From positions 1-46,731 of the forward strand of contig QHVJ01000153.1 in NCBI GenBank assembly GCA_003222275.1: 46,731 bases of DNA, written 5' to 3'. This document shows positions 1 to 46,731 of the stretch, piece by piece. The position numbers and the translations under genes were made by a program. The notes under the pieces were generated by a model. That model made no database searches. It saw nothing but the letters and a program-made list of their open reading frames with translations, and was not told the DNA's origin. Positions within the stretch are counted from its first letter, which is position 1; every line of letters starts with the position of its first letter. Origin of the DNA: Acidobacteriota bacterium. GTDB taxonomy: Bacteria; Acidobacteriota; Vicinamibacteria; Fen-336.

Positions 1-29
1 TCCGAACATCACATGCTCCGTTTCTGTAC

Positions 30-70
30 GTTCTCTGCGGCCTCTGCGCGTTCCTCCGCGGCCTCTGCGT
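30..70. repeat. Two imperfect ~20-bp tandem units of CCTCTGCG type
   Basis: Two adjacent near-copies of a unit of the form GTTCTCTGCGGCCTCTGCG lie just beyond the stop codon of the first gene. Read on the minus strand they give the spurious peptide NAEAAEERAEAAEN, which is why the ORF track shows a small ORF here. From memory, GCAGAGGCCGCGGAGG-type sequence is common as an intergenic repeat in many high-GC environmental genomes. I see no gene in positions 1-82, and no function can be assigned from this copy alone. Confidence 0.6.
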
Positions 71-82
71 TGAATCCGTTGG

Positions 83-2011
83 TCATCGCTTCGGAAATCC
101 CTCTACCCCGAACTCCGCGAGGACGGCGGCGGCCAGCTCGTCGAGCTTCGCGGCCGGCTTCTTCAGCGGCCGGCTCGTGAACAGGATGCCGGGCACCGAG
201 TCGGGATCCATGCAGTGGTCCCCGTTCCATTCCTCCTGGTTGTCGGTGATGACCTCCGGCACGAGCTTGCCGAGCGCCGACTCGTTCGAGCTGCGCGTGC
301 CCTTGGCATAGCCCACGATCAGGTCGGGGCCGATCTCCAGATGGCCCCGGTCACGGTATTCCTCACGCCGCAGCACTTTCGTGACCGCGCGTTGGCCTGT
401 CTTCGGATCGACCACTTGCAGGAGCTTCGCGCCGATCTCCTTCGCGAGCGCCTCGCGCGCCCCGGCGTCCACGATGCCGTCTCTCTCCCGCCCCGCGACA
501 TTGATGTAAAGGCCGTTGAGGCCCAGGCCGTAGGCGCGCGTGCGCGACCAATCGACGTTGGTGTAGAGACCCGGGTCGTCCTTGAGGTCGGGATCGCGCG
601 CGGTCAGGTAGCCCTCGTTCTTCAGCCACGTGTTGAGGTGGAAGGCGCGGCGCCAGCTCGTGAACCCGTGATCGGACATGACGACGAGCGTCGCCCCCTC
701 CGCGATCCGGGGCAGCGTCTTGCCGACGATCCCGTCGAACTGCTCGTAGATCTTCTTCACGGTGTCGGCGAACTGCGCGTCCTCGGGCTTGTAGGCGGGA
801 TGGCCGGGGTCCATGGCCCGCCACATCATGTGGGACACGAGGTCGCCGTTCCCGAAGTAGTAGAAGAGCAGTCCGTCCTGGAAGCGGTCGAGCACGTAGC
901 CGTATTGCCGTAAGACCTCGTCTCCCGCCATGTGCGCCTGCGCGTCGAACTCCTTGGCCGTGAACACGTGCTCCTTGAACGCCTTCGTGTCTTCGGGCAT
1001 GCCCTGCGTGTAGTAGGGCCCGGTCGCCTTGGCCAGCTCCGCCGCGTAGGAGCCCGGGTTCGAGATCGGCATCGCGGGTTTCATGGGGTCCAGGTTCAGC
1101 GGCGTGACGTAGAGCCCGAAGTCGGGCCGCACGCCTTTCAAGTAGAAGCGGGCGATGACGCGGACGCTCTGGGTAGGCACCAGATCGAGGCTCACCGGCA
1201 CCCAGTCGGTCCACTCGCCGACCTTGAGGACGCGCTCCTCCTTGCCCACGACGATCTTCGCCGCCGGCTCGTCGGGATCGACGTAGACGGTGAACGGAGC
1301 CGAGATCTTGGTCGACTCGACGAGGAACGGGTTGGTGGGACCGTAGAGCGTGCCCTGGACGATCCCATCCTCGATGCCCACGTTGTAGACCTTGCCTCCC
1401 GAGACGTCCTTGCCGGCCCAGGTGAACGGATCGGTCGTGTAGTAGGAGAACGTGCCGTACGTTCCGATGACGTCGGGCGTCCCCATGCCGGACAGCTCGC
1501 GGGTGGCGCTGCCCGAGGGAGGGAAGTTCGCCGGCATGCGGACGACCGTGGTGTGGATCCCTCGCTTGCCGAGCACCTCCCAGAAGGGCTGCCCGTATCG
1601 CAGCAGCTCGATCTTGTCCGCGGCCAGCGGCACCTGGTACTTGCCGAGCTTCAGCCTCTTGTCCGAAGGCTCGGCGCGGCTCGTAGACAGGAACGGGATC
1701 ATCGTGTTCGGGTCGCGGTGGATGAAGTCGTAGATGCCGTGGCCGCCGGCGTCGAGCCCGGTGATGAAGTTCGACCAGGCGACGGGGCTCTGGGGAGGCA
1801 TCGAGGTGCCCAGCGACTGGAACGTGCCCTGCGCGGCCAGCTTCGACAGGTTGGGCAGGCGCCCTTCGGCCATCATCTGCTTCGTGAGGTCGTAGTCCAT
1901 GCCGTCGAACCCGAGGACGATCACCGCCGTCTTGCCCGCCGCCTGTGTCCCTCCACACGCGACGGCGCCCAGCGCAAGGATGACGAGGGCAAACCGCGCG
2001 GGTTTACTCAC
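83..2011 (-). CDS. Alkaline-phosphatase-superfamily phosphodiesterase, putative lipoprotein
   Basis: This is a type I phosphodiesterase/nucleotide pyrophosphatase-like protein of about 642 residues. A metal-site strand (VLGFDGMDYD) follows the N-terminus, a SPVAWSNFITG segment occupies the nucleophile position, and MSDHGF is the second metal-binding motif. The ORF track starts far upstream inside the neighbouring gene. I prefer the GTG at 2011, which overlaps the upstream stop by 8 nt (GTGAGTAA) and gives a short lipoprotein-like signal ending AVAC, with Cys at residue 19; an ATG at 2029 is the alternative. The upstream gene is a paralogue, so the two are probably translationally coupled. Family homologues hydrolyse phosphodiesters or phosphonates in the periplasm. 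The substrate here is unknown. Confidence 0.83.
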   Translation of the reverse strand: MSKPARFALVILALGAVACGGTQAAGKTAVIVLGFDGMDYDLTKQMMAEGRLPNLSKLAAQGTFQSLGTSMPPQSPVAWSNFITGLDAGGHGIYDFIHRDPNTMIPFLSTSRAEPSDKRLKLGKYQVPLAADKIELLRYGQPFWEVLGKRGIHTTVVRMPANFPPSGSATRELSGMGTPDVIGTYGTFSYYTTDPFTWAGKDVSGGKVYNVGIEDGIVQGTLYGPTNPFLVESTKISAPFTVYVDPDEPAAKIVVGKEERVLKVGEWTDWVPVSLDLVPTQSVRVIARFYLKGVRPDFGLYVTPLNLDPMKPAMPISNPGSYAAELAKATGPYYTQGMPEDTKAFKEHVFTAKEFDAQAHMAGDEVLRQYGYVLDRFQDGLLFYYFGNGDLVSHMMWRAMDPGHPAYKPEDAQFADTVKKIYEQFDGIVGKTLPRIAEGATLVVMSDHGFTSWRRAFHLNTWLKNEGYLTARDPDLKDDPGLYTNVDWSRTRAYGLGLNGLYINVAGRERDGIVDAGAREALAKEIGAKLLQVVDPKTGQRAVTKVLRREEYRDRGHLEIGPDLIVGYAKGTRSSNESALGKLVPEVITDNQEEWNGDHCMDPDSVPGILFTSRPLKKPAAKLDELAAAVLAEFGVEGFPKR

Positions 2012-4058
2012 CCGAAAACGCCTTCTCATAAAGCGGCTTGCCGTCCATGTGCGCCGGGGGATCGATCCCGAACAGGCGCAGCACCGTCGGCGCGATGTCG
2101 ACGAGCGCGGGGTCCTTGCGGTCGATCTTCCGGCTGGCGAACAGCACGCCCGGGACGAGCCGCGGATCGATGCAGTGGTCGCCGCTCCACGCCTTGGTGT
2201 TGTCCTCGAAGACCGGCCCCGACACGACACCGGTGGCCCCGTCCCAAGAGGTGCGGTATCCGGCGTTGAAGCCGATGATGAGGTCGGGCGCGTTCGGCAG
2301 GTACGGGCCGCTGTACAGCTTCGCGGTGTCGAAGGCCTCGTTGACCGCGGTCTCGCCGGTTCCGGTGTCGCGCAGCCCGTTGAGGGCGGCCATGATCTCC
2401 GCCTTGACCCTCGCCGCGTCCTCGCCGGGCTTGACGATGCCCTTGCCCTCGCGCCCCTCGATGTTCAGGAACATCCCGGTCAGGCCGAGCGCGTAGGCCT
2501 TCGTCCGCGACCAGTCGACCTCGCGCAGCCACTCGGCGGTGCCGTCGCCGCCCTCCTTCAGGGCCAGCCAGCCCTTGGAGAGGAGCCACGCGTTCAGGTT
2601 GACGCCGCGGCGGAAGGACGCGAAGCCGTGATCGGAGACGACCATCAACATGTCGTCCCGGCGGAGCCGGGCCATCACCTTGCCGACGAGCTCGTCGCTG
2701 TGCCGATAGACCTTCTCGATCGCGTCGGCGTGCTCCGACCCGCTCGCGCTGCGGGCGGCCGGGTGACCCTTCTCGAAATAGCGCCAGAACATGTGCTGGA
2801 TCCGGTCGACACCGTCGAAGACGCAGGTGAGCGTCCCCTTCCGGAGGCGGTCGAGGGCGACGAAGAACATCTGCTCCCGCTCCCGGTCGATGTCATAGGC
2901 CTGCTTCAGGAACGTCGCGTCGTCGATCACCCCTTCGTTGAGCGCCCAGGTGTCCTCGGCGAGGCCGAGCGTGCAATAGGGCCCGATCCGCTTGGCCAGG
3001 TACGTCGCGTAATAAGAAGGATGCGAGATCGGCATCGCCGGGTTCTCCGGGTCGATGTTGAGCGGCGTCACGTAGAGCGAGAAGTGCTCGTCCATCTCCG
3101 TGATCATCATGCGGCAGTTGGCGCTGACCTTGATCGCCGGAGCCGCCTTGAAGCTCAGCGTGATCCAGTCGGAGAGCTCCTTCTCCTTCAGGTCCACGGC
3201 GGTGCCATCGAGCTGGACGCGAGCGCGCCGCGCGGCGCGGTCGAGCGCGATGGTCATCGGCACTTCGAGCGGAGGCTTGCCCTCGAGAAAGGCATTCTCG
3301 GGGCCCTTCACGCTCGTCTGGAACCGGTCGCCTCCCGCAGGCAGGGCGACGCGAATGCCGCCCTCCTTGAACTTCGTGTCCGCCGGCCGCGTCGTGTAGA
3401 GGAAGAACGTCCCCTGTGAGCCGAGCAGGTCCGGCGTGCACATCGCCGAGAGCTGCGCCCCGTGGAACTCCTCGGGTGGGAACGTGATCGGCACCCGCAG
3501 CACGGTGCTCCAGATCTCGTGCTCGCCGAGGATCGTCCAGCTCGGCTTCGACTTGCGGAGAAGCCTCAGCTCGGGCTTGCGCAGCGGGATGCGGTACTTC
3601 CCGATCTTCAGGAACTTCTCCACGTCGCCGATGTGGGCCGAGGACAGCACGGGCAGGTACGTCCTCGTATCGCGGCCGAGGAAGTCGAAGATGTTGTGCT
3701 TGGCGGGGTCGGTGCCGGTGGCGAAGCTGGACCACGCGGTGGGGGAGAGGGAAGGGAACGTGGTCCGGAGCCGGCGATAACAGCCCCTGTCCGCGAGCTT
3801 CGAGAAGTTGGGCAGCTTGCCTTCCTTCATGAAGCGCTCGGTGAGCTGCGGGTCCTGTCCGTCGAGCCCGACGATGATCAGCCGCTTGACCCACGGCTTC
3901 AGCCGCTTCTGGCGGCGGATCGCCCGCCACAGGAGCCGGAACGGCATGAGCAGCAGGCTGAAGACCACCACCACCATGGTGGTGAGGAGGACGAGGAACG
4001 AGGACAGCAGGGCCACCCCGGCGCCGGGGCCGATGTATGCGAGCAGGGGTTGGATCAA
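2004..4058 (-). CDS. Membrane-anchored alkaline-phosphatase-superfamily phosphodiesterase
   Basis: This 684-residue paralogue of the downstream gene carries the same motifs: LIIVGLDGQDPQ at the first metal site, SPTAWSSFATG at the nucleophile position and VVSDHGFASF late in the chain. It differs at the N-terminus, which has AYIGPGAG, a long hydrophobic segment of about residues 10-40, and a basic stretch (RAIRRQKRLK). This predicts an inner-membrane anchor with an exported catalytic domain, although topology is not proven. It is first in the two-gene unit and divergent from the sulfotransferase-like gene, with only 49 bp between the starts. The pairing suggests turnover or transfer of phosphoryl groups on envelope glycolipids or glycans, which is inference only. 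Confidence 0.86.
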   Translation of the reverse strand: MIQPLLAYIGPGAGVALLSSFLVLLTTMVVVVFSLLLMPFRLLWRAIRRQKRLKPWVKRLIIVGLDGQDPQLTERFMKEGKLPNFSKLADRGCYRRLRTTFPSLSPTAWSSFATGTDPAKHNIFDFLGRDTRTYLPVLSSAHIGDVEKFLKIGKYRIPLRKPELRLLRKSKPSWTILGEHEIWSTVLRVPITFPPEEFHGAQLSAMCTPDLLGSQGTFFLYTTRPADTKFKEGGIRVALPAGGDRFQTSVKGPENAFLEGKPPLEVPMTIALDRAARRARVQLDGTAVDLKEKELSDWITLSFKAAPAIKVSANCRMMITEMDEHFSLYVTPLNIDPENPAMPISHPSYYATYLAKRIGPYCTLGLAEDTWALNEGVIDDATFLKQAYDIDREREQMFFVALDRLRKGTLTCVFDGVDRIQHMFWRYFEKGHPAARSASGSEHADAIEKVYRHSDELVGKVMARLRRDDMLMVVSDHGFASFRRGVNLNAWLLSKGWLALKEGGDGTAEWLREVDWSRTKAYALGLTGMFLNIEGREGKGIVKPGEDAARVKAEIMAALNGLRDTGTGETAVNEAFDTAKLYSGPYLPNAPDLIIGFNAGYRTSWDGATGVVSGPVFEDNTKAWSGDHCIDPRLVPGVLFASRKIDRKDPALVDIAPTVLRLFGIDPPAHMDGKPLYEKAFSGE

Positions 4059-4107
4059 GGAAGGCTCATCTACAGCGAAACCGACATCTTAAGCTATCCT
4101 GCGAACC

Positions 4108-4704
4108 GTGCCCAAGCTCTACCGCCGGATCCGGTACGGGAGGCCCATCGTGGTGGTCTCCGGGCTGCCTCGCTCGGGCACGTCGATGGCGATGAAGATG
4201 CTCGAGGCGGGCGGCCTCAGCGTGGTGACCGACGGCTTGCGGACCGCCGACGAGGACAACCCGAAGGGCTATTACGAGGACGAGCGGGTCAAGGACCTGT
4301 ACCAGCCCGGTGACAAGGCCTGGCTCCGCGATTCGAGGAGCAAGGTGATCAAGATCATCTCGTTCCTCTTGAAGAGCCTCCCCGACGACAACAATTACAA
4401 GGTCCTCTTCATGCATCGCAACCTGCGCGAGATCGTCGCGTCCCAGAACAAGATGCTCGCGCGCCGCGGCGAGAAGAACGACACGCCCGACGACCGCGCC
4501 GTCGCGCTGCTCGAGGAGCAGGTCAGGGACGCCCGCTTCTTCCTGCGCCGGCCGCAGTTCGAGGTCCTCGAGCTGAACTACCGGGAGACGCTGGACAGCC
4601 CCCGGCCGCTGGCGATTCGCATGGCGGAGTTCGTGGACGAGCCTCTCGACGTCGAGAAGATGACGCAGGTCGTGGACGTGCAGCTCTATCGCAACCGCTC
4701 CTGA
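4108..4704 (+). CDS. Sulfotransferase-family P-loop protein
   Basis: This short 198-residue protein starts at a GTG. The 5'-phosphosulfate-binding loop is GLPRSGTSMAM (residues about 19-29), and a later HRNLREIVASQ matches the 3'-phosphate-binding region of PAPS-dependent sulfotransferases. It is smaller than typical carbohydrate sulfotransferases (250-350 residues), so it may be a minimal version or use a different donor. It shares a 49-bp divergent intergenic region with the phosphodiesterase pair, which hints at a common envelope-modification role. No signal peptide or membrane segment is evident. Confidence 0.83.
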   Translation: MPKLYRRIRYGRPIVVVSGLPRSGTSMAMKMLEAGGLSVVTDGLRTADEDNPKGYYEDERVKDLYQPGDKAWLRDSRSKVIKIISFLLKSLPDDNNYKVLFMHRNLREIVASQNKMLARRGEKNDTPDDRAVALLEEQVRDARFFLRRPQFEVLELNYRETLDSPRPLAIRMAEFVDEPLDVEKMTQVVDVQLYRNRS

Positions 4705-4842
4705 GCGGCCGTCGACGCTGGCCTCGACTGCCGGCGTGAAGCGCATTCCAAGAGGCGACGATCCAGCCGGCCGAGGTGGAGAGCCAACGAAATCCCGCGC
4801 ATGCCGCTGATCGATTCCCAACTTTGTTGTTGGCGCCTCACC
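4705..4842. other. Convergent gap after sulfotransferase-like gene
   Basis: In these 138 bp I see no gene. A weak 5-bp CCAAC/GTTGG hairpin at 4818-4833 is too short to call a terminator. Confidence 0.4.
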
Positions 4843-5310
4843 TCATGCCTCGGCTTCCCCGGCGTCTCTGAGGATGCGCTGGATCAAGCTTGGTTTGGCG
4901 TAGAAGCCCGCGCGCAGCAATGCCTCGAGAGGGGGGCGCACCGCGGGGAGGAGTCCTTTCTCCTTCGCGCGGACGAGCAGCCCCAGCGTGCCGGCCACGC
5001 GGAGGCCAAGCGCTTGCGCGATTCGCCGCGCGGGCCGCTCGTCCCGAAGCAGCCAGTCGGCACCATCCTGCGCCGCGAGGACGACGGCTTCGGTCTCGCC
5101 CAGGCCGAGCTTGGGCAGCAGGAGCTCGAGGCCGACCCGCATCGCCAGCGGACGCGTCGTGATCCACGTGGGAAGACGGACGCCGGGGGAGACTTCCCGC
5201 GCCACGGCCCCGGGGATGACGACCTCGCCAAACAGATCGTGGAGGAGCTTGATTTGGTTGATCTGGCTGAGGGCGATGAGGGGGCTCGAATCGCTGACGA
5301 CGAGGGTCAC
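4843..5310 (-). CDS. DUF3368 PIN-domain toxin (VapC-like)
   Basis: This is a PIN-fold nuclease candidate. The N-terminus (VVSDSSPLIAL) carries the first acidic residue and the small-residue pattern of DUF3368 proteins; GLGETEAVVLA supplies the central acidic residues, and WLLRDERPAR follows as in the family. The ORF track begins at 5343, but the GTG at 5310 overlaps the antitoxin stop in a GTGA junction and begins directly at the PIN strand, so I use it (about 155 residues). As the toxin of a type II module it would be expected to cleave RNA when released from the antitoxin encoded immediately upstream. Confidence 0.85.
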   Translation of the reverse strand: MTLVVSDSSPLIALSQINQIKLLHDLFGEVVIPGAVAREVSPGVRLPTWITTRPLAMRVGLELLLPKLGLGETEAVVLAAQDGADWLLRDERPARRIAQALGLRVAGTLGLLVRAKEKGLLPAVRPPLEALLRAGFYAKPSLIQRILRDAGEAEA

Positions 5311-5567
5311 AGCTCTTTGAGCGAAGCCTGCTCCGCCGCCCACTCGTCTTCGGTCATGTCGAAAAAGGGGATGCCGAGGCGCGAGGCGCGCTGAAGGAAG
5401 GCAAGCCGAGAGGTATCGAGGAGCTCCGCGGCTTTGCCGCTGGAGACGGACCCGCGGCGATACAGCTCGAGCACGATCATCTCCCGTGCCGCCTCTTGCA
5501 CCGGCTGATTGGTCTGGTGCAGAAGAGCGGCCAGGGCTTCGTCGATGTCGATCTTGACGTCGCTCAT
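5307..5567 (-). CDS. UPF0175-family antitoxin
   Basis: This 86-residue protein has a helix-rich layout typical of UPF0175: an acidic N-terminal region, then EMIVLELYRRGSVSSGKAAELL, which looks like a DNA-binding helix-turn-helix, and LAFLQRASRLGIPFFDM. UPF0175 proteins are regularly found upstream of DUF3368 toxins, and here the two genes overlap by 4 nt. It should bind and neutralise the toxin and repress the shared promoter. The upstream 5' region contains a TAAAAT-like -10 but no convincing -35 at normal spacing. Confidence 0.87.
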   Translation of the reverse strand: MSDVKIDIDEALAALLHQTNQPVQEAAREMIVLELYRRGSVSSGKAAELLDTSRLAFLQRASRLGIPFFDMTEDEWAAEQASLKEL

Positions 5568-5834
5568 GGCGTTGCCTTCAGACGCATTTTACCGCTCCTT
5601 TGCTTTTGCCAGGGCAGGTCAATCCTTCATAAGCACGTTTCTCGCCCCGCCATGCTGGCGACGCTGCGAGATGAAAGCCACGCACGCGATTCGCGGCTTG
5701 CTCGAATCCCAGGGCATGACGACTGTCGGGCGACTTCCGATGCTGAGTCCGAAGCTCACACCGTCAAGAGAAGATTCCGTGACCTCGACGGCGAGTCTCC
5801 CCGCGGCGGCGGGGGGCTCGACCGCCTTGCGCCT
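5568..5834. other. Gap between toxin-antitoxin pair and uxuA-like gene
   Basis: No gene is supported in these 267 bp. Both strands carry open stretches. The plus strand has one reading MKATHAIRGLLESQG and the minus strand one reading VSFGLSIGSRPTVV. Neither has a good ribosome binding site or a family I recognise. The minus-strand stretch lies downstream of the uxuA-like stop and could be gene debris. The promoter of the antitoxin must lie at the low-coordinate end. Confidence 0.4.
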
Positions 5835-6998
5835 TCACGCACGCGTCGGCGGACCTTTCTGGCCATCGATCGCGCGGATCAGCGCCTTGATGTAGCCGAA
5901 GGTGTAGGCGAAGGCCTGCGCGCCCTCGGCATCGCCGGCGATCCTGGGCACGTGGTCGGGCATCAGCATCCCGTCGTAACCCACCTCCCGGTAGACCCGC
6001 ACCGCCTCCAGCATGTCCACGTCGCCGTCGTCGATGAACGTCTCGCGGAAGTCGAGGAATCGGCCCTGGATGTTGCGGAAGTGGACGTTGAAGATCTTCT
6101 TGCGGAGCCCGAAGTAGCGGATCACCTCGAAGATCTCCCGGCCGGGGTCGTCCAGCATCTCGGCGACCGTGCCCTGGCAGAAGTTCAGGCCGTGGTAGGG
6201 GCTCGGGTGGATGTCGATGAAGCGCTTCAGGCCCTCGACGCTCCCGAGAACCGTGTGGACTCCCCGGTAACCCCGGTCGTGCGGCATGCCGGGGTCGTGC
6301 GGGTGGCAGGCCAGGCGCACCTTGCTCTCTTCCGCCACCGGTATTACCCGGTCGAGGAAGTACGTGATCCGCTCCCAGTAGGCGTCCGCCGGTACCGGTC
6401 CCGCCTTCGTGAATGGCGGCTCCTGGCGCGCCTTCTCGTACCTGAACGTGCTGTAGCGCGCGCCGCCGCGCCCGGCGGTGGGCTCGGTCCGCACCACGCC
6501 CAGGATGCTCATGTTGTATTTCAAAGCCGGGATGCCGGCGCGGGAGGCGTTGCGGATCATCCGGCAGATGTCGTCGATCTCCCGGTCGCGCTCCGGGCTC
6601 TGGCCGAGCATGATGTTCGGCATCTCCGCATGCGCCGTGTCGAGCGAGCTGAGCGGCAGCGGGACCATGTCGAGCCGGATGCCGAACGACTCCACCCGGT
6701 CGCGTAGCCTCGTCAGCCCTTCAACCGACCATGGCTCGTCGAGCCGGGTCGACGGCAAGCGGCTGCATATGTGGGTGACTCCGAGCGCGGCCAGCACCGC
6801 CAGCGTCTCGTCGGATGAATCGTGCTGCGTCCCCACCTTCATGAGCGCGCGTTGGGGACCCGGCGGCGCCGGCGGGGCCGTCGCCGCCGTCGACTCGGCT
6901 CGGAGCTCCGCGGCGCAAGCCGCCAGCACCCCTCCGCCCGCGAGGCGAGCGAACGCTCGCCGATCCAGACCCGATCGCTCGCCTTCTGTCCGGGGCAT
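5835..6998 (-). CDS. Mannonate dehydratase (UxuA) family protein with Tat signal
   Basis: UxuA enzymes dehydrate D-mannonate to 2-keto-3-deoxy-D-gluconate in uronate catabolism. The family signature motifs are present in order: CHPHDPG (about 231-237), NFCQGT (272-277), VHFRNI (305-310), DGDVDM (324-329) and DHVPRIAGD (348-356). The N-terminus reads [13 protein letters not shown] followed by a hydrophobic Ala-rich stretch, which is a twin-arginine type signal and unusual because UxuA is normally cytoplasmic. The ATG at 6998 has a GGGAGGA ribosome site about 7 nt upstream. The gene follows the ADOP permease by 41 bp on the same strand. It may act on mannonate or on a related sugar acid outside the cytoplasm. 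Confidence 0.85.
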
Positions 6999-7039
6999 CT
7001 GCGTTCCTCCCGCGCGCCCCAGGATACGCCAGCGGCCGC

Positions 7040-9628
7040 CTACTCGAGGCGCATCACGTCGACCGGATTGACGTGCACGGCGCGGACGGCCGGCAGCAGG
7101 CTCCCCGCGAGCGTCATGAGCGCGGACAGGCCGGTGGCGGCAAGGAACGTGGCCGCGTCGGCGGGACGCACGCCGGCCAGGAGCGCCTCCATCCCGCGGC
7201 CCGCGATGTAGGCGAGGAGGAGCCCGAGCCCGAGTCCGACCGCGGCCATCTGCAGGGCCTCGCGCAGGACCATCGAGAGGATGTCGGCGGATCGGGCGCC
7301 GAGCGCGATCCTCACTCCGATCTCTGGCGCGCGGCTCGTGACGGCGAACGACAGCACGCCGTGGAGGCCGATGGCGGCGAGGAAGAACGCGACGGCCGCG
7401 AACGCGGCGAGGACGCGCACCTGGATGCGGCGAGGCGCCGTCTCGCCCTCGACGATGTCGGACAGGAGGCGAACGTCGGAGATCGGCTGTTGAGGGTCCG
7501 CTCGGTGGATGATCGAGCGAACGGAGGGCAGGAGGTCCAGCGGCGGGCCGGAAGCCCGGAAGGCCAGGTCCTTCGGCGTGTACCCGATGATGGAGCTGTC
7601 CGCCACCTGCTGGTGGGCGAGGTAGACCTGCGGCTCGCTCGTCCGCTCGAGCCCGCGGACGCGGATGTCTCCTACCACGCCCACCACCGTGCGATCCGCT
7701 CCTCCGAACCGGAAGCGGCGGCCGATGGGATCCTGCCCCGGCCAGTGACGCTCGGCCAGGGATTCGCTGACGACGGCCACGAAGGGAGCCTCGCGGGTGT
7801 CGGAGTCGCGGAAGTCGCGGCCGGACCGTAGCGGGATGCCGAGGGTCGCGAAGAATCCGGGGGTGACGAACCGCGCCGACGCCGGCGGCTGGGCGCCGGG
7901 CTCCTGCGCCTCACCGGGAACGACCAGCCCCCAGATACCGCCCCGCATGACCATGGGCAAGCCGCTGACATACGCGGCGTCCGAGACGCCCGGAAGCGCA
8001 CGCACCTCGGAGAGCACGCGCGCATAGAATTGCGCGCGCGTGGCCGTGCTCGCGTATCGCGGCTGGGGCAGCGCGGTGCGCAGGGTGAGGACGCCGTTCG
8101 CGCTGAATCCGGGGTCGACGCTCTGGACGCGCCAGAGGGCGCGCAGGAGCAGGCCGCAGCAGACGAGCAGCACGACGGATGCGGTCACTTCCGCGACGAC
8201 CAGCGTCGATCGCGCGCGCTCGCGCCGGCCGCCGACGCCACCGCGCGCGCCCTCCTGCAGGCCGCTCACGCCGGCGTGACCGGCGCGCGACGCGGGCAGC
8301 ACGCCGAACGCGATGCCGGTGCCGGCGGTCAGCACCAGCGCGAAGGCCAGGACGCGGAGATCCATGGGCGGGGCCTCCGCGATCGGCAATGAGTGCGGTA
8401 CGAGTCGCGCCAGCACGGGCGCCGCAGAAGCCGCGATCAGCACGCCCAGCGCTCCTCCGACGAGGGCGAGCACGAGGCTCTCGGTGAGGAGCTGCCGCAT
8501 GAGCCGCTCACGGCCGGCGCCGAGCGCGGCCCGAACCGCCAGCTCCTTCCGGCGGACCATCGCGCGCGCCAACAGCAGGTGGGTCAGGTTGGTACACGCG
8601 ATCAACAGGACGCAGGCCGCCGCCCCGAGGAGGGCAAGGGGGAGCAGGCGTGCCTCGGGTGAGAGCTCGTCGCGGAGACGGTCGACGGTCGCACTGGTAC
8701 GCGCGTTTTCGTTCGGGAATGCCCGCTCCAGCTGCGCCGCGACCAGCCGCATCTCCGCGCGCGCCTGCTCGAGCGAGATGTCTCTGTTCAGCCGGGCGAC
8801 TCCGTAGACATACGTGTCGGTCCGGTCCGCGAAGTCGGCGTCCACGAATGTCTTCGCGATCCAGAGCTGCACATCGCGGTTCGGAAAATGGAAGCTGGCG
8901 GGCATGACGCCGATCACGACGTGCGGCGCCCCGTCCACGAGCACCTGGCGGCCCAACACGCTTGCTTCTCCGCCAAAGCGCGCTTGCCAGAGGCCGTAAC
9001 CGAGCACGATGGTGGCCGGTGCGTCCGGCGCATCGGCCTCGGGACCGAAGACACGTCCGAGCGCGGGGCGCACGCCCAGGATCCGGAATACCTCGCCGGT
9101 CAGCCACCGGCCTTCCACGCGCTCGGGCTCTCCGTCGCCGGCGAGGTTGTAGGCCTGCCCGCCGAAGGCTCCCATCTCCTCGAAGGAGCGGCTCATGCGC
9201 TTCCAGTCGCGGTAGTTGGCCGGCGAGAGCTCCGTGTGCCCGTAGCCGCCCTGGTTCTGCCAGAGCCTCACCAGCCGGTCCGGCTTCGCGAAGGGCAGCG
9301 GCCGGAAGAGCACGTGGTCGGTGATCGAGAAGGCGGCGGTCGTGGCGCCAATGCCCAGGGCGGCCACCGCGACCGCGGTGAGCGCGAATCCCCGCGAGCG
9401 CCGCAGGGTGCGCGCGATGAAGGCGAGGTCCTGGCGCAGGATGTCGCCGTGGACGCGCACCGCGTTGACGGCGATGTCCTCGAGCGCGGCCAGCCACAAC
9501 CCGAGCGTGGGGAAGAGGCCGGTCGCGTCACGGCGCCGCCCGGCAAAGATGGAGCACATCTCTTCGCCGTACTCGGCACGGAAGGAAGCGGGATAGAGGC
9601 GCAGGAGGGCGCGATACAAAGCCATCAT
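7040..9628 (-). CDS. ADOP-type ABC transporter permease (MacB/FtsX family)
   Basis: This 862-residue permease has the two-module architecture of acidobacterial duplicated orphan permeases. A short N-terminal segment ([20 protein letters not shown]) is followed by a membrane helix, a MacB periplasmic core, a three-helix FtsX block around residues 330-420, a second periplasmic core and a final FtsX block near the C-terminus. No ATPase gene lies alongside, as expected for the orphan type. The start ATG overlaps the PadR stop by 4 nt (ATGA), so the two are co-translated. The likely role is mechanotransmission-driven export or envelope stress response. The substrate is unknown. Confidence 0.92.
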
Positions 9629-9987
9629 GCCTTCCCCGGCGCGAAGCCGCTGGCCCGGGCGAGCCGCACGAGCTGGGTCAGCCGCCGCGCTTCGGCGCGC
9701 GCCACCGCCGCTCCGAAGGTCGTGATCCGGTAGTACCGGCGCCGTTCGTCGTCCTCCTCGGGAGCCGGACGCTCGCGCGTCTCCACGATGAGGCCCTGCT
9801 CGAGCATGCGCTGGATCGAGCGATAGAGCGTGCCCGCGCTGAGCTTCAGAGCTCCGTCCGTCCGGGCGGCGACGTCCTGGATCATCCCGTATCCGTGCCG
9901 GTCGTCCTCGGCCAGCGCCATCAGGATGTGGAAGGTCGCCGCCGGCAGCGGTAGAAGCTCCTCGACGCCCGCGTCCTGGCCGCTCAC
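9625..9987 (-). CDS. PadR-family transcriptional regulator
   Basis: This 120-residue winged-helix protein has the PadR hallmarks HGYGMIQDV, LSAGTLYRSIQRMLEQGLI and RRRYYRIT. The ORF track gives a 304-residue ORF, but everything upstream of the GTG at 9987 is promoter sequence and shadow coding. The GTG lies 7 nt downstream of a TATAGT -10 element, so the message is probably leaderless. PadR proteins of this type usually sit with ADOP permeases and repress their own operon until a ligand binds. An inverted repeat overlapping the promoter supports autoregulation. Confidence 0.92.
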   Translation of the reverse strand: MSGQDAGVEELLPLPAATFHILMALAEDDRHGYGMIQDVAARTDGALKLSAGTLYRSIQRMLEQGLIVETRERPAPEEDDERRRYYRITTFGAAVARAEARRLTQLVRLARASGFAPGKA

Positions 9988-9994
9988 GACGCCC

Positions 9995-10022
9995 ACTATA
10001 GCCACATAGAATATAGTGTCAA
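9995..10022 (-). promoter_or_regulatory. Sigma70-like promoter of padR-ADOP operon (leaderless)
   Basis: On the minus strand TTGACA (10022-10017) is followed after 16 bp by TATAGT (10000-9995). Only 7 nt separate the -10 from the GTG start at 9987, placing the expected transcription start at or within a base or two of the GTG. That geometry predicts a leaderless transcript. Confidence 0.8.
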
Positions 10023-10030
10023 CGGCTATA
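9997..10030. promoter_or_regulatory. Inverted repeat TATAGCC-N20-GGCTATA, candidate PadR operator
   Basis: Perfect 7-bp arms at 9997-10003 and 10024-10030 bracket the -35 element, and the inner arm overlaps the -10. Additional CTATA/TATAG elements lie inside. A dimeric PadR protein bound here would occlude RNA polymerase. The assignment rests on position and symmetry only. Confidence 0.65.
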
Positions 10031-10216
10031 TGCCAGCGGGCCCACCGACGTTCTTGTCGCCGATCGTCGCGGGCCCCACAGTAATGGCATCCTCCTGCGC
10101 ACGACGGCGGGCCATGCCGTCCCGCTAAGCATCTCGCCCGTGGCGGCTTCGGGCGGGAGGAGTCGCCTGTCAACGGCGGACGCGCCGCGGAACGCGCGTT
10201 GCAGGGCACAGGCTCC
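10031..10216. other. Leader region upstream of the ACT-like/transporter unit
   Basis: Between the padR promoter and the ACT-like start there are about 190 bp of GC-rich sequence with no recognised gene and no convincing plus-strand promoter. The ORFs crossing it are antisense or upstream extensions of other genes. Confidence 0.4.
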
Positions 10217-10852
10217 ATGTCCAGCCTCGACCACCGTCTGGAGCTGCTTCCCTTCGCCGTCGGCGACACCCCCGGGTACGCGCTCACCCACCTCACGAGG
10301 GCCCATTGGTCGGTGCGGATATGGGGCCGGCTGGGGCCATTCTGGGCGGACGCCTTCTCGCTCGGCCTGGCCAATGCCCGGATCAGCATCCAGCGGGGCT
10401 TTGCCCGCCAGGACGGAGCCGGCCGCTGGATCGCCGATTTCCTCCTGTCCCCGGGCGCGGACGCCCCCGAGCCGTCGTCGCTCGACCTGCTGTCGTTCGT
10501 GCTCCGCGGACCGGCCGCGGACGACGGGGGACCGATCATCCTTTCTCACTACGCGCTCGACGGCAGCCCCGACGTGGGGCCGTCTCTCTACCTCGAGGTG
10601 CAGGGGCCGGACCGGCTGGGATTCCTGGGCAGCCTGCTGCGCTCGCTGGCGCGGCTCGAGCTGTCGCCGCGGGAGATGCTCATCACGACGAGCGAGGGCG
10701 AGGCCTACGATCGCTTCTTCTTGAAGACGATCTCCGGTGCCGTGCCTTCGGAGGCGACGCGCCGCCTTCTGCAGCTAACGTTGGAGACTGCCGTGCTCGG
10801 AGCCCGAGAGTGCGAGAATGCGCTCACGATTCCGAGCCCGGCTCATGGCTGA
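10217..10852 (+). CDS. Hypothetical protein with C-terminal ACT-like domain
   Basis: I do not recognise a named family for this protein of about 211 residues. The last third (YLEVQGPDRLGFLGSLLRSL and following) resembles the ACT domains of GlnD-type proteins, where a conserved Gly in an xxDRxGxL turn contributes to ligand binding. The first two thirds contain short hydrophobic strands but no signal peptide. I use the ATG at 10217; the ORF track starts at a TTG 18 nt earlier. Its stop overlaps the start of the transporter gene by 8 nt, suggesting co-translation and a possible role in regulating transport in response to a small molecule. Confidence 0.62.
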   Translation: MSSLDHRLELLPFAVGDTPGYALTHLTRAHWSVRIWGRLGPFWADAFSLGLANARISIQRGFARQDGAGRWIADFLLSPGADAPEPSSLDLLSFVLRGPAADDGGPIILSHYALDGSPDVGPSLYLEVQGPDRLGFLGSLLRSLARLELSPREMLITTSEGEAYDRFFLKTISGAVPSEATRRLLQLTLETAVLGARECENALTIPSPAHG

Positions 10853-12092
10853 CCCTCAATTCGTTCCCGCTCTCGGGTGGACCGCGCCGTTCGTGATGTT
10901 GTTGCTGTCGATCGCCGTCCTGCCCCTGGCGGCGCCGCGGTTCTGGGAATCGAACGCCCGCAAGCTGGCGGTGGCGGCGCTGCTCGGGCTCCCGGTACTC
11001 CTCCTCTATTTGCGGCACGACGCGTCCGCCCTGGTCCACACCGGCCGCGACTACCTGTCGTTCATCGTGCTCCTTGGCAGCCTGTTCGTCGTCTCCGGCG
11101 GCATCCTGGCCACGGGCGACCTCGAGGCCACGCCGCGCACCAACACCGCTTTCCTGGCCGTCGGCTCGGTCCTGGCTTCCCTCATCGGGACGACCGGAGC
11201 GTCCGTGCTGCTGATCCGGCCGCTGCTCTCCACCAACCAGGAGCGCAGGAACGTCGTGCACACCGTGGTGTTCTTCATCTTCATCGTGTCGAACACGGGA
11301 GGCTGCCTGACGCCGCTCGGCGATCCGCCGCTCTTCCTCGGCTACCTTCGCGGCGTGCCGTTCACCTGGACGTTGCGGCTGCTGCCGCACTGGCTGGTCG
11401 TGAACGGGCTGCTCCTCGCGGTCTATTTCCTCTGGGACCGCCGCGCCCACGCGCGGGAGCCCGTGGGGGCGGTCGTGCGGGACCGAGCCGTGCTCCAGCC
11501 GATCCGCATCCGCGGCAAGAGGAACTTCGTGCTGCTCCTCGCCGTGATCGCCAGCGTCGCCGGGCTGCCTTCGCCCTATCGCGAGGCGGTGATGTTGGCG
11601 GTCTCCGCGGTGTCGCTGGCGGCGACGCCCCGGGATGTCCACGAGGCGAACCGCTTCACGTTCCACGCGATCGCGGAGGTCGCGGCGCTCTTCGCCGGCA
11701 TCTTCCTGACCATGCTTCCCGCCCTCCAGATCCTGCATGCGCGGGGGGCCACTCTCGGCCTGACGACGCCGCGCCAGTTCTTCTGGGCGTCCGGTCTCTT
11801 GTCATCGTTCCTCGACAACGCGCCGACCTACCTGACGTTCCTCGCCGTCGCGCAGTCGCTGCGTCTCCCCGCCGAGGTGGTCGGCGTGACCCACGAGGTC
11901 CTGGCCGCGATCAGCGCGGGCTCCGTGTTCATGGGCGCCAACACCTACATCGGGAACGGGCCCAACTTCATGGTGCGCGCCATCGCCGAGGAGCGCGGGG
12001 TGCCCATGCCCAGCTTCGGCGGGTACATGCTCTACAGCGGCGCGGTCCTGATCCCGTGCTTCGTGCTCGTGACGCTCGTGTTCTTCCGGTAG
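10845..12092 (+). CDS. Na+/H+ antiporter or anion transporter (NhaD/CitM-like, IT superfamily)
   Basis: This is a polytopic membrane protein of about 415 residues with roughly 11-12 hydrophobic segments. It has the paired hairpin motifs of the ion transporter superfamily: NTGGCLTPLGDPPLFLGYLRG near residue 150, and a second re-entrant element around SFLDNAPTYLTFLA and GANTYIGNGPNFMV. These patterns are typical of NhaD and related carriers. I start at ATG 10845; the ATG at 10818 is also possible. It overlaps the upstream ACT-like gene and converges on the GT-C gene with a 7-bp gap. Whether it carries sodium or a carboxylate cannot be told from sequence. Confidence 0.84.
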   Translation: MADPQFVPALGWTAPFVMLLLSIAVLPLAAPRFWESNARKLAVAALLGLPVLLLYLRHDASALVHTGRDYLSFIVLLGSLFVVSGGILATGDLEATPRTNTAFLAVGSVLASLIGTTGASVLLIRPLLSTNQERRNVVHTVVFFIFIVSNTGGCLTPLGDPPLFLGYLRGVPFTWTLRLLPHWLVVNGLLLAVYFLWDRRAHAREPVGAVVRDRAVLQPIRIRGKRNFVLLLAVIASVAGLPSPYREAVMLAVSAVSLAATPRDVHEANRFTFHAIAEVAALFAGIFLTMLPALQILHARGATLGLTTPRQFFWASGLLSSFLDNAPTYLTFLAVAQSLRLPAEVVGVTHEVLAAISAGSVFMGANTYIGNGPNFMVRAIAEERGVPMPSFGGYMLYSGAVLIPCFVLVTLVFFR

Positions 12093-12099
12093 GCCCGCC

Positions 12100-13722
12100 T
12101 CAACTGCCGCTCGCGGCCGGAGGCGCCGGCGCGATCCGCTCATACACGAGCAGCGGGTCTCCCCAGGCGGTGCCGAAGGTTCCGATCAGGGCGTAATCGC
12201 GCAGGAAGGGGGAGCCGGGCCGCACCAGGTTGCGGATGAAGCCGAGGCCGTTCACGACGTAGGCGGGCTTCAGATCGAGGACCATGCGCGTGGGCGTGAG
12301 GTTGTCCATGTCGGTGAGCGGCCGCCCCTCCTCGTCCCAGATGTCCGAGGCGGGCGGCGGGTAGTAGGCCAGCGCCTCCGGCGTGCAGAGGCCGACGGTG
12401 TCGATCACGTCGCCCCGGTAGAAGAAGCCGAAGATCCCGACCTCGCTGATGAGCGCCGGGGCGGGCCGGGTCCCGCGACGGTTGAGGAACCCGGCCGCCC
12501 GCCGGTAGCCGTTGAACCGCTCCCGCTCGGCGCGCTCGACCCGCTCGCCGCGCGGGTTGCGGGCGGACGGGAGATGGCGCGGCGCCGGGCCGTCGTCGAA
12601 GGCGTAGTTGTTCGCGGAGAGCAGCAGCACGGTGAGCGCAACCCAGGAGAGCACGGGGAGCCAGGGCGGGACGAATCCGGCGAGCCTCTGTACCAGGGTC
12701 CATCCATGGTCGAGCGTGACGACGCAGCCGTAGAACAGCGTCAAGACGGCGAAGGTGACGAAGGACGGGAAGTACCACGCTTCGCGGTGGCCGATCCAGG
12801 CATAGAGCACGAGGAAGAGCGGCGCATAGAGGAAGTAGGCGATCCGGGCATCCGGCCGCCGAAGGAGCGCGAGCCAGAGCGCGGGAAGCCCGAGCAGCGT
12901 GAGCCAGGCCGGACCGGCCCGGCCCGAAGGCGCGTCCTTCAGCCGCTGATAGCCGGTGAACAGGATGGAGCCCGCGGCGTGGCGGGCCAGCGTGGCGGTC
13001 TCGGGCGCGATCGATGACAGGCGCTGCCGAAGGTCGACTCGGCCGCCCTCGTAGGGCCGGAAGACCGAGGGTTCCGCGCTCCGGGCCCGGATCGACTGCG
13101 GCACCGGAGACCCGTAGTAGAAGGCCGAGAAGACGAGCCAGGCCAGGGGCAGGACCAGGTATGCCGCCAGCAGATGCGGACGAAAGCGCCGATGGAAAAG
13201 GATGGGGACCCAGACGAGCGGCGTGAGCAGGATCCCTTCGGGCCTGATCAGCGGCGCGGCCGAGGCGAGGAGCACCGCGGGCAGATCGCGTCCCGTGCGC
13301 ATCAGGTACAGTCCCGCCAGCAGCGCGGCGAGCAGCAGGCCGGCCTCGAATCCCTGCGACAGTATCGAGACGTTGACGGAGTTGAAGCCGACGAGCAGGG
13401 CGGCGAGGAGGGACGGGCCCGCGCGGGCGGTGAGATCACGGGTCACGAGATAGGCGAGGACGGTCACGGCGGCGAGCAACACGGCGTTCAGCGCCAACGC
13501 CACCTGGTCTACGCGGTCGACGCCGAAGAGAAACCCGAGGCCGCCCAGGAGAAAGAGGAAGGCGGGCGAGGTCGACCCCAGCACCGGCGGACCTTCGAGG
13601 TTCCACGCCGGCCGGAGGTGGCGCGCGAGGTTGCGAGCGTGCCGGAACGTGATGTACGCGTCGTCGCAGGGCTGCAGGTGCTGCGAGAGCAGGAACGCTC
13701 CCGCCGCGGCGCCCAAGCCCAC
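12100..13722 (-). CDS. GT-C-type polytopic membrane glycosyltransferase-like protein
   Basis: The N-terminus carries CDDAYITFRHARNLA and GSTSPAF, the first-loop Asp-Asp pattern seen in GT-C enzymes that use polyprenyl-phosphate sugars. About ten hydrophobic segments follow, then a soluble C-terminal part (GIFGFFYRGDVIDTVG). The annotated GTG start (540 residues) leaves an oddly short first membrane helix. An in-frame hydrophobic extension lies upstream but has no ATG, GTG or TTG before the preceding stop, so the true start is uncertain. It follows the ACT-domain gene on the same strand by about 65 bp. The likely role is transfer of a sugar to an envelope glycan. Confidence 0.78.
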   Translation of the reverse strand: MGLGAAAGAFLLSQHLQPCDDAYITFRHARNLARHLRPAWNLEGPPVLGSTSPAFLFLLGGLGFLFGVDRVDQVALALNAVLLAAVTVLAYLVTRDLTARAGPSLLAALLVGFNSVNVSILSQGFEAGLLLAALLAGLYLMRTGRDLPAVLLASAAPLIRPEGILLTPLVWVPILFHRRFRPHLLAAYLVLPLAWLVFSAFYYGSPVPQSIRARSAEPSVFRPYEGGRVDLRQRLSSIAPETATLARHAAGSILFTGYQRLKDAPSGRAGPAWLTLLGLPALWLALLRRPDARIAYFLYAPLFLVLYAWIGHREAWYFPSFVTFAVLTLFYGCVVTLDHGWTLVQRLAGFVPPWLPVLSWVALTVLLLSANNYAFDDGPAPRHLPSARNPRGERVERAERERFNGYRRAAGFLNRRGTRPAPALISEVGIFGFFYRGDVIDTVGLCTPEALAYYPPPASDIWDEEGRPLTDMDNLTPTRMVLDLKPAYVVNGLGFIRNLVRPGSPFLRDYALIGTFGTAWGDPLLVYERIAPAPPAASGS

Positions 13723-13787
13723 GGCCGCGGCGAGCAGGGCGGGGGAGCCGAACTCGCCCGCGAGGCGCGACCTCCACCCGGCGACCT

Positions 13788-14477
13788 TCAGAAGCTCCGA
13801 CGGCTGAGGCGCCCGAGGCTGAACTGGGCGGTCTCGGCCACCGCCATCACCGCCATCACGCCCGCCTGCACGGGATCGGTCACTACGAGGTCCGCGGAGT
13901 CGGGGACGCTGCCGGCCATGTTCAGGCTGATCACGAGCACGCCCTGCTCGCGGATCTCCCGCACGGCCTTCTCGATGTCCCCGCCCATGAGCGCCCCGGC
14001 CAGGACCAGCACGCGCGCCCGCGGCAGCCGCGCCACCGCGCGCACCGCGTCGGCGAGCGATTGCTCGCCCACCAGGGGGATGGTGTCGACCGAGATGTGC
14101 TCACCCCGGATGTTGTGGCGGTCGGCCTCCGAGATCGCGCCGAGGGCGACCTGCCCCACCTGCGCCCCGCCACCCATGATGATGATCCGCTTGCCGTAGA
14201 TCCGCTGGAACGTCTTGACGACGGTCACCTTTCGCACGATGGGCAGCGCGGCGAGGTCCTGCTCCAGGGCTTCCGCTCCCGCCGGCACCGCGACTTCGAA
14301 ATAGGTGCGGCTGCCCGCGGGCCGGTTCTCGAGGATCTCGACGAGCGTGATGTCGACTCCGTGGCGGGCGATGACGCCGGTGAGCTGGTGCAGGACGCCG
14401 GGGCCGGGGCCGGCCTCGACGAGCAGGCCGATGGTCTCGGCGGGTGTCCCGGGCGGGGGGAAATCTGGCGCCGTCAT
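13788..14477 (-). CDS. ACT-domain protein, probable DUF5612 family
   Basis: The protein has 229 residues from the ATG at 14477. The ORF track extends it spuriously to 15923, antisense to the oxidoreductase gene. An N-terminal ACT domain (about residues 14-85: IGLLVEAGPGPGVLHQLTGV, then VDITLVEI) is followed by a Rossmann-like region starting YGKRIIIMGGGAQVGQVALG and containing SEADRHNIRGEHISVDT and DPVQAGVMAVMAVAETA. From memory this second part closely matches a family best known in methanogens and other archaea, annotated DUF5612. The strong conservation suggests a defined ligand and sensor role, still unknown. It is divergent from the Gfo/Idh gene. Confidence 0.8.
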   Translation of the reverse strand: MTAPDFPPPGTPAETIGLLVEAGPGPGVLHQLTGVIARHGVDITLVEILENRPAGSRTYFEVAVPAGAEALEQDLAALPIVRKVTVVKTFQRIYGKRIIIMGGGAQVGQVALGAISEADRHNIRGEHISVDTIPLVGEQSLADAVRAVARLPRARVLVLAGALMGGDIEKAVREIREQGVLVISLNMAGSVPDSADLVVTDPVQAGVMAVMAVAETAQFSLGRLSRRSF

Positions 14478-14543
14478 GGCTCGCGTCCGGCGTGATGATA
14501 GCCTGCCTTGACGGCGCTGCGCGCCGCGGACAAGACTCCACCG

Positions 14544-15935
14544 ATGCCCAAGAGAGTCCTCGTCGCGTCTTTGCTGTCCCTGGCGCTGGCCCAAGGGAGC
14601 TCGCCCATGGCGGAAGTTCGTTTCATCACGCTCGACCCCGGCCACTTCCACGCCGCGCTCGTCCAGAAGGAGATGTATCCCGGCGTCGCCCGCCAGGTGA
14701 ACGTCTACGCACCGCTGGGATCGGACCTCGTCGACCACCTCGCACGGGTGGCGGGCTTCAACCGGCGTCCGGACAACCCGACGGCGTGGGAGCTCGAGGT
14801 CCACACCGGCCCCGATTTCCTGGAGCGCATGCTGCGCGAGCGTCCCGGGAACGCCGTCGTGATCTCGGGCCGCAACCGTGGGAAGATCGACCGGGTCCAG
14901 TCGTCTCTCGACGCGGGCCTGCACGCGCTCGTCGACAAGCCGTGGATCCTCGAGGAATCCGACCTGCCGAAGCTCGAGCGCACCCTCGCCACCGCCGAGG
15001 AGAAGGGGCTCGTCGCGCTCGACATCATGACCGAGCGCTTCGAGGTGACGACGCAGCTGCAGCGGGAGCTGGTGAACGACCCCGCCACCTTCGGTACCTT
15101 GCTGCCGGGCCGCGAAGCCGAGCCGGCGGTGTACATGGAGAGCGTGCACTACCTCAAGAAGGTCGTGGCCGGCGCGCCCAACCCCCGGCCCGTCTGGTTC
15201 TTCGACACCGAGCAGCAGGGGGAGGGCCTCAACGACGTGGGGACGCACCTCGTGGACCTCGCGCAGTGGACGCTCTTCCCCGAGCAGGCGCTCGACTACC
15301 GCCAGGACATCCGCGTGCTGCGCGCGCAGCGGTGGCCGACGCTGATCCCGCGGGCCGAGTTCCGCCAGGTGACGCGCGAGGACTTCCCGCCGAGCCTCTC
15401 CGGCCGGGTGAAGGGCGACGTCCTCGAGTACTTCTGCAACACGCTCGTGACCTACACGCTGCGCGGCGTGCATGTCACCCTCGACGCGATCTGGGACTGG
15501 GAGCCCCCGCCCGGGACCGGCGACACGCACTACGCCTACTACCGCGGCTCGCGCGCGAAGGTCGAGATCCGCCAGGGCGCCGCCGAGCAGCACCGTCCGG
15601 AGCTGTACGTGGTGCCGAACGCGGCGGCCGACAAGGCGGCCGTGCTGGCGGCCGTCCAGAAGAAGGTCGCGGCTCTCCAGGCCCAGTACCCCGGCATCGC
15701 CGTCGTCGATCAAGGCGCGGAGACGCGGGTCACGATTCCGGAGGCCCTGCGGGTGGGCCACGAGCAGCACTTCGCCCAGGTCACGCAGCGCTTCCTGCGC
15801 TACGTGCACGACCGCCGCACGCTGCCGGCCTGGGAGCGGCCGAACATGCTGGCGAAGTACTACGTCACCACCGAAGGCACGCGGCTGGCTCGCCAGTCCG
15901 CGCCCCGGCCCGCGGAGCGCCACGCTCCCCGGTGA
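14544..15935 (+). CDS. Gfo/Idh-type oxidoreductase with Oxidoreduct_C domain
   Basis: This protein of about 463 residues belongs to the group with a C-terminal Oxidoreduct_C domain. The N-terminal Rossmann part includes FITLDPGHFHAALVQKEM, VISGRNRGKID and the family lysine motif LVDKPWI. LNDVGTHLVDLAQWTLFP lies in the C-terminal alpha/beta domain. I start at ATG 14544, giving a plausible Sec signal (VLVASLLSLALAQG). An internal ATG at 14607 would give a cytoplasmic form, and the family fits either. It overlaps the next gene by 4 nt and heads a three-gene unit with Ldh_2 and GH36, so it probably oxidises a sugar or polyol derived from glycan breakdown. Confidence 0.82.
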   Translation: MPKRVLVASLLSLALAQGSSPMAEVRFITLDPGHFHAALVQKEMYPGVARQVNVYAPLGSDLVDHLARVAGFNRRPDNPTAWELEVHTGPDFLERMLRERPGNAVVISGRNRGKIDRVQSSLDAGLHALVDKPWILEESDLPKLERTLATAEEKGLVALDIMTERFEVTTQLQRELVNDPATFGTLLPGREAEPAVYMESVHYLKKVVAGAPNPRPVWFFDTEQQGEGLNDVGTHLVDLAQWTLFPEQALDYRQDIRVLRAQRWPTLIPRAEFRQVTREDFPPSLSGRVKGDVLEYFCNTLVTYTLRGVHVTLDAIWDWEPPPGTGDTHYAYYRGSRAKVEIRQGAAEQHRPELYVVPNAAADKAAVLAAVQKKVAALQAQYPGIAVVDQGAETRVTIPEALRVGHEQHFAQVTQRFLRYVHDRRTLPAWERPNMLAKYYVTTEGTRLARQSAPRPAERHAPR

Positions 15936-17020
15936 GCGCCGAGACGCGCGTCTTTCCCTGGCCGCGGCTGCACGAGTTCTGCGCGGGCGTGTTCCGCCAC
16001 CTCGGCGTGCCCGAGGCCGAGGCGCGTCTCGCGGCGGACGTGCTGTCGTCGGCGGACCGGCGCGGAATCGACTCCCACGGCGTGGCGCGCCTGCGCACCT
16101 ACTTCGACCTGATCTCGGTCGGCAAGATCAACCCGCGGCCCCGGCCGCGGATCGTGCGGGAAAGCCCGAGCACGGCGACGGTGGACGGGGACAACGGCCT
16201 CGGCCTCGTCGTCGGGCCGTGGGCCAACGACATCGCGATGGAGAAGGCCGAGCGCGCGGGCACCGGCTGGGTCGCGGTCTGCCACACGAACCATTTCGGC
16301 ATCGCCGGCTACTACGTGCTCGAGGCGCTGAAGCGCGACATGATCGGCTGGGCCATGACCAACAGCAGCCGCGGCGTGGCTCCGCTGTGGGGAGCGGAGC
16401 GGATGCTCGGCACGAATCCCCTCGCCATCGGCTTTCCGGCCCGGGAGGAGCCGCCGATCGTCCTCGACATGTCGACCTGCGCGGTGCCGCTCGGCAAGAT
16501 CGAGATCGCCGTGCGCAAGGGCGAGTCGATTCCCCTCGGCTGGGCCATCGACCGGGAGGGAAATCCGACCACCGACCCCCGCGCCATGATCGAAGGGGGA
16601 GCGCTCCTGCCCCTCGGCTCGGACCGCGAGCACAGCGGGCACAAGGGCTACGGGCTGGCCCTCGCGGTGGACGTCCTGTCCGCGGTGCTGTCGGGGGCGA
16701 ACTGGGGGCCGTTCGCGCCGCCCTTCGCCCTGCGCCAGGCCGATCCTGTGCGCAAGGTCGGAAAGGGCATCGGCCACTTCTTCGGCGCCATGCGCATCGA
16801 CGCGTTCCGCGACCCGGACGAGTTCAAGGCGCAGATCGACGACTTCGTCCGCACGCTGCGGGCGACGCGGCCCACGCCCGGCACCCCCGGCGTCTTGATC
16901 CCGGGCGATCCGGAGCGCACGGCCCAGAAGGAGCGGGACGTGCACGGCATTCCCCTGCTGCCGCCGGTGCTCGAGGACCTCCGTGACATCTCCCGTCGGA
17001 CCGGTGTCTCGCTGGAGTAG
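15932..17020 (+). CDS. Malate/L-lactate dehydrogenase family (Ldh_2) oxidoreductase
   Basis: This 362-residue protein starts at a GTG overlapping the previous stop (GTGA). Family markers are DSHGVARL near residue 50, CHTNHFGIAGYY near 110, AMTNSSRGVAPLWGAERMLGTNP, LDMSTCAVPLGKI and HSGHKGYGLALAVDVLS. Ldh_2 enzymes use NAD(P)H to interconvert 2-keto and 2-hydroxy acids or ketimines; members act on malate, ureidoglycolate, 2,3-diketogulonate and sulfolactate. Here, between a sugar oxidoreductase and an alpha-galactosidase, a sugar-acid substrate is likely. The ORF track's 858-residue version is this gene plus an out-of-frame shadow of the upstream gene. Confidence 0.9.
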   Translation: MSAETRVFPWPRLHEFCAGVFRHLGVPEAEARLAADVLSSADRRGIDSHGVARLRTYFDLISVGKINPRPRPRIVRESPSTATVDGDNGLGLVVGPWANDIAMEKAERAGTGWVAVCHTNHFGIAGYYVLEALKRDMIGWAMTNSSRGVAPLWGAERMLGTNPLAIGFPAREEPPIVLDMSTCAVPLGKIEIAVRKGESIPLGWAIDREGNPTTDPRAMIEGGALLPLGSDREHSGHKGYGLALAVDVLSAVLSGANWGPFAPPFALRQADPVRKVGKGIGHFFGAMRIDAFRDPDEFKAQIDDFVRTLRATRPTPGTPGVLIPGDPERTAQKERDVHGIPLLPPVLEDLRDISRRTGVSLE

Positions 17021-17029
17021 CTGAATATC

Positions 17030-18886
17030 ATGCAGAAGCCTCTCGCCGCCCCCATTCTCGTCGCCACTTTGCTGCTGCCGGGTCTCTCGCTGGCCGAGGA
17101 GCGACGGACCACCTACAACGTGGCCGGCTACCACATCGCGGCCGAGGGCGATCTGAAAGGGTTCACCCTGGAGCTGACGCCGACCCGGATTGCCGAAGGC
17201 CTCGACGTCGTCGCGGTCAAGCTCACGAGCCCGGCGCCCCAGCCCCCGCCACGCTTCACGCTCAAGTGGTCGCTGCCTTCGCACGACGTGGTCGGGCAAT
17301 GGGCCACCGGCCGCCAGATGAACAAGACGATCCGCCCGGACTGGTCCGGGGGACGCTTGCAGGCGTCGATGTTCGCGCGAGAGGCGCCGGTGAGCTGCCT
17401 GTTCGGCAGCGACGACGGCAACGTGCTCACGTTTGCGGTGTCCGACGCCCTGGACACCGTCCTCATCGGATCAGGCATCCGCGAGGAGGACGGGCTCATC
17501 TACAACGACATCACCTTCTTCAGCGAGCCGCATCCGAGCCTCACGCAATACTCGGTGGAGCTGCGCATCGATCGGCGCGCCGTCCCGTATTGGACGGCGC
17601 TCGAGGACGTGGGCGAGTGGTGGGCGCGGCAGCCCGGCTACGAGCCGGCGCGGGTGCCCGAGCCCGCGCGGCAGCCGGTCTACTCGACCTGGTACAGCTA
17701 CCACCAGAGCGTCGACGCCGCGGTGCTGCTGAAGGAGGTGGCGATCGCCAAGCGGATGGGGTTCGACTCGATCATCGTCGACGACGGCTGGCAGACCCTC
17801 GACAGCGCCCGGGGCTATGCCTACACCGGGGATTGGCAGCCCGAGCGCATGCCGGACATGAAGGCCTTCGTGGACGGCTGCCACGCGCTGGGCGTGAAGG
17901 TCGTGCTCTGGTACGCGGTGCCCTTCGTGGGCAAGAACGCGAAGGTCGCGGAGCGCTTCAAGGACGAGTCCCTGCGGTACGAAGACCGCCTGGGCGCGTA
18001 CGTGCTCGACCCGCGCTACCCCGACGTGCGCCAGTACCTGATCGAGGTCTACCGGAAGGCCATCCAGGACTGGGGCATCGACGGGTTCAAGCTCGACTTC
18101 ATCGAGCGCTTCGCCGCCGACGAGAAGACGGTGCTCGAAGCCACGGGGGGCCGCGACTTCGCGTCGGTCAACGAGGCCACCGACCGGATGATGACCGACA
18201 TCCTGGCCGAGCTGAAGAAGGTGAAGCCCGACGTCATGATCGAGTTCCGCCAGCCCTACATCGGACCCCTGATCCGCAAGTACGGGAACATGTTCCGGGC
18301 CAGCGACTGCCCGAACTCCTACCTCGCGAACCGGGTGAAGACCGTCGACCTGCGCCTCCTCAGCGGCAACACCGCCGTGCACGCCGACATGATCATGTGG
18401 CACTACGGCGAGCGGGTCGAGATCGCCGCCTTCCAGCTCTTGAACGTGCTCTTCTCGGTGCCGCAGGTGTCGGTGCGGCTCCAGGAGATCCCCAAGGACC
18501 ACTTCGCGATGGTCCAGTTCTACACGACATACTGGAGAGAGAACCGGCCGGTGTTGCTCGACGGCGCGTTCGAGGCCCTCGACCCGGCCGAAAACTATCC
18601 GGTGCTGATCGCTCGCGGCGGCGGCAAGCAGATCGTCGGCGTCTACGGCGACGCGTTCGTGAAGCTCGACGGAAGCACGCCGGGAAAGATCGACCTCATC
18701 AACGCGAAGAACTCGGACGCGGTGATCCTCGCCGTCGGCCAGGACCTGGGAACGTACCGGTACAAGATCCGGGATTGCCAGGGAAAGGTGGTCGGCTCCG
18801 GCCAGGCACGCCTCGACAAGGGGACGCGCGATTTCAAGGTGCCCGTGTCCGGGTTGCTTTCCCTGCAGCGGGGCGAGCAGCGCTAG
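17030..18886 (+). CDS. GH36-like alpha-galactosidase, secreted
   Basis: This 618-residue protein has a Sec signal (LAAPILVATLLLPGLSLAEE). The (beta/alpha)8 barrel shows IIVDDGWQ near residue 249. The nucleophile region is GFKLDF with Asp at about 356, and the acid/base region is RASDCPN with Asp at about 426, matching the GH36/GH27 clan (GH-D) layout. It is third in a unit with the Gfo/Idh and Ldh_2 genes, 9 bp after the latter. It would release alpha-linked galactose, or a related residue, from oligosaccharide side chains. Its stop overlaps the end of the antisense lon remnant. Confidence 0.86.
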   Translation: MQKPLAAPILVATLLLPGLSLAEERRTTYNVAGYHIAAEGDLKGFTLELTPTRIAEGLDVVAVKLTSPAPQPPPRFTLKWSLPSHDVVGQWATGRQMNKTIRPDWSGGRLQASMFAREAPVSCLFGSDDGNVLTFAVSDALDTVLIGSGIREEDGLIYNDITFFSEPHPSLTQYSVELRIDRRAVPYWTALEDVGEWWARQPGYEPARVPEPARQPVYSTWYSYHQSVDAAVLLKEVAIAKRMGFDSIIVDDGWQTLDSARGYAYTGDWQPERMPDMKAFVDGCHALGVKVVLWYAVPFVGKNAKVAERFKDESLRYEDRLGAYVLDPRYPDVRQYLIEVYRKAIQDWGIDGFKLDFIERFAADEKTVLEATGGRDFASVNEATDRMMTDILAELKKVKPDVMIEFRQPYIGPLIRKYGNMFRASDCPNSYLANRVKTVDLRLLSGNTAVHADMIMWHYGERVEIAAFQLLNVLFSVPQVSVRLQEIPKDHFAMVQFYTTYWRENRPVLLDGAFEALDPAENYPVLIARGGGKQIVGVYGDAFVKLDGSTPGKIDLINAKNSDAVILAVGQDLGTYRYKIRDCQGKVVGSGQARLDKGTRDFKVPVSGLLSLQRGEQR

Positions 18887-19164
18887 CGTCGCGGATCGGA
18901 TCCTTTGATTTCCGTTTGCGGGTCTTCGATCCGTCTCAGTGGCACGAGCACGTCGTCGCCGCGGCGGTTCCTGCACTGCTTGACGTACTGGTCGAACAGT
19001 GCCCTGACTTTCGACATCAGCTCCGCGTGACCCTCGCCGGACGAGGGTTCCCACTCTCGAGGGAGGGGCTCGGGTCACGAACGCTCTGGTCGCGTTGGGA
19101 GGCGAGAAAAACCGGGGAAGACTACGAGATCCCGGAGCGGCACCAGCGGCAATGTCTGGGACAT
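18883..19164 (-). pseudogene. Remnant of Lon protease N-terminal domain
   Basis: Reading the minus strand from the ATG at 19164 gives MSQTLPLVPLRDLVVFPG, the conserved start of Lon proteases, preceded by a GGAG ribosome site. The frame stops at TGA (19077-19075). The same frame then continues as AELMSKVRALFDQYVKQ and DDVLVPLRRIEDP, matching the later Lon stretch in which QFEQYVKL-type and SLxxIDDP-type sequences occur. A block of roughly 70-90 residues between these parts is missing, the ATPase and protease domains are absent, and a TAG ends the fragment at 18883. It is 11 bp downstream of the thioredoxin gene on the same strand. This is a decayed gene with no expected activity. Confidence 0.72.
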
Positions 19165-19175
19165 CAAATCTCCGT

Positions 19176-19502
19176 TCAGGGCCCGGTCAGCGCTTCGAAG
19201 GCTTCCTTCAGCTCCGTGTGGCTCGGACGTGCGACCTGCTGGACGACGACGCCGTCTTTCAAGAACACGAGGTTCGGCCACATCTTGACCCCGAACGAAC
19301 GGCCGAGCCGGCGCCCGGGGCCGTCTTCGACCTTCACGTGGCGGACCTGCGGATGCTCGCGCAGGAGCGACGCTACGCGCGGGGCGGCGGCGCGGCAGAA
19401 GCCGCACCAGCCGGTCCCGAACTCGAGGAGCACGAGGCCAGGCGCGCGGTCGATCTCCTCGCGGGTCGGCGCTTCTTCCAGCGGCAGATAATCGGCGCTC
19501 AT
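19176..19502 (-). CDS. Thioredoxin-family protein
   Basis: This 108-residue protein has the redox motif WCGFC at residues 32-36, preceded by VLLEFGTG, and the later KMWPNLVFLKDG with a cis-Pro-type position (WP). The usual WCGPC is changed at the third variable residue to Phe, which will shift the redox potential. There is no signal peptide, so it should be cytoplasmic. The ATG at 19502 overlaps the GH78 stop (ATGA), so it is translated behind the rhamnosidase. The longer ORF in the track is antisense or shadow sequence upstream. Confidence 0.88.
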   Translation of the reverse strand: MSADYLPLEEAPTREEIDRAPGLVLLEFGTGWCGFCRAAAPRVASLLREHPQVRHVKVEDGPGRRLGRSFGVKMWPNLVFLKDGVVVQQVARPSHTELKEAFEALTGP

Positions 19503-22192
19503 GGCGCAGTCACGTGCAAATCCCCCGCCACCAGGGGTGCGGAGAACGAGTGCCGCCCGGATTCGATCACGGAAACGCGGCTCGCATCCCGGCCGGGCAT
19601 GCGGACCTCGGCCGACGTGTTCGGGGGCAGCTCGACGTCCAGGGAAAAAGTTGCGCCGTCCCACCGCCAGGCAACGGACATGTGCCCGCGGGGCGACTCG
19701 TGCGACGCGCGGACCCACGTGATCCCCGGCACCGGTTGCGGGCGGATCCTCACGCGCTTGAAGCCGGGGAACGCCGGGTCGGGCGCGAGCCCCGCCAGGT
19801 CCCCGTAGAACCACTCGACGATCTGGCCGAGCATGAAGTGGTTCTGTGAAGAATGCGGGTTCGCGTCCCAGGCCTCGGTCAGCGACGTGGCGCCCCGGGC
19901 GAGCTGGAACCCGTAGCCGGGCCTCTCGCTCTGGTGGTTCATGTCGAAGATGACGTCAGAGCGCCCCCCGTCGGCGAGCGCGCGCAGGACATAGCGGTAC
20001 CCGACGTCACCCGCCGTCGTGCCGTTGCCATGGGCGCGGACATCCCGGACGAGCGCCTCGAGCACGCGCGCGCGATGCTCCTCGGGGGCGAGGCCGAGGA
20101 CGAGCGGCATCGCCTGGGCCGTCTGGGAGCCGGTGGCATAGAGGGCGCGCTCGGAGTCGAGGAACCTCCGGTTGAAGGCGGCCCGGATGCGGCCGGCCGC
20201 CTCGGAGTAGCGCCGGCCGTCGTCCTCGTGCCCGAGCCGGCCGGCGATCTTCGCCAGCGCCAGGTGGTCCTCGTAGTAGATCGCCGTCGCGGTGAGCGCG
20301 ATCGGCGTGAGCTGCGACGGGCCCGGAGGCTTCGGGCCCAGGTCGTACCAGTCTCCGAGCCCGTAGTCCACGATGTCACCCTGCGCCCGGCTCGCGAGAT
20401 AGGCGACGTAGCGCCTCATCGCATCGTAGTTGCGGCGGAGCGGCGTGTCGTCGCCGGTCCAGACGTAGTGCTGCCACGCCGCGAGGACGATCGCGCTGCC
20501 CCATTCGGGCGAGTCCCGGAAGCCTCCGTCGAAGACGACGTACTCGGGCGCGATGTCGGGCACGAGACCGTCCGGCCGTTGCGCGTCGGCCATGTCCACG
20601 AAGGTCTTGGCGTACAGGCGGGCGAGATCGGTCTCGTAGCGGAGGGACGGCCCGTTGAGGTGGTACTGCTCGAGCCAGCCCAGCCGCTCGCGATGGGGGC
20701 AATCGGTGATGACGTGGGCCAGGTTGCTGCGCTGGGCCCAGCGCACGAGCGTACGAATCCGGTTGAACAGCTCGCTCGAGCACGCGAACTCCCCGGCGGG
20801 AGGCGAGTCGGAGTGGACCACGACGCTCTCGAGCGACTCGACCTGCGGAGGCGCGCCGCCTGGCGGCGCGGAGCGCTCCACCTGGACGTAGCGGCTGCCG
20901 TGGTAGAAGAACCGCGGAAACCAGGACTCGCCTTCGCCGCGGCCCGCGAGCGTGTAGCTCCAGAACGCCTCTCCTCCGCCGCTCGACCCGCGGTCCACGG
21001 AGCCGTCGGCGTTCAGCAGCTCGGCGGGGGTCATCTTCACGGTGGCGCCCGCAGGGCCGCGGACTCTCAGGCGCGGCATCATCGACGCGTTCTGGCCGAA
21101 GTCGTAGACCGCCACTCCGGGGCGGAGCTCCCGCACAGCTACGGGGGCGAGCGTCTCGTAGGCACGGAAGGGCGGCGCCGCATAGGAAGCGCCGCGCAGA
21201 TGGCGAGCAGGCACCTCCAAGCCCTCCGGTACCGCCCAGGCCGAATCGTCGAACCCGGGCTGGTCCCACCCTCGAGGCTCGAGACGTGCGTCGTCGTCCT
21301 CCCCCCCGTAGACGTTGGAGAAGACGATCGGACCCGGCGTGACGCGCCACTGGCGGTCGGTTCCGACCACGTCGACGGTACCGTCGGCGTATTCGAGCCG
21401 GATCTGGGCGATCGCCGCCAGGGGCCGGAAGGTCGAGGTGAACTTGACGTAGCGCCCGGGCTGCACGCTGTACATGCCGCTGCCGAGCACCATTCCCACG
21501 GCGTTGTCGCCGGCGCGGACCGAGTGCGTGACGTCGTGCGTGTCGTACAGGCACGTCTTGTCGTACGCCGTCCACCCCGGCGTCAGCAGGCCGGTGCCGA
21601 CGCGGGCGCCGTTCACGCTCATCTCGTAGTGCCCGAGGCCGCAGACGCTCGCCAGCGCGCGGTGCAGGCCCGCGCGCACCGCAAATTGCCGGCGGAGGAG
21701 CAGCGTGCCGTTGGCGCGAGGGTTGGGTCCCGAGCGCAGCAGGTCCGGATCCGTGATCCACCGCGCCTGCCACCCGGCGGGCTCGAGGACTCCCATCGTC
21801 CACGTGGCCGGCGCGCTCCAGACCGACGCGTGATTCCCGCCATCCCAGACCTTCAGCTTCCAGAAGACCTGCTCGTTCGAGCGCAGCGCGCGGCCGCCGT
21901 AAGGCACGTGGAGCTGCTCGTCCGATTCGACGCGCCCGCTGTCCCACACGTCGCCCCGGTTGCGTTCCAGGCCGTCGAGCGAAGACGACACGAGGACCTG
22001 CCACGCGCCCTGGCGCAGGCCCTGGCCTTCACCGCGCAGCTGCCAGGAGAGGCGCGGGGGCGCGGAGTCGATTCCGAGCGGGTCCACGATGCCGTCGCAT
22101 CGGAGGGCGACCGGTGCGAGCGAGCCGGGGCTCTCGCGCGGAGCGAATGCGATCAGCGTCAGGAGCGCCGAGCCGAGCCGTCGGGAGATCAT
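19499..22192 (-). CDS. GH78 alpha-L-rhamnosidase
   Basis: This secreted enzyme of 897 residues (Sec-like N-terminus ISRRLGSALLTLIAF) hydrolyses terminal alpha-L-rhamnose. N-terminal Ig-like and carbohydrate-binding-like domains include RLSWQL and WQARWITDPDLL. The DUF-type domain NGTLLLRRQFAV leads into the (alpha/alpha)6 catalytic barrel with ITDCPHRERLGWLEQ, GLGDWYDLGP and TSLTEAWDAN, all GH78 signatures with the acidic residues intact, and a C-terminal beta domain (GFKRVRIRPQP) closes it. It lies 26 bp downstream of the AraC gene and 4 nt into the thioredoxin gene, so it is probably AraC-controlled. The substrates would be rhamnogalacturonan fragments or rhamnosylated plant glycosides. Confidence 0.93.
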   Translation of the reverse strand: MISRRLGSALLTLIAFAPRESPGSLAPVALRCDGIVDPLGIDSAPPRLSWQLRGEGQGLRQGAWQVLVSSSLDGLERNRGDVWDSGRVESDEQLHVPYGGRALRSNEQVFWKLKVWDGGNHASVWSAPATWTMGVLEPAGWQARWITDPDLLRSGPNPRANGTLLLRRQFAVRAGLHRALASVCGLGHYEMSVNGARVGTGLLTPGWTAYDKTCLYDTHDVTHSVRAGDNAVGMVLGSGMYSVQPGRYVKFTSTFRPLAAIAQIRLEYADGTVDVVGTDRQWRVTPGPIVFSNVYGGEDDDARLEPRGWDQPGFDDSAWAVPEGLEVPARHLRGASYAAPPFRAYETLAPVAVRELRPGVAVYDFGQNASMMPRLRVRGPAGATVKMTPAELLNADGSVDRGSSGGGEAFWSYTLAGRGEGESWFPRFFYHGSRYVQVERSAPPGGAPPQVESLESVVVHSDSPPAGEFACSSELFNRIRTLVRWAQRSNLAHVITDCPHRERLGWLEQYHLNGPSLRYETDLARLYAKTFVDMADAQRPDGLVPDIAPEYVVFDGGFRDSPEWGSAIVLAAWQHYVWTGDDTPLRRNYDAMRRYVAYLASRAQGDIVDYGLGDWYDLGPKPPGPSQLTPIALTATAIYYEDHLALAKIAGRLGHEDDGRRYSEAAGRIRAAFNRRFLDSERALYATGSQTAQAMPLVLGLAPEEHRARVLEALVRDVRAHGNGTTAGDVGYRYVLRALADGGRSDVIFDMNHQSERPGYGFQLARGATSLTEAWDANPHSSQNHFMLGQIVEWFYGDLAGLAPDPAFPGFKRVRIRPQPVPGITWVRASHESPRGHMSVAWRWDGATFSLDVELPPNTSAEVRMPGRDASRVSVIESGRHSFSAPLVAGDLHVTAP

Positions 22193-22218
22193 CCCGGTGA
22201 TTGTAGGTGAAGGGCCGG

Positions 22219-23118
22219 TCAACCCCTCCGTCCGGAGAAGCTTTGGCGCCATTCGCGGGGAGCGACGCCGGTCTTGCGCTTGAAGAGCCGGCTGAAGTAG
22301 TGCTCGCTCTCGAAGCCGCAGCGGAACGCGACCTCCTTGACGGTGAGGGCGGTCTCGCTCAGGAGCGTGCGCGCACGGCCGAGCTTGATCTGTATGCGGT
22401 ATTGGTGCGGGCTGAGACCGGTGTGATGGGCAAACGTCCGGCGGAACCAGGTGTAGCTCACGCCCAGCCGGCGGGCGAGCTCGGGCAGGGACGGCGCCGG
22501 TTGGGCGGGATCGTCCGCCATGCGGTGCATCGCCTCGTGGATCGCGCGTGCGACGTTCCGGCTGCCCTCCTGGCCGGGCTGCAGGGCCGAGTAGAGCAGG
22601 GACATTATGTACAAGGCAGCTCCCGACGCCACCTGCTGGACGGCCGGGCGCCCGGCGCGCACCGCGTCGATGACGGAGCTGAAGGCCGCGAGGAGCAGGT
22701 CCTCCTCCCGCACCCGCAGCACCGGCCGCCGCGGGGAGAAGAAGCCGTTGCGCACCAGGCTCCGGACCACCGGGCCGTCGCACCCGATCCAGTGCTCGCT
22801 CCAGCCGATGCCGGGGAGCGGGCGGTACCGGTGCCACACGCGGGGGAACAGGATGAACGCCTGGCCGGGCGTGATCCGCCACCGGCTCCGCGCCGTCTCC
22901 AACAGGCCCTGGCCGCTCGAGATGTACACGAACTGGTACTCGCGCAGGACGCGTCCTCTCTTCCAGTCGAAGTGATAGCCGCCGGGGTGGCCAGTGGGCG
23001 GATAGGGGGCGCCGGGCGGGATCCGGGACTCTCCCGCCGTCGTGAGGTACAGGCCCCAGAGGCGGTCGCGATCGCTGATCGGGAAGTACCGGAAGAAGGT
23101 CTGGAGGGCTCGCCCCAT
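22219..23118 (-). CDS. AraC-family transcriptional regulator
   Basis: This 299-residue protein has an N-terminal AraC-type cupin (YQFVYISSGQGLLETARSRW, GQAFILFPRVWHRYRP) and two C-terminal helix-turn-helix motifs, LARRLGVSYTWFRRTF and VKEVAFRCGFESEHYFSRLFKRKTGVAPREWR. These proteins typically activate sugar genes on binding a monosaccharide. It is divergent from the GH39-isomerase-rhaT operon and cotranscribed with GH78, so rhamnose or a related inducer is a reasonable guess. The ATG at 23118 is only about 7 bp from the first candidate operator half-site. Confidence 0.92.
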   Translation of the reverse strand: MGRALQTFFRYFPISDRDRLWGLYLTTAGESRIPPGAPYPPTGHPGGYHFDWKRGRVLREYQFVYISSGQGLLETARSRWRITPGQAFILFPRVWHRYRPLPGIGWSEHWIGCDGPVVRSLVRNGFFSPRRPVLRVREEDLLLAAFSSVIDAVRAGRPAVQQVASGAALYIMSLLYSALQPGQEGSRNVARAIHEAMHRMADDPAQPAPSLPELARRLGVSYTWFRRTFAHHTGLSPHQYRIQIKLGRARTLLSETALTVKEVAFRCGFESEHYFSRLFKRKTGVAPREWRQSFSGRRG

Positions 23119-23124
23119 ATCAGT

Positions 23125-23157
23125 GTCATTTTGTGCACAAGACAGGTCATTGCGTCC
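23125..23157. promoter_or_regulatory. Candidate AraC direct-repeat operator
   Basis: GTCATTTTGTGC (23125-23136) and GTCATTGCGTCC (23146-23157) share GTCATT and are 21 bp apart, two helical turns, the arrangement used by AraC-type activators. A palindrome TTGTGCACAA (23131-23140) overlaps the first site. A weak TTGCCC-16-TAGCTT promoter (23159-23186) follows directly, facing the GH39 operon. Confidence 0.55.
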
Positions 23158-23216
23158 ATTGCCCCCCGGGGCGGAAGTGCTAGCTTGGGCGGCGGTCCTT
23201 TCCCCTCGAGGTGACC

Positions 23217-24743
23217 ATGAGTCGTCGCCGGCGCCTGTCCTCCCTCACCGCCGTGGCTTTCGGTGTGTTCCTGGGTCCGGCGCTCGCCCAGCCGCCACTC
23301 GACAAGGTGCCCGTGCAGTGGGACAAGGTCACCCGGGTCTCGAAGACGATCCCGACGTTGCAGGTGGTGGTGAACCCGCCGCTGCGGCGCGGGTCGGCGA
23401 TCCACGACAACGCCTTCAAGGCCCTGCGCGACCTTCAGGCGGACTACGTCCGATACGTGCCGTGGCTGCCCTATCCGAAGCTCGGCGTGGCGGAGCTCGA
23501 GCCTCCCAAGGATGGAGCGACGTCGTGGGACTTCTCGCTCATCGACCCGATGACCATCGACTTCCTGGAGGCGACCACGGGGCATCCCGTCATCCTGAAC
23601 TTCAGCACGATCCCGCAGTGGATGGCCAGGACCGAGAAGCCCGTCTCGTATCCGGCCGACCCGGACCAGGCCGTCTGGGACTACACGCAGGGGACGGAGT
23701 TCCGCGATCCGACCTTCAAGGAGGTCGCGGACTACTACGCGCGGCTGCTGGCGTGGTACACGCAGGGGGGCTTCACGGACGAGCTCGGCAGGCGGCACGA
23801 GTCCGGCCATCGCTACCCGATTCCCATCTGGGAGGTCTTGAACGAGGTGGACTTCGAGCACAGCTTCTCCCCGGAGGACTACACCCGCCTGTACGACGCG
23901 GTGGTGGCGGCGATGCGTCGCGTGCAGCCGGGGATGAAGTTCGTGGGCACGGCGCTGGCGATACCCGCCCGGACCCCCGAGTTCTTCGAGTACTTCCTGA
24001 ACCACGCCAACCACAAGGCCGGCATCCCGCTCGACTACATCTCGTACCACTTCTATGCGATCCCGGTGGCGGACCAGAGCCCCGAGGTGCAGCAGCACAC
24101 GTTCTTCACGCAGGCGGACGGCTTCCTCACCGTGGTCCGCTACGTGGAGGTGATCCGGAAGCGGCTCTCTCCCGAGACCGGGACCATGATCAACGAGATC
24201 GGCGCGATCTCCGCCGACGACCTGGAGCAGGACAAGCCGGGCCACGTCGCCAAGCCCATCCCGGACTCCTACTGGAACCTCGCGGGTGCGCTGTACGCGT
24301 ACCTCTTCGGAGAGCTGACGCGGATGGGCATCGACGTGGCCGGCGAGTCGCAGCTCGTGGGGTACCCGACCCAGTTCCCGAGCGTGACCATGGTGGACTG
24401 GACGACCGGCCAGCCCAACGCGCGGTATCAGGTCCTGAGGCTCCTGCACGACAACTTCGGGCCGGGCGACAAGCTGGTGGCGAACGCGCAGGCGGGCCCG
24501 TTTCCGCCGGCGCTGGCGAACTACGTCTTCTACCAGGGATTCCTCACGCGAGACGGCAAGCGCCGCCTGCTGCTCGTGAACAAGCGCGATCGCACGATCG
24601 AGGTTTCCGTGCCGGGCGCGAGCGGCGGCCGCGAGGACGTCGTGGACCAGACGACGGCGTCCGGGCCGCCGGCTTCGCGCAGGCTCGACGGCGAGACGGT
24701 CTCGCTGGGCGGGTACGCCGTGGCCGTGGTGACGCTGCCGTAG
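23217..24743 (+). CDS. GH39-like (clan GH-A) glycoside hydrolase, secreted, copy A
   Basis: This 508-residue protein has a Sec signal (LTAVAFGVFLGPALAQP). The clan GH-A barrel is indicated by WEVLNE with acid/base Glu near 210 and INEIGA with nucleophile Glu near 327, plus DYISYHFYAIP and a small C-terminal beta domain (VPGASGG, VDQTTA). GH39 contains beta-xylosidases, alpha-L-iduronidases and arabinobiosidases; linkage specificity cannot be deduced here. The ATG at 23217 is preferred over the upstream GTG because GAGGTG lies just before it. It is first in the five-gene operon running to 31023, under the AraC site. A close paralogue lies four genes downstream. Confidence 0.84.
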   Translation: MSRRRRLSSLTAVAFGVFLGPALAQPPLDKVPVQWDKVTRVSKTIPTLQVVVNPPLRRGSAIHDNAFKALRDLQADYVRYVPWLPYPKLGVAELEPPKDGATSWDFSLIDPMTIDFLEATTGHPVILNFSTIPQWMARTEKPVSYPADPDQAVWDYTQGTEFRDPTFKEVADYYARLLAWYTQGGFTDELGRRHESGHRYPIPIWEVLNEVDFEHSFSPEDYTRLYDAVVAAMRRVQPGMKFVGTALAIPARTPEFFEYFLNHANHKAGIPLDYISYHFYAIPVADQSPEVQQHTFFTQADGFLTVVRYVEVIRKRLSPETGTMINEIGAISADDLEQDKPGHVAKPIPDSYWNLAGALYAYLFGELTRMGIDVAGESQLVGYPTQFPSVTMVDWTTGQPNARYQVLRLLHDNFGPGDKLVANAQAGPFPPALANYVFYQGFLTRDGKRRLLLVNKRDRTIEVSVPGASGGREDVVDQTTASGPPASRRLDGETVSLGGYAVAVVTLP

Positions 24744-24762
24744 TCGGGCGGGGAGGACCAGA

Positions 24763-26208
24763 GTGGCGGAAGCATTTGCGCAGAACGAAGGCTTGCGGGT
24801 CGGCCTCTTCGGGATCGGCCTCGACACCTACTGGCCGCAGTTCGCCGGCCTCGAGGACCGGCTGAAGGGCTATCTGGAGAAGGTGGCCGGCAAGTTGAGG
24901 CGGCCGGGCGTGGAAGTGGTGAGCCTCGGCCTCATCGACTCGCCCGAGAAGGCGGCGGTCGCCGGGCATCGCTTCCGGCAGGCGGACGTCGATCTCATCT
25001 TTCTCTATGTGACCACCTACGCCCTCTCGGCCACGGTGCTGCCCGTCGTGCGCCGGGCGAAGGTGCCCGTGATCGTCCTGAACCTCTCGCCGGGGGCGGC
25101 GATCGACTACGCGTGGTTCAACGCCCTCGGTGACCGCACGAAGATGACGGGGGAGTGGCTGGCCTACTGCCAGGCGTGCTCGGTACCCGAGATCGCCAAC
25201 GTGTTCCGGCGCGCCGGCATCTCGTTCCATCAGATCACCGGGATGCTCGACGACGACCGCCAGGCCTGGGACGAGATCTCGGACTGGATCGACGCCGCCC
25301 GGGTCGCCTACGTGATGGAGCACAACCGCCTCGGCGTGATGGGGCACTACTACGGCGGCATGCTCGACATCTACTCCGACCTGACGCAGCAGTGCGCGGG
25401 CTTCGGCGGCCACGTCGAGATCGTGGAGGTGGACGAGCTGGCGGCTTTGCGAAGGGAAGTGACCTCCGCGCAGGCCCGGGACCGCGTGGCCCAGTTCCGT
25501 GACACCTTCGACGTCCAGGCCGACTGCCCGCCCGCGGAGCTCGACCGCGCCGCGCGCACGTCGGTGGCGCTCGACCGGCTCGTCGACGTCCATCGCCTGG
25601 GCTCGATGGCGTACTACTACATGGGCGTCGGTACCCCCGAGAACGAGGACGCGATCAGCTCGATCATCCTCGGCAACAGCCTGCTCACGGCGCGCGGCGT
25701 CCCGCTCGCCGGAGAGATGGAGATCAAGAACGCCCAGGCGATGAAGATCCTGGACACCTTCGGCGTGGGGGGATCGTTCACCGAGTACTACGCGATGGAC
25801 TTCGCGGCCGACGTGGTGCTGATGGGGCACGACGGTCCGGGCCATCTGGCGATCGCCGAGGGGAAGACGAAGGTGCGGCCGCTCGGCGTGTACCACGGCA
25901 AGGTGGGCCGCGGCCTGTCGGTGGAGATGTCGGTGAAGCGGGGGCCGATCACCGTGCTCGCGGTGGTGCAGGGCGGCGACCGGAAGCTCAAGCTCCTCGT
26001 CGCGGAGGGGGAGTGCGTGCCGGGGCCGGTCCTGGAGATCGGGAACACGAACAGCCGATACCGGTTTCCCATTGGCGCCCGGGCCTACGTGAACGAATGG
26101 AGCCGACACGGCCCCGCCCATCACTGCGCGGTCGGCCTCGGCCACGTCGCCGCGAAGATCGAGAAGCTGGGGAGCCTCCTGGACATGGAAGTCGCGCGCG
26201 TCTGCTAG
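24763..26208 (+). CDS. L-arabinose/L-fucose isomerase family protein
   Basis: This 481-residue protein starts at a GTG with a GGAGG site 6 nt upstream. Rossmann-like N-terminal sequence (RVGLFGIGLDTYWPQF) and a middle region (VMGHYYGGMLDIYSD) lead to putative metal ligands GEMEIKNAQAM, GHDGPGH and GPAHHCAVG, the same order as Glu/His ligands in AraA. The family interconverts aldoses and ketoses, but substrate varies. Because the next gene encodes RhaT and no rhaA is present in the window, an L-rhamnose or other 6-deoxyhexose isomerase role is a sensible hypothesis, unproven. No signal peptide is seen, so it is cytoplasmic. Confidence 0.83.
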   Translation: MAEAFAQNEGLRVGLFGIGLDTYWPQFAGLEDRLKGYLEKVAGKLRRPGVEVVSLGLIDSPEKAAVAGHRFRQADVDLIFLYVTTYALSATVLPVVRRAKVPVIVLNLSPGAAIDYAWFNALGDRTKMTGEWLAYCQACSVPEIANVFRRAGISFHQITGMLDDDRQAWDEISDWIDAARVAYVMEHNRLGVMGHYYGGMLDIYSDLTQQCAGFGGHVEIVEVDELAALRREVTSAQARDRVAQFRDTFDVQADCPPAELDRAARTSVALDRLVDVHRLGSMAYYYMGVGTPENEDAISSIILGNSLLTARGVPLAGEMEIKNAQAMKILDTFGVGGSFTEYYAMDFAADVVLMGHDGPGHLAIAEGKTKVRPLGVYHGKVGRGLSVEMSVKRGPITVLAVVQGGDRKLKLLVAEGECVPGPVLEIGNTNSRYRFPIGARAYVNEWSRHGPAHHCAVGLGHVAAKIEKLGSLLDMEVARVC

Positions 26209-26221
26209 GAGCCCCAACAAT

Positions 26222-26260
26222 CCCCTCTCCCTCCTGAGGGAGAGGGGCGGGGGTGAGGGT
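26222..26260. repeat. Interspersed palindrome CCCCTCTCCCTC-CT-GAGGGAGAGGGG plus GTGAGGG tail
   Basis: A perfect 12-bp inverted repeat with a 2-nt loop (26222-26247) is followed by CGGGGGTGAGGG. From memory, CCCTCACCCC..CCCTCTCCC palindromes of this kind are scattered through many bacterial genomes as intergenic repeats. This copy fills the whole gap between the isomerase stop and the rhaT start and would form a stem right before the rhaT start codon. Confidence 0.75.
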
Positions 26261-26261
26261 G

Positions 26262-27350
26262 ATGGACACCAACCCGGCGCTCGGCGTCACGCTTCACGCC
26301 ATCGGCGGCCTCGCCGCGGCCAGCTTCTACATCCCCTACAAGGGGGTGAAGGGCTGGTCGTGGGAGACCTACTGGCTCGTGGGCGGCGTCTTCAGCTGGA
26401 TCGTCGCGCCGTGGGCGTTCTCGCTGGCGATCCTTCCCCAGACGATGGAGATCCTCCGCGATGCCGGCCGCGCGCCGCTCCTCTGGACGTTCTTCTTCGG
26501 CGTCCTCTGGGGAGTGGGCGGGCTGACCTTCGGCCTCACCATGCGCTACCTCGGTATCGCGCTCGGCTACGCCATCGCGCTCGGGCTTTGCGCTGCGTTC
26601 GGGACGCTGATGCCGCCTCTCGTCAGCGGCCAGCTGGGCGAGATCCTCTCGCACGGCCCGGGGCAGGTCGTCGTGCTGGGCGTCCTGGTGTGCCTGGCCG
26701 GCATCGCCGTCAGCGGCCGCGCGGGGATCCGGAAGGAAGGCGAGCTCTCCGAAGCGCAGAAGAAGGCGGTGGTGGCGGAGTTCAGCCTGGGCCGGGGGAT
26801 GGCGGTCGCGGTGGCGTGCGGGGTCATGAGCGCCTCCATGGCCTACGGCATCGCCGCCGGCAAGCCCGTCGCCGAAGCCGCGCTCGCGCACGGCGCGCCT
26901 TCGCTCTGGCAGAACCTGCCCGTCCTGATCGTGATCCTGGCCGGCGGCTTCCTGACCAACGTCGTGTGGTGCGTGTTCCTGGCCATCAAGAACCGCTCGG
27001 GCGGCGACTACGCTCGCGGCGGCGCTCCGCTCGCCGCCAACTATCTCCTCTGCGCGCTCGCGGGTCTCACGTGGTACCTCCAGTTCTTCTTCTACGGCAT
27101 GGGCACGACGCGCATGGGCCGCTACGACTTCTCGAGCTGGACCCTCCACATGGCCAGCATCATCATCTTCAGCACCGCGTGGGGCATCGCCCTGCACGAG
27201 TGGAAGGGAACCACACCGGGCACCCGAGGGCTCGTGGCCGCCGGCCTGGCCCTCCTGATAGCGTCGACGGTGATCGTCGGCTACGGAAACTATCTCGCCG
27301 CCCGCTCACCCGCCTTGTCCACTTCGTCGCGACACGCTCTCGCCGAATAG
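26262..27350 (+). CDS. rhaT: L-rhamnose:proton symporter RhaT
   Basis: This inner-membrane carrier of 362 residues with about ten helices imports L-rhamnose (and lyxose in E. coli) with protons. Conserved stretches include ALGVTLHAIGGLAAASFYIP, GWSWETYWLVGG, LWGVGGLTFGLTMRYLGIALG, GLTWYLQFFFYGMG and FSSWTLHMAS, all aligning with the enterobacterial protein as I remember it. I choose ATG 26262; a GTG at 26253 lies inside the upstream repeat. Its stop overlaps the ribosome site of the next gene. This is the firmest indicator that the operon handles rhamnose or a close analogue. Confidence 0.94.
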   Translation: MDTNPALGVTLHAIGGLAAASFYIPYKGVKGWSWETYWLVGGVFSWIVAPWAFSLAILPQTMEILRDAGRAPLLWTFFFGVLWGVGGLTFGLTMRYLGIALGYAIALGLCAAFGTLMPPLVSGQLGEILSHGPGQVVVLGVLVCLAGIAVSGRAGIRKEGELSEAQKKAVVAEFSLGRGMAVAVACGVMSASMAYGIAAGKPVAEAALAHGAPSLWQNLPVLIVILAGGFLTNVVWCVFLAIKNRSGGDYARGGAPLAANYLLCALAGLTWYLQFFFYGMGTTRMGRYDFSSWTLHMASIIIFSTAWGIALHEWKGTTPGTRGLVAAGLALLIASTVIVGYGNYLAARSPALSTSSRHALAE

Positions 27351-27360
27351 GAGGCCGATC

Positions 27361-28866
27361 GTGGAACACAAACGCCGCCTGTCCCTCCTCGTCCTGGTCT
27401 TCGCGTCGACCTCCGTCATTCCGTCCCCCGCGGCGGACCCCTCCGGCAAGGTGACCGCGAGCTGGGACAAGGTCACGCGAGTCTCGCAGACGACACCCAC
27501 GCTGCAGGTCGTGGTGAACCCGCCGCTGCGGCGGGGGACGCCGGTCCACGACAATGCTTTCAAGGCGCTGCGCGACCTGCAGGCCGACTACGTCCGTTAC
27601 GTGCCCTGGCTTCCGTATCCGAAGCTGGGCGTGGCGGAGCTGGAGCCGCCGAAGGACGGCCAGACGTCGTGGGACTTCTCGCTCATCGATCCCATGACCG
27701 TCGACTTCCTGGAAGCGACCAAGGGCCATTCGGTGATCCTCAACTTCAGCACGATCCCGGCCTGGCTGCACAAGAGCGACAAGCCGGTCGCCTATCCCGA
27801 CGACGCGAACCAGGTGACGTGGACCTACACGCAGCGGGGCGAGCCGCGCGACCCGAGCTTCAAGGAGATCGCCGACTACTACGCGCGGCTCCTCGCCTGG
27901 TACACGCAGGGCGGCTTCACCGACGAGCTCGGCAAGCGCCACGAATCCGGCCACCACTACCAGGTCTCCCACTGGGAGGTCTTGAACGAGCCCGACCTGG
28001 AATACCCGGCGGACGCGCAGACGTACACGCGGCTCTACGACGCCGTGGTCGACGCCATGCGGAAGGTCCAGCCGCAGACGAAGTTCGTGGGTGCCTCGCT
28101 CGCGTTCCCGAGCGGCAACCCGGCCTTCTTCGAGTACTTCCTGAACCATGCCCACCACAAGCCCGGCATCCCACTCGACTTCATCTCCTATCACTTCTAC
28201 GCCGTGCCCTCGCCCGACGAGACGCCCGCGACCCAGGAGCACACGTTCTTCGCCCAGGCCGACGGGTTCCTGAACGTCGTGCGCTACGTCGAGTCGATCC
28301 GCAAGCGGCTGTCGCCGTCGACGAAGACGACCATCAACGAGATCGGGGCCATCTCCGCGGAGGACCTGACGCAGGGCGAGCCGGGATACGTCTTCAAGCC
28401 CATCCCGGACTCCTACTGGGGCCTCGTGAGCGCGATGTACGCCTACATCTTCGGCCAGCTCTCCCACATCGGCGTCGACGTGGCCGGCGAGTCGCAGCTC
28501 GTGGGGTATCCCACCCAGTTCCCGAGCGTGTCGATGGTCGACTGGGCCGACGGCCGGCCCAACGCGCGCTACTGGGTGCTGAAGCTGCTGAAGGACAACT
28601 TCGGTCCGGGCGACAAGCTCGTGGAGACGAGCGTCGACAACCGCTACGTGTACGCGCTGGGAGCGATCAAGAGCGACGGCAAGCGCCGCGTCCTGCTCGT
28701 CAACAAGCGGAACCGGCCGTTCGAGATCACCGTCCCCGGCGCGAGCGGGGGTCAGATGGACCGGGTGGACCAGACGACGGCTCTCCAGCCGCCGGCTTCG
28801 ACGAAGCTGACGGACGACAAGCTCACGCTGGGCGGCTTCGGGGTGGCGGTGGTCACGCTGCCGTAG
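27361..28866 (+). CDS. GH39-like (clan GH-A) glycoside hydrolase, secreted, copy B
   Basis: This 501-residue paralogue of the gene at 23217 differs at about 11 of 98 residues over the first catalytic stretch by eye. The same WEVLNE and INEIGA catalytic segments are present, with Pro-Asp after NE instead of Val-Asp, and the signal peptide differs (LSLLVLVFASTSVIPSPA). The GTG start has AGGAGG 6 nt upstream, overlapping the rhaT stop. It is fourth gene of the operon, 15 bp before the GHL6-like gene. The differences cluster around the acid/base loop and the C-terminal domain, so the two copies may cut different linkages. Confidence 0.84.
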   Translation: MEHKRRLSLLVLVFASTSVIPSPAADPSGKVTASWDKVTRVSQTTPTLQVVVNPPLRRGTPVHDNAFKALRDLQADYVRYVPWLPYPKLGVAELEPPKDGQTSWDFSLIDPMTVDFLEATKGHSVILNFSTIPAWLHKSDKPVAYPDDANQVTWTYTQRGEPRDPSFKEIADYYARLLAWYTQGGFTDELGKRHESGHHYQVSHWEVLNEPDLEYPADAQTYTRLYDAVVDAMRKVQPQTKFVGASLAFPSGNPAFFEYFLNHAHHKPGIPLDFISYHFYAVPSPDETPATQEHTFFAQADGFLNVVRYVESIRKRLSPSTKTTINEIGAISAEDLTQGEPGYVFKPIPDSYWGLVSAMYAYIFGQLSHIGVDVAGESQLVGYPTQFPSVSMVDWADGRPNARYWVLKLLKDNFGPGDKLVETSVDNRYVYALGAIKSDGKRRVLLVNKRNRPFEITVPGASGGQMDRVDQTTALQPPASTKLTDDKLTLGGFGVAVVTLP

Positions 28867-28881
28867 CAAGATGGGGTCCCC

Positions 28882-31023
28882 ATGCGTCGCCGGGAATTCC
28901 TCGCCGGCGCGGCCGGCGCGGCGGTGTCGGTAGGTTCCCGCTCGCGCGCGGCCGAAGCGGCGGTCGACGAGGCCCCGTTCGATCGCGCAATGCGCTGGGG
29001 CCAGCTCGCGTTCGTCGAGAACGATCCCGGCCGTTACGACCGGGACTTCTGGCTCGACTATTTCCGGCGCACCCATCTGGACGCGGTGACGCTGAGCGCG
29101 GGCGGCGTCGTCGCCTTCTATCCGACGAAGATACCGTTCCATCACCGCAGCGCCTGGATGGCCGAAGGGACCGATCCGTTCGGGGACCTGGCTGATGCCT
29201 GCCGGCGGCTCGGCATGCTCGTTCTCGCGCGCGTGGACCCGCACGCCGTCTACCCTGACGCGGGGGCGGCCCACCCCGAGTGGATTGCGGTGGGGGAGGA
29301 CGGCAAGCCGCGGCGCCATTGGGCGAACGCGGAGCTGTGGGTCACCTGTGGGCTGGGTCCATACAATTTCGAGCACGTGACGGAGATCCTGCGCGAGATC
29401 GCCACGATCTACGACGTGCAGGGGATCTTCGCCAACCGCTGGGCGGGAAGCGGCCCCTGCTATTGCGAGAGCTGTCGCCGCAACTTCAAGGCGGCGTCGG
29501 GCCGGGAGCTGCCGGGCTCGCGCTCCGACGACCCCGCGCGCCGGCCGTACCTGCTCTGGCGGCGGCAGAGGCTGCTCGAGCTGTGGGACGTGTGGGACGC
29601 GGCCATCCGCGAGCGGAGGCCGGGGGCGCGCTTCATCCCCAACGGACCTCCCGGCCTCGAGAGCGCGCGGCGCGCGCCATTCCTGGCCGTGGACCAGCAG
29701 GCGCGGCGCGGCCTCACGCCGCCCTGGGCCTTCGGGCGCTCGGCCAAGCAATATCGCGCGGTGATGGGGCGCAAGCCGGTGGCGGGCCTCTTCAGCGTGG
29801 GCGTCGAGGAGCCGTACCGCTGGAAGGACTCCGTGCAGGCCGGCCCCGAGGTTCGCATCTGGGCCCTCGACGGCATCGCCAACGGCTTCCGGCCCTGGTT
29901 CGCCAAGTTTTCGGCGGTGCTCTACGACCGCCGCTGGCTCAAGACGGTCGAGGACCTCTATGCGTGGCACCACCGGAACGAGCGCTACCTCCGGAACGAG
30001 GCGCCGATCGCCCGCGTGGCCCTCGTCTACTCCGAGCAGACCCGCGACTTCTACGGGAAGGACGAGGCCGAGGCGAAGGTGGACGACCACGTCAAGGGGA
30101 TGTATCAGGCCCTGCTCGAAGCCCGCGTCCCCTTCGAGATGATCCACGACGCTTTCCTCGATCCGGACCCCCTCGACCGGTTCAAGCTCCTCGTCCTGCC
30201 CAACGTGGCCGCGCTGTCCGAGGACCAGTGCCGCCGCTTCATCGAGTACGTCGCGCGCGGCGGGAGTCTCCTCGCCACCTTCGAGACTTCCCTGTACGAC
30301 GAGACGGGCGCGCCGCGGAAGGAGTTCGGCTTGAGCAGCCTCTTCCAGGTGGCTTTCGAGGGGCAGGTGGAGCGCCGCGTGCAGAACTCGTACCTAGCCC
30401 TGAACCACGAGACGCACCACCCGCTCCTCGCCGGGCTCGAGGACGCGCTCCGCATCATCAACTCCGTGCAGCGCGTGCACGTCCGGCCGCAGGCGGCGTT
30501 CCCTTCACCGGTGACCCTCATCCCGTCCTACCCCGACCTGCCGATGGAGCACGTGTTTCCGCGAGTCCCGCCCACCGACGAGCGGCAGGTCTACCTGCGG
30601 GAGCTCGGCCACAGCCGCGTCGTCTACTTTCCCGGGGACATCGACCGCACGTTCTGGGAGGTGCTGTCCGGCGACCACGCGCGGCTCCTCGGCAACGCCG
30701 TGGAGTGGGCCACGAACGAGGAGCGGCCGGTGGCGGTGACGGGCCCGGGCCTTCTGGACGTGGCCGCCTGGCGCCAGAAGGAGTCGCTGACCGTCCACCT
30801 CGTGAACCTCACGAACCCGATGACGATGAAGGGGCCGTTCCGCGAGTTCGTGCCCGTGGGTCCTCTCACGGTGAAGGTCCGTCTGCCCGAGGGCGTCCGG
30901 CCGCGCCGCGTCCACCTCCTCGTGGCGGGGACGGTCCCGCACGTTGAGGAAGCGGCCGGCGCCCTGACCGTGACCGTGCCCTCGGTCCGCGACCACGAGG
31001 TCGTGGCCGTGGACGTCTCGTAG
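28882..31023 (+). CDS. Tat-exported GHL6/beta-galactosidase-trimerisation-domain protein
   Basis: This 713-residue protein has a twin-arginine signal (RRREFLAGAAGAAVS). An N-terminal TIM-barrel region (FDRAMRWGQLAFVENDPGRYD, LDAVTLSAGGVVAFYPTK, DVQGIFANRWAG) resembles hypothetical glycosyl hydrolase family 6. It contains a CYCESCRRNF cluster that could bind a metal. The middle region (VYSEQTRDFYG, FKLLVLPNVAALS, FIEYVARGGSLLATFETSLYDE) matches the beta-galactosidase trimerisation fold, and a beta-sandwich ends the chain. Activity in this family is uncharacterised. As the last gene of the rhaT operon it is likely to process the same glycan. It converges on the next gene with a 3-bp gap. Confidence 0.8.
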   Translation: MRRREFLAGAAGAAVSVGSRSRAAEAAVDEAPFDRAMRWGQLAFVENDPGRYDRDFWLDYFRRTHLDAVTLSAGGVVAFYPTKIPFHHRSAWMAEGTDPFGDLADACRRLGMLVLARVDPHAVYPDAGAAHPEWIAVGEDGKPRRHWANAELWVTCGLGPYNFEHVTEILREIATIYDVQGIFANRWAGSGPCYCESCRRNFKAASGRELPGSRSDDPARRPYLLWRRQRLLELWDVWDAAIRERRPGARFIPNGPPGLESARRAPFLAVDQQARRGLTPPWAFGRSAKQYRAVMGRKPVAGLFSVGVEEPYRWKDSVQAGPEVRIWALDGIANGFRPWFAKFSAVLYDRRWLKTVEDLYAWHHRNERYLRNEAPIARVALVYSEQTRDFYGKDEAEAKVDDHVKGMYQALLEARVPFEMIHDAFLDPDPLDRFKLLVLPNVAALSEDQCRRFIEYVARGGSLLATFETSLYDETGAPRKEFGLSSLFQVAFEGQVERRVQNSYLALNHETHHPLLAGLEDALRIINSVQRVHVRPQAAFPSPVTLIPSYPDLPMEHVFPRVPPTDERQVYLRELGHSRVVYFPGDIDRTFWEVLSGDHARLLGNAVEWATNEERPVAVTGPGLLDVAAWRQKESLTVHLVNLTNPMTMKGPFREFVPVGPLTVKVRLPEGVRPRRVHLLVAGTVPHVEEAAGALTVTVPSVRDHEVVAVDVS

Positions 31024-31026
31024 GGC

Positions 31027-32724
31027 TCAGTTCTTCCCCTGGTCGTGGGGCACGACGCAGGTCGCGGTCACCGTCCGTGTGTTGTCGGCACGGTCCGTGG
31101 CGGTGGCCGTGATCGTGTACGCGCGGTCCCCGCCGTTGCCCCGCCGTTCGGCGCGCAGGTAGACCGCGAATCCGCCCGCGCCGTCCGCCTCCACGAGGAC
31201 GTCGTCCGGGCTCGACGGGTCGCTGTTCGTCGCCGTCACCCGGAGCGCGCCCGGGGCGACGCCGGACAAGGCGTCGCTCGCGGTCACGACCGCAACCTGC
31301 CGCATCCCGTGGTTGGGCGGCCAGAGGCTGCAGTCGGCGGAAGGAAGGCCGTTGACCTGGGGCTGGGTGCCGTCGAGGCGGACGGTGAGCTCCTTCGCGG
31401 CCTCGTCGTTTCCGGCCGCGTCGGTGGCGAAGTAGGTGAGGGTGGTGATCCCCGGCGTCGTGACGTCGACGGACGCCGCGTGTCCGGCCACGACCTGCAC
31501 GTCGCTGGCCTGCGCCCCGGCGAGGGAGTACTGGAGCTGGTCGACCCATCCGAGCAGGTCGCCCGCGTTCCCGCTGCGGGAGTCGGTGGCGTCGAGGCTC
31601 ACGTGGACGCTCGTGTTGTTCCAACCGTTCGCGTTGGCGGCGGGCGAGGCGGTCGCGGCCGAGACGGGATCGATCCCATCCGAGTAGACGGCGAGGCTGC
31701 TCGCTTCCGATCGCCCGGGCGCGGGGTCGCTCGACACGTTGATGACGCTCCGCGCGCCGTCCACGGGATCCTGCAGGGCCATGCTCGTGGAGCCGCCGCC
31801 GTCGAGGTTGAGGGCGTTCCAGACGCCGTAACCGAGCAGCACGTCGGCGACCTCGCCGACCCGCATGCCCTGGCTGCGCTCATCTTCGTCCATGAAAATG
31901 GTCGGCCGGACGTCCACCGTGAACAGCACGAGGGTCTTGTTGTCCCGGGTCAAGCCGATGGCGGAGCGGGCGTTGACGAGGTTGTACCAGGAGTTGCTGT
32001 TCGAGTAGTTGTTGTTTCCGGGACCGATGAGCGGCGCATCGGGATGGGCGGCGTCGCGATACAGCGGGATCGATTTGACGCCGTCGGTGATGATCTGGGC
32101 CGAGCCCGCCAGGGCGTTGTACAGCGTGACGTTCTCCAGGACGTGCTTCCCGTCCGCGAACGCGGGATCGCGGTGGACGACGCTCGCGTTGTTCTCGCGG
32201 TCGATGTTGATGGCGGGGGAGTCGGCCACGATCGCGTAGATCTGAAAGGGGGTCTCGAACGCGGAGTAGACGTTGCCCCGCGACGCGGCCAGCCCGATCA
32301 GGTACGCCCAGGCCCCCTGGTTGCTCCCGGCCGGAACGGGAAAGGGGGCGAAGAAGTGGCTGTTGATGGCCACCTGCCCGTGCGCGGCTTCGAGGTACTG
32401 CAGCGTGCCCTGCCGGACAGTCTCGAACGGGGGATACGGAATCGGCCAGCCGGGCGTCCCGAAGTTGTCCGTCGGGAGGTCCTTGCCTTCGGGGGTCATC
32501 TTGAAGCGGATCTCGGGCGCGTTCAGGTCGACGAGCACGATGTTCATCTTCACCTGCCGCAGCGGGTTCGCGTTCGGCGCCGGAAGCGGGATGATCTCCT
32601 TCCGCTTGATGAGGGTGATGCCGGGATAAGGATGGGTGACGACCTCCGCGGCGCGGAGGCCCGAGGACCAGCAAAACACGGCCACGGCCGCGGTAGAGAT
32701 GACGCGGCCCGCGCGAAGGGACAT
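31027..32724 (-). CDS. Phosphodiester glycosidase family (NAGPA-like) secreted protein
   Basis: This exported protein of about 565 residues has a Sec signal ending at RAAEVV. The central domain contains VAINSHFF, GLTRDNKTLVLFTVD and NLDGGGSTSMAL, the last being the hallmark of the family that removes sugar-1-phosphodiester caps. The C-terminal part has bacterial Ig-like and HYR-like repeats (TYFATDAAGNDEA, LWPPNHGMRQV, ITATATDRADN). The ATG at 32724 has GGAGG five nt upstream, which favours it over the TTG at 32736 in the track. The substrate is unknown. It is flanked by the rhamnose operon and GH106, so a cap on plant or bacterial glycans is possible. Confidence 0.84.
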   Translation of the reverse strand: MSLRAGRVISTAAVAVFCWSSGLRAAEVVTHPYPGITLIKRKEIIPLPAPNANPLRQVKMNIVLVDLNAPEIRFKMTPEGKDLPTDNFGTPGWPIPYPPFETVRQGTLQYLEAAHGQVAINSHFFAPFPVPAGSNQGAWAYLIGLAASRGNVYSAFETPFQIYAIVADSPAINIDRENNASVVHRDPAFADGKHVLENVTLYNALAGSAQIITDGVKSIPLYRDAAHPDAPLIGPGNNNYSNSNSWYNLVNARSAIGLTRDNKTLVLFTVDVRPTIFMDEDERSQGMRVGEVADVLLGYGVWNALNLDGGGSTSMALQDPVDGARSVINVSSDPAPGRSEASSLAVYSDGIDPVSAATASPAANANGWNNTSVHVSLDATDSRSGNAGDLLGWVDQLQYSLAGAQASDVQVVAGHAASVDVTTPGITTLTYFATDAAGNDEAAKELTVRLDGTQPQVNGLPSADCSLWPPNHGMRQVAVVTASDALSGVAPGALRVTATNSDPSSPDDVLVEADGAGGFAVYLRAERRGNGGDRAYTITATATDRADNTRTVTATCVVPHDQGKN

Positions 32725-32809
32725 CGGCGCCTCCAATTTTTCCAGGTTGGACGAATGTTAGACTCGCTCCGTCCCGAGTCAAGGGCTTTCTCGCCGCAGA
32801 GGAGGCACC

Positions 32810-33841
32810 ATGCATTTCCGTGGATTGCTGGGCGCCGGGCTCGCCGTGGCGCTCGCCGCCGCCTCCGCAGCGTGGGCGGCGACGCCGGCGTCGGTGCCGG
32901 TCTTCCTGCGCAGCGTGGTGAGCTTCACCGACGCCGACATCGCCTCCGTGGACGCCGGCCGCGTCGTGGCCAAACAGCTTCCCGCCGCCGACAAGGCGGA
33001 GATCGCCGCCTTCGGCGCCGTCCGCGTGCAGGCCGACAAGGCCGCGGCGCTGCGGCGGTTCCGCGAGATCGAGTTCGTGCGCCGCGCGCCCTCCGTGCTC
33101 GAATCGGGATGGTTCAGCAAGCCGCCCAGGCCCGCCGACCTCGAGGGCTTGACGCTCGAGGACGCCGACGTCGAGGCCGCGCGCAAGTGCCGCCCCGGCG
33201 ACTGCGCGCTCAAGCTCGCCAGTTCGGCGATGGACCGCATCCGGACCGAGCTGGCGGGGCCGGCGGCGCAGGCGAAGCCGAAGGCCACCGCCCTCGTGAG
33301 GCAGATGCTGGTGGAGTACGTGGCCGCCTACCAGACCGGGGGCATCGGCGCGCTGGCCACGTACAACGACAAGGACAAGCCCCAGGAAGCGCCGGCGGAG
33401 TTCCGGAAGCTGCTCGCGGCGTCGCCTTTCCTCGTCGAGTACGTTCCCGAGTTCCACCGATACGTGGAGGAGTACCCGCAGGAACGCCTCGCGGGAGCCG
33501 AAGACTTCTTCTACTGGACGAAGGACAAGTTCGGGCCCAAGCCGACGATCTCGGTGTACCACCTGACGGTCTGGCAAGACCCGCGGAACCCCGGCCGGAC
33601 CGTCGTGTGCTCGAAGCGGATCTACGCCAGCCACTACTTCCAGTCGGGCCTCGACCTCGTCGCGCTCGTGGACGCGCCCGCCGGCCAGAAGGGCTTCTAC
33701 CTGATGGACCTCCATCGCGTGCGGATCGATCCGCCGACGGGAATGCTGTCGGGAGTGCTGCTGGGGAAGATCCGGGGCGGGATCGAGACCGCCGTCACCG
33801 AGCGCTTGACGACGGCCAAGGCCCTCGCCGAGAAGGAATGA
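32810..33841 (+). CDS. Secreted protein of unknown function
   Basis: I recognise no family for this 343-residue protein. A clear Sec signal ends at AWAATPA. Two Cys (CRPGDC near residue 126) could form a disulfide. The rest is soluble mixed alpha/beta with conserved-looking stretches FREIEFVRRAPSVLESGWFSKP, YNDKDKPQEAPAEFRKLLA and RIYASHYFQSGLDLVALVD. A strong GAGGAGG ribosome site precedes the ATG. It sits divergently from the phosphodiester glycosidase and 13 bp before the GH106 gene, so it is probably cotranscribed with the rhamnosidase. Similar orphan proteins occur in acidobacterial genomes from memory, but the function is not known. Confidence 0.78.
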   Translation: MHFRGLLGAGLAVALAAASAAWAATPASVPVFLRSVVSFTDADIASVDAGRVVAKQLPAADKAEIAAFGAVRVQADKAAALRRFREIEFVRRAPSVLESGWFSKPPRPADLEGLTLEDADVEAARKCRPGDCALKLASSAMDRIRTELAGPAAQAKPKATALVRQMLVEYVAAYQTGGIGALATYNDKDKPQEAPAEFRKLLAASPFLVEYVPEFHRYVEEYPQERLAGAEDFFYWTKDKFGPKPTISVYHLTVWQDPRNPGRTVVCSKRIYASHYFQSGLDLVALVDAPAGQKGFYLMDLHRVRIDPPTGMLSGVLLGKIRGGIETAVTERLTTAKALAEKE

Positions 33842-33854
33842 AGCGGCGCTGAGA

Positions 33855-36527
33855 GTGGCACCTCGTCTCGTGCGCGCGGCCGTCCTCGCGTGCGCTCTTC
33901 CGTGCGTTGCCTTCGCGCAGGGCGGCGCCGCCCCTGGCGTCGAAGACGTGCAGCGCCTCTTTGCGAAGCCGCCCGACGACAGCCGGGTCCTCATGCGGTG
34001 GTGGTGGTTCGGCCCCGCGGTCACCACCGGGGAGATCGAGGCCGAGATGCGCCAGATGAAGGCGGGCGGCATCGGCGGCTTCGAGCTGGCGGTCGTCTAC
34101 CCGATGGCGCTCGACGATCCGGCCCGCGGCCTTCGCAACGAGCGCTACCTGTCGCCGGGCTTCCTCGACAAGGTCGCGTTCACCTCGCGCAAGGCGCGCG
34201 AGCTGGGCCTGCGGATGGACGTGACGATCGGCAGCGGCTGGTCTTTCGGGGGACCGTACATCACGCCCGACCTGGCCGCGACCCGCCTGCGCTCCGATCG
34301 CCGCGAGATCACGCCGGACCGGACGAGCGTGGCGCGGCCGGTGCCGTACGAGGGTGACCGTCTGATCGCGGCCTTCGTCGGCCGTGGCTCCCTGGCCGAG
34401 GTCGACCCGACGAGCTTCCGCGCGCTCGACGTCTCCGGCGCGGGGCCGATCGCGCTGCCGCCCGGCGAGGGGCCGCGCCTCCTCCTGCTGTACTTCTCGA
34501 GCCCGACCGGGCAGGTCGTCAAGCGCGCGGCCGTCGGCGCCGAAGGCTACGTCCTCGATCACTACCAGCGCGCCGCCATCGAGAAGCACCTTCGCGAAGC
34601 GGGCGACAAGCTTCTCGCCGCCGCGGGACCGGGCGGCATCCACGCCGCCTTCTGCGACAGCCTGGAGGTCTACGGAGGGGACTGGACCGCGGACATGTTC
34701 AGCGAGTTCCAGAAGCGGCGCGGCTATGACCTGCGCGGCTTGCTGCCGCGGCTCGAGTACGACGCCGGCGAGCGGTCGGAGACGTTGCGGCGCGACTTCG
34801 GGCGCACGCTCACCGAACTGTACGAGGAGCGCTTCCTCGCCCCCATGCGCGAGTGGGCGACGAGGAACAAGGTCCTCTTCCGCATCCAGAACTACGGCGA
34901 GCCGCCCGCGTCGCTGGCCAGCTCCCGGTACGCCGACCTGATCGACGGCGAAGGCTGGAACTTCCGCACGCTGACCTCGGCGCGCTGGGCCGCCTCCGCC
35001 GCGCATCTCTTCGGCAAGCCGGTGACGACGTCGGAGACCTGGACCTGGCTCCATTCCCCGGCCTTTCGCGCCACGCCGCTCGACGTCAAGGCCGAGGCCG
35101 ACCAGCACTTCCTCTCGGGGATCAACCAGCTCGTCGGCCATGGCTGGCCCTATTCGCCTCCCGAGGCGGGAACGCCGGGCTGGCCGTTCTACGCGGCGGC
35201 CGTCCTCAGCGACAAGAACCCGTGGTGGCCGGTGATGCCGGACCTCGCCGCGTACCTGCAGCGCGTGAGCTTCCTCCTGCGACAAGGCGAGCCGGTGGCC
35301 GACGTGGCGCTCTACGCGCCGACCGACGATGCCTGGTCCACGTTCAAGCCCGGAACGCCGCGCTACCTGAACCTCTTCCTGAAGATCGTCGATTGGATCG
35401 GCCCGAAGGTCGTCCCGGCGATCCTCGACGCCGGCCACGGCTTCGACCTCGTTGACGACGGCACGCTCGAAGAAGCGTGGCGGCGGCGTTACAAGGCGAT
35501 CGTGCTCCCGGGCGTGCGGTGGATGCCCGAGGCCACCAGGCGCTGGCTCGCCGACTACGCGCGCGACGGGGGGACGGTACTGGCGGTGCGGCGCAAGCCC
35601 GAGGGCGAGTGGCCTTCACTGGAACTGGTGAGCGAAGACGACCTCTCGGCGCGGCTCGCCCGCGCGGTCCCTGCGGACCTGACGGTGACGCCTCCCACGC
35701 CGGCCGTCGGATTCGTCCATCGCCGCCTGCCCGACGCGGACGTGTATTTCCTGGCCAACAGCGGCAACCTCCCCCTCGACGTCAGCGCCCGGTTCCGCAC
35801 GGCCACGCCTCACGCGGAGCAGTGGGACCCGCGGACCGGCGGGGTCGAACGACTGCAGGCCCAGAGGGGCGAGATCGCGCTCGCGCTCGAGCCTTACGCC
35901 TCTCGCGTCATCGTGTTCCGGAAGGACGCTCGCTCCGCGCGTGCCGCACGGAGCCGGGTTGTGAGCGCGTCCGAGGATCTGCGCTCGGGGTGGAGTGTGC
36001 GCTTCGGCGACACCGGGGCCGGCGACGCCGTTGATCTCCCGCACTCCTGGGCGGGCGACCCGGCCCGACGCTTCTTCTCAGGCACGGCCACCTACCGCCT
36101 CACCGTTGAGCCGCCGGCGGCGTTCCGATCCGCGGAGGGGCGCGTCTACCTCGATTTCGGCGAAGCGAAGCCCATGGAGCGTGAGCCGCTCCCGGGAGGC
36201 ACGCTGCGCGGGAACTCCTTCGCCGCGCTCGTGGCTCCGCCCATCCGCGAGGCGGCCACCGTCTTCGTCAACGGCCGGCGCGCGGGCTCGCTGTGGGCGC
36301 CGCCCTACCGGGTGGACGTCACGGACCTGCTGCGGGACGGCGCGAACGAGATCCGGGTCGACGTCTACAACACTGCGATCAACCAGCTTGCCGAGGGCGG
36401 GCGCCTGCCGGACATGAGGCCCGTCGTCGAGCGCTATGGTCTGCGCACCCGGCTGCAGGACCTGGACGGCCTGCAGCCACTGCCCTCCGGCATTCTTTCG
36501 CCGCCACGGCTCGTGTTGGAGAGATAG
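33855..36527 (+). CDS. GH106-type alpha-L-rhamnosidase, secreted
   Basis: This 890-residue protein has a signal peptide (LVRAAVLACALPCVAFAQG) and a GTG start. Motifs typical of GH106 are RVLMRWWWFGPAVTTGEIEAEM, GLRMDVTIGSGWSFGGPYIT, FCDSLEVYGGDWT and a long TIM-barrel region (WTWLHSPAFRATPLDVKAEADQHF). A beta-galactosidase-like sandwich ends the chain (AATVFVNGRRAGSLWAPPYRVDV). GH106 members remove alpha-L-rhamnose from rhamnogalacturonans and flavonoid or bacterial glycans. It is cotranscribed with the upstream unknown gene. Together with GH78 it gives the region two unrelated rhamnosidase folds. Confidence 0.88.
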   Translation: MAPRLVRAAVLACALPCVAFAQGGAAPGVEDVQRLFAKPPDDSRVLMRWWWFGPAVTTGEIEAEMRQMKAGGIGGFELAVVYPMALDDPARGLRNERYLSPGFLDKVAFTSRKARELGLRMDVTIGSGWSFGGPYITPDLAATRLRSDRREITPDRTSVARPVPYEGDRLIAAFVGRGSLAEVDPTSFRALDVSGAGPIALPPGEGPRLLLLYFSSPTGQVVKRAAVGAEGYVLDHYQRAAIEKHLREAGDKLLAAAGPGGIHAAFCDSLEVYGGDWTADMFSEFQKRRGYDLRGLLPRLEYDAGERSETLRRDFGRTLTELYEERFLAPMREWATRNKVLFRIQNYGEPPASLASSRYADLIDGEGWNFRTLTSARWAASAAHLFGKPVTTSETWTWLHSPAFRATPLDVKAEADQHFLSGINQLVGHGWPYSPPEAGTPGWPFYAAAVLSDKNPWWPVMPDLAAYLQRVSFLLRQGEPVADVALYAPTDDAWSTFKPGTPRYLNLFLKIVDWIGPKVVPAILDAGHGFDLVDDGTLEEAWRRRYKAIVLPGVRWMPEATRRWLADYARDGGTVLAVRRKPEGEWPSLELVSEDDLSARLARAVPADLTVTPPTPAVGFVHRRLPDADVYFLANSGNLPLDVSARFRTATPHAEQWDPRTGGVERLQAQRGEIALALEPYASRVIVFRKDARSARAARSRVVSASEDLRSGWSVRFGDTGAGDAVDLPHSWAGDPARRFFSGTATYRLTVEPPAAFRSAEGRVYLDFGEAKPMEREPLPGGTLRGNSFAALVAPPIREAATVFVNGRRAGSLWAPPYRVDVTDLLRDGANEIRVDVYNTAINQLAEGGRLPDMRPVVERYGLRTRLQDLDGLQPLPSGILSPPRLVLER

Positions 36528-36555
36528 GAGGGAGACGTAGGACCAGGCGAGCGAG

Positions 36556-37668
36556 CTAGCGCGCGTTCGTCAGGGCGAGGACCGCATACGCGGTGGCCGC
36601 GTCGCTCATGAATTTGCCGGCGTCCGACGCCGCGTCGCGCTGCTTGTTCAAGGATGAGGCGACCCACATGCCGGTGGCCGCGTTCTGGTGCCGCACGAGC
36701 CAGGAAAGCCCCTTGCCCACGCTCGCGTTCGTGCCTGGGGTTCCCGACTGCTGCAGCGCCAATGTGATCAATCCCGTGGCGTAGCCATCGCTCGCTGTGT
36801 CCAGCGCGGTCGCGTCGGCGCGCTTCCACGACCCGAGCGCAGACGTGCTCCAGCCGCCATCGTCCTGCTGTTTGCTGAGGGCGGCGTCGACGATGGCTCG
36901 ACGCTGTGCAGGCGTGAGAAGCCCGGGGAGCTTCGTCGATGCCCACAAGACCGTGAGACGGTTGAAGAGTGATTCCGTGTCGGCCCGATGCTCCAGGTAG
37001 TCGCGAAGCAGCTTCAGGCGGTCCTGAATCTCCGGACTCGACGCGTAACCGCCCGGGGCGCTCCCGACGGCGAGAGCCGCGAGCGCAGCGCCGTAATACG
37101 GTGAGTCGGACGATTCCCATGGTTCATAATGGAAATTCAGCCAGGCCCAGGCGCCTTTCAGATCGCCGGCTTTGAACTGAAGCGGCCAGAGGTTGTCGAA
37201 CGCCTGCCGCGCGTCGTCGGTGAGCGCGCCCGTCGGCGCGTCGCGCGCGGCGAGAATCAGCGCGTTCAGGACGGCTTCGGTTCCGCGCGACTCGCTCGTC
37301 TTGGGTAGACCGCGCGTCTGATCCGGATAGAACGGCTCCACGTCCTTCCACAGCCGCACCCGCGTGACGACGTTCGCGAGCAGGCGGCGCTCCGGCGCGG
37401 CTGGATCGCGTTCGCCGAGGACGGTGCGGAGCGCGGGGCGCGCCAACACATACGGCACCGCCGTGTGGCAAGAGACGCAGGAGGTATCGTGATCGCGTGC
37501 CGCGTTGGGCCACTGGAGCCACCACTCGGCTCGGCCATCGAGGTAGGCGGCGGCCGCCTGCAGATTCCACGAAGGTGATGCCGCGCGGGCATGCGTGAAT
37601 CGGACCGCCACGAGGCTCGCGCCCATGCAGACGGCGAACGTCACGATACCTGCGATGGATGATTTCAT
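36556..37668 (-). CDS. Secreted alpha/alpha-toroid protein with c-type haem motif
   Basis: This 370-residue protein has an N-terminal hydrophobic signal (IAGIVTFAVCMGASLVAV), followed by a CVSCH motif at residues 64-68 for covalent haem attachment. The remainder is rich in squalene-cyclase/prenyltransferase-type repeats, for example GAWAWLNFHYEPWESSDSPYYGAALAALAV, DDGGWSTSALGSWK and GYATGLITLALQ, which fold as an alpha/alpha toroid. QW-like elements are degenerate and no cyclase DXDD motif is visible, so catalysis of cyclisation is unlikely. A role as an exported electron carrier or haem-bearing scaffold is a guess. It converges on GH106 with a 28-bp gap. Confidence 0.8.
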   Translation of the reverse strand: MKSSIAGIVTFAVCMGASLVAVRFTHARAASPSWNLQAAAAYLDGRAEWWLQWPNAARDHDTSCVSCHTAVPYVLARPALRTVLGERDPAAPERRLLANVVTRVRLWKDVEPFYPDQTRGLPKTSESRGTEAVLNALILAARDAPTGALTDDARQAFDNLWPLQFKAGDLKGAWAWLNFHYEPWESSDSPYYGAALAALAVGSAPGGYASSPEIQDRLKLLRDYLEHRADTESLFNRLTVLWASTKLPGLLTPAQRRAIVDAALSKQQDDGGWSTSALGSWKRADATALDTASDGYATGLITLALQQSGTPGTNASVGKGLSWLVRHQNAATGMWVASSLNKQRDAASDAGKFMSDAATAYAVLALTNAR

Positions 37669-37811
37669 ACGCCACGATATCTTATCGAATTAATCCAGGC
37701 AGGGCGATGTCGAGGAGGGTCGCGGACGGGAATGACCAGACGGACATCGAATGAGAAGAGTGAGCCGTCGACGCCAGGAGCGACGGTGACGGCGACGACG
37801 ACTGACGCCAC

Positions 37812-37841
37812 GAGCCGCCAGCGCTTTCGCGCTGGCGGCTC
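37812..37841. terminator. 13-bp hairpin downstream of collagen-like gene
   Basis: GAGCCGCCAGCGC, TTTC loop, GCGCTGGCGGCTC forms a perfect 13-bp stem ten bases beyond the collagen-like stop. A pyrimidine-rich CTTCTCTCCTTT follows on the plus strand, but no U-run follows on the minus strand. It may end transcription of the collagen gene inefficiently or insulate the two genes. Confidence 0.55.
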
Positions 37842-37851
37842 CTTCTCTCCT

Positions 37852-38832
37852 TTACGGGACGGGCGCGGCCGCAACCTGCATGGCGACGACCTTGATACTG
37901 CCCATGGCGGCAGTGCCCTCGATGCTGCCGCATACGAGGTCCACTCCGGTGATGTCGTCATCTGTCAGCGCGAGGCCCGTGAGGACGATTGCCACGGGGC
38001 CGGTGTCCGTCCGCACCTCTATGTCGTCGATCTCGGCGCTGGGGGGGATCGCAATCGTGTCTGAATGAGGCATCAGCTGGCAATCGACGTACGTTCCCCC
38101 GGTCGCCAGCGCCTTGGCGAAGACCACCCAGCTTCCCGGTGGCAAGGGCAACGGCCACGCTGACGGAGCCGTGCTGCTGCCGATGACGGCCACGCGGGGC
38201 TCCGACGTCTGATAGGCGACGCTGCCGGAACCCCCTGTACCGTCTCGGCCGGGGGGGCCCTGAGGACCCGGCTCGCCTTGGGGGCCCGGCTCGCCCTGAG
38301 GCCCTGTGCCGCCCGTCGGCCCCGCCGGTCCCTGCGGTCCCTGCGACCCCTGTGGTCCTTGTGGTCCCTGCGGCCCCTGCGGCCCCTGTGGTCCTTGCGG
38401 TCCCTGCGGCCCCGGCGGCCCTGGCGAACCGCCGCCGCCGAGCGTCACGCTGAGGTAGCTCCAAGCGGATCCCGAAAAGTCTCCGTGGTCATCGTAGTCA
38501 TCGTGGGACGTCAAGAACGATTGGACCAACAGCGCATAGGAGCCGGGCGGAACGGGATCCGGCAGCGGTGCGACGATTTGGGTCGTAGAGTAGCTGGAGG
38601 GTGTGAGCGTGAAGCTCCCCAGGCGCACCTTCGGCGCCGACACTACTCCGAAGTCCTTGCCAACGATGACGAGGTTCGACCCATCCACGTAAGCGTTCGT
38701 GATCGTCGGGTATCCTGCGAATGGCAGCGAGCTCGCGTGCACCGTGCCACACGTGAACAGACTCCCCAGCAACGCAATCGCGCACACCACGTAGACCATG
38801 AGCCCAGATCGGTGCGTCACATTCGTCGCCAT
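37852..38832 (-). CDS. Exported collagen-like (Gly-X-Y) repeat protein
   Basis: The protein has 326 residues from the ATG at 38832, which has GGAGG eight nt upstream (38841-38845); the ORF track begins 14 codons earlier. A signal peptide ([23 protein letters not shown]) leads to an IPT/TIG-like domain ([20 protein letters not shown]). Then come about 20 Gly-X-Y triplets, mostly Gly-Pro-Gln, flanked by [12 protein letters not shown], and a C-terminal beta-rich head of about 115 residues. Bacterial collagen-like proteins form trimeric stalks on surfaces. The C-terminal head resembles those that trimerise such stalks, so a surface or exopolymer role is plausible. Confidence 0.86.
38236..38431 (-). 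repeat. Tandem 9-bp-type repeat encoding Gly-Pro-Gln triplets
   Basis: The collagen region is written as near-identical GGTCCCTGC/GGCCCCTGT-style units on the plus strand. The repeat units are close enough in sequence for slipped-strand changes in triplet number, so stalk length may vary between strains and assemblies. Confidence 0.75.
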
Positions 38833-39181
38833 GACGATTTCCTCCGCATTTGTTACGGCTTGGGACTGATTCACTTCGGTGACCTGATCATGTTGTTCAC
38901 CTCAACCCCGACGAACATCAGGGAACGAGACGCCGCGGCAATACCGGCACCCCTAGCTGGTTTCCAATGGTGGCGAACACCGAGGTTGGTCCGCGCGACG
39001 TGTCGTCTCTACGGGCTGCCAGTGCGCGGGCCATGGATCCGAGGCGCCGACTCGGATGCGAGGGTGGAGACAGCCTATAGCTGCATAGTGTGTGAGCATA
39101 TTCTGAATACATCTCGGAGAATGTGATAGAGGACACCGATGGTTCGCCCCGGCTACTCGGTGGAGGACGAGGAGGTTGAGG
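38833..39181. promoter_or_regulatory. Divergent 349-bp gap between collagen-like gene and PL22 gene
   Basis: No gene is supported here. The gap holds the collagen ribosome site (GGAGG at 38841-38845) and the PL22 ribosome site (GGAGG at 39171-39175). An AT-richer stretch around 39085-39130 (CATATTCTGAATACATC) is the likeliest promoter area, but I cannot pair -35 and -10 boxes convincingly. The base composition is visibly less GC-rich than elsewhere in the window. Confidence 0.5.
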
Positions 39182-40426
39182 ATGAACTCACCTATCGAGA
39201 TCGGAGGATCGTCGACATTCTCGCGGCGTGAGAAGCGCCTCGTCCTGCTGCTGTGCGCTGTCTCCGCGCTGGCATCGGCCGACGACCAGACCGCGCCGCG
39301 CGAATGGATCGAGCCCACCGGCCACCGCGTCATCCGACTCTCCGATGAGCCGGGGAGCGCCAGCCTCTACTTCCACCAGAACGCCTACACCGCGAACGGC
39401 GACAGGCTCGTGATCGCGACGCCGGGCGGGCTGTCGGCCGTCGATCTCCAGACCCGGCGCATCGAGCCCGTCGTCACCGGGCGCATCGGCCAGGTCGTCG
39501 TGGGTCCCAGGACCCGCCAGGTCTTCTACATGAAGGACGGCACCGTGTACGCGACCCACCTCGACACACGGGCGACGCGCGCGATCGTCACGCGGCCCGA
39601 GCTGCGCTCCGGGTCGGGTCTCACCGTGAACGCGGATGAGACATTGCTCGCCGGCAGCTACGTCGAGGGCGGCGGCGCCGGGCGACCCGCCTCGGAAGCA
39701 CCCTCGACCTCCAACCCGCTGGCCCAGCCGCCGCCGCAGGAATCACGGCTCGAGGCGCGCTGGGCGCAGCGGCTGCCGATGGCGCTGTACACGATCGACG
39801 TGAAGACCGGCGAGGTGAAGACGATCCACCATGGCAACGGCGACTGGCTCAACCACGTCCAGTTCTCGCCCACCGACCCGGCTCGGCTGATGTTCTGCCA
39901 CGAGGGGCCCTGGCACAAGGTGGATCGCATCTGGACGATCCATACCGACGGCAGCGAGCGCCGCCTGATGCACGTGCGCAAGATCGACATGGAGATCGCC
40001 GGCCACGAGTTCTGGAGCCGCGACGGAAAGACGGTCTGGTACGACCTGCAGACGCCGAAGTCGCAGGAGTTCTGGCTGGCCGGCGTGGCGATGGCCGGGG
40101 AGCAGGCGGTCCGGTACCGGGTCGCGCGCGAGCACTGGTCGGTGCACTTCAACGTCTCGCCCGACGGCCGGCTCTTCGCCGGCGACGGCGGCGGGCCGCG
40201 CAGCGTGGCTGCTCCCGGCAACGGCCAATGGATCTACCTTTTCACGCCGACGGTCGCCGGCTTGGAGCCGGAAAGGCTGGTGGACCTGTCGAAGCACGAC
40301 TATCAGCTCGAGCCCAACGTCACCTTCACGCCCGACGTCAAGTGGATCGTCTTCCGCTCCAACATGCACGGCGCGTCCCACGTCTACGCGGTCGAGGTGG
40401 CGCGCACCTCGCCGGCTCAGAAGTAG
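39182..40426 (+). CDS. ogl: Oligogalacturonate lyase (PL22)
   Basis: Ogl cleaves unsaturated digalacturonate to 5-keto-4-deoxyuronate (DKI precursor) late in pectin breakdown. This 414-residue protein has the seven-bladed propeller features of the family. The signature NGDWLNHVQFSPTDPARLMFCHEGPWHKVDRIW region supplies the conserved His and Gln metal and substrate ligands, and WSVHFNVSPDGRLFAGDGGG follows. A hydrophobic N-terminus (LVLLLCAVSALASADD) suggests export, unlike cytoplasmic enterobacterial Ogl. The GGAGG at 39171-39175 six nt before the ATG at 39182 fixes the start. It overlaps the convergent TonB receptor gene by 10 nt at the stops. Confidence 0.9.
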   Translation: MNSPIEIGGSSTFSRREKRLVLLLCAVSALASADDQTAPREWIEPTGHRVIRLSDEPGSASLYFHQNAYTANGDRLVIATPGGLSAVDLQTRRIEPVVTGRIGQVVVGPRTRQVFYMKDGTVYATHLDTRATRAIVTRPELRSGSGLTVNADETLLAGSYVEGGGAGRPASEAPSTSNPLAQPPPQESRLEARWAQRLPMALYTIDVKTGEVKTIHHGNGDWLNHVQFSPTDPARLMFCHEGPWHKVDRIWTIHTDGSERRLMHVRKIDMEIAGHEFWSRDGKTVWYDLQTPKSQEFWLAGVAMAGEQAVRYRVAREHWSVHFNVSPDGRLFAGDGGGPRSVAAPGNGQWIYLFTPTVAGLEPERLVDLSKHDYQLEPNVTFTPDVKWIVFRSNMHGASHVYAVEVARTSPAQK

Positions 40427-43400
40427 AACTTGAACGCGATCTGGATGAAGCGCGGCGTGTAGGGTGACCGCGCGCCCAGGAATCCCCAGCGGTCCGGGGT
40501 GTAGGCCTGGCGAAGGCGGTACAGCCGGAAGCCCTCCGGTGTCGTGATGTCGAACTGGTTTGCGTTCGCCGAATGAAAGCCGGAGGGCAGGCGGACGTGG
40601 AAGAAGGCCGGCACGAGCACGGCCGTGCCGGGCATGCGGCCGCCGAGCAGGATCGCGTCGGCCTGGGCGCGCAGGGCGTCCCCCCCGGACGTGCCCGCTC
40701 GCGGCCTTCCGTTGAAGTCGGCCCACGCGTTGTACTCCGCCGTGCTCAGCAGTGCCTCGCTCGGGAAGGCGAAGATCTCGCCGTTGTCGGAATCGCGGCC
40801 GAACTGGAACACCGGGTGGTTGAGGACGTTGATGGCGTCGATCCGGAGCTGCAGCCGGCGCCGGCCGCCCATCTCGAAGTTCTTCTGCAGCGACAGATCC
40901 AAGAACTGCTGGGTGGGCCAGCGCGCCTTGTCGATGGTGCGCGGAGCGTTGCCGAGGACACCCTTCTCCGGCCGCATGAAGGCGGCGGGGTTGAAGTAGG
41001 GCTCGCAGAGCTGGCCGACCGGGCAGTCGCGGCTCCAGAGTGGGTTGAGCAGCGGGATCCCCGGCACGAGGTCGGGTCGGATCGCCCGCACGTTGCCTTC
41101 CACGCCGAGCCGGTTGTCGTCGCGCAGCACGACGACCAGGGGAACGCCGGTCTGGATCCGGCCCGAGCCGCTGAGGCTCCATCCGCCGACCAGGCCCTGC
41201 CAGAGCCCGGAGGCGTGGGTCAAGAACCTGCGGTCCTTGCCGAAAGGCAGGTCGGCCAGGAACGTCGCGCTGAGGTTGTGCTTGACGTCGTAGGTCGACA
41301 CCGACCAGTCGTCCGACAGGGGCGCGCCCAGCGCGACGTGGCCGTTGGTGCGGACCGGGTTGAAATCGGTGAACCTCACGCCGCCGCTGTCGGAAGCGTC
41401 GTCCATGCTGCGGCCCCGCGTGTAGTTGAGCGTGTACGAGAAAGCCTTCGACTGTCGCCTCAGGCTGACGGTCGCCGCGTTGTACCGGCTGTGGCCGGAC
41501 GCATCGAGCATAACGTTCAGGCCCTCGTAGCCGAGGTACGGAGCGCCCAGGTAGCCTTGCGAGAACCGCACGATATTGCCGTTCGCGTCGCGCCGCCCCA
41601 GCGGGTCGTTGACGTCGTCGAGCGGGTTGAGGCCCTGTCCCAGGTACGCCTCGCTCAGCCCGAACGGGACCGGGTTGAGGTTGATGGGAGGCAGGAACAG
41701 GTGCGAGCCTTTGCTGCCCAGGTACGACACCTCGAGCACGGTCTTGTACGGCAGCTCGTAGGCGACCGACGCACTCCAGCTCTGGAGATACGGTACCCGC
41801 GCGTTGGGCGATACGGCGGCCCCGGTGGCCGCGGTTCCCGCCAGGTTGATCGCCTCCAGGTAGAGCAGGCCGTCGGAAGGGACGTCGAGCGCCTGGTCGG
41901 GGCTCTTGGGCGACCACTGCGGCTTGTTGCAGCAGATCCGAGCCACGTAATTCGGATCGGCCACGCGGTTGTTGAACGGATAGATGAGGGTGCCGCTCGC
42001 GAAGTCGGGCGAGGGATTGCGCCCGAGCCCGGTGAGCGAGCTGTGTGAGAGCCCATAGCCGCCCCGTACGACCAGGCGGCCGGCGTCGTTCCAATCGAAA
42101 CCGGGCACCCAGGCGAAACCGAACCGCGGCTCCCAGCCCTTCCAGTCGATCGGGGTGATGTATCGCGAGCGGCCGCCGCGTCCGGAGTACGCGAACGGGA
42201 TCACCGTGGCGGAGGTGATCGTGCGCCCGTCGGGCAGCGTGACCGGCTGCGGAAGCGGATAGTCGCGGGCCAGGTCCGGCCGGAACGCCCCCTGGCGGTC
42301 GTATTTCTCGGTCCGCGGGAGCTGCAGCGTGTAACGGAGGCCCAGGTTGAGGGTCAGGTTCTTCCTCACCTTCCAGTCGTTCTGGACGTACGCCGCCGCC
42401 GAGTTCCACTGGTAGTAGTAGGGGATGAGCGTGTCCCGCAGGGTGGTCTGGTTGTAGACGCCGAGCAGGAACTGCGCGAACTCGTTGCCGCCGTCGCCGG
42501 TCGTCGCGTTGCCGTTGCTGTTGGTCAGGGTCCGGTTGCGGTTGAACTCGTAGCGGCCCCCGGAGGCCCCGAACATCGGGATCGTCTTGAGGCGCTGCTG
42601 GAGCAGGTCGAAGCCGAACTTCCAGGTCTTGTTCCCGCGGACCCAGGACGCGTTGTCGGCGATGTTATACGTGTGCTCGGCGTTCTCGTTCTGCTGGGAC
42701 TGGCTCCATCCGATGCTGCCCGCGCCGGTGACGAACTCCGGAAGGCCACCCCGGGTCAGGCTGGGGAGTCCCAGCTCGGTCGAGAAGTTCCTGCCCGTGC
42801 CGGCGTCGAAGCCGGGCGGGAAGTTGCGCGTGAACCGGCCGTACGTGTAGTTCAGGCGCAGGTCGTTCACGAGCGAGGAGCCGAAGGCATGCGTGTCGGT
42901 CAGCAGCATCTGCCTCGACCAGCTGTAGTCGGTGCCGCCGGTGTTGATCTCGTCCCGTCCCACCTCGAAATCGCCCCGTCCCCGGTCGCCGCGGATCGGC
43001 ACCTGCGTGTAGCGCAGCGAGACATGGTTCCGGGCGCCGAGGTGATGGTCCAGCCTCAGGGTCAACCGCTGCTCCATGTTCCGGATGAACGTCGAGAACG
43101 AGTAGTTGCGCAAGATCCCGTCGCCGTCCAGGAAGTAGTCGCCGGCCTTGGGCAGGTAGGGCAGCAGGCCCAGGCTCAGAGCGTCGAGCATCTCGGCGGG
43201 GATGCGGTTGTTCGGGAAGGTGGGGAAGGACTGGCCGGGGGCGAGCACCCTCCGGCGGAACTGGTTCCCGACCACCTCCCACTGGTTGTAGAGGGTCACC
43301 GGTTGCCAGGCCAACCCGAAGCGCTCGGCGACGTCACGCGTGGTATAGCCGAGCGTCGAGCCTCCGCCGGTGACCGACACGACGTTGTTGAAGTCGCCGC

Positions 43401-44418
43401 GCCGCATCGCCTCCGTGGGCAGGAGCAGGTTGGTCGGCGTCGTGGCGTCGTAGTAATAGCGCGGCTCGTAGGCCACGTAGAAGAACGTGCGGTTGCGCCC
43501 GTCGTAACCGCCGAAGAGCTTTTCCGGGATCCTGACCGGCCCCCCCAGCGTGAACGTGCCCTGGTGCTGGCGGCGGTTGGCGGTCGGCCGGTTCACCGTG
43601 GCCGTCGAGAAGGGAGCCGCGTTGAGAGCCGGGTTGCGGTGGTACCAGCCCACGAGGCCCCGATAGTCGTTGGTGCCGGACTTGGTGGTCATGTTGATGA
43701 CCCCGCCCGCGGTCTGCCCGTATTCCGCGGAGAAGTTCGAGGTCTGGACGGTGAACTCCTGCACCGTATCGGGAGAGAACGTGACGACGGCCCGGCCCAG
43801 GCCGACCCCGGTGTTCCGGGCGCCGTCGGCCAGGATCGACGTGCTCCCGGCCCGGCCGCCGTTGATGAATAGGTTCATGCCGGGCGTCGGGATCGCGGAT
43901 CCCAGGTCGGGGTCCTCCGAGCCGGCCGCGCCGCTCACGTTGGGGACGGTCAGCGCCAGGTCCAGCACGCTGCGGTTGTTGAGCGGCATCTCGACGATCT
44001 GCCGCTCGGTGATGGTCTGACCGTGCGTGCCGGACTCGGCGTTGATGAGCGGCGCCTCCGCGGTGACGGTCACCTCGCTCGTGAGCTCGCCGAGATCGAG
44101 CCTCACGTTGACCGTCATCGTAGTGGCGGTGTCCACCTTAACCCGCGGCACCACCGCCTTCCGGAAGCCGGACATCTCCACCGTCACCCGGTACTCGACG
44201 GGGTCGAGCTGCGGCGCCGAGAAGCTGCCCTTCTCCGACGTCATGAGGGCGAGCGTCGCTCCGGTCCCGATGTCGGTGATGGTCACCGTCGCGCCCGGCA
44301 CGACGGCTCCGCTGCGATCGGTGACCGTGCCCGCGATCCCGCCCTTGTTGGTCTGGGCGACCGCGACGGTGCAGAAGAGGGAAGCGGCAACGGCGGCAAG
44401 CGGTCGGCGAGTTCTCAT
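40417..44418 (-). CDS. TonB-dependent receptor with carboxypeptidase-regulatory-like domain
   Basis: This 1333-residue outer-membrane protein has a signal peptide ending VAVAQT. A CarboxypepD_reg-like beta sandwich follows (GGIAGTVTDRSGAVVPGATVTI, residues about 25-115), then a plug domain (ITERQIVEMPLNNRSVLDLA, AEYGQTAGGVINMTTKSGTN) and a long beta-barrel ending in the aromatic BAM-recognition signal FIQIAFKFYF. This architecture is common among acidobacterial receptors for oligosaccharides. No SusD partner is present. Its 3' end touches the PL22 gene, and the upstream region carries a tandem 16-nt repeat. Uptake of pectin oligomers is the simplest inference from context. Confidence 0.93.
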   Translation of the reverse strand: MRTRRPLAAVAASLFCTVAVAQTNKGGIAGTVTDRSGAVVPGATVTITDIGTGATLALMTSEKGSFSAPQLDPVEYRVTVEMSGFRKAVVPRVKVDTATTMTVNVRLDLGELTSEVTVTAEAPLINAESGTHGQTITERQIVEMPLNNRSVLDLALTVPNVSGAAGSEDPDLGSAIPTPGMNLFINGGRAGSTSILADGARNTGVGLGRAVVTFSPDTVQEFTVQTSNFSAEYGQTAGGVINMTTKSGTNDYRGLVGWYHRNPALNAAPFSTATVNRPTANRRQHQGTFTLGGPVRIPEKLFGGYDGRNRTFFYVAYEPRYYYDATTPTNLLLPTEAMRRGDFNNVVSVTGGGSTLGYTTRDVAERFGLAWQPVTLYNQWEVVGNQFRRRVLAPGQSFPTFPNNRIPAEMLDALSLGLLPYLPKAGDYFLDGDGILRNYSFSTFIRNMEQRLTLRLDHHLGARNHVSLRYTQVPIRGDRGRGDFEVGRDEINTGGTDYSWSRQMLLTDTHAFGSSLVNDLRLNYTYGRFTRNFPPGFDAGTGRNFSTELGLPSLTRGGLPEFVTGAGSIGWSQSQQNENAEHTYNIADNASWVRGNKTWKFGFDLLQQRLKTIPMFGASGGRYEFNRNRTLTNSNGNATTGDGGNEFAQFLLGVYNQTTLRDTLIPYYYQWNSAAAYVQNDWKVRKNLTLNLGLRYTLQLPRTEKYDRQGAFRPDLARDYPLPQPVTLPDGRTITSATVIPFAYSGRGGRSRYITPIDWKGWEPRFGFAWVPGFDWNDAGRLVVRGGYGLSHSSLTGLGRNPSPDFASGTLIYPFNNRVADPNYVARICCNKPQWSPKSPDQALDVPSDGLLYLEAINLAGTAATGAAVSPNARVPYLQSWSASVAYELPYKTVLEVSYLGSKGSHLFLPPINLNPVPFGLSEAYLGQGLNPLDDVNDPLGRRDANGNIVRFSQGYLGAPYLGYEGLNVMLDASGHSRYNAATVSLRRQSKAFSYTLNYTRGRSMDDASDSGGVRFTDFNPVRTNGHVALGAPLSDDWSVSTYDVKHNLSATFLADLPFGKDRRFLTHASGLWQGLVGGWSLSGSGRIQTGVPLVVVLRDDNRLGVEGNVRAIRPDLVPGIPLLNPLWSRDCPVGQLCEPYFNPAAFMRPEKGVLGNAPRTIDKARWPTQQFLDLSLQKNFEMGGRRRLQLRIDAINVLNHPVFQFGRDSDNGEIFAFPSEALLSTAEYNAWADFNGRPRAGTSGGDALRAQADAILLGGRMPGTAVLVPAFFHVRLPSGFHSANANQFDITTPEGFRLYRLRQAYTPDRWGFLGARSPYTPRFIQIAFKFYF

Positions 44419-44462
44419 CCGTGTCTCCGCTGGAGCTGGTCGGAGGCGGTCTTCATATCCTT

Positions 44463-44494
44463 ATTGTTTGTACGCATCATTGTTTGTACGCATC
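44463..44494. repeat. Perfect tandem 16-nt direct repeat ATTGTTTGTACGCATC
   Basis: Two abutting identical copies, 44463-44478 and 44479-44494, lie 45 bp upstream of the receptor start codon. The minus strand reads GATGCGTACAAACAAT twice. One copy contributes a TACAAA that sits 17 bp from a TTGTCC (44511-44506), giving a weak receptor promoter. The repeat could be a doubled regulator site or a recent duplication. Confidence 0.7.
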
Positions 44495-44715
44495 TCAAAA
44501 TGGGAGGACAAAATCCATACTTGGCCAGCCGCCCTGTTCCTCGATGCGGAACGTTACGGCAAGGGGCACAGTGGCACTCTTCTCTTCTGCCTCAGTGATT
44601 TAGTGGCCTCGGCCGCCCGTTGGCACGTCCAGGATAGCCACCGACGCCGGTTTCGCAGTCAGAAACGCAGAGGAAATTTCGTACGCGTAATGGGAGACCC
44701 GATGGCCCAGCCTTG

Positions 44716-44741
44716 ACGGTCCAGCCATACGGTCCAGCCAT
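44716..44741. repeat. Perfect tandem 13-nt direct repeat ACGGTCCAGCCAT
   Basis: Two abutting identical copies (44716-44728, 44729-44741) end one base before the -35 element of the LuxR gene promoter. This is the position expected for an activator or autoregulator binding array. Confidence 0.7.
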
Positions 44742-44742
44742 A

Positions 44743-44771
44743 TTGACCCTGCGGGGACATGCTCGTACAAT
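44743..44771 (+). promoter_or_regulatory. Strong sigma70-like promoter of the LuxR-type gene
   Basis: TTGACC (44743-44748), 17-bp spacer, TACAAT (44766-44771). The transcription start would fall near 44778, downstream of the ATG at 44759, which rules out the longest ORF and supports the ATG at 44837 with a leader of about 60 nt. Confidence 0.75.
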
Positions 44772-44836
44772 GCGTCCGTATCCCTCCTCGGTTTGGAATT
44801 GTTCTCGCCGCGGGACGAATCCCGAGGGGCGGATGC

Positions 44837-45520
44837 ATGTCGCCTGTTCGTGTAGCAGTGCTCAGCGACGACGGACTCCTCTGCGAATACTTCGTTCGGA
44901 TCGCCGGAGCGCATGCCTCGCTCCAGGTCGTTGGCCAGGACCGGAGGGCCGTCTTGCCGCCGCCCCTCCGCGCTGCGCGTCCCGACGTGGTGCTCGTGGA
45001 CGGCCGGCTCGAGGGAGCGCTCGATCTGTGCAAAGTGCTCAAGAACGAAGCCGGGCCCGCGGTCATCTTCATGGCCGTTCGCGATGACGACGACTGGGCC
45101 CGGTGGGCGCTCGAGGCAGGCGCGCGCGGCATCCTGGCCAAGAACGCGCGGGCCGACCACATCGTCAAGGCCGTCCGCGTCGTCCATGAAGGGCAGATCT
45201 GGGCACGCCGGCGCGTGTTGGAGGAGTCGCTGGAGCGGCTGGCCAGCGCCTCCGCGGCCAGGCTCGCGAGCGAAACCATCCTGAAGCTGCGGTTGAGCAG
45301 CCGGCAGATGGAGGTCCTTCGGCAGGCCGCCGCCGGGCTGAGCAACAAAGAAGTGGCTTTCCGGCTCACCATCCGTCCGGCGACGGTCAAGGCGCATCTG
45401 ACCAAGATCTTCCAGAAGCTCGGGCTGCGCCGCCGGTCCGAACTCGTGGCCGCATACCACGGCCTCATCCCGCCCGCTTCGAACCGCATTTCGCCCCGGA
45501 GCCCGCGCCGGCGCGCTTGA
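44837..45520 (+). CDS. NarL/LuxR-family response regulator
   Basis: This 227-residue protein has a receiver domain with the acidic pair at SDD (residues 10-12), phospho-acceptor Asp near 55 (VLVDGRLEG) and conserved Lys near 102 (GILAKNA). A C-terminal LuxR helix-turn-helix (LSSRQMEVLRQAAAGLSNKEVAFRLTIRPATVKAHLTKIFQKLGLRRRSEL) follows. No histidine kinase is adjacent, so it is an orphan. It lies between two TonB-receptor genes and has its own promoter with a tandem repeat. The start is chosen from the GAGGGGCGG ribosome site and the promoter position. It is likely to control one or both receptors. Confidence 0.9.
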   Translation: MSPVRVAVLSDDGLLCEYFVRIAGAHASLQVVGQDRRAVLPPPLRAARPDVVLVDGRLEGALDLCKVLKNEAGPAVIFMAVRDDDDWARWALEAGARGILAKNARADHIVKAVRVVHEGQIWARRRVLEESLERLASASAARLASETILKLRLSSRQMEVLRQAAAGLSNKEVAFRLTIRPATVKAHLTKIFQKLGLRRRSELVAAYHGLIPPASNRISPRSPRRRA

Positions 45521-45691
45521 GCGAGGCGCCGCTCCCCGCGCGAATCGCTCGGCGAAACGCTATACGACCAAAGTCCTAGGGCATTTCCGGGGAATCCTCA
45601 TGGCCATTTCCGGGTGAGCCCGATGGCGGAAAACCCTTATGTGACGGACCTTTGACAAATAGGCGACGGGCGCACGCCCAGGAGCGCATCC
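45521..45691. promoter_or_regulatory. Leader region of second TonB receptor with CATTTCCGGG repeats
   Basis: CATTTCCGGG occurs at 45582-45591 and 45605-45614, 23 bp apart. A TTGACA is present at 45652-45657 but has no matching -10. The ribosome site AGGAG precedes the ATG by 7 nt. The repeats are candidate regulator sites only. Confidence 0.45.
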
Positions 45692-46731
45692 ATGAACACT
45701 GCATCCATGACCGGGGCGGCCCACGGAGCGTGCTTGATTTTTCTCTGGGCCGCCTTAGCCTCGGCCCAGGGAGTCACGCTGAGCGGCACGGTCGAGGATG
45801 CCGCCGGGCAGCCGCTCGGCGGGGCCAAGCTCACGCTCGCGAGCGACGCCGGCGCAGGCCGCCACGCCGAGTCCGATGAGAAGGGAGGGTTTCGCTTCGA
45901 AGACCTGACTCCCGCGCGTTACGTCCTCCGTGTAGAGGCGCCGACCCACTTGCCTCTCGAAATGCCCCTGCAGGTGACGGCGCAGGCCCCCGAGCCCCTC
46001 CGGATCCGGATGAAGCTGGGGATCGACGAGGAAGTGAGCGTCGAGGACGTAACCCCGGAACAGGAGAGTACGGCGGCGGCCAACAACGCCGACGCCCTGA
46101 GCCTCCACGAGGATTTCATCCGGGGCCTGCCCACGCCCGCCGGCAGCCAGGGGCTCGCCGACCTGGTCTCGTCCTTCGTGTCGCCGGCGGCCCAAGGGAC
46201 CGGCGGGGCTTCGATCCTGGTGGACGGCGCCGAGGACTCCGCCCTGACCATCCCGAGCGACGCGATCCGGCGCATCAAGGTCAACCGCGACCCCTATTCC
46301 ACCGAGTACCGCCGCCCCGGCAAAGGGCGCCTCGAGGTCCAGACCCAGGACGGTTCACGCCGCCGATTCAAGGGCGGCGCAACCTTCACTTGGCGCACTT
46401 CCGCCCTCGACGCAAGGAATGCCCTGTCGCGGACCAGGCAGGATGTGAACCGCCGCTCCCTGCAGATGAATTTTGGCGGTCCGCTTTGGAAGAAGGCCGG
46501 CGCTCATGGCTCCGGCTCCTTCTTCCTGAGTGGGGAATACATGAGCAGCGCCGCGGACAAGATCGTCGCCGCCCAGACCCTGAGCGGCCCCGTGAACGTT
46601 GCCGTGCCCGCCCGGGACCGCCTGGCCTCGGCCCTGGCCCGCGCCGACCTCCGCTCCGGCCTGCGCCGCGCCTCGCTCCGCTACTACTACACCGGCGAGT
46701 CCAGCACCAACCGGCAGGTGGGCGGCCTCCG
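45692..46731 (+). CDS. TonB-dependent receptor, 3' end beyond window (partial)
   Basis: This gene is not in the ORF track because it runs off the edge. Translating from ATG 45692 (AGGAG at 45680-45684) gives MNTASMTGAAHGACLIFLWAALASAQ, a Sec signal, then a carboxypeptidase-regulatory-like domain (LSGTVEDAAGQPLGGAKLTL, GGFRFEDLTPARYVLRVEAP). A degenerate plug follows (ASILVDGAEDSALTIPSDAIRRIKV, DPYSTEYRRPGKG) and then the first barrel strands. About 346 codons are visible with no stop. It follows the LuxR-type gene by 171 bp and is the second receptor of this type in the window. The ligand is unknown. Confidence 0.85.
   Translation, partial: MNTASMTGAAHGACLIFLWAALASAQGVTLSGTVEDAAGQPLGGAKLTLASDAGAGRHAESDEKGGFRFEDLTPARYVLRVEAPTHLPLEMPLQVTAQAPEPLRIRMKLGIDEEVSVEDVTPEQESTAAANNADALSLHEDFIRGLPTPAGSQGLADLVSSFVSPAAQGTGGASILVDGAEDSALTIPSDAIRRIKVNRDPYSTEYRRPGKGRLEVQTQDGSRRRFKGGATFTWRTSALDARNALSRTRQDVNRRSLQMNFGGPLWKKAGAHGSGSFFLSGEYMSSAADKIVAAQTLSGPVNVAVPARDRLASALARADLRSGLRRASLRYYYTGESSTNRQVGGL

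Follow-up and report, generated by a model that had tools for sequence, protein, structure and literature searches.

A squalene-cyclase-like toroid protein with an invariant CxxCH motif as a putative c-type haem protein of Acidobacteriota

Results

In the window, that is, the whole 46,731 nt stretch of Acidobacteriota DNA that was analyzed, an open reading frame with an ATG start codon encodes a protein in which a haem c attachment motif, CxxCH, is embedded in a predicted (alpha/alpha)6 toroid of the squalene-cyclase type (Table 1). The protein would be a c-type haem protein by its motif, it is a toroid by its fold, and by test it is a member of neither family. The reading that we favor, with moderate confidence, is that the protein is exported, that its toroid scaffold carries a single c-type haem ligated by His/Met (or His/His), and that it works as a redox relay. 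The literature searched did not contain a description of CxxCH combined with a squalene-cyclase-type toroid.

Table 1. Features of the toroid gene and of its product in the window.
Feature	Position	Strand	Basis
Open reading frame of the toroid protein, 370 aa, stop included	36556..37668	-	homologs over the entire length
Signal-peptide-like N-terminus, residues 1-30	37579..37668	-	read by eye
CVSCH, putative haem c attachment motif, residues 64-68	37465..37479	-	invariance in 57/57 loci and model position
(alpha/alpha)6 toroid, 12 helices, residues 36-368	36565..37563	-	AlphaFold; squalene-hopene cyclases matched by Foldseek and by profile
Complete QW motif, residues 319-335	36664..36714	-	sequence
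QxxDGGW motif, residues 267-273	36850..36870	-	D270, G271 and G272 invariant
Q164-G172-W174-x-W176 loop, haem-side face	37141..37179	-	full or near invariance of Q164 and G172
Segment 352-356 with the predicted distal haem ligand Met354 (36607-36609)	36601..36615	-	conservation

The CxxCH motif lies in the first hairpin of the toroid

The protein starts with a signal-peptide-like stretch (MKSSIAGIVTFAVCMGASLVAVRFTHARA), in which, by eye, a basic start is followed by a hydrophobic stretch and by ARA immediately ahead of the toroid; the N-terminal end of the AlphaFold model is disordered and of low confidence. The protein is thus apparently exported, and the export proposed in an earlier sequence-only reading of this gene is probable. 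That reading had started from a CVSCH motif near the N-terminus, which is indeed present, and had named the lack of conservation in orthologues as grounds for giving up the haem. No such lack was found: CxxCHT is invariant in all 57 loci, at identities from 27 to 100%, and the mature region of 53 of the 64 aligned distinct relatives contains no cysteines besides the two of the motif. Because of both observations, the motif of the window protein cannot be attributed to chance. In the near clade, His68 is the only His column that is conserved in at least 90% of the members (52 of 52), and one paralog, L077, has CxxCHM instead of CxxCHT.

The AlphaFold model of the window protein, which was built on 37 family sequences (mean pLDDT 90.4, pTM 0.87), comprises 12 helices that form a complete (alpha/alpha)6 ring, with no extra domain beyond the toroid in the protein. 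In this model, the motif is located in the loop that joins helix 1 (outer, residues 36-52) to helix 2 (inner, residues 70-84); here and below, outer and inner helices were assigned from the usual helix alternation in such rings and not from coordinates. A second model, of a distant member that is about 31-33% identical, places its CxxCH (residues 75-79) in the same inter-helix loop. The location in the first toroid loop in both models indicates that the motif is part of the toroid and not of a separate cytochrome domain, so that the earlier picture of a haem motif joined to a toroid has to be corrected to a motif within the first toroid hairpin. At the other end of the protein, the complete QW motif reads K319-G-LS-W-L-VRH-Q-NAAT-G-M-W335, with Q328, G333 and W335 near-invariant among relatives, and two partial QW motifs are present in addition.

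Relationship to squalene-hopene cyclases

No family of Pfam, NCBIfam or PHROGs was matched by the window protein above its curated cut-off. The Pfam model SQHop_cyclase_C (PF13243) gave an E-value of 1.3e-4 and 21.6 bits, short of the gathering score of 26.1, and TIGR01787 gave a score of 21.3, far from the cut-off of 322.7. The same Pfam model was matched by 34 of 38 family members, and cytochrome c models of Pfam matched neither the window protein nor any of the 38 family members scanned. A profile of the whole family found squalene-hopene cyclase structures, including 2sqc, with an E-value of about 1e-20, a match that makes common ancestry with the cyclase toroids likely. The best Foldseek match was 8pak, and the matches included single-domain squalene-hopene-cyclase-like proteins, drimenyl synthases, GH105 and GH76 glycosidases, and complement thioester domains, all with a TM-score of about 0.5. 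A similarity of this level to such varied proteins makes the ring fold clear and does not imply a function.

The degenerate toroid lacking DXDD that had been read from the sequence is borne out by the weak cyclase-profile match, the predicted 12-helix ring, and the absence of DXDD from the window protein. In the relatives, the motif is likewise absent from 56 of the 57 loci, the single occurrence being an incidental DIDD. A class II terpene cyclase, that is, an enzyme like squalene-hopene cyclase, would be in line with the squalene-hopene and drimenyl synthases found by profile and by fold, but this reading can hardly be right, given the nearly complete absence of DXDD, the single toroid versus two in squalene-hopene cyclase, the apparent export, and a fold that is about as similar to glycosidases and complement thioester domains. 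The identity as a class II terpene cyclase was rejected because the defining DXDD acid is missing.

The conserved face and the predicted distal haem ligand

Of 30 positions that are conserved in at least 95% of the sequences, the outer-to-inner loops with their surroundings (161 positions) account for 19, and those of the inner-to-outer loops (73 positions) for just one. According to the model, the CxxCH motif sits on the same outer-to-inner-loop face on which the conserved residues cluster. This is the face that holds the active sites of toroid enzymes.

The sequence-only reading had suggested a search for a distal axial Met or His, and conservation allows a candidate to be proposed. Apart from CxxCH, the segment 352-356 is the only window of five residues with a Met or His in nearly all relatives (63 of 64 distinct relatives, 98%), the next best window elsewhere reaching 61% of the 64. 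Met354 is present in 51 of the 52 near-clade members and is the only Met column there with a conservation of at least 90%. Members of the distant clade have Ile, Leu or Thr at position 354, and a His at position 352 or, in two of them, at position 356. In the model, the last inner helix starts with this segment and adjoins the first inner helix by ring closure, so that the segment would be in position to ligate a haem bound at CxxCH. Since it is both the sole near-universal Met/His segment outside of the motif and the ring-closure neighbor of the first inner helix, we predict Met354 (His352 or His356 in the distant clade) to be the distal haem ligand. The ligand is not universal: Met and His are missing from the segment in L034 and in the paralog L077 (G335 C1, 3652072-3653052; the same genome also has a second, ordinary far-clade copy), and the ankyrin-fused group described below does not retain them. 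Therefore, some members may be five-coordinate, a state that lends itself more to catalysis or to sensing than to the transfer of electrons.

The main rival to the redox relay is a haem enzyme (an oxygenase, a peroxidase or similar), in which a covalent haem would lie over a toroid cavity that binds a lipid, a terpenoid or a sugar, while the barrel supplies conserved acids, Trp and Asn. The residues D270, D294, S339, N341, E185, P183 and W174 ring the haem-motif face, this same face holds the active site in the nearest folds, namely those of (alpha/alpha)6 glycosidases and of terpene cyclases, and the non-universal distal ligand would fit as well. However, Met354 in 51 of the 52 near-clade members would block the site unless it were displaced, and the neighboring genes give no substrate hint, and we regard the haem enzyme as possible, if rather unlikely. 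A more far-reaching version, which we consider unlikely, is that these proteins, which occur in several bacterial phyla, form a structural class of their own among haem c proteins. A covalent haem would be held at the active-site mouth of an (alpha/alpha)6 barrel of the terpene-cyclase type, with the substrate in the cavity below, so that an old cyclase/hydrolase scaffold would have been turned into a haem enzyme.

A remoter group of toroids fused to cytochrome domains

The family profile also finds, with E-values from 7e-19 to 2.5e-5, a remoter group of proteins that combine CxxCHH or CxxCHN with a toroid, usually together with ankyrin repeats. In all 23 alignments of this group that reach the motif, CxxCH is in register with that of the family. 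Ten proteins of the group were scanned, seven of which have an N-terminal PSCyt1 cytochrome c domain above the Pfam cut-off, and one has a VWA domain. The presence of PSCyt1 and the toroid in one chain ties the toroid to c-type haem proteins. The function of PSCyt proteins is unexplained (PMC5615132), and the fusion of the same kind of toroid to PSCyt1 in related bacteria provides a link to these proteins, with the PSCyt1-ankyrin-toroid chains as a possible clue. PSCyt1, ankyrin repeats and a CxxCH toroid occur in one chain in L131, L133, L134, L137, L138, L142 and L153, and in L149 (1510-3246, + strand) a von Willebrand factor A domain is fused to a CxxCH toroid.

The ankyrin-repeat and VWA fusions, as well as the patchy distribution of the gene, would also agree with a haem-based sensor or binding protein, in which the haem tunes a toroid that is used in protein or ligand binding, perhaps also in the remoter group. 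This seems quite unlikely, as the window protein lacks any extra domain, and a regulator or receptor does not recur among the neighbors. The opposite view, that there is no haem and that CxxCH is a disulfide or metal site of a structural toroid or a divergent hydrolase, could appeal to the mismatch with the cytochrome profiles and to the fact that we only infer haem attachment. It is nevertheless very unlikely, given that an apparently exported protein keeps the whole CxxCH, and not merely CxxC, without variation, that the remoter group includes PSCyt1 cytochrome fusions, and that a Met or His is kept at the ring-closure neighbor.

Maturation machinery and genomic surroundings

Of the cytochrome c assembly proteins, the PF01578 component has two matches above the cut-off in the genome of the window, and other squalene-cyclase-like genes were not found in this genome. 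No recurring gene partner was observed across the 57 neighborhoods. PQQ dehydrogenases adjoin the toroid gene in several loci, and PSCyt3 clusters are found near it in one bacterial family (f8). PQQ dehydrogenase matches range from 2-3 to about 80 per genome, and the f8 genomes (G026, G173-G186 and others) have 16-47 PSCyt3 matches each in addition to many PQQ dehydrogenases. Because both are very abundant in those genomes, their proximity to the toroid gene was given little weight. The genome of the window encodes three PQQ dehydrogenases and one PSCyt3, and none was seen near its toroid gene.

The toroid gene of the window is convergent with a rhamnose-utilization cluster that ends in a GH106 rhamnosidase. 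This apparent rhamnose/plant-polysaccharide utilization cluster (14444-36527, + strand) comprises genes for an Ldh_2 dehydrogenase, a melibiase-like protein, two GH39-like proteins, an arabinose/fucose isomerase-like protein, a RhaT symporter, GHL6 and the rhamnosidase. Directly upstream of the toroid gene (37852-38874, - strand) lies a gene for a secreted-looking protein, in which an IPT/TIG-like domain occurs together with a collagen-like GPQGPQGPQ stretch. It is followed by genes for an oligogalacturonate-lyase-like beta-propeller protein (39176-40426, + strand) and, in a tail-to-tail overlap with the latter, a TonB-receptor-like outer membrane protein of 1333 aa (40417-44418, - strand).

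Proposed mechanism and comparison with known systems

In the redox relay that we propose, the toroid protein would be exported to the periplasm, and the cytochrome c maturation system would attach one haem to Cys64 and Cys67, with His68 as the proximal ligand. The haem would then sit at the mouth of the (alpha/alpha)6 toroid, on the outer-to-inner-loop face, where the model places the motif. The sixth coordination site would be closed by Met354, or by His352 or His356 in the distant clade, as conservation suggests, and the resulting His/Met monohaem toroid protein would most likely relay electrons for oxidoreductases of the periplasm or of the cell surface. This reading is based on the conservation of CxxCH throughout the 57 loci and its register in the 23 remoter alignments, its position ahead of the first inner helix in the models of two proteins that are about 30% identical, the clustering of the conserved positions on one face (19 versus 1 of 30) with Met/His at 352-356 in 63 of 64 relatives, the PF01578 assembly proteins in the genome and the PSCyt1 fusions in the remoter group, and the absence of other squalene-cyclase-like genes from the genome. 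We counted against it that the haem is predicted, that no cytochrome c Pfam model matches, that the distal ligand is not universal, and that there is no conserved gene partner, and our confidence accordingly stays moderate. With respect to the non-cyclase use in electron transfer or lipid binding that had been suggested before, the missing DXDD speaks for the former part of the claim and electron transfer would be the favored function, whereas lipid binding gained no positive evidence.

Squalene-hopene cyclase and the single-domain proteins similar to it (2sqc, 8pak, 8paj) share the alpha/alpha toroid and QW-type repeats with the window protein, which differs in that it lacks DXDD, has CxxCH in the first hairpin, is apparently exported, and reaches a TM-score of only about 0.5. 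Class I c-type and planctomycete cytochromes (PSCyt1, PSCyt3; PF00034, PF07635, PF07627) have CxxCH and probably also export and His/Met ligation in common with the window protein, but in the latter a toroid replaces the small cytochrome c fold, and no cytochrome model was matched. The (alpha/alpha)6 glycosidases GH105, GH88 and GH76 have the same six-hairpin ring with conserved residues on the catalytic face, whereas their sequence identity to the window protein is about 9-14%, and the latter has a haem motif instead.

Annotation labels proteins of this kind as hypothetical proteins or as weak squalene-cyclase matches. If the haem is present, their fold, which cytochrome profiles do not recognize, would be that of a c-type haem domain, and the scaffolds listed for c-type haem proteins would be extended by one more. 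A haem would also explain the toroid genes that lack DXDD in such genomes, and Met354, together with the Met-to-His swap between the clades, would offer a handle on the evolution of haem ligation.

Distribution and origin

The family was found in 55 of the 193 searched genomes of the soil-bacterial class, in further genomes of the phylum, and also in MAGs that carry the label Acidobacteria. With this frequency, and with the second, ankyrin/PSCyt1-fused group, the initial description of the combination as uncommon was too strong. The 57 loci span Acidobacteriota, two Gemmatimonadetes-labelled MAGs, one Verrucomicrobiales MAG and one Sphingobium plasmid, and the distribution is patchy. In the family of the window organism, the gene is present in only one of 14 genomes, and in a tree the window protein nests among proteins of another family, while a neighboring gene in the window is 94% identical to the same genus. 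These three observations make horizontal acquisition or differential loss likely. Misassembly or contamination was ruled out, as the 94% identity of the neighboring gene shows that the contig belongs to the genome.

Sphingobium sp. RAC03 has the alphaproteobacterial copy (L121, 14944-18269) on its 893 kb plasmid pBSY17_1, where the product is listed as a hypothetical protein. An IS110 transposase and a type II CRISPR-Cas locus adjoin this copy and hint at mobility. Two copies are apparently broken: L024 is split across two frames, and L147 contains stops.
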